Assembly (NCBI RefSeq): GCF_900215605.1
Contig: NZ_OBEL01000006.1
Coordinates: 248,001-312,000 of the forward strand
Direction of reading: 5' to 3'
From: Cohaesibacter gelatinilyticus
Lineage (GTDB): Bacteria > Pseudomonadota > Alphaproteobacteria > Rhizobiales > Cohaesibacteraceae
Length of the DNA: 64,000 bases
The translations under genes and the position numbers were made by a program. This document shows positions 1-64,000 of this stretch, in pieces. Position 1 is the first letter of the stretch, and every line of letters starts with the position of its first letter. The notes beneath the pieces are model-generated. The model searched no databases, had not been told where the DNA came from, and saw only the letters and a list, made by a program, of their open reading frames with translations.

Positions 1-590
1 TGGTGGGCAAACAGATCAGTGCCGGCCAGCCGGGTCAGACATCCTGGAATGCCTTTAACAATCTGCTGAAAGTACATGGCATGACCATCGAAGATCTGGA
101 AGCCAATGGTGGCAAGCTTCATCATCTGAGCTGGAAGGAATCCCAAAACGGCTTGCGCAACGGTCAGCTCGACGCCGTGATGTGGGTGGCTCTCTATCCG
201 CATTCCACCGTTCTGGCAACAGAAACTGCCCGCAAGATCCGTGTACTGGATCTGGATGATGCAATGGTCGATGAATATCTTTCCAAATATGGCAGCGGCT
301 TCGAAAAAGTCACCCTGCCGGTGGGTCTCTATCAGGGTCAGTCAAAGCCGGTGACCTCGGTTGGCACCAAGACCTTCCTGTTTGCCTCTGACAAGATGTC
401 TGATGACACCGCTTACAAGGTTACATCCAGCATCTGGAACAATCTTGATCGCTTCCAAAAAACCCATGCCCTACTGCAATATATCGAAGCAGAGACTGCT
501 GGTCGCGGCATGCTGGTGCCTCTTCATCCCGGTGCTGCCAAATTCTACAAGGAAAAAGGCATCCCGATGGATAAGCCAGCTCTGAAGTAG
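1..590 (+). CDS. TAXI-family TRAP transporter solute-binding protein, 3' part
   Basis: This is the C-terminal part of a periplasmic binding protein; the reading frame is open at the left edge, so the true start and signal peptide lie outside the window. About 195 residues are visible. They show the TAXI-type pattern: a segment ending in DAVMWVALYPHSTV, then a variable middle and a C-terminal stretch MLVPLHPGAAKFYKEKG, which is typical of the end of this family. The protein would capture a small organic acid or amino acid and hand it to the membrane subunit encoded next (757-2649). The ligand cannot be told from the sequence. The GTG at position 3 is probably an internal valine, not a start. 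Confidence 0.85.
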   Translation, partial: VGKQISAGQPGQTSWNAFNNLLKVHGMTIEDLEANGGKLHHLSWKESQNGLRNGQLDAVMWVALYPHSTVLATETARKIRVLDLDDAMVDEYLSKYGSGFEKVTLPVGLYQGQSKPVTSVGTKTFLFASDKMSDDTAYKVTSSIWNNLDRFQKTHALLQYIEAETAGRGMLVPLHPGAAKFYKEKGIPMDKPALK

Positions 591-597
591 CAGCCTG

Positions 598-625
598 GCT
601 CTCGCTTTTCCCTAGAAGTGAGAGC
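598..625 (+). terminator. Attenuator-like hairpin between TRAP binding protein and permease
   Basis: GCTCTC-g-CTT pairs with AAG-t-GAGAGC (about 598-607 with 615-625). It begins 8 bases after the stop codon and is followed by a short CTTTCCC stretch, not a clean T-run. Such hairpins often lower expression of the permease relative to the binding protein. Function is inferred. Confidence 0.35.
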
Positions 626-756
626 TCTTTCCCTGTTTGACGATCTGAGTTAATGCCTTATCTAACTTCCCTCCAGATAAGGTCGAGATAGATCGCCAAA
701 CAGGGTTGCATCTTGAATTTTCATCCGGCGACCAAGCATTTCAGGAGCGGCCACTC

Positions 757-2649
757 ATGCCCTTCACTCTCGATAAAACCGTTTCGGTTTTGGCAGTCTC
801 CATGGCGATGTTTCATCTGTTGGTGGCATCCCCGTTTTTTCTGTTCCCCGATTTGGTGGTACGCGGAACGCATCTGCTTTTATCGCTTGTGATCGGATTT
901 CTGATTTATAGATCGGCGGGTGGCGTGTTCCGCTCCATGCTTGATTGGGGCCTGATCCTGCTATCGGTTCTGTGTGTCGGATATCTGATTGTCAATCATA
1001 GCTCAATTGTCGTGCGTCCACCATGGACACAGGTCGCGACGCCGGCGGAGTTACTTGTCGCGTTAGGCACGGTGCTTGTGGTGCTGGAAATGACGCGTCG
1101 CGCCCTTGGCATGTCCATCACGGCGCTATGCGTTATCTTCATTGCGTATGGTTTTGCCGGGCCCTATTTGCGTCATGTCGATTTTCTGCGTCCGCTGGCT
1201 CATAAGGGCGTGAGCATCAATCAGTTTGTCGATCAGATCTATTTCAGTTTCGAGGGCATTTTTGGAGTGGCACTTGGCGTCTCCACCGATTTCATTTTCC
1301 TGTTTGTGGTCTTTGGGGCATTGCTTCAGGTGATTGGCGGCGGGGACTTTTTCGTCAATGTCACCAAGTCCGCGACCGGTGCCACACGAGGTGGGCCGGC
1401 CAAGATGGCCGTTGTTGCCAGCGCCTTGATGGGCACTATGTCCGGCAGTTCGGTTGCCAATGTGGCAACCACCGGTGCCATAACCATTCCGATGATGAAA
1501 AAGCTGGGCTATCCGAAGGCCTTTGCCGGGGCGGTGGAGGCTGTGGCTTCGACCGGAGGGCAAATCACACCACCCATCATGGGAGCTGCGGCCTTTCTGA
1601 TGGCCGCGATTTTGGGCATCACCTATCAGGAAGTGATCACAGCTGCAGCCTTGCCCGCCTTTCTATTCTTTGCCTCCCTGTTTGTGGCGGTGCATTGGGA
1701 AGCTTTGAAACATGGCTTGCAACCGCTGGAACGCAGCGAGAAGGGCGCGACCTGGCGTGAGTTCAAGGCTGGCTGGACCTTCCTTCTGCCGCTTGTGGTG
1801 ATCATGACGTTCCTGATCATGGGCTATACACCAAGCCTTTGCGCCTTTTATGGAGTAGTTGCGACCCTGATCACTCCCTTCCTGCGGGCATCCACCCGTG
1901 TGTCGGGCAAGACGCTGGCCCATGGGCTGGAATTTGGAGCCAAGTCAGCAGTGACCGTTGCCATTGCCTGCGCGTCAGCTGGCATCATTGTCGGCATCGT
2001 ACAGATTTCGGGCCTTGGTTTTCGCTTTTCCAGTCTGGTGCTGGCCTTTGCCGATGGCAATCTTTATATGGCGTTGTTCCTTGCCATGATTGCCGCTTTC
2101 ATCTTTGGTATGGGCATGCCGACAACCCCAGCTTATATCATTCAGGCCACTCTGGTTGCGCCCGCATTGGTGGACCTTGGGGCCAATCCTTTGGCAGCCC
2201 ACCTATTCGTCTTCTATTATGCAGTATTGGGACAAATCACACCTCCGGTTGCTGTGGCCGCTTTTGCAGCAGCACCGATTGCGGACACCAGTTCCACATC
2301 GGTTGGCTGGCGGGCCTTTGCACTCGGCATTCCTGCCTATGTCATTCCGTTTTTGTTTGTCGCCAATCCCGAACTTTTAGGTCAGGGCAATTGGGCCGAT
2401 CTGGCACAGGTTCTGCTGCGCTCTGCCATTGCCATTGTGTGTCTGTCCATTGCGCTGACAGGTTGGCTGGCCGGACGTGGGCTTGGCTGGATCGGTCGGA
2501 CCTTCCTGCTGGTAGCCGCAAGCTTGCTGATCACTGCTGATCTGGCCTTCAATGGCCTTGCAATTCTCGCTCTGCTGTTGGTTTGGCTGATGCAGCGATA
2601 TGGCCTGAATTTCTTCGATAAAAAAGATGCAAGTTATGACCGAAGCTAG
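757..2649 (+). CDS. TRAP transporter fused permease (4TM/12TM type)
   Basis: Integral inner-membrane permease of a TRAP secondary transporter, in which the small DctQ-like and large DctM-like subunits form one chain. From the ATG at 757 it is 630 residues, the usual size for TAXI-associated fused permeases, with hydrophobic segments along most of its length. The motif GTMSGSSVANVATTGAITIP followed by TGGQITPPIMGAAAF is the hallmark of this family. A second related motif, FGMGMPTTPAYI ... GQITPPVAVAAF, lies in the C-terminal half. An in-frame TTG at 706 would add 17 residues, but AGGAGCGG sits 7 bases before 757, so the ATG is chosen. It pairs with the binding protein just upstream and uses an ion gradient for uptake. 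Confidence 0.9.
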   Translation: MPFTLDKTVSVLAVSMAMFHLLVASPFFLFPDLVVRGTHLLLSLVIGFLIYRSAGGVFRSMLDWGLILLSVLCVGYLIVNHSSIVVRPPWTQVATPAELLVALGTVLVVLEMTRRALGMSITALCVIFIAYGFAGPYLRHVDFLRPLAHKGVSINQFVDQIYFSFEGIFGVALGVSTDFIFLFVVFGALLQVIGGGDFFVNVTKSATGATRGGPAKMAVVASALMGTMSGSSVANVATTGAITIPMMKKLGYPKAFAGAVEAVASTGGQITPPIMGAAAFLMAAILGITYQEVITAAALPAFLFFASLFVAVHWEALKHGLQPLERSEKGATWREFKAGWTFLLPLVVIMTFLIMGYTPSLCAFYGVVATLITPFLRASTRVSGKTLAHGLEFGAKSAVTVAIACASAGIIVGIVQISGLGFRFSSLVLAFADGNLYMALFLAMIAAFIFGMGMPTTPAYIIQATLVAPALVDLGANPLAAHLFVFYYAVLGQITPPVAVAAFAAAPIADTSSTSVGWRAFALGIPAYVIPFLFVANPELLGQGNWADLAQVLLRSAIAIVCLSIALTGWLAGRGLGWIGRTFLLVAASLLITADLAFNGLAILALLLVWLMQRYGLNFFDKKDASYDRS

Positions 2650-3151
2650 ATATTCCGATCAGATGAATTGTGCCGAGGTAGAGGGCGCGCTCGATAAGCT
2701 GATTGCCACCTTACCGCAGCCAGAGGGAACCAAATATCCCTATGATCTGGTTGCAATTGAAGGGCTAACCGTTTTTCTTGCCGGTCAAGTGCCAAAGCAA
2801 AATGGGGCTCTGGCTCATGTCGGCAAGGTAGGCGGGGAAGTCAGTCCTGACGAGGCAGTGCAAAGCGCGCGAATTTGCGCCCAGCAGGCTCTGTCCTGGT
2901 TCCATGTCTGCGCGGGCGGTTTGCACAATCTTCAGCGCGTTCTACGCATCACCTGCTATGTCGCCCATGATGACAGTTTCAGCGACATTTCATCAATCGC
3001 TGACGGGGCGTCGAATTTTCTGATCGAGGCCTTGTCGGATCGCGGCCGCCATGCGCGCTCGGTCATCGGGGTCAAAAGCCTGCCACGCAATGCCCCTGTG
3101 CTGATTGAGATGACGGCATCGCTCAAATCCCCCCAACCACAAACTTTTTGA
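2627..3151 (+). CDS. RidA/YjgF-family protein
   Basis: RidA-like protein of about 174 residues, longer than the classic 128-residue RidA, and resembling the subfamily ending in GRHARSVIGV-x-SLP-x-NAPV. That C-terminal motif supplies the arginine used by true RidA proteins to hydrolyse reactive enamine/imine intermediates; whether this subfamily does the same reaction is not established here. Trimeric barrel fold is expected. The gene overlaps the end of the permease gene by 23 bases, so the two are translationally linked. Start could be 2627 or the ATG at 2636. Co-transcription with a TRAP importer suggests a role in catabolism of an imported nitrogen compound (inference). Confidence 0.8.
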   Translation: MQVMTEARYSDQMNCAEVEGALDKLIATLPQPEGTKYPYDLVAIEGLTVFLAGQVPKQNGALAHVGKVGGEVSPDEAVQSARICAQQALSWFHVCAGGLHNLQRVLRITCYVAHDDSFSDISSIADGASNFLIEALSDRGRHARSVIGVKSLPRNAPVLIEMTASLKSPQPQTF

Positions 3152-3187
3152 TGTGAAATTGCAGATCTTAAAGCAAGGGAGCGTAAC

Positions 3188-4123
3188 ATGACGGCAAAAA
3201 CGCTGCCGGTGCTGGATTCAAAATCAGCGCTTTTGTTGCTTGTGCTATCTGCCCTTTGGGGTGGATCTTTCTTTTTCGGTGATATTGCACTTCAGGAAGT
3301 ACCACCGTTGACCGTGACCCTGCATCGTGTCATCTGGGCTGCGCCCATCGTTGCTCTGGTCATGAAACTGAAAGGGATTGCCTTTCCGCGATCCCTGCTG
3401 TTTTGGGGCGCAAGCGTCGTGATGGGAGCGTTGAACAATGCCATTCCCTTTGCGCTGATCCTTTGGGGGCAGACACAAATCGAAAGTGGCCTTGCTTCCA
3501 TTCTGAACAGTACTACCTCCATGTTTGCCGTGGTTGTGGCTGGGCTTTTCCTGGCGGATGAGCCTTTTACTTTTCGAAAATTTGTCGGCGTGATGCTTGG
3601 TACGGCAGGTGTGGTTTTCATCATGGGACCAGATATGCTGGGTGATTTCAGTCTTGGCAATCTGGCGCAACTTGCCATTCTTGGAGGCTCGCTGGGATAT
3701 GCATTGGCCGGGGTCTGGGCGAAACGAACCATGTCTGGCCATCCGCCGCTGGCTTGTGCTTTTGGTATGCTGATCTGCACGACGTTTCTACTGATCCCGA
3801 TTGTCCTGATGGTTGATGGTGCACCGCGTCTGGTATTATCCATCCCGGTTTGGGGAGCCTTGCTGGGGATTTCTGCTCTCTCTACCGCGCTGGCCTATGT
3901 GCTCTATTTCATCATTCTTACACGGGCCGGAGCTGGCAATGTGCTGCTGGTGGCCTTGCTCACACCGCTCTTTGCCATTGCTCTTGGGGTTTGCTTTCTC
4001 GGCGAAACCATGGCACCGGAGATTTGGATCGGCTTTGCCATCATCGCGCTTGGTTTTGCAGTGATGGATGGTCGCCTCGGAACGTTACTTATGCGAAAGC
4101 TTTCGATCATTGCACATTCTTGA
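3188..4123 (+). CDS. EamA-domain DMT-superfamily transporter
   Basis: Inner-membrane transporter of 311 residues with about ten hydrophobic segments arranged as two EamA repeats. Visible family motifs are LSALWGGSFFFGDIAL near the N-terminus, and the second repeat ends with GETMAPEIWIGFAIIALG. Members of this family usually export amino acids or other metabolites, and substrate cannot be read from sequence. AAGGGAG precedes the ATG at good spacing. It follows the RidA gene by 36 bases in the same direction and ends at a strong convergent terminator, so it is probably the last gene of the TRAP-ridA operon. A second, unrelated EamA gene lies at 48968. Confidence 0.87.
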   Translation: MTAKTLPVLDSKSALLLLVLSALWGGSFFFGDIALQEVPPLTVTLHRVIWAAPIVALVMKLKGIAFPRSLLFWGASVVMGALNNAIPFALILWGQTQIESGLASILNSTTSMFAVVVAGLFLADEPFTFRKFVGVMLGTAGVVFIMGPDMLGDFSLGNLAQLAILGGSLGYALAGVWAKRTMSGHPPLACAFGMLICTTFLLIPIVLMVDGAPRLVLSIPVWGALLGISALSTALAYVLYFIILTRAGAGNVLLVALLTPLFAIALGVCFLGETMAPEIWIGFAIIALGFAVMDGRLGTLLMRKLSIIAHS

Positions 4124-4190
4124 CCTGCCAATCCCCATATGCAGTCATCAATAAATTGAAAATAAATAGTACAGACCGACCAGCCACACA

Positions 4191-4232
4191 AAACAAAAGG
4201 CCTCCCTTTTCTCAAAGAGAGACCTTTTGTTT
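4191..4232. terminator. Bidirectional terminator between eamA-type gene and trpB
   Basis: The left arm AAACAAAAGG-CCTC pairs with GAGAGACCTTTTGTTT on the right. It has A-rich and T-rich flanks on both strands and serves the two convergent genes. Confidence 0.8.
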
Positions 4233-4244
4233 GAATTGCAAGAC

Positions 4245-5456
4245 TTAAAGTTTGAAGTCATCACCAAAGCCGAATTTCTCGGTCACATAATCAATGTCCT
4301 TGTCACCACGACCGGACAGATTGACCAGAATGCTTTCACCTGGATGGGAGATTGCCATTTTCATGGCATAAGCAATAGCATGGGAGCTTTCCAGAGCTGG
4401 AATGATGCCTTCATGACGAGACAGTGCATAGAATGCTTTCAAGGTCTCTTCATCACTGGCAGAACCATACTGAACCTTGCCGATGGTGTGCAGATAGGAA
4501 TGCTCTGGACCAACGCCGGGATAATCAAGGCCAGATGCAATGGAGTGAACCGGTGCAGGTTCACCATTTTCATCCTTCAGCATGATGCATTTGAAACCAT
4601 GAATTTGGCCCGGCTCACCATAGGTGATGGTTGCAGCATGCTTGCCCAGCTCTGTGCCAGTACCATGCGGCTCGACACCATGTAGCTGAACCTGATCATC
4701 ATCAATGAAGCCGGAGAACAGGCCCATGGCATTGGAGCCGCCACCGACACATGCCACGACATGGTCAGGATTGTTGCCAGTCATTTCAAGGAACTGATCC
4801 TTGGCTTCAAAGCCCATCACGGACTGGAAATCACGAACCATTTTCGGGAAAGGATGCGGGCCAACCACAGAGCCGATGGCATAGATGGCATCTTCGGTCT
4901 GCTCCAGATAAGACATGAAGGCGGAATCGACAGCTTCCTTCAGGGTCTTGGCACCAAAGGAAACCGGCACAACCTTTGCGCCCAACAGTTTCATGCGCAC
5001 CACATTCGGATGCTCCTTGGCGATATCCACTTCACCCATATGGATTTCACATTCCATACCGAAATAGGAAGCAGCGGTCGCCAAAGCCACACCATGCTGA
5101 CCAGCACCGGTCTCAGCAATCAGCTTCTTCTTGCCCATGAATTTGGCAAGCAGGGCTTCGCCCATACAATGGTTCAGCTTATGCGCACCGGTATGATTGA
5201 GATCTTCACGCTTCAGATAAATCTGTGCGCCACCCATAGCGTTAGAAAGGTTCTTTGCATGCTGAACCGGTGTAGGGCGACCCTGGAAATGCTTCCGGAT
5301 GTAGCGCAGTTCGGCAATATAGGAGCTATCTACGGCCAGACGCTCATAGGCTTCGGCAATTTCCTTGAAATGCGGCTCCAGTTGCGGCGGAATGAAGGCC
5401 CCACCAAACTCACCGAAAAAGCCGTCCTTGGAAGGCATTGTTTTTAAATAGCCCAT
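4245..5456 (-). CDS. trpB: Tryptophan synthase beta chain, stand-alone copy
   Basis: PLP enzyme of 403 residues that condenses indole with L-serine to form tryptophan. Catalytic features are intact: PLP-binding Lys93 in HTGAHKLNH, Glu115 in AETGAGQHG, the phosphate loop [19 protein letters not shown] and the C-terminal SGRGDKD. The N-terminus [16 protein letters not shown] is typical of TrpB1. The PLP loop reads [10 protein letters not shown], where enterobacterial TrpB has HGGAHKTNQV. No trpA or trpF is adjacent; in this order the main trpB normally sits in a trpFBA operon, so this is probably a second, solitary copy. It is divergent from the polyamine operon and shares its 410-base regulatory gap. 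Alternative role: scavenging of free indole or a related beta-replacement reaction. Confidence 0.9.
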
Positions 5457-5485
5457 AATTTCACTCCCAGACCTTCAATCTTATA

Positions 5486-5615
5486 TTGTGAGGCTTCCTT
5501 CATTCGAAAGCTCAAAAGCATTTGCGATAATCTAGAGCAATCTGGATCCAATTGAAAAGGCCCACAATGTGATAAGCTTGAGGACTCACAATTTACCCCC
5601 AAATTGTGATCACAA
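5486..5615. promoter_or_regulatory. Cluster of TTGTGA/TCACAA palindromes in the trpB-speA divergent promoter
   Basis: The 5457-5870 gap has no convincing gene. It holds TTGTGA at 5486-5491, TGTGAT near 5569, TCACAATTT (5586-5594) facing AAATTGTGA (5601-5609), and a perfect palindrome TTGTGATCACAA (5604-5615). These look like dimeric-regulator sites that could act on trpB, on speA, or on both. The same hexamer recurs before the polyamine-type ABC transporter (37512-37615). Confidence 0.5.
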
Positions 5616-5870
5616 GACGCTGAAACCTCATCTCTTTTCGGTTCCAATCCAAGAACAAGGCCAACAAACTGTCAGAAAGCACAATTGAGCCAAATTTTCC
5701 TTGGACTTGTCGATCACTTTCCGCCATAAGCCCCTCACACCGCTCCATAGACGGAGCTGACAGAAGAATGAGGTTTCTCGACGAAACAACTGGGCTGCAT
5801 TCACAAGACGCAAAATCTTACGCTCTTGCCCAATCCAGCCCCTAGGCCCTTGTAGGCCTGACATTGAAGG

Positions 5871-7769
5871 ATGACGCGGTTGAGCAATTCTGGACCTGAA
5901 GCGATTTATGGAATCGAACGTTGGGGCAAAGGCCTGTTTGAGGTGCTGGAGAATGGCAATATTGGCCTGATCACGCAGCATGGTGAAACCACCACCACAA
6001 CGGACCTGACATCAATCCTGCATTCACTGGAAGAGCGCGGCATTGCCTCGCCCATTCTGTTGCGCATCGCCAACAATCTGCAAAGCCAGATCGACAAGAT
6101 CAACAATGGCTTTCAGACCGCTATCAAGGAGCTGAATTACAAGAACAGCTATCGCGGTGTCTTTCCTGTCAAAGTCAATCAGCAAGCCCATGTGATCGAA
6201 AAAATCGTCGAATATGGTGCCCCTCACAATTTCGGCCTCGAAGTCGGCTCCAAGCCAGAACTGATCATCGCTCTGGGCCAGCGTCTGGCGACTGAGAGCC
6301 TGCTCATCTGCAACGGCATCAAGGATAGCGAATTCATCTCGCTGGCACTGCTGTCCCGCAAGCTTGGTTTCAATACCGTGCTGGTGCTGGAAAGTGTCTC
6401 CGAGCTGGAACTTGTTCTCAAGGAATCCAAACGCATTGGCATCCGGCCAGCTCTTGGTATCCGCATCAAGCTGAACAATCGCATCACCGGCAACTGGGCA
6501 CTGTCTTCTGGCGACCGGTCTGCCTTCGGTCTCTCCGCTCCTGATGTGCTGCACGTGATTGAGCGCCTGAAGGAAGAAGAGTTTCTCGATTGCCTGCTGT
6601 TGCAGCATTTCCATCTGGGCAGTCAGGTGCCTGATATTCTGGATGTGCGGCGCTCTACAGCAGAAGCTTGCCGCTTCTTTGTCGAGCTTCGCAAGGAAGG
6701 CGCTCCACTGAAATATATCGATCTCGGCGGTGGCCTTGGCATTGATTATACCGGCGAGCATAAATCGACCGAAAACTCCATCAACTACACCACGACCGAA
6801 TATTGCAACAATATCGTCGAAGCGGTGAAGAACACTATGGATGATGCAGGTGAAGATCATCCAATCATCGTCACGGAAAGTGGCCGTGCGACAGTTGCCT
6901 ATTCCTCGATGCTGCTCTTCAACATTCTCGATGTCACCCATTATGAAGATCGGGAAACCATAGAAATCGGTAATGATGATCTGCGCTCGCTACGTGATAT
7001 GCGCGATGTTGAGAGCTATCTGACCCCTACTCGTCTACAGGAATGCCTGAACGATGTAACCTTCTATCGCGATGAAGTGCGCCGCAACTTTGGCCGTGGC
7101 GAGATTGGCCTGCGCGATCTGGTGAAAGCAGAAAAGCTTTATCTGCATCTGGTCAGCAGAATGCGCAAAGTAGCACAAGGTGATGAATGGGTCTCTGACG
7201 ACGTGAAAAGCGCGCTTGAAAGCTCCGCCGATATCTATCACGCCAATTTCTCTCTCTTCCAGAGCTTGCCGGATGTCTGGGCCATAGACCAGTTGCACCC
7301 AATCATCCCGATCCAACGCCTGAATGAAGAGCCAACCCGCCGCGCGATCCTCTCTGACATCACCTGCGATAGTGACGGCAAGGTCGACCAGTTCGTACTG
7401 GCCGATGGCATCTCCAATTCCCTGCCAGTGCATGAGCTGTCCGAGGGTGAACATTACCATCTTGCCGTCTTCTTTGTCGGCGCCTATCAGGAAACTCTGG
7501 GCGATCTGCATAATCTCTTTGGCGATACCAATGTGGCCACCATCGAGATCCAGCCGGATGGTGATGTGAACCTCATCCATGAGGTCGAAGGCGATACCAT
7601 CGCCGAGGTCTTGCGCTATGTGGAATATGATCCCCTTGCGCTTTCCAATTCTTTCAAGAAAATGGTGGAAGAAGCCGTTTCCAAGAAACGGCTGACTGCG
7701 GGTGAACGCAAAACCATCATGACTGCTTTCAAAGAAAGCTTGAACGGCTACACTTATTTCGAGCATTAG
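5871..7769 (+). CDS. speA: Biosynthetic arginine decarboxylase
   Basis: Cytoplasmic PLP enzyme of 632 residues that decarboxylates arginine to agmatine, the first step of the polyamine route encoded here. It has the fold-III decarboxylase pattern: PLP lysine Lys101 in YRGVFPVKVNQQ, HFHLGSQ, the glycine loop LGGGLGIDYTG and VTESGRA. The C-terminal region runs to YTYFEH, and length matches bacterial SpeA. Start is uncertain: the ATG at 5871 directly abuts the GAAGG ribosome-binding site, whereas an in-frame TTG at 5880 is spaced properly, so translation may begin there. The operon continues with carboxyspermidine dehydrogenase, nspC and speB. Confidence 0.93.
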   Translation: MTRLSNSGPEAIYGIERWGKGLFEVLENGNIGLITQHGETTTTTDLTSILHSLEERGIASPILLRIANNLQSQIDKINNGFQTAIKELNYKNSYRGVFPVKVNQQAHVIEKIVEYGAPHNFGLEVGSKPELIIALGQRLATESLLICNGIKDSEFISLALLSRKLGFNTVLVLESVSELELVLKESKRIGIRPALGIRIKLNNRITGNWALSSGDRSAFGLSAPDVLHVIERLKEEEFLDCLLLQHFHLGSQVPDILDVRRSTAEACRFFVELRKEGAPLKYIDLGGGLGIDYTGEHKSTENSINYTTTEYCNNIVEAVKNTMDDAGEDHPIIVTESGRATVAYSSMLLFNILDVTHYEDRETIEIGNDDLRSLRDMRDVESYLTPTRLQECLNDVTFYRDEVRRNFGRGEIGLRDLVKAEKLYLHLVSRMRKVAQGDEWVSDDVKSALESSADIYHANFSLFQSLPDVWAIDQLHPIIPIQRLNEEPTRRAILSDITCDSDGKVDQFVLADGISNSLPVHELSEGEHYHLAVFFVGAYQETLGDLHNLFGDTNVATIEIQPDGDVNLIHEVEGDTIAEVLRYVEYDPLALSNSFKKMVEEAVSKKRLTAGERKTIMTAFKESLNGYTYFEH

Positions 7770-7925
7770 TGCGCGTCTCATTGGATTGTATCCACAATCC
7801 AACGCCAAAGATTCGCACCCCTAAAATGAACTAGACTATGTCGCTGTGAATCCCATTCACTGGGACTTAGTCTAAGTTAAACGACTGAGGAAGCACTTTC
7901 CTCCCCATAAGAAGGACAGATATCC

Positions 7926-9131
7926 ATGAACAAGGTTCTTGTTATCGGTGCAGGCGGCGTTGGCTCCGTCGTCATTCACAAAATGGCCCAACTGGCCGAC
8001 ATTTTCGGTGAAGTGACCTTGGCGTCCCGCCGCAAGTTCAAATGCGATGAGATCGCTGCTGAAGTCAAAAAGCGCATCGGCGTTGAGATCAAAACCGCCG
8101 AAGTGGATGCTGACAACAGCGAGGCAACTGCTGCCCTGATCCGCGAAACTGGCGCAACCCTCGTGGTCAATGTTGCCTTGCCTTATCAGGATCTGACCAT
8201 CATGGATGCCTGTCTGGCGACCGGCACCCATTATCTGGATACCGCCAACTACGAGCCACGCGATGAGGCCAAGTTCGAATATCACTGGCAGTGGGCGTAC
8301 CAGCAGCGTTTTGAAGAAGCAGGCCTGATGGCGCTTCTCGGCTCCGGCTTCGATCCAGGGGTGACCAACGTCTTCACTGCTCATGCCAAGAAGCACCTGC
8401 TCGACCGCATCGATACCCTCGACATTCTCGATTGCAATGGCGGCGACCATGGCCAGCATTTTGCGACCAACTTCAACCCGGAAATCAATATCCGTGAAGT
8501 CACCGCAGAAGTTCGTCATTGGGAAAATGGCGACTGGGTCACCACCCCGGCCATGTCAAACAAACAAGCCTATGACTTCCCTGTGGTTGGCGAGCGCAAC
8601 ATGTATCAGATGTATCACGAGGAGCTGGAAAGCCTCTCCAAACATCTGCCGGAAATCAAGCGCGCCCGTTTCTGGATGACTTTCGGCGATGCTTACATCA
8701 AGCATTTGGAAGTGCTGCAGAATGTTGGCATGACCCGTATTGATCCAGTGATGTATGAAGGCAAGGAAATCATCCCGCTGCAGTTTTTGAAAGCAGTTCT
8801 GCCAAATCCGGGTGATCTCGGCAAAACCACCAAAGGCAAAACCTGCATCGGCAACATCATGACCGGTGAGAAGGACGGCGAAGAGAAAACCGTCTATGTC
8901 TATAACATCTGCGATCACGAGGAGTGCTTTGCAGAAGTTGGCTCTCAGGCCGTTTCCTACACCACCGGCGTTCCTGCCATGATCGGTGCTGCCCTGATGC
9001 TGACCGGTAAATGGTCCGGCAAAGGCGTCTTCAACATGGAACAGATGGATCCGGATCCATTCATGGACATGCTGAACAAGCATGGCCTGCCATGGCAGGT
9101 GGCTGAATTGGACAAGCCTCTGGATTTCTAA
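7926..9131 (+). CDS. Carboxy(nor)spermidine dehydrogenase (saccharopine dehydrogenase-like)
   Basis: Cytoplasmic NADPH-dependent enzyme of 401 residues. It condenses putrescine (or diaminopropane) with aspartate semialdehyde and reduces the Schiff base to carboxyspermidine (or carboxynorspermidine). The N-terminal Rossmann loop VIGAGGVGSV (residues 5-14) and the block GSGFDPGVTNVFTAHA are diagnostic of the CASDH branch of the saccharopine-dehydrogenase family. AAGGACAG precedes the ATG. It lies between speA and nspC, so its product is the substrate of the next enzyme. Because speA and speB supply putrescine, the expected product is carboxyspermidine. Confidence 0.92.
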   Translation: MNKVLVIGAGGVGSVVIHKMAQLADIFGEVTLASRRKFKCDEIAAEVKKRIGVEIKTAEVDADNSEATAALIRETGATLVVNVALPYQDLTIMDACLATGTHYLDTANYEPRDEAKFEYHWQWAYQQRFEEAGLMALLGSGFDPGVTNVFTAHAKKHLLDRIDTLDILDCNGGDHGQHFATNFNPEINIREVTAEVRHWENGDWVTTPAMSNKQAYDFPVVGERNMYQMYHEELESLSKHLPEIKRARFWMTFGDAYIKHLEVLQNVGMTRIDPVMYEGKEIIPLQFLKAVLPNPGDLGKTTKGKTCIGNIMTGEKDGEEKTVYVYNICDHEECFAEVGSQAVSYTTGVPAMIGAALMLTGKWSGKGVFNMEQMDPDPFMDMLNKHGLPWQVAELDKPLDF

Positions 9132-9205
9132 TCCAACAATATCCAAGGGCTCGGATTTTCCGGGCCCTTATGCTTTGAAGACCACAAACAGAAGCAGGAA
9201 CAGGC

Positions 9206-10399
9206 ATGAGCGATACCCCCATCATGGAAACACAGGCAGGCGATGCCGGTGCCTTTGCACAGTTTGACCTCAACCGCGTTCCTTCCCCCTGCTTTGTGGT
9301 CGATAAAGCTGCCATCCGCAACAATCTGCAAATCCTCGCTGATATCGGCAAACGGGCGGATGTCAAAGTTCTCTCAGCCCTGAAGGCTTTTTCCTGTTGG
9401 TCACTCGGTGATCTGGTTAGCGATCATCTGGATGGTACCTGCTCATCTGGTCTTTGGGAAAGCATGCTGGCCCGCGAGCATTATAAAGGCGAGCTGGCTA
9501 CATACTCCGCCGCTTTCAAGAAAAGCGAAATGCCGCAATTGCTGGAGCTTTCCGATCATCTGATTTTCAATAGCCCGCATCAGATGGCGCTCTTTGGCGA
9601 TGAAATTACAGCCGCCAAACAAGCGGGGCACGCCCCGGACTTTGGACTGCGCATCAACCCGCAGCATTCCGAAGGCCATATCGAAAAATACGACCCGTGC
9701 GCCAATGGATCTCGCCTTGGCACTCCAATCTGCCAGCTCACAAATGAAGACGTGGCTCCTTTCGATGGCATCCATATCCATACCCTCTGCGAGCAGGATT
9801 TCGAGCCTTTACAGCGCACCTGGCAAGCCATTGAAGACCGTGTGGGCCCATGGCTGAAAAATATGAAATGGCTCAATTTTGGCGGCGGCCATCATATCAC
9901 TCGCGATGACTATCAGCGCGATGAGTTGGTGGAATTCCTGAAGGCCATCAAGATCAAATATGATATCGAAATCTATCTGGAGCCTGGAGAAGCCGTGGCT
10001 CTTGATGCTGGTATCCTGATTGGCGAGATCCTGGATCTGACCCGAAATGGCAACACCAATCTGGCCATTCTGGATCTCTCCGCCACCTGTCATATGCCAG
10101 ATGTAATCGAAGCGCCTTACCGCCCGGCCCTTCTGGGTGAGGATTCTAGTGCCAAACAATTCCGACTTGGCGGCCCTAGTTGCTTGGCCGGCGATGTCAT
10201 TGGTGATTATGGCTTTGCAAGCGAGCCAAAGATTGGCGACCGCATCGCCTTTCTTGATCAAGCTCACTATTCCATGGTCAAGACAAACACCTTCAATGGC
10301 GTGCAATTGCCTTCCATCGCGCTATGGGACAGCGAGACAGATGAGCTGGAAGTGATCAGGAGCTTTGGCTATGAAACCTTCCGCGACCGCCTGTCCTGA
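9206..10399 (+). CDS. nspC: Carboxynorspermidine/carboxyspermidine decarboxylase
   Basis: PLP-dependent fold-III decarboxylase of 397 residues that converts carboxyspermidine to spermidine. PLP-binding Lys60 lies in VLSALKAFS; IHTLCEQ (residues 191-197) carries the active-site cysteine; FGGGHHIT (226-233) and EPGEAV follow. It is shorter than ornithine/diaminopimelate decarboxylases, as expected for NspC. The gene sits 74 bases after the dehydrogenase and 21 bases before speB, in one operon. Together with CASDH it replaces the S-adenosylmethionine-dependent SpeD/SpeE route. Confidence 0.93.
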   Translation: MSDTPIMETQAGDAGAFAQFDLNRVPSPCFVVDKAAIRNNLQILADIGKRADVKVLSALKAFSCWSLGDLVSDHLDGTCSSGLWESMLAREHYKGELATYSAAFKKSEMPQLLELSDHLIFNSPHQMALFGDEITAAKQAGHAPDFGLRINPQHSEGHIEKYDPCANGSRLGTPICQLTNEDVAPFDGIHIHTLCEQDFEPLQRTWQAIEDRVGPWLKNMKWLNFGGGHHITRDDYQRDELVEFLKAIKIKYDIEIYLEPGEAVALDAGILIGEILDLTRNGNTNLAILDLSATCHMPDVIEAPYRPALLGEDSSAKQFRLGGPSCLAGDVIGDYGFASEPKIGDRIAFLDQAHYSMVKTNTFNGVQLPSIALWDSETDELEVIRSFGYETFRDRLS

Positions 10400-10420
10400 T
10401 TACCCGAGAAAGACATAAAA

Positions 10421-11293
10421 ATGACCAATCTGACCTATCCTGCCTTTCTTGGCTCTGAACTGACAACTGAGGAAAGCAATCCGGAAACAGCTCTCTTCCA
10501 TGTCATTCCCTGCCCGTTGGAAAAGACCGTCTCTTACGGCTCTGGCACCGGCGCTGGCCCATCTGCCTTGCTTGAAGCAAGCCAGGAACTGGAGCGGTTC
10601 GATGGCAAGGGCTTCCCGCTGGAAAAAGGCATCACCACCACAGCCTCCATCAATTGCAATCAGGCGATTGAGGATGTGATGACTGAGCTGCGCGCACGCA
10701 CCCGCGCCGTGGTCGAAAAAGGCAAGATCCCAGTGACATTGGGTGGAGAGCATAGCCTGACCTATGGCGCAGTGATGGGCGTCGCTGATGCTCTGAAGAA
10801 GAAGATCGGCATCATTCAGATCGATGCCCATGCCGATCTGCGTGTCGCCTATCAGGGCAACAAACATTCCCATGCCTCGGTCATGCATTTGCTGGCTGTC
10901 GAGGAAGGCATGCCATTGATGCAGTTTGGCATTCGTGCCCTATGCATCGAAGAGCAGGAAAGCCGCCTCAATCAGCCGCACATCCATTTTGTCGACGGTG
11001 AAGAGCTGGTCACTGGCAACATCCAGAGCTTTGATCTGCCGGACGATTTCCCCGAAGATGTCTATATCACCTTCGATGTTGACGGGTTAGATCCATCCAT
11101 CATGCCCGCAACCGGCACGCCTGTACCGGGTGGTCTTGCCTATTACCAAAGCCTGAACCTGATCCGTCATGCCCTGAAAGGCCGCCGCTGCGTTGGCATG
11201 GATATCGTGGAGCTGGCCCCCTTTCAGGATCAATGGGCCTGGGATTTCACGGCCGCCAATCTCACCTACCGTTTGATGGGACTGGTAGCCTAG
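10421..11293 (+). CDS. speB: Agmatinase
   Basis: Dinuclear-manganese ureohydrolase of 290 residues that splits agmatine into putrescine and urea. Metal ligands are in place: His111 in GGEHSLTYG, Asp135/His137/Asp139 in IDAHADLR, and Asp219/Asp221 in TFDVDGLDPS, followed by the specificity segment PATGTPVPGG. It is the last gene of the polyamine operon. With SpeA it makes putrescine directly from arginine, without ornithine decarboxylase. An intrinsic terminator follows 14 bases after the stop codon. Confidence 0.94.
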   Translation: MTNLTYPAFLGSELTTEESNPETALFHVIPCPLEKTVSYGSGTGAGPSALLEASQELERFDGKGFPLEKGITTTASINCNQAIEDVMTELRARTRAVVEKGKIPVTLGGEHSLTYGAVMGVADALKKKIGIIQIDAHADLRVAYQGNKHSHASVMHLLAVEEGMPLMQFGIRALCIEEQESRLNQPHIHFVDGEELVTGNIQSFDLPDDFPEDVYITFDVDGLDPSIMPATGTPVPGGLAYYQSLNLIRHALKGRRCVGMDIVELAPFQDQWAWDFTAANLTYRLMGLVA

Positions 11294-11306
11294 AAAAGCT
11301 GGATAC

Positions 11307-11337
11307 AAAAAAGCCGCCCACATAGAGGCGGCTTTTC
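11307..11337. terminator. Terminator after speB
   Basis: AAAAGCCGCC pairs with GGCGGCTTTT around an 8-base loop, with A-rich and T-rich flanks. It is placed between convergent speB and the chemoreceptor gene, so it can serve both. Confidence 0.88.
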
Positions 11338-11356
11338 TATTTATCTTTGGAAAGCT

Positions 11357-13129
11357 TTAGCCTGCTTTTCTGCTCGCATCGCTATTCTTCTGCACTTCGT
11401 CAAGGAAGGACTTGACCGAAGTGTTCAGCTCGCTGGCAACACTCATCAGCTGCTCCGAGGTCTGATCGACATTGCTGGACTGCTCACGGGTTTCACGAAT
11501 GATATCAGAAACGCGGGTCACATTGGCTGCGGCTTCATCACTACCGCCTGCTGCTTTCGAGATGGAGAAGGAAATCTCCTCGGTCGCCGCAGTTTGCTCG
11601 TGAACCGCGGAAGCAATGGCTCCGGTGATTTCCATAACGCTCTCGATATGTTCACCAATCGCCTGAATGGAGTCGACTGTGGAGCGCGTCGAGGTCTGAA
11701 TATCATTCACTTGGGTAGCAATTTCATCTGTTGCCTTGGCTGTCTGAGTGGACAGATCCTTCACTTCTGCAGCAACAACCGCGAAGCCTTTACCAGCTTC
11801 CCCGGCACGAGCTGCCTCAATGGTGGCGTTCAGTGCCAGCAGATTGGTCTGTTCAGCAATTGCCTTGATCATCTCGACCACAGCACCGATCTTGTCCGCG
11901 GTATCGGCCAGACGGGTGACATCTTCATTGGTGCCACGCGCTACTTCAGATGCTGTGTCGGTGATCTGGATGGCCCGGTTCGCCTGATTGCTGATTTCCT
12001 GAATGGAGGCACTCAACTCGGTTGCAGCAGACGCGACAGTCTGTACGTTCCCGGATGCTTCACCGGAAGCGTTGTGGGCAGATTCAGCAGAAACAGAAGC
12101 TTCATCAGCCAGATTGACCAAACCCTTGGAAGTCTGGGACATCACACTGGTTTCGCTCTGCAAAGTGGCCTGAACATTCTGCACATTGGCTTCAAAATTG
12201 GCGATATGATTAGCCAGCTGTTCCTGACGCTCGCGCTCCATAACCTGCTTTTTCTGTTCTTTCAGCTCCAGTTCCTGCTTGGCACAGGCATTGTCACGGA
12301 ACACTTTCAACGCCTGGGTCATGGCACCAATTTCATCGCGACGTGGACGATCATCCAGGCTGACATCAGTCTTGCCATTGGCCAGATCACCCATGGCTTT
12401 GACAATTTTCAAAAGCGGAACCGAAATACCATTACGGCCAATGACCCAGGACACTGCCACGCCAGCAACGAAAGCCAGAATGGATAGGAAGATCATCTGG
12501 GTGATAGCTTCTTTTTCATGCTGTTCTGCGGTTTTTGCAGCGGCCAAAGTGAAACGCTCAATCTCGGTAAGCAGCGCAACCAATTCATGATCAAGCTGCT
12601 TCTCCAGCGCTTCAACGGCTTTGACATCACTGGAAGCTTGCGCAATTTCACCAGCCGCAGCCAGATCCAGCACATGCAGTGCCTTCTTGTCATATTCCTT
12701 ATGATGCTTCTCAACTTCGATCAGCGCTTTCAAGACATGCTTATACTCAGCTTCTTCTTCTGGAGTGTGGGCAACGGAAATCGCAGATTTGGCAACGTCC
12801 TCACCTTCCTTGATTTCCTTGGTCACCTTGTGTGCAAGCTTCTCAAATTTTGCTCGCATCTGGTTGACTTCGGCCTGAGATTGTTTGGATTGAACCCCAT
12901 AAGCACGCAAGGAACGTTCCAGCAAAATCGCCTGTTCCAACTGATGCGTTGTGATCTTGCTGACCACTTCCATCACAGGGATATTAGCTTCTGCAATCGA
13001 GGTGAGTTCCTTGCCAATCCGGTTCATCTGCCAGATGCTGACAGAGGCCAAAACCATCATGATGGCGAGGCAGGAACCGATGGCATACATGATTTTTGCA
13101 GGAATACTGCTGGAGCGTTTAATAGACAT
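11357..13129 (-). CDS. Methyl-accepting chemotaxis protein
   Basis: Inner-membrane chemoreceptor of 590 residues. TM1 is at about 13-33, then a helical periplasmic sensor (about 35-209) rich in Lys/Glu with four-helix-bundle character, TM2 at 211-231, HAMP about 232-290 and a cytoplasmic coiled-coil signalling domain. The CheA/CheW-contacting hairpin [20 protein letters not shown] is intact. There is no C-terminal pentapeptide for CheR docking. The ligand is unknown; a link to polyamines is possible from position only. It stands alone, with its own 180-base upstream gap. A second receptor of this type is at 29421. Confidence 0.92.
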
Positions 13130-13309
13130 GAGCGCGGTCCATCCAAGTGCTGGTACGTATATTAGGGCTCATTGTTTCCGAAATTGCGGGTCGGAAACAC
13201 CCAATTGTGGACAGAATTAGGTAAAAGCACTTAACCAAGCCCTAATCATTTTAGGAAAATTGGACTAAAAATTCCAATTAAGGGCCAATTTTTGTTATTT
13301 TCCACTCAC

Positions 13310-13882
13310 TTAAGAGTGGATTTTGGCCATTTTGGAATAATGCATCACATTGTGAAACTGCACTGGCTCTGACGCCAGGTTGCGATAGCCATGGGGTTGG
13401 TCAGCATTGAAACGAAGACCATCACCGGTTTTATAAGCCGTCCATTCTCCATCGAAAAGAACTTCCATCTCTCCCTTGATCACGAAAACATCTTCGACAA
13501 CCCCACAAACATGGGCATTGGAGAGATGGGTCTGGCCTGGCTCCAGCACCAGGCAAAATGTCTCCGAGCCAAAACGCGGATCAAATGGAAAGATGGTGTG
13601 AATGGTCAGCCCATCTGGAAAGCTGATCGTCTCGGACGGCGCAGGCGTGAAGGTCGTCTCGGTCTGAACAAGATCCTCCAGAAATGCGGTGAGCGGCAAG
13701 CGAAAACCCTTGGCCAATTTCCAGAGCGTGGCAATGGTGGGACTGGAATCTCCCTTTTCAATCTGATGCAGCATGGCCTTGCTCACACCAGTCAGCTCGG
13801 ATGTCTGCGACAGGCTCAGCCCTGCATTCTCACGAATACTCTTCAGATTGATGAGGATCTTTTTATGGTCCATGATTGCCAA
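13310..13882 (-). CDS. XRE-family regulator with C-terminal cupin domain
   Basis: DNA-binding regulator of 190 residues. The N-terminal helix-turn-helix (about 10-65) includes LSQTSELTGVSKAMLHQIEKG, and the C-terminal half (about 105-180) is a cupin fold with HVCGVVEDVFVIKGEMEV and a late NADQPHGYRN. Such proteins sense small ligands through the cupin. Translation may start at the fourth codon (13873), as MDHKK. It is divergent from the BenE-type transporter gene, and a clear inverted repeat lies between them, so it very likely controls that transporter and itself. Confidence 0.88.
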   Translation of the reverse strand: MAIMDHKKILINLKSIRENAGLSLSQTSELTGVSKAMLHQIEKGDSSPTIATLWKLAKGFRLPLTAFLEDLVQTETTFTPAPSETISFPDGLTIHTIFPFDPRFGSETFCLVLEPGQTHLSNAHVCGVVEDVFVIKGEMEVLFDGEWTAYKTGDGLRFNADQPHGYRNLASEPVQFHNVMHYSKMAKIHS

Positions 13883-13890
13883 AGCACTTG

Positions 13891-13920
13891 TTCGTTATAG
13901 CGAACGTCTGTTATAACGAA
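13891..13920. promoter_or_regulatory. Operator of the XRE-cupin/BenE divergent promoter
   Basis: TTCGTTATA (13891-13899) and TATAACGAA (13912-13920) form a perfect 9-base inverted repeat. The nested GTTCG-N6-CGAAC makes a smaller palindrome. It lies 9 bases from the regulator start and 55 bases before the transporter start. It is the best candidate binding site for the XRE-cupin regulator. Confidence 0.65.
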
Positions 13921-13975
13921 CAGACAGATTTCTTCAAGTAGCTTAGCTCCCCCCATCCCAAAAGGCACGGACAGA

Positions 13976-15166
13976 ATGATTGCAGGTCTGAAACTTTCGC
14001 ATGTTATCACCGGAGGCATTGCCGTGCTGGTGGGCTATACCAGCAGCGTTGCCATCATTTTTCAGGCCATTGATCTGCTAGGCGCGACCCAGGCACAAGC
14101 CAATAGCTGGATGCTGGCTCTTGGCCTTGGCATGGGGATCAGCGGACTGATCCTGTCACTTCTCTATCGCATGCCCATTCTGACAGCTTGGTCGACACCG
14201 GGAGCTGCCCTTCTGGTCATCAGCCTTGATGGTGTGGCCATGGATGAAGCCATCGGAGCTTTTCTTCTATGCGGAGCATTACTGACGCTCACCGGCCTGA
14301 CAGGCTGGTTTGGCAAATTGTCCAACCTGATCCCGGAGCCAATCGCCAATGCCATGCTGGCCGGTATCCTCTTCAGCTTTGGGCTGGGTGTCTTCTCCTC
14401 CATGGAAGACAATCTGCCCCTGACCGCGCTGATGTGCCTGACCTATCTGATGGGGAAGAGATGGTTCCCACGCTATAACATTCCGACTGTTCTGCTGGCA
14501 GGTATTCTCTTTTGCTGGACCAGCGGTGCCTTCCACAGCCAGGAGACGATTGAATTCTCCATTGCCCAACCAGAATTCATCATGCCCTCCTTCTCGCTGC
14601 CGGTTCTGATCAGCATCGGCGTGCCGCTTTTCATTGTCACCATGACATCGCAGAATATGCCCGGCGTCGTGGCGCTGAAATCCGCTGGCTATGTGCCGCC
14701 GACTTCAGCCAGCATGACGGTCACCGGTCTCATCACCCTGCTCTTTGCTCCCTTTGGCGGCTATACCTTCAACCTCGCTGCCATCACTGCCGCGATCTGC
14801 GCCGGGCCGGAAGCGGATGAAGATCCGCAGACACGCTATAAAGCCGCTATCATGGCTGGCATCTTCTATTGCATTGTCGGCCTGCTCGGCGCCACCATCA
14901 TCAGTCTGTTCCTGATTGCGCCAAAGGCTTTGGTTATCACCATTGCAGGATTGGCCCTGCTCAACACCATCGGCAACAGCCTCAGCTCAGCCCTGACCCA
15001 GCCAGACAACAGAGAGGCCGCGCTGGTCACCTTCATGACCACAGTCTCCGGCATCAGCTTCCTCGGTATCGGTGCCCCCTTCTGGGCTCTCCTCTTTGGC
15101 GCTGCGACAAGTATCGCTCTTTCAAACGACGAAAAGCCAGGTAAATTGGTAACTGAAAAAAGCTGA
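13976..15166 (+). CDS. BenE-family (benzoate/H+ symporter-like) membrane transporter
   Basis: Membrane protein of 396 residues with about eleven or twelve hydrophobic segments. It matches the BenE family in its N-terminal SHVITGGIAVLVGYTSSVAI, the TAWSTPGAALL motif and the long C-terminal APFGGYTFNLAAITAAICAG stretch. BenE proteins are annotated as benzoate/proton symporters, but many members have no proven substrate, and no aromatic-degradation gene is nearby. It is divergent from the XRE-cupin regulator and followed after 16 bases by a GNAT gene in the same direction, so the two are probably co-transcribed. Confidence 0.88.
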   Translation: MIAGLKLSHVITGGIAVLVGYTSSVAIIFQAIDLLGATQAQANSWMLALGLGMGISGLILSLLYRMPILTAWSTPGAALLVISLDGVAMDEAIGAFLLCGALLTLTGLTGWFGKLSNLIPEPIANAMLAGILFSFGLGVFSSMEDNLPLTALMCLTYLMGKRWFPRYNIPTVLLAGILFCWTSGAFHSQETIEFSIAQPEFIMPSFSLPVLISIGVPLFIVTMTSQNMPGVVALKSAGYVPPTSASMTVTGLITLLFAPFGGYTFNLAAITAAICAGPEADEDPQTRYKAAIMAGIFYCIVGLLGATIISLFLIAPKALVITIAGLALLNTIGNSLSSALTQPDNREAALVTFMTTVSGISFLGIGAPFWALLFGAATSIALSNDEKPGKLVTEKS

Positions 15167-15182
15167 TAGCGAGACATACTGG

Positions 15183-15656
15183 ATGATGATCACGACAAGA
15201 CAAGCAACGGCCAATGATGCAGATCAGATGAGCGAGATTCTCTCTCCAATTTTGGCGTCCTGGAAGAGTGATCGCCCAAGCGATGCCGGTCATATCCTGC
15301 GATATTATATCGAGCACCCAGATAGCATCAAATGCACGATTGCCGAGGATGAAACTGGCAAGGTCTTCGGCTTTCAATCCCTCATCATCGCAACAGACAA
15401 CAAACCTTATGATGTGCCCAATGGTTGGGGCATCATAGGAACCTATGTGCGGCTGGATGCTACCCGATGCGGGATTGGCAAACATCTCTTCGCCTCATCC
15501 CAAGAAGCTGCCAAACAGGCAGGCTTGAAAAGGATTGATGCCACCATCGGCCAGACAAACGAGACTGGTCTTGCATATTACGAAGCCATGGGATTTCGAA
15601 CTTATCGAACATCAGACACCAGTGTCAGCAAGATTTATGAGATGGATGCGGCCTAA
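15183..15656 (+). CDS. GNAT-family N-acetyltransferase
   Basis: Cytoplasmic acetyltransferase of 157 residues. The acetyl-CoA-binding region reads VRLDATRCGIGKHLFASSQEAAK (written here only to its outline: V-R-L then R-x-x-G-I-G-K), followed by the C-terminal YYEAMGFRTYRTSD motif. The acceptor substrate is unknown. Translation can begin at 15183 or the next ATG at 15186. It is the second gene after the BenE-type transporter. Confidence 0.85.
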   Translation: MMITTRQATANDADQMSEILSPILASWKSDRPSDAGHILRYYIEHPDSIKCTIAEDETGKVFGFQSLIIATDNKPYDVPNGWGIIGTYVRLDATRCGIGKHLFASSQEAAKQAGLKRIDATIGQTNETGLAYYEAMGFRTYRTSDTSVSKIYEMDAA

Positions 15657-15678
15657 GCAGAAATAGCTACCAATATTC

Positions 15679-16869
15679 CTAAGCAACTTCCAGCCGCGCC
15701 TGCCTCTGCTTTTCCATGGCAATCAGAACGATGATCAAAGCTGTACCGACCAGCATGAAGGCCCCGGATATATAGAGACTGGCATTATAATTACCCACCG
15801 CGCCAACGATCACACCAGTCAGAGCCGGGGCCAGAATTTGTGCAACACTATAGGCGATTGTCATCTTGCCCATCAGCTTGGATGGGTTGGATGGGAAAAG
15901 ATGCCCTGCCATGGTCAAAACCAGACTGACACAGGCAATGAAGGTCGCACCAAACAGGATGGCGCTGAGGCTGACCAGATAGAAATCCTGACTGAAGACC
16001 GGCAGCATGATGCCGACAATCTTGAGAAGATAAGCCAGCAATAAGGCTCGTAGATATCCCATTTTGCGCGCTACCAAATCCCAGATCAACACAGCAGGCG
16101 TTGCTGCCAATCCCAGTAAGACAAAAACCCATTGACCTCGCCCGGCCATATTGGGCAAGCCCTCGACCAGATCAACAATGAAAGTGGCGCTGACCACAAA
16201 GCCATAGCCTGCACAGAAATAGGCTGCGAGCATCACCAAAACGAAATTGCGGCTTGGCGGATTATCAGCTTGCAGGGATTGCTGCGGACCATTGCTGCTC
16301 TGCTCAGGCGATGGCATCCATAGCCAGGCAGGGATCGAAAAGACGAATGCCATGATCGCAAGAGTGAGCCATTGCTCCTGCCATGTCGCAGGAAGCCAGG
16401 TCATGGCCTCGACCAGCAGAGCGACCGAGACAATACTCACTCCGACACCAGTAAAATGGATGCCCAACTCCCCTCGATGGCCATGAGCCACCAACCATTT
16501 CAGGATCAGACCAGAGGAGAGAATAAAGCCTGCAGTTGCACATATCCCGGCCAGATAGCGCAGAATGGACCAAAGAACCAAATCACTGGTGAGCGCCATT
16601 GCAGCGGTGGTGATCACCGCCAATGCCAGATAAAGCCGATAGAGAAGGAATTTATGATCCAGATTGCTCAAGCTCGCAGCCAGAACAACACCGCTCAAAT
16701 ATCCAAGATAATTGGAAGTCGCCAGCCATCCACCCATCACATCCGACAGGCCGGTTTCGCTCTGCATGATAGGTAGCAGGGACGAATAGGAAAAGCGCGC
16801 CACACCAGCGGTGACGATAATGCTGCATATTCCGGCAAAATAGACTTTTGCTCTCGTTAACTCGCTCAT
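15679..16869 (-). CDS. MFS transporter, YbfB/YjiJ type
   Basis: Twelve-helix major facilitator of about 396 residues. The N-terminal half has GVARFSYSSLLPIMQSETGL and a GWLATSNYLGYLSG segment, typical of the YbfB/YjiJ family. The start is set at the ATG at 16869, because GGGAGGAG lies 7 bases before it; the longer in-frame TTG start would lie inside that ribosome-binding site. Substrate is unknown. It is divergent from a LysR regulator, which probably controls it. Its 3' end is 23 bases from the convergent GNAT gene. Confidence 0.88.
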   Translation of the reverse strand: MSELTRAKVYFAGICSIIVTAGVARFSYSSLLPIMQSETGLSDVMGGWLATSNYLGYLSGVVLAASLSNLDHKFLLYRLYLALAVITTAAMALTSDLVLWSILRYLAGICATAGFILSSGLILKWLVAHGHRGELGIHFTGVGVSIVSVALLVEAMTWLPATWQEQWLTLAIMAFVFSIPAWLWMPSPEQSSNGPQQSLQADNPPSRNFVLVMLAAYFCAGYGFVVSATFIVDLVEGLPNMAGRGQWVFVLLGLAATPAVLIWDLVARKMGYLRALLLAYLLKIVGIMLPVFSQDFYLVSLSAILFGATFIACVSLVLTMAGHLFPSNPSKLMGKMTIAYSVAQILAPALTGVIVGAVGNYNASLYISGAFMLVGTALIIVLIAMEKQRQARLEVA

Positions 16870-16952
16870 TCCAGCTCCTCCCAAAGCTTTTGTAGCTTCG
16901 CAGATATTAGATCAATTTGACTTACTGTAAAAACGAATTATTCTGAAGAAAC

Positions 16953-16963
16953 ATTTCTGAAAT
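16953..16963. promoter_or_regulatory. LysR-type operator candidate between MFS gene and lysR gene
   Basis: ATTTCTGAAAT is a perfect palindrome around one T, with the T-N11-A form that LysR proteins recognise. It lies 20 bases before the LysR start and 84 bases before the MFS start. Confidence 0.45.
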
Positions 16964-16982
16964 AGAGAAACGTTGAAAATAG

Positions 16983-17828
16983 ATGGAACTGATCGGCCTT
17001 CGCACATTCAAAGCCATTGTCGATGAAGACGGTATTAAGGGGGCATCCAAAGCGCTTCACACGGTGCCGTCCAATGTCTCCGCTCGTATCCAGAAACTGG
17101 AGGAAGAGCTTGGTGTTCCTCTCTTCACCCTGCGCGGTCGAAAGCTACATCTGACGCCGCAAGGACAATTGCTCTATCCCTATGCCGCTCAAATGATAGA
17201 GCTTGAAAACAACGCCCGCACCGAGTTGCGCCGAAGCGGCGATATCTTTGAGCTGCGCATCGGGACAACCGAGACTTTCGCCGCCACCTTCCTCCCAGAC
17301 ACGCTGAAAAAGCTCAAACAGCATAATGCCAAGATCATACCCAAAATCATCACCCACACCAGCGCCGAACTCATTTCCTGTGTGCTCAAAAATTCGCTCG
17401 ATTGCGCCTTCATCGGTACCGAGCCCATTCATGTTGATTTGTGCTGCTATCCGTTGATCGAAGAGAGCCTGCTGGTCGTGTTACCAAAAGATCAGGAACA
17501 TGACTCTGTACTGTTCGTACGTGATGAGGGCTGCGCCTATCGGCAGGCAGCGGTGAGCTGGCAGCAGAAAACCGGCCGTTCCGATGAACAGATCATGTCC
17601 ATGAGCAGCGTCGAGGGTGTGCTTGGCTGTATCGCAGCAGGTCTTGGTTACACCGTCATCGGCGAAAGCATGGTCAAGGGCAGTCGCTATGAGAACTCAC
17701 TCTCCACCCGATTGGTCGACGGCCCAGCAACAACTTTTCGCCTCTCTCTAATCTGCCGTAAAAATTCACCCTTCCAGCACGATATTGAAGCAATTGCCAA
17801 ACTCTTCAAGCAAGAAGACCAAGGCTAG
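16983..17828 (+). CDS. LysR-family transcriptional regulator
   Basis: LysR-type regulator of 281 residues. The winged helix-turn-helix is at residues 1-65 (GIKGASKALHTVPSNVSARI with the following QKLEEELGVPLF), and the C-terminal effector domain is at about 88-275. It is slightly short for the family, and the N-terminus has few residues ahead of the helix-turn-helix. Start ATG at 16983 has a weak ribosome-binding site. It is divergent from the MFS gene with a palindrome between them, so local control of the exporter is likely. Confidence 0.9.
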   Translation: MELIGLRTFKAIVDEDGIKGASKALHTVPSNVSARIQKLEEELGVPLFTLRGRKLHLTPQGQLLYPYAAQMIELENNARTELRRSGDIFELRIGTTETFAATFLPDTLKKLKQHNAKIIPKIITHTSAELISCVLKNSLDCAFIGTEPIHVDLCCYPLIEESLLVVLPKDQEHDSVLFVRDEGCAYRQAAVSWQQKTGRSDEQIMSMSSVEGVLGCIAAGLGYTVIGESMVKGSRYENSLSTRLVDGPATTFRLSLICRKNSPFQHDIEAIAKLFKQEDQG

Positions 17829-17962
17829 GCTTTTGATACATCTGTATCAATTGCGCTCACAGTATTTTACGGCTTTTCTGGATGCAAGCTGCTGATTTTG
17901 TTCAGCTTCACAGCCTCGCCCGCCTGCCATTACACCAATGTGCTCAGGAAGACAGGAAAGCC

Positions 17963-18886
17963 ATGCGTCATCGTCTCTTACAAATCCTCCTTGTCACAAT
18001 AATCTCAGCTTTCACGATGCCTGCCAGTGCCGAGACGGATTTTTATCTCTGCCGCTATGATGACGGCTCTGTCTTTGGCGAGAATTTCGAATTTGGCTAT
18101 GACCACAAACGGAACATCATCCTGCTAAACCAGCACCGCAAAGGTAGCTATACCAAGAATTTCACCTTGGGTTATGTGGAACTGGAAGGTGGTTGGCTAA
18201 ACTTTCATTTTGAAGAATGGGAGAATGGCAGCATCAGGATGCGCGAAAGCCATAATCTGGATCTTGCGGAAAAACTTCTCACATCCAGTCAGGATTTCTA
18301 CAACGAAAATGACAAGCTCATCAGAGAAGGTCCACGCGCAAACACCTATTGTTCAGGCGTCGCAGATGGTGGAACCACCGTTCAAGCACCATCGGATCTC
18401 AAATGTCATACCCTGAATATTGCCAGCAAAGCAGGGAAACGAACCGGCCATTGGTGCGTTCGAAGCGTCCTGCCAGAAAGCAAGGATTTCTCATACGGCC
18501 CTGAAAATCTGGGGTCGGAAAGCGGAGCCTGGTGCGAAGGTGAAGCCGGGCAAGGCATCGGTGTAGAACTGGAGGTTTCCTTTAATCCTTCCGCCCCTAC
18601 CGGTCACCCTGCTGCTTTCGATCATTTGATTATCAGCAATGGCTATGACCGTAGCACCAGAACCTTCATGCAAAATTCCCGTATCAAGCAGATTGAAATC
18701 CGCACCGACGATGGAGAAAGCTGGGTACGCACTTTGCGCGATGAAACAGGGCCGCAAAGGGTCAATCTGGGCAAGACCATCCGCCCTCATGGGATCCTGA
18801 TCACCATTCTTGATATCTATCCGGGACAGAAATATCAGGACACCTGTCTGAGCTATGTGATGCCGGGCTTCAAGGCCACAAATTGA
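17963..18886 (+). CDS. Secreted protein with NADase-type glycan-binding (discoidin-like) domain
   Basis: Exported protein of 307 residues. The ATG at 17963 is chosen over upstream starts because GAAAG is well placed and a signal peptide begins at once (cleavage expected after Ala23 in MPASA-E). Residues 24-165 are an unfamiliar N-terminal region with Cys30, Cys130 and Cys149. Residues about 167-303 fit the NADase-type glycan-binding domain: YGPENLGSESGAWCEG, GQGIGVELEV, a LIISNGY block, RIKQIEIRTDDG and the closing TILDIYPGQKYQDTCLSY. That domain is known as a carbohydrate-binding part of some bacterial toxins and surface proteins. No catalytic domain is seen. It starts a three-gene run with 18905 and 19456. 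Confidence 0.75.
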   Translation: MRHRLLQILLVTIISAFTMPASAETDFYLCRYDDGSVFGENFEFGYDHKRNIILLNQHRKGSYTKNFTLGYVELEGGWLNFHFEEWENGSIRMRESHNLDLAEKLLTSSQDFYNENDKLIREGPRANTYCSGVADGGTTVQAPSDLKCHTLNIASKAGKRTGHWCVRSVLPESKDFSYGPENLGSESGAWCEGEAGQGIGVELEVSFNPSAPTGHPAAFDHLIISNGYDRSTRTFMQNSRIKQIEIRTDDGESWVRTLRDETGPQRVNLGKTIRPHGILITILDIYPGQKYQDTCLSYVMPGFKATN

Positions 18887-18904
18887 GGCACAAAGGAGAC
18901 AGCC

Positions 18905-19420
18905 ATGAAAATCAGTCTTTATAAAGCCCTGATTGTCACAATTCTTTTCAGTTACACCAATATCGCGGAAGCCAAAAGTTGGAAAGCCAATATCAGCGGA
19001 CCATTTGACGGCATGACTTATGGCAACATGTCGATCGTGCAGAATGAATTCGAACTGACCTTTTCTTGTAACAACCACGATGGTCCAAAATATCGATTGA
19101 AAGTCGAATTGGGAAGCAGCAACCTCCCTACATTACCCCTCTATGGTCAAGACGAACCAGCCAGACTCTCTTTTCTTTTTACCCTGCATGAGGGTGTTCT
19201 GGTCAGAGAACTATGGAAGGCCAAGTGGTTCAACAATGGGCGCGGCACCGAGACGTGGATTGGCGAAATCGGAACTGGCGCCGGTAGGCTCAATGCCCTA
19301 TCTCGCGCCGTGAAACTTGATCTCATCGATCAGAAGGGCAAGTTGATTTCCTCTTTTGGCACCAAAGGTACCTCCGCAGCAATCGCTAAACTGCGCCAAG
19401 CATGTCACTATAAACGCTGA
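18905..19420 (+). CDS. Small secreted protein, unknown function
   Basis: 171 residues, family not recognised. It starts with a signal peptide (MKISLYKALIVTILFSYTNIAEA, 23 residues, given here as positions 1-23), followed by a soluble, probably beta-rich domain with two cysteines (near residues 55 and 167) that could form a disulfide. Polar, evenly spread hydrophobics and Trp residues near 102-116 suggest a lipocalin-like or periplasmic beta-sandwich fold, but this is only an impression. AAAGGAG lies before the ATG. It follows the glycan-binding protein by 18 bases and likely shares its transcript. Confidence 0.65.
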   Translation: MKISLYKALIVTILFSYTNIAEAKSWKANISGPFDGMTYGNMSIVQNEFELTFSCNNHDGPKYRLKVELGSSNLPTLPLYGQDEPARLSFLFTLHEGVLVRELWKAKWFNNGRGTETWIGEIGTGAGRLNALSRAVKLDLIDQKGKLISSFGTKGTSAAIAKLRQACHYKR

Positions 19421-19455
19421 ACCAAGCTAGAAGAAATAGGAACAGGTGAACGAAA

Positions 19456-19956
19456 ATGCCCCAGTTGAGAAAATGCGCGCGTTGTGGGGCCCCCAGCCTG
19501 ACACCCGTCTCCAGAGAATTGCAGATCTATAACTCTGTCATTCACTATAAGTGCGAAGAATGTGGAACTGAAATAGAACTGACACCTCCCGCAAGCATCG
19601 GCACAGTGACAACGGCCGGTCTCTTTGCACTTGGTTTTTGGGGGTTTCTCCTATTTACCGACCCCTTCCCACCTGGCTGGATCGCATTGACCTTGTACGG
19701 GTTGGCAATTTTGGCACTTGGCTTTGTCACTCTTCGCCCCGCTTTGGACCATTTCAGAAATCCGGTCATAGATGCCAGCCCAACCGCTGATCTGAGCGTC
19801 GAAGGGCCGGACAATCATATAGCCAGAAAACCAATCCTGTTGCTTGAAGGTTTCGGTTTTCTGGCCGGACTGTTGGCACCTGTATTGTTATTCGCAGGTG
19901 TTTTGGCAATCGCATCTGTGATCGGTTTTATCAATTTCACTTATTTCGGAAACTAA
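19456..19956 (+). CDS. Zinc-ribbon membrane protein, unknown function
   Basis: 166 residues, family not recognised. The N-terminus has two CxxC knuckles (Cys7/Cys10 and Cys33/Cys36), a typical zinc ribbon. After it come two hydrophobic segments (about 50-66 and 73-93), a polar loop (about 94-128) and a long hydrophobic stretch near the C-terminus (about 129-160). The ribbon would lie in the cytoplasm if the first helix enters from inside. It is the third gene of the run 17963-19956. The layout recalls other small zinc-ribbon membrane proteins of alphaproteobacteria without a known role. Confidence 0.65.
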   Translation: MPQLRKCARCGAPSLTPVSRELQIYNSVIHYKCEECGTEIELTPPASIGTVTTAGLFALGFWGFLLFTDPFPPGWIALTLYGLAILALGFVTLRPALDHFRNPVIDASPTADLSVEGPDNHIARKPILLLEGFGFLAGLLAPVLLFAGVLAIASVIGFINFTYFGN

Positions 19957-20065
19957 CCCGCTCTAAAAAGATGGCGAAGTTGCTCAGATATCATGGACAA
20001 CGCCATCAAAGCGGCCATAGCAGCAAGCTGATCATGTGACTTTGATAGGATAGGGTAGCGTTTCT

Positions 20066-20521
20066 CTACCCTATCTCATCTCTCATATGATCCACCACGA
20101 CGCGAAAGTTCGAAAGCTGGGGAAGCAAGGCATTGACCTGCTCGGGAGAATAGCGTCCTGCCAGTTCCTCAAAAACTGGAGCCATTTTCTTGATAGCACG
20201 GTTATGAAACTGCCGACCCGCATCTGTCAAACGCACCTGCTTGGACCGACCATCATCAGGATTGGGCTGGAACTCGATATATCCATGTTTTTTCAGCCCA
20301 CTCAATGTGTGCGTCATGGTTGTTTTGGCAACCTGAAATGCATTGGCCAGTTCAAGCGGGGTAGCTGCATCCCGCACGCGGATCAAATGACTGACAACCC
20401 CAAAATGTGACACCAACAACCCCTTGGGCAACCGTGCTTCCAGAAAGGCAGTCCCAATCTGGTTGATGATACCTGCCTCCAGAAAAAGAGCGTAATAAGG
20501 AGCGTGCGTGTTGTCAGACAT
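20066..20521 (-). CDS. MarR-family transcriptional regulator
   Basis: Winged-helix regulator of 151 residues. The DNA-binding core is at about 35-105: TPLELANAFQVAKTTMTHTL is the helix-turn-helix, and the wing reads FQPNPDDGRSKQVRLT, both characteristic of MarR. It overlaps the end of the nitroreductase gene by 8 bases in the same direction, so the enzyme and regulator form a two-gene operon that the regulator probably represses. Ligand is unknown; phenolic or oxidising compounds are common for the family. Confidence 0.92.
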   Translation of the reverse strand: MSDNTHAPYYALFLEAGIINQIGTAFLEARLPKGLLVSHFGVVSHLIRVRDAATPLELANAFQVAKTTMTHTLSGLKKHGYIEFQPNPDDGRSKQVRLTDAGRQFHNRAIKKMAPVFEELAGRYSPEQVNALLPQLSNFRVVVDHMRDEIG

Positions 20522-21617
20522 TTCGAATGCGTGTCTCCAATGGCCAACGAGGGCTGGGGTCTATAGCCGGACCATAACCCAGACGCCCAAGCATTTGAAG
20601 CGTTTCGCCCGGTCCTGCCAGCATTTTATGGACATGTTCATAATGAGCCTTCATCTCAGGATACTCCTGCAAGGCCTGACTGACCGGTTGCATGGATAGC
20701 CCCAACCCGGTAGCGGTCAACTGCAGTCGCATCCAGGAATAACCGGCTTTTATCTGCTCAACCCTCGTGTTGCCCACGGTGGTTATCACCGCATAAGCAG
20801 GCGTTGCCATCATAGCCGTATGTAAAATTTCCTGTCCTTGCTTGAAACTATCACTGGTCCGGTCCGCCTGACCTTCTCGGCTCAGCATGCCAGCTACCAT
20901 CAAGCTTTCAAGCAAAGGTCCTCCGAGAGAAATCCCGTCTGGATTGGCTTCGATCTCAACTTTGCCAAACCTCATGAGATTCACATTTTCCATAAGGGTG
21001 GCTTCGGTCGTCATCTCGATTTCCATTGCTTCCCACGTCACTTGACGAAGAGCTTCAACCTCAGCTTCGCCCATTTCGATCTTCGCAAATTCAGAGAGCG
21101 TCTCCACTGCGTCCACTGGCACAGGACGGTCCTCATACGCTTCGCGATTGGTATGACGATGCAACACATGGGCAAATAACGGATCTTTCTTGCCGCCATC
21201 GACAAATGTCACATCTGCCACAGGCCCCTCCTCGCCTTCCGGAAAGAGATCCATTTTTAATGCAAAGCCATCTTGCGCCGCTGCCATACGGAGCAATTCC
21301 AAAAAACATCCCATACTGACGGTCAGCTGACGATCAAAAGGATCCGTTTCGGGCAAGTTGAGTGACTTGTCGCGATACAGGAGAAGCCTGTCCTCTCCCT
21401 TCAGCTCCGCTATCCATGGCTGTCGATTATGGGAATTGGGTGCCAAAACTGCATAGGACAATGCCCGCTTGCGTGGTTCGTTATAGCTGCCTGCTTGCTC
21501 CCATGGGACCAAAGCACGGTTTGGACGCCGGGTCGTCAGAAAACCGCCTATCGACACCCCCGCAGCAAGAACAACACCACCACCAATGAGACCAATCATC
21601 TTACGTCTGGAATGCAT
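20514..21617 (-). CDS. Nitroreductase-family (Acg-like) FMN protein with Tat-like signal
   Basis: 367 residues. The N-terminus SRRKMIGLIGGG with a following hydrophobic stretch looks like a twin-arginine (Tat) export signal, which suggests a folded, cofactor-loaded protein that is exported or membrane-anchored. The nitroreductase core begins with LSYAVLAPNSHNRQPW, a typical FMN-phosphate-binding motif of the family, and ends with AGYSWMRLQLTATGLGLSMQPVSQAL, which supplies more flavin contacts. Tat-tailed nitroreductase-like proteins occur widely but their substrates are mostly unknown. It heads an operon with the downstream marR gene. Confidence 0.85.
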   Translation of the reverse strand: MHSRRKMIGLIGGGVVLAAGVSIGGFLTTRRPNRALVPWEQAGSYNEPRKRALSYAVLAPNSHNRQPWIAELKGEDRLLLYRDKSLNLPETDPFDRQLTVSMGCFLELLRMAAAQDGFALKMDLFPEGEEGPVADVTFVDGGKKDPLFAHVLHRHTNREAYEDRPVPVDAVETLSEFAKIEMGEAEVEALRQVTWEAMEIEMTTEATLMENVNLMRFGKVEIEANPDGISLGGPLLESLMVAGMLSREGQADRTSDSFKQGQEILHTAMMATPAYAVITTVGNTRVEQIKAGYSWMRLQLTATGLGLSMQPVSQALQEYPEMKAHYEHVHKMLAGPGETLQMLGRLGYGPAIDPSPRWPLETRIRNV

Positions 21618-21649
21618 CTTTCCAATCCTTCAATTTAATCCGATATCGA

Positions 21650-21659
21650 ACTATATAGT
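21650..21659. promoter_or_regulatory. Palindrome before the nitroreductase-marR operon
   Basis: ACTATATAGT is a perfect 10-base palindrome, nearly symmetric out to TCGA on both sides. An ATCGAACT sequence touching it repeats about 40 bases upstream. It lies 33 bases before the nitroreductase start, a good MarR site candidate. Confidence 0.5.
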
Positions 21660-21747
21660 CGAATTCAATTCAAAACAAGTACGAAATCGAACTTTATTAA
21701 AAGACTATAGATAGTGAAACGGAACTGACAGGGTAAAACCTTCTATC

Positions 21748-22650
21748 TCATTCCCAAGCAGGCTGCTTTCCGATCCTCTCCAGCAGAAAATCCATGAAAA
21801 CACGGACCTTGGCAGAGAGGACATTGGCTTTGGGATATACGAGCCAAAGCACGCTTTGATCCGCAATTTCATAATCCGGAAGCACGCGGATGAGGCTACC
21901 GTCCTCCAGCTCCTGATGCACACTCCATAAGGAATTGATCGAAATACCAGCTCCAGCTTTGGTCGCCAATTTCAGACTATGGCCGTCATCCAGAACCAGA
22001 CGACTGATCCCCTTCGCAGGGTCAAACATGGCCTCTTGCTGACCATTTCGGCTCAAGGGCTTTGGTACCCGATCACGAAAAGCAATCAACTCATGCTGGC
22101 TGAGATCGCCTGGTTCACTGGGTGTGCCTTGCTCTGCCAGATAGGCAGGAGACGCACACAGCACCCTCTTGTCATCAGCCAGCTTCCGCCCTTTCAGACT
22201 GCTATCTCCCAGCACACTATTACGCAGGGCCAGATCAAAGCTGCCCTCGATCAAATCATAACGAACATCCGAGAGACGCAGATCGAGGCTAACACCAGGA
22301 TGCTGTGCCAAAAAATCTGGCATCAATGGCATGATATAAGCTTGGGCAAATGTGCTTGGCGCAGTGAAGCGTAAAATGCCGGTTGCCTGTGGCCGACCAA
22401 TGCCTAACGCAGCAAGTGCGGCATCTTCCTGTGCCAGCATTTCCCGTGCATAGGGCAAGAACTCCGCCCCTTCCAAAGACAGAGACACCTTACGCGTGGA
22501 ACGATGGAGCAAATCTGCCCCTACCTCCCTCTCCAACTTTGCCAGACGAGCACTGGCAACCGCAGGAGCCAACCCCAACTCCCGCCCTGCAGCTGAAATA
22601 TTCAGCTTGTCACTGGCCAAGACAAAGAGACGAAGCGCATCGGTATCCAT
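21748..22650 (-). CDS. LysR-family transcriptional regulator
   Basis: About 300 residues. The winged helix-turn-helix begins at DTDALRLFVLASDKLNISAA and continues through LGLAPAVASARLAKLEREVG; the effector domain covers about 88-295. The ATG at 22650 is preferred to an in-frame TTG five codons upstream. The protein resembles the large group of LysR regulators (CrgA/YhaJ-like) that control neighbouring oxidoreductases. It is divergent from an SDR gene with a strong palindrome between them. Confidence 0.92.
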   Translation of the reverse strand: MDTDALRLFVLASDKLNISAAGRELGLAPAVASARLAKLEREVGADLLHRSTRKVSLSLEGAEFLPYAREMLAQEDAALAALGIGRPQATGILRFTAPSTFAQAYIMPLMPDFLAQHPGVSLDLRLSDVRYDLIEGSFDLALRNSVLGDSSLKGRKLADDKRVLCASPAYLAEQGTPSEPGDLSQHELIAFRDRVPKPLSRNGQQEAMFDPAKGISRLVLDDGHSLKLATKAGAGISINSLWSVHQELEDGSLIRVLPDYEIADQSVLWLVYPKANVLSAKVRVFMDFLLERIGKQPAWE

Positions 22651-22680
22651 AGCAATTATATCCAAAACCCGAATTATGAA

Positions 22681-22703
22681 GATAAAAATGAAGCATTTTT
22701 ATC
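22681..22703. promoter_or_regulatory. Operator candidate between lysR and SDR genes
   Basis: GATAAAAATG (22681-22690) and CATTTTTATC (22694-22703) form a perfect 10-base inverted repeat with a 3-base centre. It is located 31 bases from the regulator start and 68 bases before the SDR start. Confidence 0.55.
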
Positions 22704-22770
22704 CTCGATACAATAAATATATTAAGAAGTGAGAGAAGAACAAATACACATTTCTATCCACGAGACCCAT

Positions 22771-23565
22771 ATGCCCAAGACCATTTTGATCACCGGTGCC
22801 ACCGACGGCATCGGTCTGGAAACCGCCAGAATGTTGGCAAAGCAGGGCCATGTATTGCTGTTGCATGGCCGCAATCAATCCAAATTGGATATTGTGAAAG
22901 AGCAGCTCAGCGACAGCCCAGCCAGCTTACAGATATATCGGGCAGACCTTTCGGATCTCTCCGATGTGCAAGCTTTGGCAAAAGCCATTGCAGATGATCA
23001 CAAGCATCTGGATATCCTGATCAACAATGCGGGCATCTATCGAACCAATAAGCCGCGCTTGCAAGGCGGAATGGATGTCCGCTTCATGGTCAATACCATC
23101 GCTCCCTTTGCTCTGACCAAAGCTCTGTTGCCCATCATTCCCAAAGATGGCCGCATCATCAATCTCTCTTCCGCAGCGCAAGCAATGGTCTCGATCAAGG
23201 CCATGATGGGGGAAGAGCCCATTGTGGACATGCCAGCTTATGCTCAGAGCAAACTGGCCATCACCATGTGGACCAGCCATCTGGCGCAACAGCATCCCGA
23301 CGGTCCTCTCTTTGTTTCGGTCAATCCTGGCTCCTTACTGGCAACCAAGATGGTCAAGGAAGGCTTTGGTGTGGAAGGCAGCGACATTTCAATTGGCGCT
23401 GACATTCTCTGCCGGGCGGCTCTAACCGATGAATTCCAAGGCAAATCCGGCCAATATTACGACAATGACACCAAACGCTTTGCCCCTCCTCAAGCAGATG
23501 GGTCCAATATGGCGAAAGCAGCCCGGATCACAGAGACGATTGAGGCCATCATCGCACAAGCATGA
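22771..23565 (+). CDS. Short-chain dehydrogenase/reductase
   Basis: NAD(P)-dependent oxidoreductase of 264 residues from the ATG at 22771; a GTG at 22729 would add 14 residues of non-family sequence. Classic SDR motifs are present: nucleotide loop TGATDGIG (about residues 8-15), structural NNAG, catalytic Ser in INLSSAAQA and YAQSK with the active-site Tyr and Lys. The residues before the tyrosine (GEEPIVDMPA) resemble bacterial SDRs related to retinol dehydrogenases, but the substrate is unknown. It is probably regulated by the divergent LysR. Confidence 0.9.
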   Translation: MPKTILITGATDGIGLETARMLAKQGHVLLLHGRNQSKLDIVKEQLSDSPASLQIYRADLSDLSDVQALAKAIADDHKHLDILINNAGIYRTNKPRLQGGMDVRFMVNTIAPFALTKALLPIIPKDGRIINLSSAAQAMVSIKAMMGEEPIVDMPAYAQSKLAITMWTSHLAQQHPDGPLFVSVNPGSLLATKMVKEGFGVEGSDISIGADILCRAALTDEFQGKSGQYYDNDTKRFAPPQADGSNMAKAARITETIEAIIAQA

Positions 23566-23827
23566 TATAGCCCGCACTTCGATACCTCACGACAACAAAC
23601 GGCTCCAATTACCAGTGACAACTGAAGGAAGAGTATTCATCGAGACAGGCCGAACAGCACAGTCCGCAATTATACCTTTGTAGAATTTTCCTCAATCAGT
23701 AAAGATCCAGCTCTGCATAAACGACATGATGGTACAGAATTCGACGGCGAACGGTTGACACTCAACCCCAAGTTATTCAAGTTGTATAGAGAAATAAACA
23801 GCGTAAAGCTGTGACACCTAGAGCGTC

Positions 23828-23860
23828 AGGGCTATCATGTTAACAAGCATGATGGCCCTT
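23828..23860 (+). terminator. Isolated terminator-like hairpin in the gap before luxR
   Basis: AGGGCTATCATG pairs with CATGATGGCCCTT (one bulge), followed by TCTGTTT. The gap 23566-24142 has no convincing gene. The hairpin is 263 bases after the SDR stop, so it may end a long SDR transcript or close a small RNA beginning after the TTGACA near 23757. Confidence 0.5.
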
Positions 23861-24142
23861 TCTGTTTCCAGATTTCCGACCGCCCCAAGCTTTCATCGTG
23901 ACATGAGATAGCTTATTTCAAGATCCATGATTTTTCTGCGTCTCTTTCCTGTCAAGAATCCCAACCTGAAACAACCTCCAACGGTCATCACAAGTTGTTG
24001 ACGTCGATAGGGATTTCCAGCAATTGCACATCTATGACTACTAATCTATTCTGATTACAATCATAAATGCTTGCCGATACCTCTACCCAATCAAAGCCAG
24101 TTCGGAAGCTAACAAAAACCATTGATATTCAAGGTGCACGTT

Positions 24143-24880
24143 ATGATTGAAAAAGCGCGGCAGCTTCGAGTTTTCGATTTCGTTGAAAAAATCAGGGCCG
24201 TGGAAGGCGATTATTCCGCGATCATCGCCGCCACAATTGATGAACTGAAATGGTATGGACTGGATTATCTGACCTGCACGGAGCTACCGGACCTCGGTCA
24301 AACCGGACAGGAATTAATCCTGGCCAATACCCGTCCCATGGACTATTTGCGGAACTATTTTGAGCAGGGCCACGTTCTGCGTGATCCTGTTGTGACCGAG
24401 TTGAAACGCACCTCGACCCCCTTCACATGGAACCAGGTCAGAGAGCGCAGAAAACTCTCCAAACGCGAGAAAAACATCATCGACGAAGGCCAATGTTTCG
24501 GATTTAACAATGGCATGATCATCCCGGTCATCAGTGAAACTGGCTCAATTGCCATTTTCTCACCTTGCGGCTGGGACCCCGATTTAAGCCCCGATTCGGC
24601 TCTTGCGCTGGATGTTGTCGGCACATTTGCCACCCAGGCTCTGCGCCGTTGCCGCCGCCGCAAGCAACGCCCCAATGATTATAATCCACTGACTTTCCGA
24701 GAACGCGAAATTCTGCAATTCGTCGCCTCTGGCAAAACTGATGATGACATTGCAGACATTCTGACCATATCCAGCAATACAGTTTGCACCCATGTTCAGA
24801 ACATCAAAAGAAAACTATCAGCAAGCAACCGCACTTATGCAGTATATCGCGCTATACAGCTCGGGGAGATCAATTTCTAG
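24143..24880 (+). CDS. LuxR-family quorum-sensing regulator
   Basis: Acyl-homoserine-lactone receptor and transcription factor of 245 residues. The autoinducer-binding domain (about 20-165) keeps the key DPVV (Asp, Pro), TW and GFNNGM elements. The usual tryptophan of the WxxxY pair is replaced by tyrosine (MDYLRNYF). The C-terminal LuxR helix-turn-helix (about 178-240) reads LTFREREILQFVASGKTDDD and SSNTVCTHVQNIKRKL. The ATG at 24143 is chosen, since AAGGT is spaced 7 bases before it; a TTG at 24122 is less likely. luxI lies 93 bases downstream with a lux-box-like palindrome between. Confidence 0.92.
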   Translation: MIEKARQLRVFDFVEKIRAVEGDYSAIIAATIDELKWYGLDYLTCTELPDLGQTGQELILANTRPMDYLRNYFEQGHVLRDPVVTELKRTSTPFTWNQVRERRKLSKREKNIIDEGQCFGFNNGMIIPVISETGSIAIFSPCGWDPDLSPDSALALDVVGTFATQALRRCRRRKQRPNDYNPLTFREREILQFVASGKTDDDIADILTISSNTVCTHVQNIKRKLSASNRTYAVYRAIQLGEINF

Positions 24881-24896
24881 TTGAATCAATATCAAA

Positions 24897-24918
24897 AAAT
24901 ACTAAGTTCCTAGTATTT
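24897..24918. promoter_or_regulatory. Lux-box-like palindrome before luxI
   Basis: Arms AAATACTA (24897-24904) and TAGTATTT (24911-24918) pair perfectly around AGTTCC, giving a 22-base element. The centre is 66 bases before the luxI ATG. A matching element is at 26980-26997. Probable binding site of the adjacent LuxR protein, giving positive feedback on luxI. Confidence 0.7.
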
Positions 24919-24973
24919 AAAGATATTTTTTGATGGTGAATTCTATCTTCGTTACCTAAACATGGAGGTAGAA

Positions 24974-25615
24974 ATGTTAAATATTCTTTATGGATCTCAA
25001 ATGGAAAGCCGCCGTCAGGAGTTTGATCAGCTTTTCAAGGCACGCTTTGAAACATTCGTGGTAGGTCGTGGGTGGTCACTGCCCTCTTATAATGGCCGTG
25101 AACGAGATCAATTCGATAAAGACTGCGCGGTCTATTTCATTGACCGCGATAAGAATGGAGAGATTGTTGGCAGTGTAAGGATCACACCGACCGACCGATG
25201 CTCTTTGTTGGCCGACTGCTTCCCGCACATCTCTAATCCAGATCCAGCACCAAGAAGCCCTCACATTTATGAAGCCACTCGTTATATTTCCTTGCCAAAG
25301 GAAAAATCTCGCGCTGCCAATCGTGCCTCCAAAGCACGTGTCATTGCTGCAGCCATGATCTGGTGCTTCGAACACCAGGTGTCCCGGTTACAGTCGGTGA
25401 TTGATGTAGAATTGCTGGATGCATTCATGGAAATGTGCCCGTATATCAAAGTCATGGGTCCGACATCTGCATATGGAGGGGGGCGTGGCGTTCCTGGCGG
25501 CGGCATGTGTCTTGGCATCAGTGCTCCAGTTCACAGGGAAGCAATTGAAGCGATCCTGCATTTTGGAAATCTCGATCCAAACGAATTTCCAATCCCGGTG
25601 CTGTCAGCCGCCTAA
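24974..25615 (+). CDS. luxI: Acyl-homoserine-lactone synthase
   Basis: LuxI-family enzyme of 213 residues that makes an acyl-homoserine lactone from S-adenosylmethionine and an acylated carrier. All the strongly conserved family residues are present at the canonical places: Arg24, Phe28, Trp34, Asp45, Asp48, Arg69, Phe83, Glu100 and Arg103. The ATG at 24974 is preferred because GGAGGT lies 4 bases before it, inside the longer frame. The acyl chain cannot be predicted. A phytanoyl-CoA-dioxygenase-like gene follows 112 bases downstream in the same direction. Confidence 0.95.
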   Translation: MLNILYGSQMESRRQEFDQLFKARFETFVVGRGWSLPSYNGRERDQFDKDCAVYFIDRDKNGEIVGSVRITPTDRCSLLADCFPHISNPDPAPRSPHIYEATRYISLPKEKSRAANRASKARVIAAAMIWCFEHQVSRLQSVIDVELLDAFMEMCPYIKVMGPTSAYGGGRGVPGGGMCLGISAPVHREAIEAILHFGNLDPNEFPIPVLSAA

Positions 25616-25727
25616 CCCTACCCTAGAATTTCGAAGCATTTAGGCAGTTGCCGATTATCGCCGGTGCTTCTGGCAAAATTGACAATAAAAATCTCATATT
25701 TTTTTCAATTCATGAAAGGCAAACGTC

Positions 25728-26696
25728 ATGAGTAAGGAACTCGTACGCCCAATCACCCCTGACGAAGTCGCAGCTTATAACAATGTAGGTGTCGTTCATT
25801 TAAAAGGCATCCTCGATCTACAATTCGTCAACAAGCTCCGTCGACATCTGGATTCCACGGTACAAACATTGGATCAAAGCCCGGCTGGTTATGATTTCAG
25901 CGAGCTTGTCGCTGCCGCTCAAAACGGCAATTTTGACGAACTGGCCAACCATGATGGCGGACAACATGAAGTGGCAGCCTTGGCCAAATATATCGAAGCA
26001 ATGGGTGATCGCTATCTTCAGGACGAAACGTCCGGCAAAGGGCATTTCTATGTCGATACCGGCACCGTTGCTCGGAATCGTGACTACAAACTCATGCTTC
26101 AGAGAGGTATCTTGCCAAAGATTGCAGCGGCATTTCTGGACTCGGAAAAAGTCAATTTCTTCGGCGAACAGGTCTTTGTCAAAGAACCGGGCACCAAGGA
26201 ACGCACCGCATTCCATCAAGACGCAAGTTTCTTTGAAGTCGAAGGCAACCAATGCTGTGTGATGTGGATCGCAGTAGATCCGACCAATCACGAAACCGGT
26301 ACAATGCAATATATCCGCGGAACTCACCATGATGGCAAATTCTACAAAGCCAACACCTTTGTGTCGCAAACCGCACTACCCGGTTCCCAAGGGGAAGAGT
26401 TGCCCGATATCGAGGCCAATCCTGATCAATATGATATTATCAGCTTCGATACCGAGCCTGGGGACATCATCATACACAATTATAAAACCGTCCATGGCGC
26501 TGGCGGCAACAGAAGCCGCTATCAGCCGCGTAGAGCGTGCTCTGTTCGCTATGCCGGTGATGACATGCGCTTCAAGTCCCGCCCCGGCACACCCGCACAA
26601 TTGCATCATGAAAAGCGTTTGCAAGACGGAGATCCGCTCTCAGGGCCAGATTTCCCGGTCGTCTGGCGCAGACCAAAAATCAAACACGCGGCCTGA
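25728..26696 (+). CDS. Phytanoyl-CoA dioxygenase (PhyH)-family Fe(II)/2-oxoglutarate oxygenase
   Basis: Predicted non-haem iron dioxygenase of 322 residues. The metal triad is visible: His163 and Asp165 in AFHQDASFF and His256 in KTVHGAGGN; an arginine of RSRYQPRRA would bind 2-oxoglutarate. The block MQYIRGTHHDG is also typical of PhyH. Family members hydroxylate many substrates, not only phytanoyl-CoA, including lipids and natural products. Position right after luxI suggests either quorum-controlled biosynthesis or hydroxylation of an acyl substrate linked to signal production (inference). It is convergent with the small gene at 26751. Confidence 0.88.
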   Translation: MSKELVRPITPDEVAAYNNVGVVHLKGILDLQFVNKLRRHLDSTVQTLDQSPAGYDFSELVAAAQNGNFDELANHDGGQHEVAALAKYIEAMGDRYLQDETSGKGHFYVDTGTVARNRDYKLMLQRGILPKIAAAFLDSEKVNFFGEQVFVKEPGTKERTAFHQDASFFEVEGNQCCVMWIAVDPTNHETGTMQYIRGTHHDGKFYKANTFVSQTALPGSQGEELPDIEANPDQYDIISFDTEPGDIIIHNYKTVHGAGGNRSRYQPRRACSVRYAGDDMRFKSRPGTPAQLHHEKRLQDGDPLSGPDFPVVWRRPKIKHAA

Positions 26697-26750
26697 AGCA
26701 TATTTTCCGAAATCATATGACTTTGGAAACAAGATGCGCATCAACGCAAT

Positions 26751-26927
26751 CTAATGTTTCACAGGTTCAGGGGAGCCGTTCTGCGTCTCCTCTGCTTCTT
26801 GTCGAGCCATACCAATAAGGAAAGTCAAAAAACTGTAACCTGACTGCGCGGCCAGTTCTTCCAAGCCTTCCAGATGGGAATAGATGAGCGTAATACTGGA
26901 TTCATTTTCTTGTTGTTGCACGTTCAT
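26751..26927 (-). CDS. Unannotated 58-residue small protein, probably quorum-controlled
   Basis: A short gene with an excellent ribosome-binding site: AGGAGG lies 5 bases before the ATG at 26927, and TAG ends it at 26751. The protein has a polar N-terminus (MNVQQQENESS), a predicted helix with YSHLEGLEELAAQSG, then SFLTFLIGMARQEAEETQ, and a charged tail. One amphipathic or hydrophobic helix (about 31-42) is visible. No family is recognised. It is convergent with the PhyH gene, and a lux-box-like palindrome is centred 62 bases before its start, much as before luxI. It may be a small regulator or membrane-associated effector of the quorum circuit. Confidence 0.7.
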   Translation of the reverse strand: MNVQQQENESSITLIYSHLEGLEELAAQSGYSFLTFLIGMARQEAEETQNGSPEPVKH

Positions 26928-26979
26928 AAGAACCTCCTGAATTATGTTCTTATGATTTGGAAAAACTGAATTTTTCTCA

Positions 26980-26997
26980 ATACTAGAAACCTAGTAT
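26980..26997. promoter_or_regulatory. Second lux-box-like palindrome, before the 58-residue gene
   Basis: ATACTAG and CTAGTAT pair perfectly around AAAC. Over 20 bases it matches the element before luxI at 15 positions, including AATACTA and CCTAGTAT, with the same spacing. Flanking CTCAA and TTGAG extend the symmetry. It faces the small gene on the minus strand; there is no gene on the plus strand for 540 bases. Confidence 0.65.
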
Positions 26998-27003
26998 ATT
27001 GAG

Positions 27004-27539
27004 AGATCGCCCTGTGGATAAGTATATTTCCAAACCTTCTCGCCGGATACCCAGTCAGTTTAATACCGATTTTTTTCTTCCATATCAAATACTTACCTTT
27101 CATCTCTTTTCATTCTTCCCACTAAAGAAGATGGTCAGTCCGTCCCATCAAGTACCGACATCTGACACCTTGCCCTGGATCCGAATGGTTGCATTCTCAA
27201 AAAGCTGCTGATATCACACGCATCCAGCTCATACCGGATCAAACGAAATCCGAGAGCAAATCTGGCGCAATAATTTTGAACTTGATGCCCGATGACCGAC
27301 TTTGAAAATGGAGGGTGCCACATGCCTTATGCTGTTGAGCGTGCCCAAGAGGCCGCAAACTGATCTGAACCGACATCCCGGTTCACTCAGCCTCTGGCGC
27401 AAATTTTTCTGTCAAACACTGACCAAATACCTATCAGGGTAATTCTGACCTGCTTTTGCAAGTCCAAAGATCCCTGACAAGCACGTCTGTTTGACATCTA
27501 TTTGCGCACACCAAAAGACATTTTCAAAGGACCTCTTCA
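27004..27539. other. Gene-free stretch between the quorum locus and rtcB
   Basis: No open frame here looks like a protein, and no RNA gene or clear palindrome is visible. A T-rich part lies near 27070-27125. It must hold the rtcB promoter. The last 60 bases before the rtcB start (CAAAGGACCTCTTCA) provide a fair ribosome-binding site. Confidence 0.5.
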
Positions 27540-28739
27540 ATGGGCACTCCTGATTTGAATGCCGCAGCATCACGCATGGATGCTGCTGACATTCAGCATT
27601 TTTATTCTTCTCGATCATGGATCGAGGGATCAGCACTTGAGCAGTTAGAACAAGTCGCCAGCCTGCAAGGCATGCAGAAGCTGGCAGCATTTCCTGATTT
27701 ACATCCGGGCAAATATGGACCGGTTGGCTGCGCAATGTTGTCTTCAAACCTGTATCCGCAACTCATCAGCAATGACATTGGTTGCGGCATGTCGCTCTTT
27801 GTGCTGGATCTACCATCCCGCAAAATCAAAATAGACAAGTCAGCCAATCAATTGGCCAAATTGGACCAGACTGCAAGTAACGCTGCGAAACAGAATACCA
27901 ACCATCTGGAGGCAAACGGACTTTCTGCCACACTACATCCAGGCACACTCGGCACGATCGGCGGCGGTAATCATTTTTGCGAACTGCAGATGGTTGATCA
28001 CATCGAGAATTCAGACTTGGCAACAAAAGCGGGTCTCGACAGTCATCAATCTTGCTTGCTTGTGCATTCCGGATCTCGCAGCCTCGGCACCGAAGTCTTT
28101 GCATCCATCTTGCAAAAACAAGCTCTGACTGAGGCAGAAGCAAACACCTATATGGCCCTACATGATCAGGCGGTTCGTTGGGCCAAACTCAATCGGCAAT
28201 TGATTGCGGAACGGGCTGCCAGCCTGTTGCGCTGTGACTGCAAATTGATCTCGGACTCGCCGCACAATTTGGTGGAGGTCATTGAGAACATGGATGGAAG
28301 TCGATCGTTCCTTCATCGCAAAGGAGCAGCCAAAGCCGACATGGTCTTTGCGCCTTTGGCTGGCTCTCGTGATGCTTTGAGCTATCTGGTGCATCCAACT
28401 GGACGTGATGACAATGCTCTTGCTTCTCTCGCCCATGGAGCAGGCCGAAAATACAATCGCAGTTCCATGCATGGGCGCATCACTCGCAAGAGATCGGTCC
28501 GGGATGCTCTGATACACACATCTTTTGGTGGGCGTGTCATTTGCGAGGATAGCCAATTGCTCATTGAGGAAGCCCCGCAGGCATACAAGGATGCTGGCCA
28601 TGTCCTGAAGGATCTGACAGATCTGCACCTGATTGAACCAGTTATGTCCTTCAAACCGTTGGTGACGTTCAAGAAATCATCCAGCGTTTCATCAAGCAAG
28701 AAGAGCTTTAACTCCAAACATCGGAGATACAAAAGATGA
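27540..28739 (+). CDS. rtcB: RtcB-family RNA ligase (RtcB2 type, PrfH-linked)
   Basis: GTP/Mn-dependent RNA ligase of 399 residues, which joins 2',3'-cyclic phosphate or 3'-phosphate ends to 5'-OH ends. Key residues are visible: Asp79 and Cys82 in NDIGCGM, Asn144/His145 in GGGNHFCEL, His176 in HSGSRSLG, His242 in SPHNLVE, Arg260/Lys261 in LHRKGA, and the guanylylated His299 in LAHGAGRKYN. It is shorter than E. coli RtcB1 (408) and overlaps prfH by 4 bases (ATGA). The rtcB-prfH pair is known as a ribosome repair module that reseals cleaved 16S rRNA in the decoding centre. Confidence 0.92.
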   Translation: MGTPDLNAAASRMDAADIQHFYSSRSWIEGSALEQLEQVASLQGMQKLAAFPDLHPGKYGPVGCAMLSSNLYPQLISNDIGCGMSLFVLDLPSRKIKIDKSANQLAKLDQTASNAAKQNTNHLEANGLSATLHPGTLGTIGGGNHFCELQMVDHIENSDLATKAGLDSHQSCLLVHSGSRSLGTEVFASILQKQALTEAEANTYMALHDQAVRWAKLNRQLIAERAASLLRCDCKLISDSPHNLVEVIENMDGSRSFLHRKGAAKADMVFAPLAGSRDALSYLVHPTGRDDNALASLAHGAGRKYNRSSMHGRITRKRSVRDALIHTSFGGRVICEDSQLLIEEAPQAYKDAGHVLKDLTDLHLIEPVMSFKPLVTFKKSSSVSSSKKSFNSKHRRYKR

Positions 28740-29362
28740 TACAGCAATCAACAAGGCTTTTGGTGACCAGTGGCGACGGCCCCAGCGAATGTCAGAGGGC
28801 TGTCTCGCTTTGTCTTCAAAAAATGCAAAAAGCAGCACATGCAGCAGGTCTTGGCATTCAGATTGATACGATCAATAAGCCAGATAAGGGCTGCGTGCCT
28901 TCTGCTTTGGTCACACTGTCTGGTGGAGAAGTAACGGCTTTTCTTGCACAATGGTGTGGCACCATTCAATGGATATGCAAAAGTCCGTTTCGACCCAATC
29001 ACAAACGCCAAAACTGGTACATCGGTGTCTTTCCTCTGGCTCAGGAAGAAGAAACGACAAAGATCAGAGCGGAGGATTTGCAATATGAAACCTTCCGTGC
29101 AGGAGGTCCTGGTGGACAACATCAAAACACCACCGACAGTGCTGTGCGTCTGACACATATTCCAAGCGGAATATCGGTCATATCCAGAGATGAGCGCTCG
29201 CAACATCGCAACAAGCATCAAGCCCTGGAACGCATGAAGGCAAAATTCATCCTTCAGGAAAGCCAGAAGAAAGCAATATCCCGGCATGATCAAAACAACC
29301 TGCACAAACAGCTCGAACGCGGAAACCCTGTTCGCACTTTTCGCGGCAAAGACTTCAGGTAA
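28736..29362 (+). CDS. prfH: Peptide chain release factor homolog PrfH
   Basis: Release-factor-like protein of 208 residues, lacking the stop-codon-recognition domain of RF1/RF2. The peptidyl-hydrolysis motif is intact: Gly126-Gly127-Gln128 within RAGGPGGQHQNTTDSAVR, followed by a basic helical tail (RSQHRNKHQALERMKAKF) which is usual for this family. PrfH is thought to sense ribosomes with a cut decoding centre, release the stalled peptide and let the linked RtcB reseal the RNA. The gene starts inside the last codons of rtcB, and a strong terminator follows. Confidence 0.93.
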   Translation: MIQQSTRLLVTSGDGPSECQRAVSLCLQKMQKAAHAAGLGIQIDTINKPDKGCVPSALVTLSGGEVTAFLAQWCGTIQWICKSPFRPNHKRQNWYIGVFPLAQEEETTKIRAEDLQYETFRAGGPGGQHQNTTDSAVRLTHIPSGISVISRDERSQHRNKHQALERMKAKFILQESQKKAISRHDQNNLHKQLERGNPVRTFRGKDFR

Positions 29363-29367
29363 AACAA

Positions 29368-29401
29368 TGAATAGGCCAGCCCTTTTGAGCTGGCCTATTC
29401 A
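29368..29401. terminator. Terminator between prfH and chemoreceptor gene
   Basis: TGAATAGGCCAGC and GCTGGCCTATTCA form a perfect 13-base stem with an 8-base loop. It serves the convergent prfH and chemoreceptor genes. Confidence 0.85.
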
Positions 29402-29420
29402 TATTGCCATATTTCCCGTT

Positions 29421-31610
29421 TCAGGCAGAACGAATATCCGCAAGGAAGCGATTGATCTGATGATCAAGAGCATCAGACTGACTGGAGAGATCAGAAGCCG
29501 CCGTAAGCACCTCACCAGATGCTGAACCAGTCTCGGATACAGAATGCTGAACCGAAGTGATATTGGATGCCACATCCTGCGTACCAACGGCTGCTTCTTG
29601 CGCTGACCGGGTAATTTCTTGTGTTGAAGCATTTTGCTGTTCAACAGCGGTGGCAATCGCCAGCATGGCTTCACCCAATTGCCCGATCACACCATGAATC
29701 TCGGTAATGGCAGAAACCGAGTCATTTGTCGCAACCTGCATTGTACCAATCTGGCTGGCAATTTCTTCCGTCGCTTTTGCAGTCTGGCTTGCCAGTTCCT
29801 TGACCTCGGATGCAACAACTGCAAATCCGCGTCCTGCTTCTCCCGCCCGTGCTGCTTCAATAGTCGCATTCAAAGCCAGCAAATTGGTCTGTTCCGCAAT
29901 ATCATTGATAAGCTTGATGACATCACCAACCTTTTGAGCCATGTGAGAGAGATTTTGAACAGTCTCGGTTGCATTGGAAGTGGTGGCCTGCGCTTGTTCA
30001 GCCACCTGACGACTTTCATTCACCTGGCGATTGATTTCAGAAATGGAACTGGATAATTCCTCGGATGCCGCAGCCACTGTCTGTACATTGGCAGAGGCTT
30101 CCTCAGTCGCACTTGCAACAATAGTTGATTGCTCGGAGCTCTCCTGAGCCAGACCTGACATATTCTCGGCTGTCGACTGCATCTGGGACGCTGAGCTGGC
30201 AATACTTTCCACCACACTTTTCACGTTGGTTTCCAATTCATCAGCCATCTTCATTTGAGCCGCACGTTTTTCTGCAGCCATCTGCTTCTCTGCTTCGGCC
30301 TGCTCTGCTTCCAATCGGTTCTTGGCAATCGCATTATCTTTGAAAATTTGTGTCGCCTGCGCAATATCGCCAATCTCATCCTCGCGAGACGTACCAGTTA
30401 CTTCAATGGAGGTATCGCCATCAGCAAGACGACGCATCGCTTCTGTAATCCGGTTGAGCGGCCCACCAATGCCAGAGCCAATAAACCATGCCAGTGCAAG
30501 GCCAATAACGATCGCTCCCACAACAAAGCCAATAATCAAACTATATGTAGAACCGACGGTTTCAACATTGCTGGCTTGGCGAACTTCCATAAGCGTCTGC
30601 TCTTCCGCCTTGAATTCATCCATCAACTGGCGAAATTTATCAAAATACTGTTTTCCCCGGGCTTCAGCCACCAGATCCGCCATATCATCCATGGTCTTGG
30701 CATCACCAATTTCCCGTCTGAGCGCAATCATGGGTTCGACCACCTTTGTGCGCCAACCGTCAATGCTTTTCTTCATCTTGGCAAGCAGCGCCACTTGCTT
30801 TGGATTGTCATTGACTGTTTTGCTCAGTTTGGTAACCAGTTTATCAAAGGACTTTTGTCCAGTCGTATACGGTGCAAGAAAGTTCTCTTTACCTGACAGC
30901 AGATAACCACGCATACCAGTTTCCATATCAACTGCTGCTGCAAGAATTTTCTGTGTCTCTCCAATGACCTTGTAGGTATGTTCAACCCATTGGACACCCT
31001 TTTCAATCTGTTCTTTTGACAGGTATCCGCTATCCAACTCACGCTGAAATTCCTTCTGACGCTTGATAAGCAGAAGCTCTTCCCTATTCTGGAAAGTGGC
31101 AATCTGGTTGCGGAACTTATCAAAATAGGCTTTGCCGCGCGCTTCCCCAACCAGTTTGGAGACATCATTCATGGTCTTGGCATCGCCAATATCACGGCGC
31201 AACTGGATTTGCATTTTCGTCACATTGGACTGCCAATCCTTGAGAACAGCCCGCACCTTCTCCAGTCGCTCAACCTGCCCCGGATTATCACTCACCGTTT
31301 TCTGCAGTTCGTCAATACCTGCATAGGTTCGCTTTTCGCCCGACTTGTAAGGATCCAGAAATTCCTCCTTGCCAGCCAAAAGGTAACCCCGCATACCGGT
31401 TTCCATATCGACCGCAGAGGCCACAATGGCAGACGCATCTGCCATCACCACCCGGGTATGATCCACCCATTTGCTGGTGGTGGTGATCTTGTCTACATTG
31501 AAAAGGGAAATACCGCCTACAGCAGTCAACAAAACCAGAGGCGCACACACACCCAATAGAATTTTGCTTTTGGTTTTGAGGCTTGAAAATTTAAACCCGC
31601 CAAGTGCCAT
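29421..31610 (-). CDS. Methyl-accepting chemotaxis protein with duplicated CHASE3-like sensor
   Basis: Chemoreceptor of 729 residues. TM1 is at about 17-37; then two CHASE3-like sensor units follow in tandem (about 48-184 and 208-344), TM2 at 355-378, HAMP about 379-435 and a signalling coiled coil with [20 protein letters not shown]. The two sensor units are related at an exact 160-residue offset: [11 protein letters not shown] at 68-78 and 228-238, IGDAKTM at 141 and 301, and ARGK-x-YFDKFR at 157 and 317. CHASE3 domains are extracytoplasmic sensors of unknown ligands. The receptor stands alone, with a 330-base AT-rich upstream gap. Confidence 0.92.
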
Positions 31611-31944
31611 ATCTCGCTCCCACTGCCTATCAAAATGTCCATCGATGAACAGACATCACTGGGAGGGTAAGGCACATCACACCAGTGATGATAAGTTCAG
31701 GTCGTAAGTCCTGAGAGAAAGTTATGATTAACTAATTAATAAGCCGCTAATATGCAGCCAGTTTCCGCAAATGCTTGCTGATCTTGACAAAAATTCCAAG
31801 TAATTCTTAAGAATTTTTAGGCAAGCATGAAGAAAAAAAGAAAAATCAAAAATAAATAAGCATAAATACTTATAAAATCAACAATAGACACAAAGAGAAA
31901 ATAAACTGAAGTGAACAATCAACTGATAATATCAATATGAGAAT
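31611..31944. other. AT-rich gap upstream of the chemoreceptor gene
   Basis: No protein or RNA gene is evident. The sequence becomes very AT-rich around 31720-31945, and must carry the chemoreceptor promoter. It also covers the 3' flank of the dCMP deaminase gene; no strong terminator hairpin is seen. Confidence 0.5.
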
Positions 31945-32385
31945 TCACCTTAAAATTGCAATTTCAATACCACAATCCTCGAGGATTTGCTCACTTCTAG
32001 TCGTATCAAAACGGGCAGCAATACCATCATTATGACGCCAGATCACTCGAGCGACACCAAGCTGGGCAAGGTTTTTTGCACACTCCTTGCACGGCGGATG
32101 AGTGATATAAACACTAAACCCCTTTATCGGCTCATGGGCGGAAAAAGCAGCATTCATTTCCGCATGAATCACGCGATCATATTTCTCGGACCGATCTTCA
32201 TAATGGTCAGGCACATCCGCCATACGGCGCGGAAAGCCGTTATAGCCGACGGCAGCAATGGTCTTGTCCGGACGACAGATTGCAGCCCCCACTTTGGTGG
32301 ATGGATCGCGGCTACGTTTGGCTGCCTGCTCTGCAAACCCCATCATCCATTCATCAAATCCCGGCCGCATGAACGTCTCCATCAT
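31945..32385 (-). CDS. Deoxycytidylate (dCMP) deaminase family protein
   Basis: Zinc cytidine/deoxycytidylate deaminase of 146 residues, expected to convert dCMP to dUMP for dTTP synthesis. The zinc site is complete: His74-Ala75-Glu76 in VIHAEMNA and Cys99/Cys102 in HPPCKECA. An N-terminal segment DPSTKVGAAI and the YNGFPRRM loop match dCMP deaminases of the ComEB group. Translation may begin at 32385 or, with a better GGAG spacing, at the ATG at 32370. Its neighbours do not suggest a phage origin. A nucleotide-scavenging role is equally possible. Confidence 0.85.
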   Translation of the reverse strand: MMETFMRPGFDEWMMGFAEQAAKRSRDPSTKVGAAICRPDKTIAAVGYNGFPRRMADVPDHYEDRSEKYDRVIHAEMNAAFSAHEPIKGFSVYITHPPCKECAKNLAQLGVARVIWRHNDGIAARFDTTRSEQILEDCGIEIAILR

Positions 32386-32642
32386 TTCTTGACTGGCAAG
32401 CCCACATATCGCGCTCGTGCCTCAACTCAAACTAAGGCACAATAGCTCGCAGGAAAAGCTGGAAACTCAGCGTTCGTCAGACGGGAGACAAAAATCAATC
32501 AGAAATCCGGTAAACAATTGGAATTGAATGAATTTTCTCTATAAAGCAGATCATCTTCAGAAACAATAGCTACACATGTTCCCGTTGCCGTTAGGTCACC
32601 ACATCACTAGCGTCGATATTTTACGCAACCGGGACAGTCAGT

Positions 32643-32981
32643 ATGACAACAAAACGAGCCAAAATAATTGGTGCGGGCCTGCTGGGGCTTGCAGCTTTGA
32701 CAACCACCATACCAGCAGCACAAGCGCGTCAGTATTTTCTGGTAATTCATACCGCCAATGCAACAGGTTTTTCTACCAAAAGTGAATGTGAACGCCACGC
32801 CAGCAGCACCTATGGATGTCGTTTGGGATTGGCAGGTAAATATTGCAGCGGCACCGATGTCTTCGTAAACAACCGGGTTGCTGACATGATGGTACAAAAT
32901 TATCGAGCAAAAAGAAAAATCATCGTGCGTTACAAAAATTCCAACGGAAGTTTCGGCAGCCGAATTTGCAGTTTCAATTGA
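32643..32981 (+). CDS. Small secreted protein, unknown function
   Basis: 112 residues, family not recognised. A signal peptide is clear (KRAKIIGAGLLGLAALTTT, then PAAQA-R, cleavage near residue 29). The mature part is about 83 residues with four cysteines (near 49, 59, 68 and 109) that could form two disulfides, and it ends in SRICSFN. Basic residues dominate the last third. It has its own promoter gap on the left and the repeated terminator at 33032 on the right. Expression and role are unknown. Confidence 0.65.
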   Translation: MTTKRAKIIGAGLLGLAALTTTIPAAQARQYFLVIHTANATGFSTKSECERHASSTYGCRLGLAGKYCSGTDVFVNNRVADMMVQNYRAKRKIIVRYKNSNGSFGSRICSFN

Positions 32982-33031
32982 GCATCATCAGTCACAATAA
33001 AATCAAGACATGAACAATAGCTGACACGATT

Positions 33032-33068
33032 AAAGCGCGAGGAGCATGGCCCATCGCGCTTTTTTTTT
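33032..33068. terminator. Terminator, one copy of a repeated hairpin
   Basis: AAAGCGCGA pairs with TCGCGCTTT and is followed by nine T. It serves the small secreted gene and, on the other strand, the convergent ABC operon. A near copy with the same asymmetric centre lies at 37901. Confidence 0.85.
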
Positions 33069-33132
33069 CGCAGTATCCCACGTAAAGAAACTGCATGGTT
33101 TCCAGAACCAAAAGACGTCCAAAAAGTGCGCC

Positions 33133-33993
33133 TTATGATTTTTTCTTGTCTTGCTGCACAAAGATGGAAATAAACGCAAGCGTTGCCGAGATAAGAATGA
33201 GGAGGAGCGACACAGCATTCAATGCTGGTGTTGAGCCCTGTTTCAATCGATCAAACATTGTAATCGTCAGAGGTGAATCTGAGCCCGTCAACATCAATGT
33301 CGTGTTGAAGTTTTCAAACGACATGAGGAAACAGATGATCCCTGCCCCGATCAAGGCAGGCTTTAAAAATGGAATAGTGATCGTTCGGACCGCTTCCAGT
33401 TTGGTTGCCCCCAGATTCAGCGCTGCCTCCTCCAAGCTGATGTCGAACTTCCGTAAACGTGCAGATATAACCAAGGTGGTAATCGTCGTTACAAATGCGA
33501 ACTGCCCCATTATCACCAGCACAAGACCGGGGCGTAACGCCTCAATCTCGTATCCCCATACATCCTCTACATTGTTTACAATCGAGTTTGCAAAAATAAG
33601 GATCGAGATACCAAGAATGACACCGGGAATGACAAGAGGCGTCAGTGCCAGAACATAGAGAAGGTTCTTGCCCGGAAAATTTGTACGCTCAAACAGGAAC
33701 GCATTGCAGGTGCCAACAAACAGCGACAACGCAGTCACCCAGAGCGCAATAAAGGCAGAATAGCCAAAACTTTCAAGCAGTGCTCCATCATTGAAAACAC
33801 CCAAACGTGGTTCGACATCACCAACAAACCAATCCAGTGTGAAGCCTTCCCAAGGCATTGATGGAAACAGGCTGTCATTGAAAGCAAATACGCCAACGAC
33901 AATCAAAGGGGCCGCCAGATAGATGAAGAACACTGCAACATAGGCTTGATACAGACGGATGCCTGCTTTTGGTTGTGGAATTGACGGTATCAT
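33133..33993 (-). CDS. ABC transporter permease, PotC/PotI type
   Basis: Inner-membrane permease of 286 residues with about six transmembrane helices. The BPD motif for ATPase docking is at EEAALNLGATKLEAVRTITI-P, typical of the spermidine/putrescine group. It is the last gene of a four-gene operon: binding protein, ATPase, PotB-like permease and this one. Substrate is probably a polyamine or related amine, by family resemblance only. Nine bases separate it from the upstream permease gene. Its stop lies 65 bases from the repeated terminator. Confidence 0.9.
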   Translation of the reverse strand: MIPSIPQPKAGIRLYQAYVAVFFIYLAAPLIVVGVFAFNDSLFPSMPWEGFTLDWFVGDVEPRLGVFNDGALLESFGYSAFIALWVTALSLFVGTCNAFLFERTNFPGKNLLYVLALTPLVIPGVILGISILIFANSIVNNVEDVWGYEIEALRPGLVLVIMGQFAFVTTITTLVISARLRKFDISLEEAALNLGATKLEAVRTITIPFLKPALIGAGIICFLMSFENFNTTLMLTGSDSPLTITMFDRLKQGSTPALNAVSLLLILISATLAFISIFVQQDKKKS

Positions 33994-34002
33994 CGCTGCC
34001 TC

Positions 34003-34875
34003 CTACTTCACGGTATCTGCAAGGGTCTGTCGGCTTAACTTGAGACCAGCCCAGACGATGAGTGACGATAGAATGAGCAACATGAAGCCAAATGCCGAAC
34101 CAGACTCCCAATTGAAGCGCGTGATAAACTGATTGTAGATCTGTTCCGTAAACCACAGACTATCCTTGCCACCCAGCAGGGTCGGGGTGAGGTAATTGCC
34201 CAACGTCAGCATGAAGACAACAATACAGCCTGAAGCAATGCCCGGCATGGCATGTGGGATAACGATATCACGCAGGATCGTGAAACCATTCCCACCCAGA
34301 TCATAGCCTGCCTCTATAAGGCTATCATCCAATGTATCAAGCACTGTAACTAGCGGCACAACCATGAACAACATCGATGTATAAACAAGCCCGGTCATGA
34401 GTGACGCATCATTATAGAGCATCTCAACCGGCCCGGAAACCAAACCGGACCATTGCAAGAAGGAACTAATGACGCCGCTTTCACGCAACAGGATCATCCA
34501 CCCGAATGTACGCACCAATTCCGATACCCAGAAAGGCAAAAGGCAGGCCAGAAAGAGCGTTGCCCGAATTTTTCCCTTCGCAATCTTTGCGATATAGTAG
34601 GAAATCGGAAAACCGACGATTAACGTGATGAAAGTCGCCAAAATTGACATCACCGCCGTACGCAGGAAGGTATTCCAATAAAGCGGTTCCGTGAAAAATT
34701 CGACATAATTTTGCAGACTGAAGGCATATTCCCGATAGCCGAGCTTTTCCCGCAGCGAGACGATCAGAAGATCGACATGCGGCAACATGATCAGAAAAAC
34801 CAACCAGATCAGCAATGGCAACATCAAAAGCAAAGTGCTTGCCTTGAAAGCCGTTTTGGTGGAAGAAGTCATCAC
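34003..34875 (-). CDS. ABC transporter permease, PotB/PotH type
   Basis: Inner-membrane permease of 290 residues with six predicted helices. Family blocks are visible: YYIAKIAKGKIRATLFLACL and the ATPase-docking segment EAGYDLGGNGFTILRDIVIP. It pairs with the PotC-like permease to form the channel. It starts 14 bases after the ATPase stop codon. It belongs to the polyamine/opine/iron-type uptake family. Confidence 0.9.
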   Translation of the reverse strand: MMTSSTKTAFKASTLLLMLPLLIWLVFLIMLPHVDLLIVSLREKLGYREYAFSLQNYVEFFTEPLYWNTFLRTAVMSILATFITLIVGFPISYYIAKIAKGKIRATLFLACLLPFWVSELVRTFGWMILLRESGVISSFLQWSGLVSGPVEMLYNDASLMTGLVYTSMLFMVVPLVTVLDTLDDSLIEAGYDLGGNGFTILRDIVIPHAMPGIASGCIVVFMLTLGNYLTPTLLGGKDSLWFTEQIYNQFITRFNWESGSAFGFMLLILSSLIVWAGLKLSRQTLADTVK

Positions 34876-34889
34876 CTTTTCCTCATGCT

Positions 34890-36020
34890 TTACGATGCCT
34901 GCAATTGCTTGGAATAGGCGCGAGATTTTTCAATCTTCCATGTCAGTTGGACCATTTCTCCGCTGGCCAGATCTGAAAATGCACCAGTCTGTGGCAGGGT
35001 AACCAGAACCTTGTGACCACTCTGCTCGTCAATCACCTCGACACGACTATTGGCCCCATCGAAGAAAAGATTGGTGACACGACCAACGAAATTGTTCTGA
35101 CCATCCTCAAAATGCGTGATGTTGCTTTCTCCATCTGATCGTTCAATCGAAATGGCTTCTGGCCGGACGAACAGATCAACATCTTCGCCAGCATTCAATG
35201 GTGTGTCACTTGCTTTCCTGACAACAATTTCCCCGCCTTCATCAAGGGCAACCATAGCTTGGTCGCCTGAGACGGACTGAATACGACCCGACCAACGATT
35301 GGTATCACCAACAAAGCCTGCCACAAAAGAAGTGTGCGGATGGTAATAGAGATCTTGCGGGGTTCCAACCTGCTCGAATTTCCCATGGTTCATCACTGCG
35401 ACATGATCAGACATGACAAGAGCTTCAGACTGATCATGGGTGATGTAAACGAAGGTCGTGCCAATTTGCGCCTGCAGTTGCTTGAGCTCCACTTTCATAT
35501 GTTCGCGCAGTTTCAAATCGAGTGCGCCAAGGGGCTCATCAAGCAACAGCAAGGTTGGCTCCAGCACCAGTGAACGAGCAATGGCAACGCGCTGTCTCTG
35601 ACCGCCAGACAATTGATCAACGCTCTTCGAACCTGCATCTGGCAAGGATACCCGCTCCAATACATCCTTGACGCGATGTTCAATTTCACTGGTTGCCATT
35701 TTCCGCCGCTTCAAGCCGTAGGCAACATTCTCGGCAACGCTCATCATCGGGAACAAGGCCAGATGCTGGAACACCATATTGACCGGGCGTTTGTTGGGCG
35801 GCACTCCCAACATCGATTTCCCCTTGATGTCAAGACTGCCTGATGTCGGCTCGAGAAAACCAGCCAACATGCGCAACAATGTGGTTTTGCCGCAACCACT
35901 GGGGCCAAGAATTGAGAAAAAAGAGCCCTGTTGCACTTGTAACGAAACATTGTCTACGGCGATGAAGGAATCAAAGGTCTTGACCAGATCTCGGCATTCC
36001 AGGTCTAGCGGCTGGCTCAT
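34890..36020 (-). CDS. ABC transporter ATP-binding protein, PotA/PotG type
   Basis: Cytoplasmic ATPase of 376 residues from the ATG at 36020; an upstream start at 36122 would add 34 unlikely residues. Walker A is GPSGCGKT (residues 39-46); the signature LSGGQRQRVAIARSL and Walker B LLLLDEPLGALD follow. The C-terminal TOBE domain (about 270-365) is typical of the spermidine/putrescine branch. It energises the two permeases encoded downstream. The binding-protein gene lies upstream, separated by a hairpin at 36163-36190. Confidence 0.93.
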   Translation of the reverse strand: MSQPLDLECRDLVKTFDSFIAVDNVSLQVQQGSFFSILGPSGCGKTTLLRMLAGFLEPTSGSLDIKGKSMLGVPPNKRPVNMVFQHLALFPMMSVAENVAYGLKRRKMATSEIEHRVKDVLERVSLPDAGSKSVDQLSGGQRQRVAIARSLVLEPTLLLLDEPLGALDLKLREHMKVELKQLQAQIGTTFVYITHDQSEALVMSDHVAVMNHGKFEQVGTPQDLYYHPHTSFVAGFVGDTNRWSGRIQSVSGDQAMVALDEGGEIVVRKASDTPLNAGEDVDLFVRPEAISIERSDGESNITHFEDGQNNFVGRVTNLFFDGANSRVEVIDEQSGHKVLVTLPQTGAFSDLASGEMVQLTWKIEKSRAYSKQLQAS

Positions 36021-36162
36021 GTAGTCTTTTCCGAATTGGGCAACTGGTGTTTGAGGCGTCGTGAGTTCAGCGCAGGAGAAAACACCATGCTTTGTCTTTA
36101 AATACCAACTGATTTCAAGCATTTCAGCTGGTTCGCTTATTCTGAAGCAAGCAAACGCAAAA

Positions 36163-36190
36163 GGCTCCTTCGGGCGTTGCCCGAAGGAGC
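36163..36190. terminator. Hairpin between binding-protein and ATPase genes
   Basis: GCTCCTTCGGGC pairs with GCCCGAAGGAGC around a 3-base loop; T-rich on the minus-strand exit (CCTTTTG). It probably stops most transcripts after the binding protein so that this is made in excess over the membrane parts. Confidence 0.75.
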
Positions 36191-36211
36191 TTCTTTTATC
36201 AGGCGCGACAA

Positions 36212-37300
36212 TTAGTTGCTTTTCGCAGCCTTAACGCGATCAAGCACCTTGCCTTCGATGGTTTCCAAGCCGGCAGGCACTGGTGGATACCATTTGATGT
36301 TATCCAGATCTGCAGGTGGGAAGGACGCCTTGAATTGTGCTTTCAGCTTGTCTTCGGCGAAATCGTCAGCCCCTTTGGATGCAGTAAAGTTACCAGCCGA
36401 AGCGGTAATCTTCGCAGCAACTTCTGGACGCATCACAAAGTTGATCCACTTGTAAGCTGCATCATCATTCTTACCCTTTTTCGGTAGAACAAAGGTATCG
36501 ATCCAGCCCAGAGCACCTGATTTTGGCGCAACGAAAGTCACATCAGCATTGTCGCCGTTCAATTTCCAACCGCCGGTATCCCATGCCATCGCGGCAGTGA
36601 CTTCACCTGAGCGGACCAGATTGAGAAGGGAATCGCCACCTTCCCAATAGGTTTTGACATTGCCCTTACAGGAGATCAGCTTTTCCTGAACCTTGTCCAT
36701 GATGCCCTGATAGGCTGCCTTGTCACCATAAGCGGCAAATGGATCATGGCCCAGAGCAAAAGCAAAGCCGATCAACGTAGGACGCTTCAGACGATAGGAA
36801 ACTTTTCCTTTGACGTCATCCAGGCAAAGATCCGTGTAATCCTTGACCATGCTGGCCTTCTTGGTGTCGAGCACCAGGCCGGAGGTTCCCCAAACATGCG
36901 GAACACCATATACCTCACCTTTGAAGGTGGTGTTGGCTTTGGTAGCATCCAGCATGGATGCAATAAACTGACCAGCATCGATCTTGGACAGATCCATTGG
37001 TTTATAGATGCGGTGTTCAGCCTGTGCACCGGATACGCGGTCTTGGCTAGGCTGGGCCAGGTCAAATCCACCGCCGCCAGTCGCACGCAACTTTGCGATC
37101 ATTTCTTCGTTATTGGACTTGGTCACCTTGACATCGATGCCCGTCTCATCCTTGAACATCTTGACCACTGCGTCCGGAGCATAACCGCCCCAGGTCAGCA
37201 AGCGCAGTTCTTCGGCTTGTACGGAACCAGAAGCGAAGGCCAAGCCGGCCAAAACCGTGACACCCATCATCTTGGACTTCATCGCAACAGTCAGTTTCAT
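36212..37300 (-). CDS. Extracellular polyamine-type solute-binding protein
   Basis: Periplasmic binding protein of 362 residues of the PotD/PotF-like group. A signal peptide (about residues 1-29, ending VQA-E) precedes the mature start EELRLLTWGGYAPDAVVKMF, typical of this group. The ligand pocket segment VYGVPHVWGTSGLVLDT and the later WEGGDSLLNLVRSGEV and AMAWDTGG are also usual. Spermidine, putrescine or similar amines are likely ligands, but opines or amino acids are possible. GGGAGAG precedes the ATG. It heads the ABC operon, and the 650-base upstream gap holds TTGTGA/TCACAA sites. Confidence 0.88.
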   Translation of the reverse strand: MKLTVAMKSKMMGVTVLAGLAFASGSVQAEELRLLTWGGYAPDAVVKMFKDETGIDVKVTKSNNEEMIAKLRATGGGGFDLAQPSQDRVSGAQAEHRIYKPMDLSKIDAGQFIASMLDATKANTTFKGEVYGVPHVWGTSGLVLDTKKASMVKDYTDLCLDDVKGKVSYRLKRPTLIGFAFALGHDPFAAYGDKAAYQGIMDKVQEKLISCKGNVKTYWEGGDSLLNLVRSGEVTAAMAWDTGGWKLNGDNADVTFVAPKSGALGWIDTFVLPKKGKNDDAAYKWINFVMRPEVAAKITASAGNFTASKGADDFAEDKLKAQFKASFPPADLDNIKWYPPVPAGLETIEGKVLDRVKAAKSN

Positions 37301-37511
37301 TTGACTACTCTCCCTATTGGATTGTTCTGCGTTCTTTTTTAAGGCGTTGCACGGCTTTAAAAACCGTACATTTGATTTTCAGGCATTGAACCCGTCAAAA
37401 CTGTCGCAAAGTTTAGACACAATTATTCACACCTGACAATGCAGGATCAGATAGTTTTGTAATAATTTTTTCAACTCAATTCATTATATACAATTTATTT
37501 CAGAGCCAATA

Positions 37512-37615
37512 TCACAATCTTTCTGATCACTTGGCATACAGACATCAGATGAATATGAAGGTATTGTGATGGAATCTACGCTTTGTGATCAATTGCTGCT
37601 TCCATTTCACAAAGC
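37512..37615. promoter_or_regulatory. TTGTGA/TCACAA site cluster upstream of the polyamine-type ABC operon
   Basis: TCACAA at 37512-37517, TTGTGA at 37564-37569 and 37583-37588, and TCACAA at 37607-37612. GCTTTGTGA (37580-37588) and TCACAAAGC (37607-37615) form a perfect 9-base inverted repeat. The rest of the 37301-37955 gap has no convincing gene. The same hexamer is clustered before speA (5486-5615). Confidence 0.45.
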
Positions 37616-37900
37616 AATGAATCGCTCTTTTTCGATCAAGCCGGAAAGCAGCCGATTTTGTAGGAAAAACCACTGATTTTCCTGATCTTGAAGCATTGAT
37701 GATCTATGCTAGGTATCATTGCATACCAATAAGGATCAGGTTTACCCTCTACATGGTTTCTGTGTTGTTGCAGCAATGGGGATTTGTCTCTGAATTTTTT
37801 GATTTTCTCAGCCGCAATCGATCCAAGCGGATCATGCACTTCAGTTGAATACTATCAACCAATCAAAAATCCGAGATATAAACAGCGGCAAAAACAACAA

Positions 37901-37929
37901 AAGCGCGAAGAGCATGGCTCATCGCGCTT
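37901..37929. terminator. Terminator downstream of tRNA-Glu, second copy of the repeated hairpin
   Basis: AAGCGCGA pairs with TCGCGCTT, with A-rich and T-rich flanks for both strands. It lies 27 bases past the tRNA 3' end. It matches the hairpin at 33032 at all but two of about 33 positions. Confidence 0.8.
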
Positions 37930-37955
37930 TTTGTTGTCGCAACCCACTTGGAAAG

Positions 37956-38031
37956 TGGCACGCCCTACGGGACTCGAACCCGTGTTTCCGCCGTGAAAGG
38001 GCGGCGTCCTAGACCGCTAGACGAAGGGCGC
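37956..38031 (-). tRNA. tRNA-Glu (UUC)
   Basis: Cloverleaf on the minus strand: acceptor GCGCCCT with AGGGCGT, the D-arm region CGTCTAGCGGTCTAGGAC, anticodon stem CCGCC/GGCGG with loop CTTTCAC (anticodon TTC), and T-arm ACGGG-TTCGAGT-CCCGT. The discriminator is G and CCA is encoded. The first acceptor pair is G-U. Confidence 0.95.
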
Positions 38032-38112
38032 TTAGCGATGGGCGGTTTATAGGAAGCTTTTTCAAATGACGCAACATCTCTTTGAAACTTCCTGTGAATT
38101 ATCGCTCAATTG

Positions 38113-38490
38113 TCACTGTGCCTGTGGAATAAACTGAACGCGTTTGATCACAGCCATGCTCTCTCCATCCAATTGCAACACGGATTGCACGCCCTTGCCT
38201 TCAATCAGAACATAGACATACCCATTATCGCTGGACATGCTGACGACCCGCTCTCCAGACTGCAAAATTTGCGTAACAGGGCCAGATTGTAAGGCGGGAG
38301 CGCTGGAAGCACTTTTCTTATTGCCCACGCTCTTGTAGACAATGACGCCAATGATGGCAGCAATGCCAATAAGCATAATCAGGCCAGACCAGATGACAAG
38401 CTTGCGCATTTTGCGCTGCACTTCCAGAAATCCTGGATGTTGATGCGGGTCATCCCCGGTTGGCTGCTGGTCGAAAGATGATTGAGACAT
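38113..38490 (-). CDS. Small membrane-anchored protein (DUF6476-like), divergent from rluD
   Basis: 125 residues, single-pass membrane protein. The N-terminus is cytoplasmic and polar (SQSSFDQQPTGDD), the membrane helix is at about 33-54 (LVIWSGLIMLIGIAAIIGV), and the C-terminal part (about 70-125) is soluble with GERVVSMSSDNGYVYVLIEG, like a small beta-domain. Genes of this layout sit divergently beside rluD in other Hyphomicrobiales, and I recall them as DUF6476, with moderate confidence. Function unknown. Its start codon overlaps that of rluD by 2 bases on the opposite strand. Confidence 0.65.
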   Translation of the reverse strand: MSQSSFDQQPTGDDPHQHPGFLEVQRKMRKLVIWSGLIMLIGIAAIIGVIVYKSVGNKKSASSAPALQSGPVTQILQSGERVVSMSSDNGYVYVLIEGKGVQSVLQLDGESMAVIKRVQFIPQAQ

Positions 38491-39511
38491 GTCTGCTACT
38501 CAAGCTGAAAACGAAACTCTGAGCTTTTTAGTCGAAGATGAAGACGCTGGAAAGCGCCTTGATGCATTTATTGCCGCAAAAGAAGGCAGCCTGTCGCGCT
38601 CACGCTTCAAAAGCCTGATCAAGGAAGGCCATGTCAGCTCCATCAGCGAGCAGGGCGAAAGCAAGGTCGTCAAAGAACCGAATCATCGTGTCGCGCTTGG
38701 CCAAACCATCACCATCACCATGCCGCCACCAGAGGACCCAACCCCGTTGGGCGAAGATATCCCGCTGGACATCACCTATGAAGATGATCATCTGATCGTC
38801 ATCAACAAGCCGACTGGCCTTGTGGTGCATCCGGCAGCGGGCAACTGGACTGGTACGCTGGTCAATGCCCTCATCCATCATTGCGGCGATAGCCTCTCTG
38901 GCATTGGCGGCGTCCGTCGTCCCGGCATCGTTCACCGGCTGGACAAGGAGACCTCCGGCCTTCTTGTCGTGGCCAAGACAGATGCCGCTCACAAAGGTTT
39001 GTCAGAACAATTTGCCGACCACGGCCGCACCGGACCACTCGTTCGTGCTTATCAGGCTCTGGTTTGGGACAAGCTGGACCGCCGCAAGGGTACCATCAAT
39101 ACCCAGATCGGCCGTTCTCACAACAATCGCCTGAAAATGATGGTGTTAAAAGAAGGTGGTCGCCAAGCCATCACCCATTATCAGGTCATGGAAGAATTTA
39201 CCTCTGGCTCCGATATCGTGGCCTCACGCGTGGAATGCCGTCTTGAAACCGGCCGCACCCACCAGATCCGCGTTCATATGGCTCATATTGGCCACCCACT
39301 GATCGGTGATCCGGAATATGGGCAGGGCTTCAAATCCAAGCTGAACAAGCTTCCTGATACTCTTGCCCGCCATATCGAGAAAAGAAAGCGTCAAGCCTTG
39401 CATGCCGGCCTTCTGGGGTTTGCTCATCCAATCACTGGCGAAGAGATGGTTTTTGAAAGCGAAATGCCACAAGATCTCAAGAATGTGATGAAAGCCCTGC
39501 AAAATATGTAG
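38489..39511 (+). CDS. rluD: Large-subunit rRNA pseudouridine synthase, RluD/RluA family
   Basis: RNA-modifying enzyme of 340 residues. The N-terminal S4 RNA-binding domain (about 20-85: KRLDAFIAAKEGSLSRSRFK) precedes the catalytic domain with the active-site Asp152 in HRLDKETSGLLVVAKT. ETGRTHQIRVHMAHIGHPL is the other family motif. Expected to convert uridines of 23S rRNA helix 69. It is directly followed after 119 bases by rpoH, the same order as in other Hyphomicrobiales. Confidence 0.93.
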   Translation: MSATQAENETLSFLVEDEDAGKRLDAFIAAKEGSLSRSRFKSLIKEGHVSSISEQGESKVVKEPNHRVALGQTITITMPPPEDPTPLGEDIPLDITYEDDHLIVINKPTGLVVHPAAGNWTGTLVNALIHHCGDSLSGIGGVRRPGIVHRLDKETSGLLVVAKTDAAHKGLSEQFADHGRTGPLVRAYQALVWDKLDRRKGTINTQIGRSHNNRLKMMVLKEGGRQAITHYQVMEEFTSGSDIVASRVECRLETGRTHQIRVHMAHIGHPLIGDPEYGQGFKSKLNKLPDTLARHIEKRKRQALHAGLLGFAHPITGEEMVFESEMPQDLKNVMKALQNM

Positions 39512-39630
39512 GCTTCCCCCTGTAATTGCCCAATTTAGGCCTATATTGTGAAGATATGATTTTTTGTGTTGCAGGCCATTCTGGCTGCGACGGGCATCCC
39601 GCCTGATTGGGGGATCGAGGAAAGATATAA

Positions 39631-40527
39631 ATGGCATCTGATTCTGGTAATATCCCGGCGATTTCCAGCTCCACTGGGGGGCTGAGCCGTTATTTGAGCG
39701 AAATTCGTCGTTTCCCGATGCTTGAGCCGCAAGAAGAATATATGCTGGCCAAGCGTTATGCCGAACACGGGGACAAGAAAGCCGCCCATAAAATGGTAAC
39801 GAGCCATTTGCGTCTGGTTGCCAAAATTGCCATGGGCTATCGCGGCTATGGTCTTCCCGTCTCCGAGGTAGTCTCTGAGGGCAATGTTGGCCTGATGCAG
39901 GCAGTAAAACGTTTTGACCCTGAAAAAGGCTTCCGCTTGGCTACCTACGCCATGTGGTGGATCCGCGCCTCCATTCAGGAATATATTCTGCGCTCCTGGT
40001 CCTTGGTCAAGATGGGTACAACTGCAAACCAGAAACGCCTTTTCTTTAATCTGCGCAAGGTTAAAGGCCAGATTCAGGCACTGGAAGATGGCGACCTGAA
40101 ACCGGAACAAGTCGACTATATCGCCGAAAAACTTGGCGTTTCCAATGAAGAAGTCGTTTCCATGAACCGACGCCTTGGAGGTGATGCATCGCTCAACGCA
40201 CCATTGAAAGCCGATGGTGAAAGCGGCCAATGGCAGGATTGGCTGGTGGATGAAAGCGAAAGTCAGGAATCTGTACTCGCTGACAAGGAAGAATTCAATC
40301 ATCGCATGGAGCTCCTCACCGAAGCGATGGACATTCTGAATGAGCGTGAACGTCGTATCTTTGAAGCACGCCGCCTGAGTGAAAAACCCGAAACACTTGA
40401 GTCGTTGTCCGAGGAATTTGGTGTCAGCCGTGAACGAATTCGCCAAATCGAAGTCCGTGCTTTTGAAAAAGTGCAAGAAGCCGTCCAAAAAGCTGCAACT
40501 AAAGCATTAGAAGCAAGCCTAGGTTGA
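39631..40527 (+). CDS. rpoH: RNA polymerase heat-shock sigma factor RpoH
   Basis: Sigma-32-type factor of 298 residues. Region 2 covers RLATYAMWWIRASIQEYILR, the RpoH box is QKRLFFNLR, and region 4 has SEEFGVSRERIRQIEVRAFE. Length and the PQEEYMLAKRY start of region 1.2/2 match alphaproteobacterial RpoH. It directs transcription of chaperone and protease genes under heat stress; ftsH, a protease that degrades sigma-32 in other bacteria, lies at 51563. It has its own ribosome-binding site (GAGGAAAG). Confidence 0.95.
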   Translation: MASDSGNIPAISSSTGGLSRYLSEIRRFPMLEPQEEYMLAKRYAEHGDKKAAHKMVTSHLRLVAKIAMGYRGYGLPVSEVVSEGNVGLMQAVKRFDPEKGFRLATYAMWWIRASIQEYILRSWSLVKMGTTANQKRLFFNLRKVKGQIQALEDGDLKPEQVDYIAEKLGVSNEEVVSMNRRLGGDASLNAPLKADGESGQWQDWLVDESESQESVLADKEEFNHRMELLTEAMDILNERERRIFEARRLSEKPETLESLSEEFGVSRERIRQIEVRAFEKVQEAVQKAATKALEASLG

Positions 40528-40640
40528 GAAAGTATCTTGATTTAAGCAGTTACCCGTAAGAAACTAACGCCCATTGGGTAAGCAAGGTGACGTTTCGGCC
40601 ATATCAAATCATGATATGGCCAACAAACCTGGAGGTGTTT

Positions 40641-41240
40641 ATGGGCCGAGCAAGAGGCTTTAATGAAGAAGACGTGATCGATAAAGCGACGACGCTTTTT
40701 TGGCAACGCGGGTTCAATGGAACCTCAATGCGCGATCTCGTGAACGCAACAGGCTTGGCAAAAGCAAGCCTTTACAATGCCTTTGGCAACAAGGAAGCCC
40801 TGTTCACAGAGGTTCTCAACCATTATATCAATGTCAAGCAAACCAGAGTGCTGACACCATTGGTGACAATGGAACCTGCACGCAGAGCAATTGAGACATA
40901 CTTTTCAAATTTGGCAAGATCCACGGAAGAAAATAAAAGAACACCAGGCTGTCTGCTGATCAATACAGCAACTGAGCAAGGACCTCACGACGAGAGCTTT
41001 CGCGAGATCGTTGATAACGGCATCGGCAGAACCGAACGCCACATCAAGGAAGCATTGCAACGAGGTATCAAGGATGGCTCGATCGATAGACGGATTGATC
41101 CGGACCTTTCTGCTTATTGCCTTGTCAGTACGGTCATTGCCATCCGTGCACAAGCCTGCAAGGGCATCGATACGGGCAAATTGAAAGCCTTGATCGAGGC
41201 CAATCTGGCAGTCCATGCGCCAGCTCCGCAGGCAAAATGA
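40641..41240 (+). CDS. TetR-family transcriptional regulator
   Basis: Regulator of 199 residues from the ATG at 40641, preceded by GGAGGT. The N-terminal helix-turn-helix GTSMRDLVNATGLAKASLYN and following AFGNKEALF are typical of the YxaF/AcuR-like group of TetR proteins. The C-terminal ligand domain is mostly helical. It is followed by a good terminator and no co-directional partner; its target may be itself or a distant gene. Ligand unknown. Confidence 0.9.
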   Translation: MGRARGFNEEDVIDKATTLFWQRGFNGTSMRDLVNATGLAKASLYNAFGNKEALFTEVLNHYINVKQTRVLTPLVTMEPARRAIETYFSNLARSTEENKRTPGCLLINTATEQGPHDESFREIVDNGIGRTERHIKEALQRGIKDGSIDRRIDPDLSAYCLVSTVIAIRAQACKGIDTGKLKALIEANLAVHAPAPQAK

Positions 41241-41275
41241 GCTTTTCAGGCATCTACACCGAACATACTGCACAA

Positions 41276-41305
41276 AATTAAAGGGCCCACAGAGGCCCTT
41301 TAATT
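41276..41305. terminator. Terminator between tetR-type gene and the following convergent gene
   Basis: AATTAAAGGGCC and GGCCCTTTAATT pair perfectly (12 bases) around a 6-base loop. Confidence 0.85.
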
Positions 41306-41342
41306 CTATCAATTGCTTTGGTTGGCATAGATCGCCGAGTTT

Positions 41343-42977
41343 CTATTTGCTCCACTGGCGCAAAGCACTTTCCATGACCGTATTGCCGCTATCGCCCTTT
41401 CGCAGCGTCAGAATACCTCGTCGGCCAGACTTGAAGAGAATAGGCATATCAATCCATTGTCGCAGTTCCAAAAGCTCCAGATTATAACGCAAAGCCTTGG
41501 GACCAGAGGTCAAGGCAATCCAGTGTAGATCGTCAGCGATCCGTACCGGTTCGCCAAAGAGCCCTTGCCCTCTGCTGCCTTCAGTCGGCTTCATGATCAG
41601 GCCAGGAATCTTATCAACCTTGAGATCTTCTGCAGCACCCTGCTTGGAAACTTCAATCTCGATCAAATGAGATGCTGGAAGAGAAGCATCTTTGTTCTTG
41701 GACATGCGGATCTTGAACGAAATATCACGTTTTGGAACAGCCACAGCTATGGTGACGACAGCATCTTCACCCTCACCTTCCAGATTCCAGACCGTTTGCC
41801 CGGGATTGGCCTGTCCATCACTTCCTTCCGCCGCATTTTCCTCATAGAAAATAGCCTGAATTCCAGTATCCTCAACCTTTGCAGCTTGATCTTCTGCCGC
41901 CGGGGCTTCCTCGGAATTTGGATTTGTTGATGTCACTGGAGCAGATGAAACGTCGCTTTGATCTGGTTGGCTGGTGCTCTGTGTCTCACCTTGCTGCGAC
42001 GTATCCTGCTCGGGTGTCACCGTAACAGTACGAACATTCTTGGCAACCATCTCGCCTTTGGCATCAGTCTTGTCCTCTGCGCTCTGAACAGGCTCTTTGG
42101 ATCCCTTGTCCTCTGACGACGCATCAACGGAGGAACCGCCATCCGTCGTCGAGCCCAAAAACTCCGTCTTGTTCTGATACAGAAGATAGGAACTTCCCCC
42201 CAGAACAATCGCAACAACCGCAACCAATGCGAACAGTGCAAATCCAGAGGATTTTTCTTCTTCCTGAATACCGGGACCACGGCTTTTTGCCTTGTCCATA
42301 TCTGCACCCACCGAAGTGACCGGAGAAGATGCCTTATAGGTTTTGGAGCTGGAAACAACAGCTTCGCCCAGCGTAGGCTCGATCCGAGATGCCTCACCTT
42401 TGCGCTGATCGCCGACAATATCAGCCGTTTCTTGAGCAGATTTAACGGCAGCACTTGTAGCGGTACCAAGCTTTTCTGCATCACGCACCGCATTTTTAAG
42501 CACATCCTGTCCGGCACGGCGGACAACGCGATCTTCGCTTTCCAACGGTTCTTTGGCTGATCCTGTGTCTACAGAATCATTCCCGTCATCCTTGACATCA
42601 GGGGCTGACGGACTTTCGGAGACCGAAACTGTTGGAGCCTTATTGGAAACAATCGGTTCTTGCGAGACAGGTGCTTCAACCTGAGGCTCTGAAACCACCG
42701 GAGCTGAAGGAGTGGTCGGTTCCACGGCGTCTGCCGCAGAAGAGACATTTTCCTGCGCCTCACCTTCCAACATCAAATCGCGCTCGACAGACCGAACAGC
42801 CTCTTCCAGCGCAACCCTTTGCTTGGAAATTTCGGCGGGAGGAAGAGGCGGGTTCATGCCTTGCAACTGTTTGAGCAGCGCATTGCGGGCCTTGTCATAA
42901 ACAGCCTGCCGTTGCTCTCTGGTGCTATCTGGAAGCGCAACAACCGCACGCTTCAAAATTGCATAATAGTCCGCCAT
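41343..42977 (-). CDS. Single-pass membrane protein with long acidic linker, unknown function
   Basis: 544 residues. Residues 1-70 form a helical domain (YYAILKRAVVALPDSTREQR) recognisable among many Hyphomicrobiales proteins of unknown function. A low-complexity, Ser/Glu/Val/Pro-rich linker covers about 75-240, then a membrane helix at 245-267 (FALFALVAVVAIVLGGSSYL), a second disordered acidic stretch, and a folded C-terminal domain (about 375-544) that looks beta-rich and periplasmic. The C-terminal part has LASGPKALRYNLELL-like text (ALTSGPKALRYNLELLELRQ). Function is unknown; an envelope role is possible. It lies before purA in the same direction. Confidence 0.7.
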   Translation of the reverse strand: MADYYAILKRAVVALPDSTREQRQAVYDKARNALLKQLQGMNPPLPPAEISKQRVALEEAVRSVERDLMLEGEAQENVSSAADAVEPTTPSAPVVSEPQVEAPVSQEPIVSNKAPTVSVSESPSAPDVKDDGNDSVDTGSAKEPLESEDRVVRRAGQDVLKNAVRDAEKLGTATSAAVKSAQETADIVGDQRKGEASRIEPTLGEAVVSSSKTYKASSPVTSVGADMDKAKSRGPGIQEEEKSSGFALFALVAVVAIVLGGSSYLLYQNKTEFLGSTTDGGSSVDASSEDKGSKEPVQSAEDKTDAKGEMVAKNVRTVTVTPEQDTSQQGETQSTSQPDQSDVSSAPVTSTNPNSEEAPAAEDQAAKVEDTGIQAIFYEENAAEGSDGQANPGQTVWNLEGEGEDAVVTIAVAVPKRDISFKIRMSKNKDASLPASHLIEIEVSKQGAAEDLKVDKIPGLIMKPTEGSRGQGLFGEPVRIADDLHWIALTSGPKALRYNLELLELRQWIDMPILFKSGRRGILTLRKGDSGNTVMESALRQWSK

Positions 42978-43052
42978 TCTCTTCCTCTTCTACTCCCTAT
43001 CAGTCTGACGCGCATGACAACTGACAGGAAAGCCCGATCTTTCATCCCTATC

Positions 43053-44348
43053 CTAATCCTGATAAGGATCTTGAACAAGAATCGTATCGTCACGCTCTGG
43101 ACTTGTAGAGAGTAGCGCAACAGGCGCACCAATCAACTCCTCAACGTGACGAACATATTTCACGGCCTGAGCAGGAAGATCATTCCAGGTTCTTGCACCT
43201 GCTGTCGTATCCTTCCAGCCTTCAAGCGTCTCATAGATAGGTTCAACCCGTGCCTGGGCTCCTTGAGAAGCCGGCAGATAGTCAATTTCCTCACCATCCA
43301 GCTTGTAACCGACACAGATCTTGATCTCTTCCAGACCATCGAGCACATCCAGCTTGGTCAAGGCAATCCCTGTAATTCCGGAGGTACAGATGGTCTGCTT
43401 CACCAGGACAGCATCGAACCAACCGCAACGGCGACTGCGTCCGGTCACTGTCCCGAATTCGTGACCGCGCTCACCAAGGAATTGGCCCACTTCATTAAGC
43501 TGCTCGGTCGGGAAAGGTCCCTCACCCACACGGGTTGTGTAGGCTTTGGTGATGCCCAGAACATAATCAAGAGCCTGTGGACCAAGACCTGAACCAGCAG
43601 ATGCCTGACCGGCAATCGTGTTGGAAGACGTCACAAATGGATAGGTTCCATGATCAATATCCAACAGCGCGCCTTGCGCACCCTCGAACAAGATTCGCTT
43701 GCCGGCCTTGCGAGCAGCATTGAGGAAACGCCATACGCTATCCATGAAAGGTAGAACATTGGGCGCAACGCTCGTCAATTCCTCATAAATAGCGTCAGCA
43801 GAGATCTCTTCCACACCCAAACCACGACGCAAGGGATTGTGGTGCGCCAGCAGCCGATCAATCTTGGCACGCAATGTGCTTTCATTGGCCAGATCCATCA
43901 GGCGGATCGCACGGCGCCCCACCTTGTCTTCATATGCTGGGCCAATACCACGTTTGGTAGTACCGATCTTGGTACCTTCTGCAGCAGCATTTTCGCGAAG
44001 AGCATCCAATTCGCGATGCAAGGAAAGAATAAGGGTAGCATTTTCGGCAATACGCAGATTCTCGCGGGACACTGTCACTCCCTGCTCTGCCAGACGGCCC
44101 ATTTCGGCCACAAGAGCATGAGGATCAACCACCACACCATTACCAATCACACCAATGGTGCCTTTGCGTACAACACCAGATGGCAGCAAACTCAACTTAT
44201 AACTGACACCATCGATGACGAGCGTATGACCAGCATTATGACCGCCCTGAAAACGCACCACAATATCAGCCCGTTCGGACAGCCAGTCCACAATCTTGCC
44301 TTTACCCTCGTCGCCCCACTGCGACCCGACGACCACGACATTTGCCAT
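43053..44348 (-). CDS. purA: Adenylosuccinate synthetase
   Basis: Cytoplasmic enzyme of about 431 residues that joins IMP and aspartate with GTP in AMP synthesis. From the ATG at 44348 the protein opens [18 protein letters not shown] (GTP loop at 12-18), followed by the IMP-contacting GGHNAGHT and [17 protein letters not shown] and the C-terminal motif TGRSRRCGW are intact. AAGGAG lies 10 bases upstream, which supports this start over a frame 17 residues longer. Its neighbours (serA upstream, the acidic-linker protein downstream) are usual in this order. Confidence 0.95.
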
Positions 44349-44572
44349 AGATGCCAGCTCCTTATGTCTATCTGCTCTGATTGGCGCGGCAAAACTCACT
44401 TTGCCGAAAAAATAGAAGTTATGAGACTATGCCCCACAAACGCGCGGACTATAGACAAATTCAATTCCAAGCGCGACTCCGAATTAGGGACAATTGCCGC
44501 TTTCCTGACAGCATAAGTCATAATTCTGACGCTTTTCCCCGATCAACCGCTCTCGAAATGCGTCAAAAACCC

Positions 44573-44605
44573 AAAAAACCCGCCCTTCTGGTAAAAGGGC
44601 AGGCT
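44573..44605 (-). terminator. Terminator after serA
   Basis: On the minus strand GCCTGCCCTT pairs with AGAAGGGCGGGTT, followed by TTTTTTGGG and further T. It lies 28 bases past the serA stop codon. Confidence 0.75.
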
Positions 44606-44632
44606 TTCTAGAGAGAATCTTTGCAAAAGGGC

Positions 44633-46222
44633 TCAGAGAGCAAATTTCAGAACTTTGGTCTGAACAACACCTTCCAGACCCTCAATCTGTTTTACAATTG
44701 GCTCACTCACATCACCATCAATCTCAAGCAAGGCGATTGCCTCATCGCCAGCTTCTTTACGGCCAAGATTGAAGGTTGCAATATTGAGAGCTTCCTGACC
44801 AAGAACAGTCCCCAGACGACCAATGAAGCCAGGCTTATCATGGTTGGTGATATAAAGCATGGTCTCGCCCAGAGTGGCCTCCATATTGATGCCTTTGATC
44901 TGGATGATCCGTGGTTTGCCATTGGAGAAGACAGTACCCGCAACAGAACGCTCCTGACGTTCGGTCAGGATGGTCAGGCGAATATAATTCTCATAAGCAC
45001 CTTGCTGTTCACGACGGGTTTCTTCCACAACGATACCGCGATCTTTGGCAACAGCTGGCGCTGACACCATATTCACGCTGGACAACAGTGGCTTCAGAAC
45101 ACCGGACAGAACAACAGAAGTCAGCGCACGGGTATTCATGTCAGCAACCTGACCTTCATATTCGATGCGAACACCTTTCAGACCGGTTTCAGTCAGCTGA
45201 CCGGCAAAGGAACCAAGCTGTTCGGCCAGTTTGACGAATGGTGTCAAACGAGGCGCTTCCTCGGCGGTGATGGATGGCATATTGAGCGCGTTGGAAACAG
45301 CACCGTTGACCAGATAGTCAGCCATCTGTTCGGCCACCTGAATGGCCACATTTTCCTGAGCTTCAGAAGTAGAAGCACCAAGATGCGGGGTGCAGACGAT
45401 ATTTGGGCAACCAAACAATACATTCTCTTTGGCAGGCTCTTCAGAGAAGACATCAAATGCAGCTCCGGCAACCTTGCCAGATTTCAATGCTTCAGCCAGA
45501 GCTTCCTCGTCAACCAGACCACCACGCGCACAATTGATGATGCGCACACCGTCTTTCATGGATGCGATCGCTTCGCGAGAAACAACATTGCGTGTCTTAT
45601 CGGTCAGCGGAGTATGCAAGGAAATGAAGTCAGCACGTTTGAAGAGGTCTTCCAGCTCCACTTTCTCAACGCCCAACTCGATGGCACGCTCTGGAGAAAG
45701 GAATGGATCAAACGCAATCACCTTCATTTTCAAGCCAACCGCACGAGTGGCAACAATACCACCAATGTTACCACAACCAATCACACCCAAAGTCTTGTTG
45801 GTGATTTCAACACCCATGAATTTGGATTTTTCCCACTTGCCCTGCTGAGTGGACGCATCAGCCGCCGGGATCTGGCGAGCACAGGCAAACATCATGGCGA
45901 TGGCATGCTCGGCAGTGGTAATGGAGTTACCGAATGGAGTATTCATCACAATGACACCGCGCTGGGTAGCAGCATCAATATCGACATTATCGACACCAAT
46001 ACCGGCACGACCAATCACTTTCAGATTATCTGCGGCGGCAATCACTTTCTCGGTTGCCTTGGTCGCGGAGCGAATAGCCAAACCATCATACTGGCCGATC
46101 ACTTCCAGAAGCTTGTCTTTGTCCTTGCCGAGATCTGGCAGGTAATCAACTTCAACGCCTTTGTCTTTGAAGACCTGAACAGCAGTTGGAGACAGTTTGT
46201 CGGAAATCAGTACCTTAGCCAT
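44633..46222 (-). CDS. serA: D-3-phosphoglycerate dehydrogenase
   Basis: First enzyme of serine synthesis: oxidises 3-phosphoglycerate to 3-phosphohydroxypyruvate with NAD+. The 529 residues form the long type with an extra intervening domain: catalytic and NAD domains (1-310; Rossmann loop LGVIGCGNIGG, then ARGGLVDEEAL and CTPHLGAST with the catalytic His), an intervening domain (about 320-450) and a C-terminal ACT domain (about 455-529) for serine feedback (ITNHDKPGFIGRLG). It follows serC in the same direction by 136 bases, so the pair is one operon supplying phosphoserine. Confidence 0.95.
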   Translation of the reverse strand: MAKVLISDKLSPTAVQVFKDKGVEVDYLPDLGKDKDKLLEVIGQYDGLAIRSATKATEKVIAAADNLKVIGRAGIGVDNVDIDAATQRGVIVMNTPFGNSITTAEHAIAMMFACARQIPAADASTQQGKWEKSKFMGVEITNKTLGVIGCGNIGGIVATRAVGLKMKVIAFDPFLSPERAIELGVEKVELEDLFKRADFISLHTPLTDKTRNVVSREAIASMKDGVRIINCARGGLVDEEALAEALKSGKVAGAAFDVFSEEPAKENVLFGCPNIVCTPHLGASTSEAQENVAIQVAEQMADYLVNGAVSNALNMPSITAEEAPRLTPFVKLAEQLGSFAGQLTETGLKGVRIEYEGQVADMNTRALTSVVLSGVLKPLLSSVNMVSAPAVAKDRGIVVEETRREQQGAYENYIRLTILTERQERSVAGTVFSNGKPRIIQIKGINMEATLGETMLYITNHDKPGFIGRLGTVLGQEALNIATFNLGRKEAGDEAIALLEIDGDVSEPIVKQIEGLEGVVQTKVLKFAL

Positions 46223-46358
46223 GGTTTCATCCTCATGGTGCTGGCAGAAGCGCGATAGCTCAACTCAAGATGCAGCTTCTGCGTCAGGAGGCGTCCTGAT
46301 CATCAGAACGCTCCTCATAATAGAAAATTCGTGAATATTTGCTCGTCTGGAGCGAAGC

Positions 46359-47519
46359 TTAAAGGGAAGCTTTTTCTTGCTCGAACGCCCAGTCCAACCA
46401 AGGGGTCAGCGCTTCCAGATCAGATGCTTCAACTGTTGCACCAGCCCAGATCCGAAGACCGGATGGCGCATCACGATAAGCACCGATGTCAAAGGCAACG
46501 CCCTCTTTATCGAGGCGAGAAACCAAAGCTTTGGCGAAAGCAGCCTGAGCATCGGCATCCAGCGCAGCCACTGTTTCATCAACGATGGTCAGACAGACAG
46601 AGCTGTTGGAGCGAGTGGCTTTGTCCTTGGCAAGGAAATCAACCCAAGGGGTATTCTCAGCCCAAGCTTCCAAAACCGCCAGATTGGCATTGGCACGACC
46701 GATCAAAGCGTCCAGACCACCAATTTCCTTGGCCCAAGCCAGAGCATCCAGATAATCTTCAACGCACAGCATGGAAGGAGTATTGATGGTGGCACCCTCA
46801 AAGATACCATTGATCAGCTTGCCACTTTTGGTCAGGCGAAAAATCTTTGGCAATGGCCAAGCCGGGACATAGCTTTCCAGACGCTCAACGGCGCGTGGAG
46901 ACAGGATCAGCATGCCGTGAGCTGCTTCACCGCCCAGCACTTTCTGCCAGCTGTAAGTGGTCACATCCAGTTTGTCCCACTCAAGTGGTTGAGCGAAAGC
47001 AGCAGACGTCGCATCACAAATGGTCAAACCTTCACGATCTGCCGGGATCCAGTCGCCATTTGGCACACAAACGCCTGAAGTCGTGCCATTCCATGTGAAG
47101 ACCACATCACGAGCGAAATCAACATCGGCGAGATTTGGCAGGGTACCATAATCGGCTTCCATGACGCGAACATCATCAAGCTTGAGCTGTTTGGTGACAT
47201 CCGTCGCCCAGCCTTTGCCGAAGCTCTCCCAAACAAGCATATCAACGCCGCGCGCTCCAAGAAGAGACCACAGAGCCATTTCGACCGCACCAGTATCGGA
47301 CGCAGGAACGATGCCAATCTTGTAGTTTGCTGGGATACCAAGCACTTCGCGGGTCTGCTCAATGGCATCCTTCAGCTTGGTCTTACCAATTTTTGCTCGG
47401 TGAGAACGGCCCAGCGCAGCATCTTTCAGGCTGTCCAAAGACCAGCCTGGACGCTTGGAGCAAGGACCAGAAGAAAAATGGGGATTGTTCGGCCGTGTGG
47501 CCGGTAGTGTAGTGCTCAT
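46359..47519 (-). CDS. serC: Phosphoserine aminotransferase
   Basis: PLP enzyme of 386 residues that transaminates 3-phosphohydroxypyruvate to phosphoserine. PLP-binding Lys193 lies in [15 protein letters not shown], and the N-terminus is [15 protein letters not shown], as in the alphaproteobacterial form. The alanine-glyoxylate-like subfamily start SGPC-x-KRPG is diagnostic. It is the first gene of the serC-serA operon and has a structured leader RNA (47526-47582). Confidence 0.94.
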
Positions 47520-47525
47520 AATTAG

Positions 47526-47582
47526 CTACCCTCACAGATAGTTGCCTCTCGTTGGGGAGAGGTGTCCCACGGACGGGGGTAG
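47526..47582 (-). ncRNA. Structured 5' leader of serC (likely serC RNA motif)
   Basis: On the minus strand just before the serC start, GGGTAG/CTACCC forms an outer stem (47577-47582 with 47526-47531) that encloses two hairpins: CCTCTC-N6-GAGAGG (47545-47562) and GTCC-N3-GGAC (47564-47574). Its place and shape fit the serC motif that I recall as a conserved RNA upstream of serC in alphaproteobacteria. It would control serine synthesis. The rest of the 47583-47930 gap has a terminator at 47781. Confidence 0.6.
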
Positions 47583-47780
47583 ACAAAACGCCGGACAGCG
47601 TCAACGACAAATTCATCACATCATCAAATTTTCATCCAATGACCTATGTGAACTCCCTAAATATGTTTCCTGTAAGGGAAATTTAAAATCATAAGAAACT
47701 TTCTCCTCTTTTCGAGGTGCCTATCATTCTCGTCATGTTGATAACTTTTGAGCAGCATGGTGTAATCATATTGATAAAAT

Positions 47781-47817
47781 CGAAAAAGGCGACCATCCAG
47801 AGATGATCGCCTTTTCG
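47781..47817. terminator. Terminator downstream of the outer-membrane protein gene
   Basis: CGAAAAAGGCGA pairs with TCGCCTTTTCG (one-base bulge), loop about 14 bases. It lies 113 bases past the stop of the beta-barrel gene on the minus strand. Confidence 0.75.
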
Positions 47818-47930
47818 AGAGGATTTGGCATCCTGACTTTCCCACCAGGAGCCAAAGTCAGCTCCTGGAACCGTGCATTTGATCTGCCCAAGAGCGACGT
47901 CGCACCTGCTCCAGGGAAAACAACAAACCC

Positions 47931-48686
47931 TTAGTCCAGATCGTAGCGCAGACCTACACGGAATTCATGCGCATAAATATCTTCAATCTTCACAGGGTTC
48001 TGGGCATTGGTACCATTTGTAAATGTAGTACCAGTCTTGGCTTCACCCATGGACAGGAAGCGATAATTGGCATCGAATTTCCAACCTTCTTCAATGTCAA
48101 CCACGGCACCAGCCATCAGATTCCATGCAAAATTGGTATTGTCACCATCAGAGAATGGCACACCGTTACTGGTCGCATAACCACCAAGGGTCAAATGAGT
48201 CAGACCGATACCGGCACCAACATATGGTGTTACGGAATTCCAGGTACCGAAGTCATAGTAACCGTTCAGCATCAAGGTCCATGCACTGAATTTGGCGGAC
48301 TCATTGGAATAACCACCAGAACAGCCACCACAGCCACCCACCATGCCCTTGAACTTGGCTTCATGGCGATAGTCAACCGTAACATCAGCACGTAGATGTT
48401 CGTTGAAGTAATAGCCGAAACCACCACCAATCAACCAACCATTGTCAATCTCTTCCTTAATGAATGCACGATGGCCGTTGGTAGGATCCTGCCACGAAGC
48501 ATCCGGATTGCTGTAAGCTGCATAGCCAATATCGCCACGCAGATACCAACTGGAACCAATCTCGACCAAAGTCTCTGGCTCATATTCAATGACCGGGGGA
48601 GTTGGCAAATCCGCTGCCATAGCAACGCCAGCGGACATAGCGGCCCCGAACACACTCAAAAACAGATTTCTTTTGAGGCTGCTCAT
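47931..48686 (-). CDS. Outer-membrane beta-barrel protein (OmpA/Omp25-like porin family)
   Basis: 251 residues from the ATG at 48686. A signal peptide (SSLKRNLFLSVFGAAMSAGV, cleavage near AMAA-D) is followed by a proline-rich opener (LPTPPVIEYEPE) and alternating polar/hydrophobic strands, ending in an outer-membrane insertion signal (EFRVGLRYDL, penultimate Leu-Asp). It resembles the Omp25/31-like surface proteins of Hyphomicrobiales. A glycine-cysteine-rich surface loop (GGCGGCSGG) is unusual for such barrels. No operon partners. An earlier start at 48740 is unlikely, because it would precede the signal peptide by 18 polar residues. Confidence 0.82.
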   Translation of the reverse strand: MSSLKRNLFLSVFGAAMSAGVAMAADLPTPPVIEYEPETLVEIGSSWYLRGDIGYAAYSNPDASWQDPTNGHRAFIKEEIDNGWLIGGGFGYYFNEHLRADVTVDYRHEAKFKGMVGGCGGCSGGYSNESAKFSAWTLMLNGYYDFGTWNSVTPYVGAGIGLTHLTLGGYATSNGVPFSDGDNTNFAWNLMAGAVVDIEEGWKFDANYRFLSMGEAKTGTTFTNGTNAQNPVKIEDIYAHEFRVGLRYDLD

Positions 48687-48967
48687 CTCATTTTCCTCTC
48701 GATACAAATGTCTGAACAAGCATTTGAGATATTTACTCAAGAGAAAAGATCGCAGAATTTCCTTAATACTCGATTAACTACAACAATTAAGGTTAACAAC
48801 ACCAAATACACAAGTCATGATAAGAATTAGAATATATATTCATGCAAATTGCAAAATTTTATCTTAACAAATCCTTACCAGCCGCATTATTCGGTAAGTT
48901 TGCACTCTCCAGTTTAATCCTCTAGGCTCCCCGCACAGCTTATGCTCCCCTCCTACAAGGCCCTTCA

Positions 48968-49930
48968 ATGCCCATAATTACCGCGCGTCACTGGCTCCTT
49001 CTGCTCTTTTTGATTCTTTCCTGGAGTTCGGCCATCATTTTGACCCGCGTCGCAGTTCTGGAGATCCCTCCCTTATGGGTGACAGCCGGGCGACTGACCG
49101 GAGGCGCGATCATTCTCATCATCTATCGATTGGTTTTTTACAAAAAACCCTGGAGCCTTGGCTGGCATCACACTTTGTGGCTGATTTTACTGGGATTGCT
49201 CAGCTCTGCCGCCCCTTTCCTATTGATCGCTTGGGGAACCCAATTCACCACCTCATCAGTTGCCGGAATTTTGATGGGAACCGTTCCACTGATTGTTCTG
49301 GGGTTGGCTCACCTGCTATTGCCAGATGAAAAGATGACCCGTATCAAACTTGGCGGCTTCACCTTGGGTTTCATCGGGGTCATCCTCGTCATCAACCCTT
49401 GGCGAACCACAGAAACATCTTCCAGCAACTCTGCAACAGACACCATGGAGCTCATAGGCCAGCTGGCAATTTTCCTTGCAGCCTTCTGCTATGCGGCCAG
49501 TGGAGTACTAACACGCCGTATGCCACAGGCAGATAATATCGATAAAGCAACAGTAGTCGTACTGATCGCCGCGCTCATGTTGCTCATTGCATGCTGGATC
49601 TTCAATCCTGAAATATCAATTGAAACCACGCCTCTTCATAGCTGGTTGATTCTGGCTTACCTGGGTCTGGTGCCAACAGCCATTGCCTCTATCGTTCTAT
49701 TCATCTTGCTTCAGGAAACTTCAGCCAGTTTCGTGACCACCAGCAACTATATTATTCCGGCTCTTACCACGTTGGGCGGCATTCTGTTTTTGGGAGAAAG
49801 CCTGAACAACCTCGCATGGATAGGCTTCATCATCATTCTGACAGGCCTGATCTTGAGCAATAGAAAAGGCGCCCGACAATCGCCCGACGCCTCATCCACA
49901 AATCACTATGCTTCCAACCAGCAACGCTAA
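48968..49930 (+). CDS. EamA-domain DMT-superfamily transporter
   Basis: Inner-membrane transporter of 320 residues with about ten hydrophobic segments in two EamA repeats. The N-terminal repeat has LILSWSSAIILTRVAVLEIP, and the C-terminal repeat ends GESLNNLAWIGFIIILTGL, followed by a polar tail. It likely exports or imports a small metabolite. The stop codon is 8 bases from the convergent glmM stop, with no terminator visible between. AAGGCCC before the ATG is a weak ribosome-binding site. Confidence 0.86.
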   Translation: MPIITARHWLLLLFLILSWSSAIILTRVAVLEIPPLWVTAGRLTGGAIILIIYRLVFYKKPWSLGWHHTLWLILLGLLSSAAPFLLIAWGTQFTTSSVAGILMGTVPLIVLGLAHLLLPDEKMTRIKLGGFTLGFIGVILVINPWRTTETSSSNSATDTMELIGQLAIFLAAFCYAASGVLTRRMPQADNIDKATVVVLIAALMLLIACWIFNPEISIETTPLHSWLILAYLGLVPTAIASIVLFILLQETSASFVTTSNYIIPALTTLGGILFLGESLNNLAWIGFIIILTGLILSNRKGARQSPDASSTNHYASNQQR

Positions 49931-49938
49931 TTCAAATA

Positions 49939-51285
49939 TCAGCCCTGGCTGACCTTCCGTACCTCATCGCAAATGTCATCGACAACCAGCTCAACCAGGT
50001 CATGATCATCGCCTTCCGCCATAACGCGGATCAAAGGTTCGGTCCCTGATGGACGGATCACAAGACGGCCTGAATTACCAAGACGCTCCTCACCCGAGAC
50101 AATAGCAGCTTTCACATTGTCCATTTCAAGCGGTGCACCGCTGCTATAACGCACATTCTTCAAAAGCTGAGGCACAGGTTCAAAGCGATTGCAAACCTCG
50201 CTCACAGGCTTGTTCATCTTCTTGACCACAGCAAGAATTTGCAAAGCAGCAATCAAACCATCTCCCGTGGTAGAATAATCAGAGAGAACCAAATGGCCTG
50301 ACTGTTCACCTCCCACATTGAAACCATGCTGACGCATATGTTCCACAACATACCGATCACCAACCTTGGTACGCGCAAGATCCAGCCCCAAACCGCCCAA
50401 AAAGCGCTCAAGACCAAGATTGGACATGACAGTCGCGACAATACCGTTACCGGACAAGCGATTTTCCTTGGCCCAGCTCTCCGCAACCACAGCCATAAGC
50501 TGATCACCATCAACCCGATGGCCGGTTTCATCGACAATGATCACCCGGTCCGCATCACCATCCAACGCGATGCCGATATCCGCACGCACTTCCCTGACCT
50601 TGTCGATCAAGACATCAACATGGGTAGACCCACATTTGTCATTGATATTGAAGCCGTTCGGATCAACTCCAATGCTCACGACCTCGGCACCCAACTCCCA
50701 TAGAGCATCCGGCGCGACACGATAGGCAGCGCCATGAGCACAATCAACGACAACCCGTAGACCATCCAGAGACATGGCACGTGGCAGAGTGCGTTTGGCA
50801 AATTCAATATAACGATCGTAGACACTTTCAATACGTTTGGTCCGCCCCAATTGCTCGGGCTTTACCAACTGGCTGGACATGTCCTGATCCAGCATAGCTT
50901 CGATCTTGGCTTCCAGCTCGTCATTAAGTTTGTATCCATCCGGACCAAACAGCTTGATGCCATTGTCATTGAATGGATTATGGGAGGCGGAAATCATCAC
51001 ACCGAGATCTGCACGCAACGAACGTGTCAGCATGGCAACGCCAGGTGTTGGCACTGGTCCCAACAAAAACACATCCATACCCATCGAGGTAAAACCTGCC
51101 GTGAGGGCTGGTTCAAGCATGTAACCGGACAGACGTGTATCCTTGCCGATCACGACCCGGTGACGATGATCTCCCCGCCGAAACAGCTTGCCAGTTGCCA
51201 TACCAACCTTCATGGCAATCTCGGCTGTCATAGGATAGGAGTTTGCGCATCCCCGAATGCCATCAGTCCCAAAATACTTACCCAT
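49939..51285 (-). CDS. glmM: Phosphoglucosamine mutase
   Basis: Converts glucosamine-6-phosphate to glucosamine-1-phosphate for peptidoglycan and lipopolysaccharide. From the ATG at 51285 it is 448 residues. [11 protein letters not shown] opens the protein, the phosphoserine Ser101 lies in [13 protein letters not shown], the magnesium site is ALDGDADR, and GEQSGH and [12 protein letters not shown] are the substrate loops. It ends an operon-like row with ftsH upstream (280-base gap with a terminator), the usual ftsH-glmM order. Confidence 0.95.
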
Positions 51286-51493
51286 CGTCCGTTCCGACCT
51301 TTCCATTCATTCTTCACATAGCGATCAGATCAAATCTGGCTTGGCCTCTTCTAACTCATCTTTCTTGCCAGAGTGAGAAGATCCAGCTGCTTTACAATCA
51401 ATCTTTGTGTTCAAATGTAACAAGCAAGATTAAAAACCGCTAAACAGAAGCATATAAAATCGGTTTTTGCCAAAATCAGACGCTCGGAAACAG

Positions 51494-51524
51494 CAAAGGG
51501 CGCTCTCTGTCAAGAGCGCCCTTG
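51494..51524. terminator. Terminator between ftsH and glmM
   Basis: AAGGGCGCTCT pairs with AGAGCGCCCTT around a 6-base loop, 40 bases past the ftsH stop codon. It would weaken readthrough into glmM. Confidence 0.8.
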
Positions 51525-51562
51525 CGTTAATCTTACCTTGAAAACCTGAGGAATATCTCAGA

Positions 51563-53494
51563 TCAAGACGATGGCTGAGGCTCCATGCCATCATCACTTT
51601 CATCGCCCTTGTCGCTGCCTTTCTTGACAGCACCAGCAGATGGGACAGCAGATCCTTTTGGTGTGGTCGGCTCATCATCATCTTCACGAACTGGCGGTTT
51701 GCCATCAATCAGATCACGAATTTCCTGACCGGACAGGGTCTCATATTCCAAAAGACCTTCGGCAATGATGATCAGCTCGTCCTTGTGATCCGTCAGGATT
51801 TTCTGAGCGGTTTCCAGACCAGTCTCAACAAAACGTTTGGTTTCGCTATCAACCAGCTTTTGCGTATCATCGGAGACATGCTGCTGACGGGCAACAGAAT
51901 GTCCGAGGAAGACTTCCTGTTCGTTTTCTGAGTAGAGCAATGGCCCCAGTTCATCAGACATACCAAATTGCGTGGCCATGGCATGGGCCAGACGGGTTGC
52001 CATCTGAATGTCACCAGTCGCCCCTGATGTCACCTTGTCATAACCAAAGATCATCTCTTCAGCGACACGACCACCCATAGCCACAGCCAGATCAGCGTTG
52101 CATTTGGCGCGAGTCAGCGAGACCTGATCCTTTTCAGGAAGACGCATCACCATGCCAAGAGCACGGCCACGAGGAATGATGGTAGCCTTGTGAATGGGAT
52201 CCGAGGCAGGCATATGCAGTGCAACCAAGGCATGGCCGGCTTCGTGATATGCGGTCAGCTTCTTCTCCTCGTCGCTCATGACAAGCGTCCGACGCTCAGC
52301 ACCCATCATGACCTTATCCTTGGCATCCTCGAATTCCTGCATGGAGACAAGACGACGATCCCGGCGAGCCGCCAAAAGCGCAGCTTCATTGACAAGGTTC
52401 ATCAAGTCTGCACCCGAGAAACCAGGCGTACCACGGGCAAGCGTCTTCAGATCCACATCCGGAGCCAGAGGCACATTGCGCACATGAACCTTGAGGATCT
52501 TCTCTCGGCCGGTGATATCAGGATTGGGTACAACGATCTGACGATCGAAACGACCCGGACGCATGAGAGCCGGGTCCAAAACGTCAGGACGGTTGGTCGC
52601 AGCAACAAGGATCACGCCCTCATTGGCTTCAAAGCCATCCATCTCAACCAGCAACTGGTTCAGAGTCTGCTCACGCTCATCGTTACCACCACCAAGGCCA
52701 GCGCCGCGATGGCGACCAACAGCATCAATCTCATCGATGAAGATGATACATGGAGCATTCTTCTTTGCTTGCTCGAACATATCCCGCACGCGAGAGGCAC
52801 CAACACCGACAAACATCTCCACGAAGTCGGAACCGGAAATGGAGAAGAAAGGCACATTGGCTTCACCAGCAACGGCACGACCAAGCAAGGTTTTACCAGT
52901 GCCCGGAGGGCCCACCAGAAGAACACCGCGTGGGATACGGCCACCAAGACGTTGGAATTTCTGCGGATCACGCAAGAATTCAACAATCTCTTCCAAATCT
53001 TCCTTGGCTTCATCCACGCCAGCCACGTCATCAAAGACAACACGGCCATGAGCTTCGGTCAATAACTTGGCCTTCGATTTACCAAACCCCATTGCCTTGC
53101 CACCGCCCTGCATCTGGCGCATGAAGAATATCCATACAGCCAAAATCAGGATCATCGGGAACCAGGAAATCAGGGCACCAAGCAAAGAGAAGCTTTCGGT
53201 CTCCGGCTTGGCGGTGATGGCAACACCATTCTTGGTCAACAGCGGAATAAGCGTGGTGTCATTTTCTGGCAGAAAGGTCTGGAAAGAGCCACCATCTGAC
53301 AAATGACCAGTAACCTGTTGACCTGTTATGGTGACGTCCTTGATCCGCCCCTGCTCCACATCACTTACAAATTGAGAGAAGGGGATTTCCAGACTATTGG
53401 TGCGCTGGGATGGATTCTGGAACAATTGGAATAATGCAATAAGCAGCAGTCCAATAATCACCCACAATGCCAAGCTGCGGAAATTCGCGTTCAT
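51563..53494 (-). CDS. ftsH: ATP-dependent zinc metalloprotease FtsH
   Basis: Membrane-anchored AAA+ protease of 643 residues, acting on the cytoplasmic side of the inner membrane. Two N-terminal helices (about 7-23 and 106-125) flank a small periplasmic domain. The AAA+ core has Walker A GPPGTGKT (195-202) and Walker [12 protein letters not shown]. The zinc site His417-Glu418-xx-His421 (HEAGH) is intact. The C-terminal tail is rich in Pro/Ser/Asp (residues 600-643). It removes misfolded membrane proteins and, in other proteobacteria, RpoH and LpxC. tilS lies upstream. Confidence 0.95.
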
Positions 53495-53664
53495 ATGTTT
53501 TCCCTTGGTTCCTTTTGGGAAGTATCAGCAGCCCGTCTGTCGCCTGTGCCAAGCAATTGACGAGCCGATCCTTACATTTCATTTGAATTTAGGCATCGAA
53601 CACGCCCTTGCCAAGGCATAGAGGCGGCTTTGTTCCCTAAATAATGCGAAATGGTTTACCCACT

Positions 53665-55050
53665 TCACCCATTTTTCGTAAATCTCGTGTTTTTTTCAGA
53701 AAATTCAAGAGGACATCCCGTCGCCTTTGCTATTTCTGGTAAATCCATCACAAATTTCAGCCGATTTTCTTGCCATGCGCTAGGCAAAGCATCAATCACT
53801 CCCGCAGGCAAGGCCTCCATCGCAACCAGTGATTCCTGTTTCAACAGACCGGTCTGCAGCAGTTTTTGTCTGCCACGCTCACCCAAAGGCGACAATGTAA
53901 GAGCCCCAATATTCCGATCATCAGGGTAATGGACATTCCATAGCCCCTGCCAATCAAAATCTTCACCCACCGATAGCTTTGCAAGGATAGGCTTTCGCCC
54001 TGGCTCACGATAAACCCATAGTCGCTGTCCGGAAATCGCAAAGCAACAAGCTCCCAGCGTCTTTTTGCGAACTCTTCTTTCAGCATCATCCCATAGAACA
54101 AGATCTTGATCCAAAGAGATCAGACTTTGCTCCCCGCAAGGATATCCCGGACCGGCAACCTGAAAAAGTGCCTCTTGCAACAGACGCAAGCGAAATTCCT
54201 CGGCCAACAGGCAATAATCTATCATATTGCAAACCAAAGCCCTACCAACCACAGGCGTCATAAGAGCGGAAAATTTCTCAAATGTTACAGAATTTAGCGC
54301 CTCTTCCGCTCGCAGAAGGCGTTCCGACGTTCTTGAGAAATGTGATGCATCTGCTCCAAAGCGTTTAAGAACGGGCATCAGGGTCTTGCGTACATTCACC
54401 CTGAGATACCTGATACTCTCATTGGAGGGATCTTCACACCAATTCAAATCAAACCGTTGTAAAATGTTCTGCAATTCCTGCTTGGAATGCTTGAGCAAAG
54501 GCCGTGCCAGGATCAAGCCATTCAGAACACGAGCAGGGCGCATGGCACTCAAACCACGCACAGACGATCCACGCAAAAGCCGCATGAGGAAAGTTTCAGC
54601 CTGATCATCCATATGATGGGCCGTCACAATCGTCTTTACACCCAACGATTGGGCATGGTCGGCCAGCAAGGAATAGCGGGCTTCTCGCGCCTTGCCTTGC
54701 AAGTTGGAAGAAGATTTATCGCCCTGCCAGTTCAAGATCGCATGAGGCAGAGCAAGGCATTGGGCAAGTTCACCCACATACTCGGCCTCTGCATGTGCTT
54801 CTTCGCGCAAACCATGATCGACTGTCGCCAGATATATCGGAATTTGATGTCCCAACCGTGATCGCCAAGCATAACACAGCATAACAAGCGCAAGAGAATC
54901 AGGTCCACCGGAAACCGCCAGCAACATTCCATCTTGCTTTGAGGGGATTTCATCAAAAAGGGACGAAAGAACAGAGCCAGAGAAGGGACCTTCCGGCAAA
55001 TAGAGTGCATCATCAGTGATGCGCTCTTTCAGATCATCGGGCCATGGCAT
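53665..55050 (-). CDS. tilS: tRNA(Ile)-lysidine synthetase
   Basis: Modifies the wobble cytidine of tRNA-Ile(CAU) to lysidine so that it reads AUA. From the ATG at 55050 the protein is 461 residues, with the PP-loop ATP motif SGGPDS at 47-52 and VTAHHMDDQAETFLMRLLRG further on. Longer frames back to 55182 lie inside cpoB and have no family sequence. It starts 26 bases after the cpoB stop and is followed by ftsH, the conserved order. Confidence 0.92.
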   Translation of the reverse strand: MPWPDDLKERITDDALYLPEGPFSGSVLSSLFDEIPSKQDGMLLAVSGGPDSLALVMLCYAWRSRLGHQIPIYLATVDHGLREEAHAEAEYVGELAQCLALPHAILNWQGDKSSSNLQGKAREARYSLLADHAQSLGVKTIVTAHHMDDQAETFLMRLLRGSSVRGLSAMRPARVLNGLILARPLLKHSKQELQNILQRFDLNWCEDPSNESIRYLRVNVRKTLMPVLKRFGADASHFSRTSERLLRAEEALNSVTFEKFSALMTPVVGRALVCNMIDYCLLAEEFRLRLLQEALFQVAGPGYPCGEQSLISLDQDLVLWDDAERRVRKKTLGACCFAISGQRLWVYREPGRKPILAKLSVGEDFDWQGLWNVHYPDDRNIGALTLSPLGERGRQKLLQTGLLKQESLVAMEALPAGVIDALPSAWQENRLKFVMDLPEIAKATGCPLEFSEKNTRFTKNG

Positions 55051-55075
55051 GGAAACGGATGAACGCCCAGATGTT

Positions 55076-56128
55076 TTAGCACTTGGCATTTTTAATTTCA
55101 GAGCGCACCTTCTGGCGCACACCTGCAGATGCATTGGGATATTTGGCCAGCAACTCTTCATAGGTGGCGCAAGCCGCCTCACGTTCCTTGATTTGACGTA
55201 GAGACATCCCCGTCTTTAACAGCATATCCGGTGCCTTCTGTGCCTGAGGATAGGTAGAATAAGCATTCAGGAAAGTCTCGATCGCTCCGCGATAATCGCG
55301 GCGCTGAAACTGGCTCTCACCAATCCAGTAGTGGGCATTGGCAACAAGCTGATGTGTCCCGTAAGACGCTATGAACTGACGAAAAGCCCCTTCCGCCTGC
55401 CCATATTGTCCCTGAAGCACCAAACCATAGGCTTGATCATAGTCTGTAACCGGATCACCTGTCAGAGACGCAACCTGATTGGACGGCGCAACATTTCCCA
55501 AACCAGGATTTATTGGGTTGGCGCCTGGAAAGGTGGCACCCGGCACAGCCGCACCTCCGTTCAGCATGCTGGAAAGATCAACTGGCCCAGACCCACCGGC
55601 ACCACCAATAGCCTGATTGGCGGCACTACCAAAATTGGGCTGAGCACCATTCAAGCTACCCAAAGTCTGTGGTGGCGTTCCCAACTGCTCGAAATTCTGA
55701 CTTGGTGCTTGTTGCTTTGGCTTTGCGCGAGATTGTTTACGACGCTTTTTGCTGCCTCCCCTTTCCAGATCCTGAAAACGAAACTCGGAATCTTCCTGAA
55801 AACGGCGAAGCTGTTCCTGCATTTGACGAATTCGGAAGTTCAGCTCTTCGATCTGACCATTGTAAATGCGCAACTGGTTTTCCAGCCGATCTACGCGCAC
55901 AGCCAGATTGGCGGCAGATTGAGCCACAACAATACGCTGCTGACTTGGTGCAGTTGATGCAGATGGACCAGAAGGAATAGGCAGTGGCGGGATTGGCGCA
56001 CGCTGCATCTGGGTTTCCATCGTACTAACCCGTTGTTCCAACTCGCTCCAATTGGTGGGGTTGACCGCACCGGCCAAACTGGCCCCAACAAGTAGAAAAG
56101 CAGTCGCGGTTGCCAATGTTCTGATCAT
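55076..56128 (-). CDS. cpoB: Cell-division coordinator CpoB (YbgF), Tol-Pal accessory protein
   Basis: Periplasmic protein of 350 residues from the ATG at 56128, chosen since GGGGA is well placed and a signal peptide begins at once (TLATATAFLLVGASLAGA). A coiled-coil segment (about 30-130) leads to a disordered Gln/Gly-rich linker (about 140-225) and a C-terminal TPR domain (about 230-345: NAHYWIGESQFQRRDYRGAI). CpoB links peptidoglycan synthesis to outer-membrane constriction with the Tol-Pal complex. The gene is separated from pal by an unusual 626-base gap. Confidence 0.9.
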   Translation of the reverse strand: MIRTLATATAFLLVGASLAGAVNPTNWSELEQRVSTMETQMQRAPIPPLPIPSGPSASTAPSQQRIVVAQSAANLAVRVDRLENQLRIYNGQIEELNFRIRQMQEQLRRFQEDSEFRFQDLERGGSKKRRKQSRAKPKQQAPSQNFEQLGTPPQTLGSLNGAQPNFGSAANQAIGGAGGSGPVDLSSMLNGGAAVPGATFPGANPINPGLGNVAPSNQVASLTGDPVTDYDQAYGLVLQGQYGQAEGAFRQFIASYGTHQLVANAHYWIGESQFQRRDYRGAIETFLNAYSTYPQAQKAPDMLLKTGMSLRQIKEREAACATYEELLAKYPNASAGVRQKVRSEIKNAKC

Positions 56129-56222
56129 CAAAATCCCCATTACAGAAATCAAATTCAGGAATGCGCTGGCCATGAAGTGAATGGCCTTCAAGCAGCAATG
56201 AAAGCGAGCTTACAGCCTGTTC

Positions 56223-56246
56223 CCGAAAAGTTGAAGCACTTTTCGG
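56223..56246. repeat. CCGAAAAGT palindrome, copy 1
   Basis: CCGAAAAGT (56223-56231) and ACTTTTCGG (56238-56246) form a hairpin. A copy is at 63951-63974. Similar short palindromes, followed by text like AAAACAAGGAGTTAAAAC, are scattered in Hyphomicrobiales genomes (from memory). It lies 95 bases upstream of cpoB. Confidence 0.7.
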
Positions 56247-56422
56247 ATAAGAACTCGCTTCAAAACAAGGAGTTAAAACAAAGCTTGCAATTCACCAATT
56301 GCGGACAGTGTTTTAACGGCTTCTTTTGCACTGTTGCACCCTCATGCCAGTTTGATGGGGCAAAATTATGATCAAGTTGGTAAAGTGATGCTCATCGGAA
56401 GCAGTGTGATATCAAAAACACA

Positions 56423-56448
56423 AAAACCGGCCCCATGGAGCCGGTTTT
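56423..56448. terminator. Terminator-like hairpin in the pal-cpoB gap
   Basis: AAAACCGGC and GCCGGTTTT pair around 8 bases, with T-rich text on both strands (TTTTTG on the minus strand). It would separate pal and cpoB transcripts. Confidence 0.7.
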
Positions 56449-56496
56449 CAAATCCTCAATCAAGCGAGTCACCAAACCCACCTGACGTGCAGCTAC

Positions 56497-56578
56497 CCAC
56501 AAAAGCGACAGCGCTTTTGTGGCGGCCGATAGGCAAGCGCGTAGCGCCCCGTCTGGAGCCCTGATCACGAGATCAGGG
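56497..56578. repeat. Two short palindromes in the pal-cpoB gap
   Basis: CCACAAAAGCG-ACAG-CGCTTTTGTGG (56497-56522) and CCCTGATC-ACGA-GATCAGGG (56559-56578) are perfect hairpins with a GC-rich spacer (56523-56558). They look like REP-type elements; no other copies are seen in this window. Confidence 0.55.
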
Positions 56579-56592
56579 ATAGCGTGAAGACA

Positions 56593-56668
56593 CTAGTCAC
56601 CCGAATCTAAAGTTCGTCACATTGAACAGCGAGTACCGAACGAACTTTAGATTCAAAAGGGTGACTAG
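56593..56668. repeat. Long hairpin A downstream of pal
   Basis: CTAGTCACCC (56593-56602) pairs with GGGTGACTAG (56659-56668), and GAATCTAAAGTTCGT (56603-56617) with ACGAACTTTAGATTC (56640-56654). That gives 25 paired bases with a four-A bulge and a 22-base loop. It has no coding potential. It lies next to hairpin B. Confidence 0.75.
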
Positions 56669-56681
56669 CAAATATATGTTT

Positions 56682-56758
56682 CTAGTGTGGTTTTAGGAAT
56701 TGAAATAGGCAAACGAACCTGCCGATAAATGATACCTATTTCAATTCCACCACACTAG
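56682..56758. repeat. Long hairpin B overlapping the pal stop codon
   Basis: CTAGTGTGG (56682-56690) pairs with CCACACTAG (56750-56758), and GGAATTGAAATAGG (56696-56709) with CCTATTTCAATTCC (56735-56748): 23 paired bases with a small internal loop. The base of the stem covers the TAG stop of pal, so it would fold in the pal transcript end. Confidence 0.75.
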
Positions 56759-57240
56759 TTAGACAACACGGTCACTGCTCGACGGTTCTGAGACCAGCAG
56801 GAAATATCGTTACACACCGCAACGGGACGCTCCTTACCGAAAGATTTGGTCATCAGGCGGTTGGAAGCAATACCCTTGGAGACCAGGTAATTACGAACCG
56901 AATTGGCACGGCGAGCACCGAGAGCGATGTTATATTCGCGAGTACCGCGCTCATCAGCATGACCCTCAATGGCAACACGATAATTGCCATACTGGTTCAA
57001 CCATAGAGCCTGTTTGTCCAAGGTCGCCTGAGATGATGGATTGATATCGGAACTATCGGTATCAAAGAAGACGCGGTCGCCCACATTCACCACAAAATCC
57101 TGGGTCGAACCCGGTGTCGCATTGTTCGCAAGGCCCGGATTGGCCATTTTATCTGGATTGGCAGAACAAGCAGCAAGAACGCCCAGCAGGCCTATGGCCA
57201 GAGCAGCACGAACGGGAGTGGAGGCTTTTTTTGACAACAT
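56755..57240 (-). CDS. pal: Peptidoglycan-associated lipoprotein Pal
   Basis: Outer-membrane lipoprotein of 161 residues from the ATG at 57240. The lipobox is LAAC with the lipidated Cys25, preceded by a signal peptide (PVRAALAIGLLGVLAA). The C-terminal OmpA-like domain (about 50-160) binds peptidoglycan via EGHADERGTREYNIALGARR. It works with TolQ-R-A-B to pull the outer membrane inward during division. GAGGACAGCT precedes the ATG. It is unusual that 534 bases of structured DNA lie between tolB and pal. Confidence 0.95.
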   Translation of the reverse strand: MLSKKASTPVRAALAIGLLGVLAACSANPDKMANPGLANNATPGSTQDFVVNVGDRVFFDTDSSDINPSSQATLDKQALWLNQYGNYRVAIEGHADERGTREYNIALGARRANSVRNYLVSKGIASNRLMTKSFGKERPVAVCNDISCWSQNRRAVTVLSN

Positions 57241-57412
57241 AGCTGTCCTCAATTTTCCATAGGGCAATCGCCCAAACATCATGGGTCGCAGCCCAAATAA
57301 GGTTGATCAAGTATGAGCTAAACTGGTTAACCCTGCGTTGGCAAAGATGGTTAACATTTGCCTAATGGGTGGAACCCAATCTCATAGACTGAAAAACCAG
57401 ACACACAAAGAA

Positions 57413-57675
57413 TACCAACGAGGGGAAAGAATAGCTCATATGACCGAACTTTTCAGGTTTTGTGGCAAGGAGCTGATGCCGCCCTGGTCTGGTTGACCAA
57501 AAGGTAGCAGAGACGTAGTCCACAAAGCCTGAAAATTCGGCCTTCGATGCTTTTCGATTGCTCGCTGAACATCGTTACCTTTCTCGGAAAATACCCCGGT
57601 ATTGTCCGTCAAAAGCTGCCTTGTCAGCAAACAATCGAAAAGCATCCTATGAGTTATTGTTCTCCCTCGTTGGTA
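57413..57675. mobile_element. 263-bp element with 28-base terminal inverted repeats and two inner hairpins
   Basis: The left end (57413-57440, starting TACCAACGAGGG) and the right end (57648-57675, ending CCCTCGTTGGTA) match in 24 of 28 positions as an inverted repeat. Inside, CCGAA plus TTTTCAGGTTTTGTGG (57444-57465) pairs with 57520-57540, and GATGCTTTTCGATTG (57546-57560) pairs perfectly with 57632-57646. Both inner arms carry further small hairpins, giving a cloverleaf. TA dinucleotides at both edges fit a TA target duplication, as left by IS630/mariner-type transposases. It could instead be a large structured RNA. It fills most of the tolB-pal gap (57241-57773) and has no gene. Confidence 0.6.
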
Positions 57676-57681
57676 TAAGAT

Positions 57682-57710
57682 TGGCCACCTCTCGGATAGA
57701 AAGGTGGCCA
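57682..57710. terminator. Hairpin between the folded element and tolB
   Basis: TGGCCACCT and AGGTGGCCA form a perfect 9-base stem with an 11-base loop, 64 bases past the tolB stop. It lacks a clear T-run, so termination is uncertain. Confidence 0.5.
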
Positions 57711-57773
57711 GACTAAGGCAGTTCAAACTACATTCCAGTCGCTATTCGCCACTGTGATATCAGGGCAACTACC

Positions 57774-59117
57774 CTACTCTACCAATGGTGACCATGCAGG
57801 GTCAGAACCAAAGGCTGGTGTTGGAACCTGATATTCATTGCGACCAGTCAGATCGATGCTATAGAGCTTCGGACCACCACCTGCACCAGGGCTTTCACGG
57901 AAGAACATCAACACGCGACCATTGGGTGCCCAAGTAGGCCCCTCATTGTGATAGCCATCAGCCAGGATACGCTCACGAGATCCGTCCGTCTTCATCACAC
58001 CTATCTGGAACTGACCTTTATATTGCTTGGTAAAGGCGATCAAATCTCCACGAGGAGACCAGACCGGCGTACCATAGCTGCCCTGACCGAAGCTGATGCG
58101 ACGCACATTGCTTCCATCAGAATTCATCACATAAACCTGCTGACGCCCCCCGCGATCAGATTCAAACGCAATCTGACGACCATCCGGCGAGAAAGTCGGG
58201 CTGGTATCAATGGAAGCGGAATTGGTCAAACGCGTGATTTTACCATTGCGTAAATCCATGCGGTAAATATTCGCATCCCCCGCTTGCTGCAAGCTCAACA
58301 CAATGCTCAGGCCATCTGGAGAAAAGCGAGATGAGAAGCTCATTCCCGGAAACTTGCCTACATTGGAGCGGCGACCATTTTCAAGATTGAGCAGATAAAC
58401 CTTAGGCTGCCCATCTTCCAGCGCCATATAGGTAACTTCCTGACGGGTTGGAGAGAAACGTGGTGTTAGCACCAGATCCCGACCATCGGTCAGATAGCGC
58501 ACATTGGCACCATCCTGATCCATGATAGCAAGACGTTTGACGCGATTGGCTTTCGGACCACTCTCATCGACATATACGATACGGGTATCAAAATATCCCT
58601 TTTCGCCGGTCAGACGCTCATAGATCGCATCAGCAATGATATGCGCTACACGACGCCAATTCTTTGGTGCGGTGAAAAATTGCTGACCGGTCATTTGCTT
58701 ACCAGCATAAACATCCCAGAGACGAAATTCCGCTTTCAAACGGCCATCAGCTTCTTGCGTCACAGTACCGGTTACCAGAGCCTGCGCATTCAATACGGTC
58801 CAGTTGGCAAAGGAAGGAGAAGAAGACGAAGTCAGGCCTTTTTCCAGAAAGGTGTTTTTATCCAGCGGAGCAAAAAGACCGGATCGTTTCAGATCCGCTT
58901 CCACGACTTGTGCAATTTGCGCGCCTTGCGGCACACCGGAAAAGCTCGGGATTGCAATCGGCATCGGCTGAATATTACCCTGACGGATGTCGATCTCAAT
59001 CAAGGCGTGACCGGGTGAAGCAAAAGCCACCAGCGCCATGAGGGCAAGAGCCATAGACAGGCTTCGTTGAACAAGGCGGCTCAAACCAGCGCTCCATCGT
59101 GATGTGATTTTTCGCAT
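57774..59117 (-). CDS. tolB: Tol-Pal system beta-propeller protein TolB
   Basis: Periplasmic protein of 447 residues from the ATG at 59117 (AAGGAAGAG upstream). A signal peptide ([18 protein letters not shown]) is followed by the N-terminal alpha/beta domain (about 40-165) and a six-bladed propeller with repeated S-P-D-G-x-x-I/L-F motifs ([41 protein letters not shown]). It binds Pal and is released when TolA takes its place. It follows tolA in the same direction by 98 bases. Confidence 0.95.
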
Positions 59118-59215
59118 TTCGCTCTTCCTTGTCTGTCTCTCAAACTGTGTCTCAATTCGCCAGAATACCAATTGAGCGTATTTCCAAAATCTCCAGCCAC
59201 ATTTCCAATATTAGA

Positions 59216-60157
59216 TCAGAACATGTCAGACGGATCAAAATTCAAAATTGTGTCTTTCCAAAGGTCATATTTATCAGCGGGCAATTGATAAGGAGCACAA
59301 CGCATCACTGCACGGACCGCTGCACGGGAGGCCGCATAGCCAAAGCTGCCAGGAGGCCCGGCAAGAATTTCCGGCTGGCCAACCACATTGCCAGACCGAT
59401 CCATACGGAACTGCAAGCGAATACGCAGCTCTCCTGCATCAATCGCTCCAGCAGGCGGGCTCCAGCACTCACTGACCTGGGCTCGCAGGCTATCAATTTC
59501 ACTCTGCGTCATGGCGGCTGCCTGTTTGCCAGTGCGTGACCCAAAGGATGCTTTCTTAGCCTCAGAAGACGTCTTTTGTGGTGCGGCCTCGTCGGCTTTG
59601 TTCACCAAAGCCTTCAGAGCATTGGCGTCAAAATCACGTTTCTTTTTGGCAGGCTGCTTTTGAGCGACCTTTTTCGGTGGTGATTTTTTCTTAGGCGGCT
59701 TTGGCTTTATTTTTGGCAAAGCCGCAATGGCTTTTGGCGCTTCCGGCTTTTCCTCGATGACTTTGGGCTCAACTTTTGGCTCGGCCTTTTTCACCGGTGC
59801 AGGCTCAGACTCGGCTTTCTTCACTGGTTCCGGCTTTGGCTCAACCTTTGGCGTAGGCTCGGACTTCGGCTTGGCCTCGGTTTCCTGCACCTTGGGTTGA
59901 ACCTTTGGCGCAGGCTTTTTCGGCTCTTCCTTGACAGGTTCAGGCGCTTTTTTCACTTCTTCCTGAATCTTGTCCTGCACCTTGCCTTTTGAGTCACCTT
60001 TCTTGACATCAGTGACATCCGCGAGCGTCACCAAGTCCACAGGCAAAATCTCAAGAGGCGTCACGTCATGGGTCTTTGGTGCAGGCAAGCTGACCAATCC
60101 CCATGCCAAAACCAGCACATGGCTAACAGAAGATGCAATGAAGCCGACATTACGCAT
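59216..60157 (-). CDS. tolA: TolA-like energy-transducing protein
   Basis: Inner-membrane protein of 313 residues. A single N-terminal helix (about 6-24, FIASSVSHVLVLAWGLVSL) anchors it, a Pro/Lys/Glu-rich rod spans about 60-190 (repeated PKVEPKPEPVKK-like text), and the C-terminal domain (about 215-313) is TonB/TolA-like. It couples TolQR motion to TolB-Pal. The rod is typical of alphaproteobacterial TolA, which is hard to recognise by sequence alone, but gene order makes it firm. Confidence 0.92.
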   Translation of the reverse strand: MRNVGFIASSVSHVLVLAWGLVSLPAPKTHDVTPLEILPVDLVTLADVTDVKKGDSKGKVQDKIQEEVKKAPEPVKEEPKKPAPKVQPKVQETEAKPKSEPTPKVEPKPEPVKKAESEPAPVKKAEPKVEPKVIEEKPEAPKAIAALPKIKPKPPKKKSPPKKVAQKQPAKKKRDFDANALKALVNKADEAAPQKTSSEAKKASFGSRTGKQAAAMTQSEIDSLRAQVSECWSPPAGAIDAGELRIRLQFRMDRSGNVVGQPEILAGPPGSFGYAASRAAVRAVMRCAPYQLPADKYDLWKDTILNFDPSDMF

Positions 60158-60163
60158 ACGCGG

Positions 60164-60616
60164 TTACTGAAGCTCCTCAGTGCTGACAAGACCAATTTTC
60201 TTGAAACCGGCACGGTTCATGGCACCCATCACCTTGATGATGGCACCATAATTGGCGTTGGTATCGCCACGAACGAAGATCCGTTCCTCATAACCATTCT
60301 TGGCCACACCCAGAAGGGTCTGGACCAGTTGATCTACTTCGACAGGCTGATCCTGAACATGTACCGACCCATCGGCCTGCACAGACACTGTCAAAGGCTC
60401 GGTCTGACTGGACAGAGGTTTGGCCGAGCTTTCGGGTAGATCCAGAGGCACGCCCACCGTCATCATTGGAGCAGAGACCATGAAGATGATCAGAAGCACC
60501 AGCATGACGTCAACCAGGGGCGTGACGTTGATCTCGGCGACCGGACGATGACGAATGGCACGTCTCGCACCGCGTCTGCGCCCACCACCGGATGTTCCCT
60601 GTGTTCCCATGCCCAT
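60164..60616 (-). CDS. tolR: TolR/ExbD-family proton-channel subunit
   Basis: Inner-membrane protein of 150 residues. After a basic, glycine-rich start (GTSGGGRRRGARRA) comes the helix VTPLVDVMLVLLIIFMV with the essential proton-carrying Asp (in LVDVMLV), then a periplasmic domain. Spacing of 6 bases to tolA and 3 bases from tolQ marks a tight operon. Confidence 0.95.
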   Translation of the reverse strand: MGMGTQGTSGGGRRRGARRAIRHRPVAEINVTPLVDVMLVLLIIFMVSAPMMTVGVPLDLPESSAKPLSSQTEPLTVSVQADGSVHVQDQPVEVDQLVQTLLGVAKNGYEERIFVRGDTNANYGAIIKVMGAMNRAGFKKIGLVSTEELQ

Positions 60617-60619
60617 GGC

Positions 60620-61330
60620 TTAGCCCCTTTCATCCATCAAACGAGACAGAATGGCCGAAAACTCATCGGCAAAACCTTCCAGACGCAAGGCATGCTGTGA
60701 AGCGAGGCTGGCCAGTTTGTTATAGGCAATCACGGCAGGAATAGCGGCAAGCAGACCAATTGCGGTGGCAAACAAAGCTTCAGCAATACCTGGTGCCACA
60801 ACGGCCAGAGATGTCGATTTGGAAGCAGCAATGCCCTGAAAGGAATTCATGATACCCCAGACAGTGCCGAACAGACCAACGAACGGAGCGGCAGATCCAA
60901 CGGTCGCAAGAAACAGCAAACGCTTTTCAAGCCGATCCACTTCGCGCGCCAAGGTAACATCCAGGACCTTCTCGATCCGGGTCGGAAGCCCAGCAACGGA
61001 GCGGGCCTGCCCTTCAAACGAGCGCTTCCATTCTCGCATCGCAGCCACGAACAAAGCCGCCATGGCATGGTTCGGGCGACCGGAAAGTGTCTGATACAGC
61101 TCTTCCAAGGACTGCCCGGACCAGAATACTTTCTCGAAACGATCCATCTGCCGACGGGTGCGATAATAGAGCAAAACCTTGTCGATAATGATGGCCCAGG
61201 ACCAAACAGACGCCAACATCAAACCGATCATCACCAGTTTAACGACAATATGCGCCTGCAAAAACAAGGAGATGAGAGACAGATCGCCATGCGAAGCCGA
61301 TAGGGCTGTCTGAACTATCTCATTTTCCAT
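60620..61330 (-). CDS. tolQ: TolQ/ExbB-family proton-channel subunit
   Basis: Inner-membrane protein of 236 residues with three helices (about 26-46, 130-152 and 173-195). The conserved motifs are VGSAAPFVGLFGTVWGIMN and AIGLLAAIPAVIAYN. It forms the ion channel with TolR that drives TolA. It is the first gene of tolQRAB, and its ATG has the near-perfect AAGGACAC at 61337-61344. Confidence 0.95.
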   Translation of the reverse strand: MENEIVQTALSASHGDLSLISLFLQAHIVVKLVMIGLMLASVWSWAIIIDKVLLYYRTRRQMDRFEKVFWSGQSLEELYQTLSGRPNHAMAALFVAAMREWKRSFEGQARSVAGLPTRIEKVLDVTLAREVDRLEKRLLFLATVGSAAPFVGLFGTVWGIMNSFQGIAASKSTSLAVVAPGIAEALFATAIGLLAAIPAVIAYNKLASLASQHALRLEGFADEFSAILSRLMDERG

Positions 61331-61736
61331 GTGTTGTGTCCTTTCTCAGCCAGGAAATTCGTCTTAACGGATCTACGTAGGTGCCAACACGACAAATACC
61401 CCGTTCAAGCCGCAAAGCTTTTGACGAGGAAATTTGGCGAAACTAGGACAATTCGCGATCACACATAATTTGAGAAAGGCATTATTATGGTTAATGAAGC
61501 CTTAACAGGGCGTTCATCCAAAGCGTTTTGCCTATCAAATTGCAGTGAGAAAAAGGCTTTGAGAGCGTCTTGAGCGCTCCGCCGGCTATCCGGCGCGCCC
61601 CCACAGGCCCGGCAATTGAATATGTCCTTGAACCCATATGAAAGGACATATTCAAATGATCGGAGTCGCCGTGAGGGATCGAGTTTTAAAAATTGGCGCT
61701 TCGCAAAAAGCTTGTAATGAGCAATGAGGCGAAAAT
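61331..61736. other. ybgC-tolQ gap with palindromes
   Basis: No gene is seen. GCCGG-CTAT-CCGGC lies near 61580-61593. TTGAATATGTCCTT (61616-61629) pairs perfectly with AAGGACATATTCAA (61642-61655). GAGCG/CGCTC arms surround 61562-61578. The promoter for tolQRAB must lie here, so tolQ is probably not only read through from ruvAB-ybgC. Confidence 0.55.
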
Positions 61737-62204
61737 TCAGCTCTGATCGGCTTCAAAAGCAGCCTTCAATTGTGCGGGCATACGTCGCGGACGACCATCG
61801 CGGGAGATCACCACCACGGTCACCATGGCAGTGAACAGCGTCTCACCCGCACACATCACCCGTTGATCAAGGATCATGCGAGCGCCTTTGATGGCAGAAA
61901 CCCGTGTCTCCACTTCAAGCAGATCATCAATGCGAGCGGGTTTGAGATAATCAATCTCCATATGCCGCACGGCAAAGGCAACACGTTCATCTTCGCTGCC
62001 TTCATCCAGTTCGTGATGATGAATACCAAGCATGCGAATATAGTCGGAACGCCCACGCTCGATGAAACGAAGAAAGGAGGCGTGATAGACGATGCCGGAA
62101 AAATCGGTATCTTCATAATAGACCCGTACCGGCAGAACATGACCAAACTCGGTCTTGCGGCCCGCCAAATCCGGCCATGGGCCAGCATTTTGATCAGGCA
62201 TCAT
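61737..62204 (-). CDS. ybgC: YbgC-family acyl-CoA thioesterase
   Basis: Hot-dog-fold thioesterase of about 155 residues. The catalytic motif [20 protein letters not shown] with its Asp, and [11 protein letters not shown], identify the tol-linked YbgC family. The start is set at the ATG at 62204 (or 62201); it overlaps the last 11 bases of ruvB, with GAAGGGA a few bases upstream. A frame back to 62438 runs through ruvB and is rejected. YbgC acts on short acyl-CoAs or acyl-carriers at the membrane. Confidence 0.92.
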
Positions 62205-63249
62205 CAATCCCTTCGGCAAACAATCCCATTTGTGGCGCACCTTTGCCATTATCCGGAACCGCCAGTCCCAAATGGGCAAAGGCCTTGGCAGCCAGCAATC
62301 GCCCGCGAGGCGTACGCTGAATGAAACCCTGCTGAATGAGATATGGTTCGATGATCTCTTCGATGGCATCGCGTGGCTCCGAGAGAGCAGCAGCAATGGT
62401 CTCGATACCAACCGGTCCGCCACCGAAGGACGTGGCAATCAAATTGAGATAGCGTCGATCCAACGCATCCAATCCCTCATTATCGACTTCCAGCATCTGC
62501 AGCGCACGATCAGCAAGCTCTCGAGAAATTTCGCCACCAGCCTGCACAATGGCCACATCGCGCACACGGCGCAAAAGGCGACCAGCAATACGCGGCGTAC
62601 CACGAGAACGGCGGGCGATCTCAATCGCACCGTCCTTTGTGATCGTCACACCCATCAAGCGTGCACCACGGGTGACGATATATTCCAGCTCTTCAACAGT
62701 GTAGAATTGCAACCGCACCGGAATACCAAAGCGATCCCGCAGTGGCGTGGTCAAAAGACCAAGACGCGTCGTCGCAGCAACTAGTGTGAATTTTGCCAGA
62801 TCAATCTTCACCGAACGAGCAGCTGGTCCCTCACCAATGATCAGATCGAGCTGAAAGTCTTCCATAGCAGGATAGAGAATTTCCTCAACCGCCGGGTTCA
62901 AACGATGGATTTCGTCAATGAAGAGGACATCATTCTCTTCCAAATTGGTCAATAGCGCCGCCAGATCACCAGCCTTGGCAATCACGGGACCGGAGGTGGA
63001 TTTGAAATTCACCCCCAACTCGCGCGAGACAATCTGCGCAAGTGTTGTCTTACCGAGGCCCGGAGGTCCCACGAACAACACATGATCCAATGCTTCCTTA
63101 CGGGAGCGAGCAGCTTCAATGAAGATGGAGAGGTTGGCCCGCGCTTGCGCCTGGCCTACAAAGTCGTCCAGCATCTGCGGGCGCAACGCCCGATCCATCT
63201 CTTCTTTCTCACCGGAAGAAGAAACAAGACGCTCCGCATCTTCAATCAT
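62194..63249 (-). CDS. ruvB: Holliday junction ATP-dependent DNA helicase RuvB
   Basis: AAA+ motor of 351 residues that drives branch migration of Holliday junctions with RuvA. Walker A is GPPGLGKTT (61-69), Walker B is [11 protein letters not shown], and [17 protein letters not shown] is the sensor-I/arginine-finger region. The C-terminal winged helix has [16 protein letters not shown], typical of RuvB. It overlaps ruvA by 4 bases (ATGA) and overlaps the ybgC start. Confidence 0.96.
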
Positions 63250-63863
63250 TGACTAAGCTCCTTCAACGCCAGACGGATCAAGGTCGCAGTACCGGTACCA
63301 TCGCCTTCACGTTTGATGATGGTGGCAACTGCTGCGCTGGCCTGAACAGAACTATAGCCCAGATTGGTCAGCGCAGATACAGCTTCAGCCATCGCTTTTG
63401 GTGCAGCCGCTTGATCCATATCGGCTTGCAAATCAGAAACCGCACTATCAACCGCCGCCAAGCTCGGCGTCTTGTCTTTCAATTCAGTGACAATGCGCTG
63501 CGCGACCTTTGGCCCCACACCCGGAGTACGCGCCACCATCGCCTTGTCCTGTAGGGCAATGGCAGACTGAAGCTCGGAAATCTTCAATGTGGATAGGATC
63601 GCCAACGCCACTTTCTGCCCCACACCCTGCACTGTGGTCAGCAGCCGGAACCAGTCACGCTCCAAAGCGGTGGCAAATCCAAACATCTTCAGCTGATCTT
63701 CACGGACATGCATTTCAATCAGCACACTGGCCGCTTCTCCAACGGATGGCAAAGCCTGCAAGGTCTGGTTGGAGCAATGCACTTCATAGCAGACGCCATT
63801 CACGTCCACGAGCACATAGCTGTCTGCATATTCATCAATCAGGCCTTTGAGCTTGCCAATCAT
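63246..63863 (-). CDS. ruvA: Holliday junction branch-migration protein RuvA
   Basis: Tetrameric DNA-binding partner of RuvB, 205 residues. The N-terminal OB-fold opens [20 protein letters not shown], the tandem helix-hairpin-helix region has [17 protein letters not shown] and [19 protein letters not shown], and the flexible C-terminal domain for RuvB contact ends in ALKELSQ. ruvC usually lies upstream and would be just outside the window. Confidence 0.96.
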
Positions 63864-63879
63864 GTCTGTCTCTCCTGAT

Positions 63880-63927
63880 AATCAAACCAATTCTTACGAT
63901 TTCTACGTCATTGGAGTTGGTTTGATT
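63880..63927. promoter_or_regulatory. Inverted repeat just upstream of ruvA
   Basis: AATCAAACCAA (63880-63890) and TTGGTTTGATT (63917-63927) pair perfectly. It begins 17 bases before the ruvA start. It could be a terminator for the upstream gene or a regulatory site; there is no LexA box visible here. Confidence 0.45.
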
Positions 63928-63950
63928 TCCATTCTTCAGCGAGCCCTCAT

Positions 63951-63974
63951 CCGAAAAGTGCTGCAACTTTTCGG
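63951..63974. repeat. CCGAAAAGT palindrome, copy 2
   Basis: CCGAAAAGT and ACTTTTCGG around GCTGCA. It is the reverse of the copy at 56223 and also lies about 90 bases before a gene start on the minus strand. Confidence 0.7.
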
Positions 63975-64000
63975 GGGCACGCTCTATGCAAATTTCAGCT

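Follow-up and report, generated by a model that had tools for sequence, protein, structure and literature searches.

Matching palindromes, very probably LuxR operators, precede luxI and a probable convergent gene for a small protein predicted to be helical

Introduction

Operators of LuxR-type proteins are palindromes of ~20 bp located near -42 of the controlled promoter. Two matching palindromes of this length occur in the 64,000-nucleotide stretch of DNA analyzed here (the window), one 5' of luxI and one 5' of an unannotated 58-codon gene on the opposite strand, raising the question of whether one LuxR protein controls both genes and what the small protein would do under its command.

Small proteins encoded with acyl-homoserine-lactone (AHL) synthases have precedents. 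In the accessible text of the relevant reports, CinS of Rhizobium leguminosarum, co-transcribed with cinI, binds PraR and relieves repression (PMC4149787, PMC5977203), and MmaP of Methylobacterium fujisawaense, a 59-residue protein co-transcribed with mmaI, also binds PraR (PMC10790750). The available portions of two further papers describe a praR neighborhood conserved across Alphaproteobacteria (PMC10688885) and a phyH gene adjoining an AHL synthase gene in Novosphingobium (PMC3704786).

Results and discussion

Gene organization of the locus

The genome under study (5.2 Mb, labeled G000) was set beside 17 congeneric genomes. The genes follow the order luxR (+), luxI (+), phyH (+), 58-codon ORF (-), rtcB-like (+) and prfH (+), and the features of the locus are compiled in Table 1. 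A LuxR protein with both domains adjoins a LuxI protein with conserved residues, placing the pair within LuxR-LuxI AHL quorum sensing. Nine LuxI residues (R24, F28, W34, E43, D45, D48, R69, E100 and R103) are invariant in an alignment of seven relatives, and we take them to be functionally important synthase positions. The accessible text of PMC3704786 names R24, F28 and W34 in the same sense. The luxR start was picked from sequence, with a longer frame beginning at TTG 24122; for luxI, the ATG at 24974 is favored over a second in-frame ATG at 24962 because of the GGAGG at 24964-24968.

Table 1. Coordinates of the features of the locus, with the evidence for each.
Feature	Position	Strand	Evidence
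luxR	24144..24880	+	autoinducer-binding domain PF03472, E 6e-22; GerE helix-turn-helix PF00196, E 1e-17
Operator 1 (putative), AATACTAAGTTCCTAGTATT, 5' of luxI	24898..24917		pattern scan; rank 2 of 63,981 with the relatives' matrix
luxI, acyl-homoserine-lactone synthase	24974..25615	+	PF00765, E 2.5e-14; Shine-Dalgarno GGAGG
phyH, Fe(II)/2-oxoglutarate dioxygenase-like	25728..26696	+	PF05721, E 1.8e-24; 112-base gap after luxI
58-codon gene (probable), small helical protein	26751..26927	-	Shine-Dalgarno; relatives adjoining luxI; profile comparisons; helical hairpin model
Promoter-like TTGAGA-17-AATCAT leading to the small gene; overlaps one end of operator 2	26952..26980	-	promoter scan; hint only
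Operator 2 (putative), AATACTAGAAACCTAGTATA (plus strand), 5' of the small gene	26979..26998		pattern scan; rank 1 of 63,981 with the relatives' matrix

The luxR-luxI-phyH cassette belongs to a family that is present elsewhere in the order. At E <1e-20, 14 of the 397 genomes searched within the order, G000 included, encode a LuxI relative, and a collection of named genomes supplied a further 18 luxI loci. PhyH relatives of 46-61% identity lie 3' of luxI in 12 of 18 related loci, and phyH is probably cotranscribed with luxI and driven by the luxI operator as well. The position of phyH directly 3' of the AHL synthase gene is shared with sphingomonad luxR-luxI-phyH cassettes, for which a private operator of a small gene is undescribed in the accessible text of PMC3704786.

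The rtcB-like gene is scarce in the genus (2 of 18 genomes), as is an ORF at 20514-21617 (1 of 18). Base composition gives no sign of a recent island, with G+C at 24-27 kb being 46-49%, slightly under the surroundings. A known RNA element was likewise rejected, since no Rfam match reaches the gathering score within 20000-32000.

Sequence and placement of the two palindromes

The two palindromes are identical at 15 of 20 positions, and their centers (24907.5 and 26988.5) lie 66.5 and 61.5 bases 5' of the ATG codons at 24974 and 26927, in agreement with the sequence-only reading that first drew attention to them. Its picture of the arrangement holds insofar as the palindromes precede luxI and the small minus-strand gene; phyH, which it left unmentioned, separates these two genes. 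By eye, no likeness extends outside the 20-mer, which speaks against a simple duplication of the luxI promoter. Set against the classical lux box, the sites share a ~20-bp dyad, whose center may lie near -43 5' of the small gene, but differ in the core, as had already been remarked: the core is of ATACTAG-N4-CTAGTAT type here and of TCCTAG-N4-CTAGGA type in relatives.

A palindrome of the same type precedes luxI in related genomes. Across the DNA 5' of luxI in 17 relatives' loci (L049, L050, L056 and L059-L072, with duplicate locus copies uncounted and L057 and L058 outside the set), it is present in 12 (L049, L050, L059-L066, L069 and L071), centered ~62-80 bases 5' of the LuxI match start and exemplified by TCTCCTAGTTTTCTAGGATA in L059, TCTCCTAAGAACTTAGGATA in L060 and AATACCAAGTTTCTAGGATA in L066. 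The form in L070 and L072 is poorer, and at the equivalent position L067 and L068 carry perfect palindromes whose sequence is different (TATATGGGAAAACCCATATA and CATATTGGGAAACCAATATG). No convincing copy was found 5' of luxI in L056 and no clear copy in the loci of the distant LuxI relatives L073-L076.

A matrix was built from 12 of these sites (L049, L059-L066, L069, L070 and L071), with no window site among them; L050 and L072, whose sites duplicate the L049 and L070 ones, and the differing L067, L068 and L056 were left out. Over the 63,981 positions of the window, this matrix ranks 26979 first (17.3 bits) and 24898 second (16.5 bits), followed by a place at 12.8, and in a simulation of 3.84 million positions one reached the scores of the window sites. 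A 14-site matrix that adds both window sites was used to scan relatives' loci of 3.4-12.6 kb, L049, L050 and L056 excluded. The luxI-proximal site scores 15.7-25.6 in L059-L066, L069 and L071, with the next best place per locus at ≤11.1; the corresponding values in L070 are 12.8 and 11.4, and no place scores strongly in L067 or L068. L069 and L060, both of which encode a relative of the small protein, yielded no second strong site, and L071 and L072 end shortly after the luxI start, so that the scan could have overlooked a second site in them. The two-operator layout is seen in G000 alone.

Genome-wide occurrence of the pattern

Within the window, AATACTA-N6-TAGTAT with at most one mismatch occurs only at these two places. 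With up to three mismatches it has 7 matches against a shuffle mean of 4.02, and 12 of 100 shuffles reach 7; because this count is unremarkable, only the near-exact form carries weight. The genome-wide search that the sequence-only reading had proposed finds the exact core, ATACTA-N6-TAGTAT, at two places in 5.2 Mb, both of them the window sites, against an expectation of ~0.009 under a dinucleotide model derived from the window. The exact core has no occurrence in the 17 congeneric genomes searched, one of which is just 64% complete. Allowing two mismatches yields 34 places in the whole genome (287 for a backward control pattern), a few of which were read in context (L035, L036 and L038). When the 34 are scored with the 14-site matrix, the window sites reach 21.0 and 19.9, values raised by their own inclusion in it, whereas the highest score among the remaining 32 is 14.6.

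These counts bear on the reading that the palindromes arose by chance in AT-rich intergenic DNA and that the 58-codon ORF is non-coding. The pattern was picked after the sites had been seen, and its three-mismatch form is not unusual in the window. Against this stand the window-free matrix and the genome-wide count, on which chance palindromes were rejected, together with the conserved position 5' of luxI and an ORF that has a ribosome-binding site and relatives; we regard this explanation as extremely improbable. The palindromes in relatives and the first and second ranks under the window-free matrix instead support the earlier proposal that both sites are operators of the local LuxR, which we consider very probable.

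Recognition helix of LuxR

The helix-turn-helix of LuxR contains a T-V-x-x-H pattern, and the window protein has C at its first x. At this position L049, L050, L059-L064, L066 and L071 have A or T, L067 and L068 have N, L069 has K, L070 and L072 have R, and L056 has E; the helix of L065 is unread by the pattern. In L067 and L068, the two loci with N, the palindrome has another sequence too, a co-change that counts in favor of the operator reading but is descriptive and uncorrected for relatedness.

Four further PF03472 LuxR-type proteins are encoded in G000, and the sites might be bound by one of these or by an unrelated regulator. We judge this highly improbable, since the palindrome travels with this luxR-luxI family across genomes and the one other G000 recognition helix readable by the pattern differs, with D at the first x.

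Promoter-like patterns around operator 2

A promoter scan returned five matches in the stretch against 4.1 expected, so the matches serve as hints only. One of them, TTGAGA-17-AATCAT (26980-26952), abuts operator 2, points toward the small gene and would place the operator center near -43 of an estimated transcription start. At the same offset 5' of luxI lies TTTAAA-17-AATTCT, under the scan threshold. Among the properties expected of a LuxR operator, the palindromes, their uniqueness in the genome and their conservation are observed directly, and the -43 placement comes from this weak promoter-like match.

The best of the five matches, TTGAGA-18-TATATT (10 of 12 positions), leaves operator 2 on the plus strand at 26999-27028. 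Operator 2 could accordingly serve chiefly a divergent transcript to rtcB-prfH, or both directions, bringing RNA repair and ribosome rescue genes into the regulon. This is improbable in our assessment: the number of matches barely departs from expectation, rtcB begins at 27540, >500 bases from operator 2, and a tblastn search that included relatives' loci located rtcB beside the cassette in the window only. The sequence-only reading had proposed a closed regulon of luxI and the small gene. The genome-wide count backs such a regulon, which may nevertheless not be closed: phyH is probably included, and a plus-strand promoter-like pattern also leads away from operator 2.

The 58-codon gene and its relatives

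The 58-codon gene is probably real because it has a ribosome-binding site, a predicted helical hairpin and relatives adjoining luxI elsewhere. Its Shine-Dalgarno sequence is the complement of CCTCCT at 26933-26938. AlphaFold2, run with three sequences, predicts helices at residues 3-29 and 32-49 (mean pLDDT 77, pTM 0.49). Pfam and NCBIfam hold no useful family match for the protein, which at 58 codons has the traits of the CinS/MmaP type, namely ~60 residues and no known domain.

Direct matches are confined to 2 of 61 genomes, G000 and the congener G012; the G012 copy lies apart from any luxI, in a genome without a PF00765 match. By direct search of the named genomes, no relative was confirmed among 490 pattern matches, and plasmids gave none at E 1. 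Iterated profile searches of the loci recover relatives adjoining luxI in L069, L060, L011, L150 and L151. The L069 relative is convergent and 3' of phyH, as in the window; that of L060 is 3' of phyH and weak (E 0.15, then 0.004 in the next round, and 0.017 in another search); those of L011, L150 and L151 lie directly 3' of luxI.

The ORFs 3' of luxI were compared by eye at 94 non-identical luxI ends. Eight encode alike proteins of 62-69 residues (L121, L138, L140, L151 and the congeners' L157-L160), and the remaining 86 have, under a start and ribosome-site rule, no ORF or an unlike one. A second kind of small ORF lies directly 3' of phyH in 8 of 12 phyH-bearing loci (L060, L062 and L064-L069). 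Small proteins of the present kind are mostly encoded in relatives on the same strand, directly 3' of luxI or phyH; the window gene is convergent to luxI-phyH and has its own putative operator.

A likely remote relationship to CinS and MmaP

In R. leguminosarum bv. viciae, a 67-residue ORF overlaps the AHL synthase gene; judged by host, length and position, it is probably the published CinS, and the L121 protein shares 83% identity with it. The L138 and L140 proteins resemble an ORF 3' of luxI in Methylobacterium bullatum. Compared with a profile of the window group, L121 reaches a score of 28.9, the congeners' group 24.0, the L060 protein 30.8 and the Methylobacterium-type group 15.4, with ≤18.1 in 200 random segments. 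The shuffle controls (100 each) reach ≤16.4 for the Methylobacterium type, ≤14.8 for the congeners and ≤15.8 for L121, so that, at 15.4 against shuffles of up to 16.4, the window group shows no significant direct similarity to the Methylobacterium type. L121 scores 25.9 to the Methylobacterium type and 30.6 to the congeners, which score 8.0 to the Methylobacterium type. The L060 protein fits the window group only (12.1, 10.4 and 9.6 to the others).

Joining L121 with the R. leguminosarum protein gives 28.4 against the window group (100 shuffles ≤17.0), and a pooled profile reaches 21.2 to the Methylobacterium type (100 shuffles ≤12.9). The window protein alone, scored with no shuffle control, reaches 23.8 with the R. 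leguminosarum pair, 16.3 with the congeners and 16.5 with the Methylobacterium type. For the second, phyH-adjoining kind of ORF, the scores are 21.0 with the window group (≤15.4 in 60 shuffles), 23.1 with the congeners (≤19.0 in 60 shuffles), and 11.4 and 10.8 with the other two groups. By profile comparison, then, the 58-residue protein is probably a distant relative of the R. leguminosarum 67-residue protein and possibly, with lower scores, of a Methylobacterium protein in an MmaP-like position. This link to MmaP would be indirect, running through the R. leguminosarum-like group and the pooled profiles.

A proposed quorum-sensing circuit

G000 contains a praR-metK-trmB-like locus (L173), in which HTH_3, S-AdoMet_synt and Methyltransf_4 genes follow in that order. 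Because this praR-like locus is present and CinS and MmaP bind PraR, we propose that LuxR activates luxI-phyH and also, from an operator of its own, the gene for a PraR antagonist of the CinS/MmaP type, a scheme that we hold to be somewhat better than evenly supported. In this scheme, LuxR with AHL would bind both palindromes just 5' of the -35 element, activating luxI-phyH in a positive feedback and, in parallel through operator 2, the small gene. The helical-hairpin protein would then bind the Cro/C1-type regulator PraR and lift its control at high cell density, in the manner of CinS and MmaP. With a gene convergent to luxI-phyH and under a separate operator, the dose of the small protein could be set independently of that of the synthase.

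Whether the small protein is itself a PraR antagonist of this type is evenly balanced in our judgment. With both sites still LuxR operators, it might act elsewhere, for example as an antiactivator of LuxR like TraM, a protein of about 100 residues, adding negative feedback beside the positive loop. The remote relationship to CinS/MmaP-like proteins leaves room for such a role, proteins this small are not tied to one partner, and the gene adjoins luxR-luxI; the top profile scores, however, go to the R. leguminosarum-like group, and the praR-like locus is present in G000. We consider a role of this kind possible and, on balance, unlikely.

The PraR antagonist scheme resembles cinR-cinI-cinS of R. 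leguminosarum in its LuxR-LuxI pair and in a small helical protein as the likely output, as well as in the remote relationship to the 67-residue ORF and in the praR-like gene of G000. It differs in that cinS is, as far as the accessible text goes, co-transcribed with cinI (PMC4149787, PMC5977203), whereas the window gene is convergent with its own LuxR-type operator; the luxI-phyH cassette also belongs to another LuxI subfamily. With mmaR-mmaI-mmaP of M. fujisawaense, as the available text describes it (PMC10790750), the locus shares a praR-metK-methyltransferase neighborhood and, in the proposed circuit, an output protein of equally small size and a positive feedback loop through the synthase. 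There, mmaP is co-transcribed with mmaI, whereas the window gene lies on the opposite strand with an operator of its own; similarity to the Methylobacterium-type group comes via intermediates only and was set against that group, not the MmaP sequence itself. In the titles and abstract beginnings of the literature searched, we recognized no lux-type operator 5' of a separate CinS-like gene.

More tentatively, hairpins of the CinS/MmaP kind may be a general quorum-sensing output of Hyphomicrobiales, a single divergent superfamily linking cell density to PraR. By means of a second operator, the output gene here would have left the synthase operon, or a resident orphan (compare G012) would have been captured by an incoming luxR-luxI-phyH cassette; the strong direct LuxR regulon would then consist of the signal operon and one PraR antagonist. 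CinS and MmaP, reported separately, may form one wide, fast-diverging family that has no Pfam or NCBIfam model, and the layout illustrates how the acquisition of a separate LuxR site might rewire such a small-protein output. With this analysis, an unannotated 58-codon gene becomes a testable candidate for a quorum-sensing output, and a family-specific putative operator becomes available for searches in other genomes carrying the luxR-luxI-phyH cassette.

Ligand pocket of LuxR

The ligand pocket of LuxR proteins presumably involves W57, Y61, D70, P71 and W85 (TraR numbering). The window protein retains Y61, D70, P71 and W85 and has Y rather than W at position 57, a substitution suggesting that its ligand may be unusual and non-standard for this class. 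Relatives carry the same residue at position 57 in 15 of 16 proteins read, with F in the other.

Variation in putative operators and at LuxR position 57

At two Methyloceanibacter-type luxI loci (L067 and L068), a perfect palindrome lies upstream of luxI, with a sequence unlike the window type, and LuxR carries N at the variable position of the T-V-x-x-H motif in its recognition helix. Judged from sequence, operator and recognition helix have possibly changed together at these loci. Position 57 of LuxR, which we assign via TraR numbering and where we take W to be the expected residue, is occupied by Y in the window protein and in 15 of the 16 relatives read (among loci L049–L072); the sole exception, L065, has F. 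The replacement of W by Y in this family may give the window-type LuxR an unusual lactone pocket. Equal-score luxI-family matches in three genomes of one genus (G042:C1371, G290:C58, and G386:C11) contain two in-frame TAG codons apiece.

Genomic surroundings of the cassette

A promoter-like element, TTGAGA-18-TATATT, points from operator 2, the predicted LuxR palindrome before the small-protein gene, to rtcB-prfH. Window positions 20514-28739 form an accessory region: of 18 genomes in the genus, 2 have the rtcB-like gene and 1 has the ORF at 20514-21617.

A plsY-like gene is close to the small-protein gene both in congener G012, where the latter stands alone, and at L060, where it is linked to the cassette; this common neighbor is a hint that the two copies go back to one ancestral location. 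Directly after phyH, 8 of the 12 relatives that have this gene carry a small ORF of a second kind in the same orientation; the window has no such ORF in this position.

Coordinates of features in the window and at relatives' loci
Feature	Locus	Position	Strand
LuxR gene	window	24144-24880	+
Promoter-like element	window	26999-27028	+
Accessory region	window	20514-28739	
Accessory-region ORF	window	20514-21617	
Palindrome upstream of luxI	L067, L068	5922-5941 in each (approximate)	
Region with lone small-protein gene and plsY-like gene	L174 (G012)	~6684-9101	
Region with cassette-linked small-protein gene and plsY-like gene	L060	8355-9220	
Second-kind small ORF	L060, L062, L064-L069	just behind phyH	phyH strand
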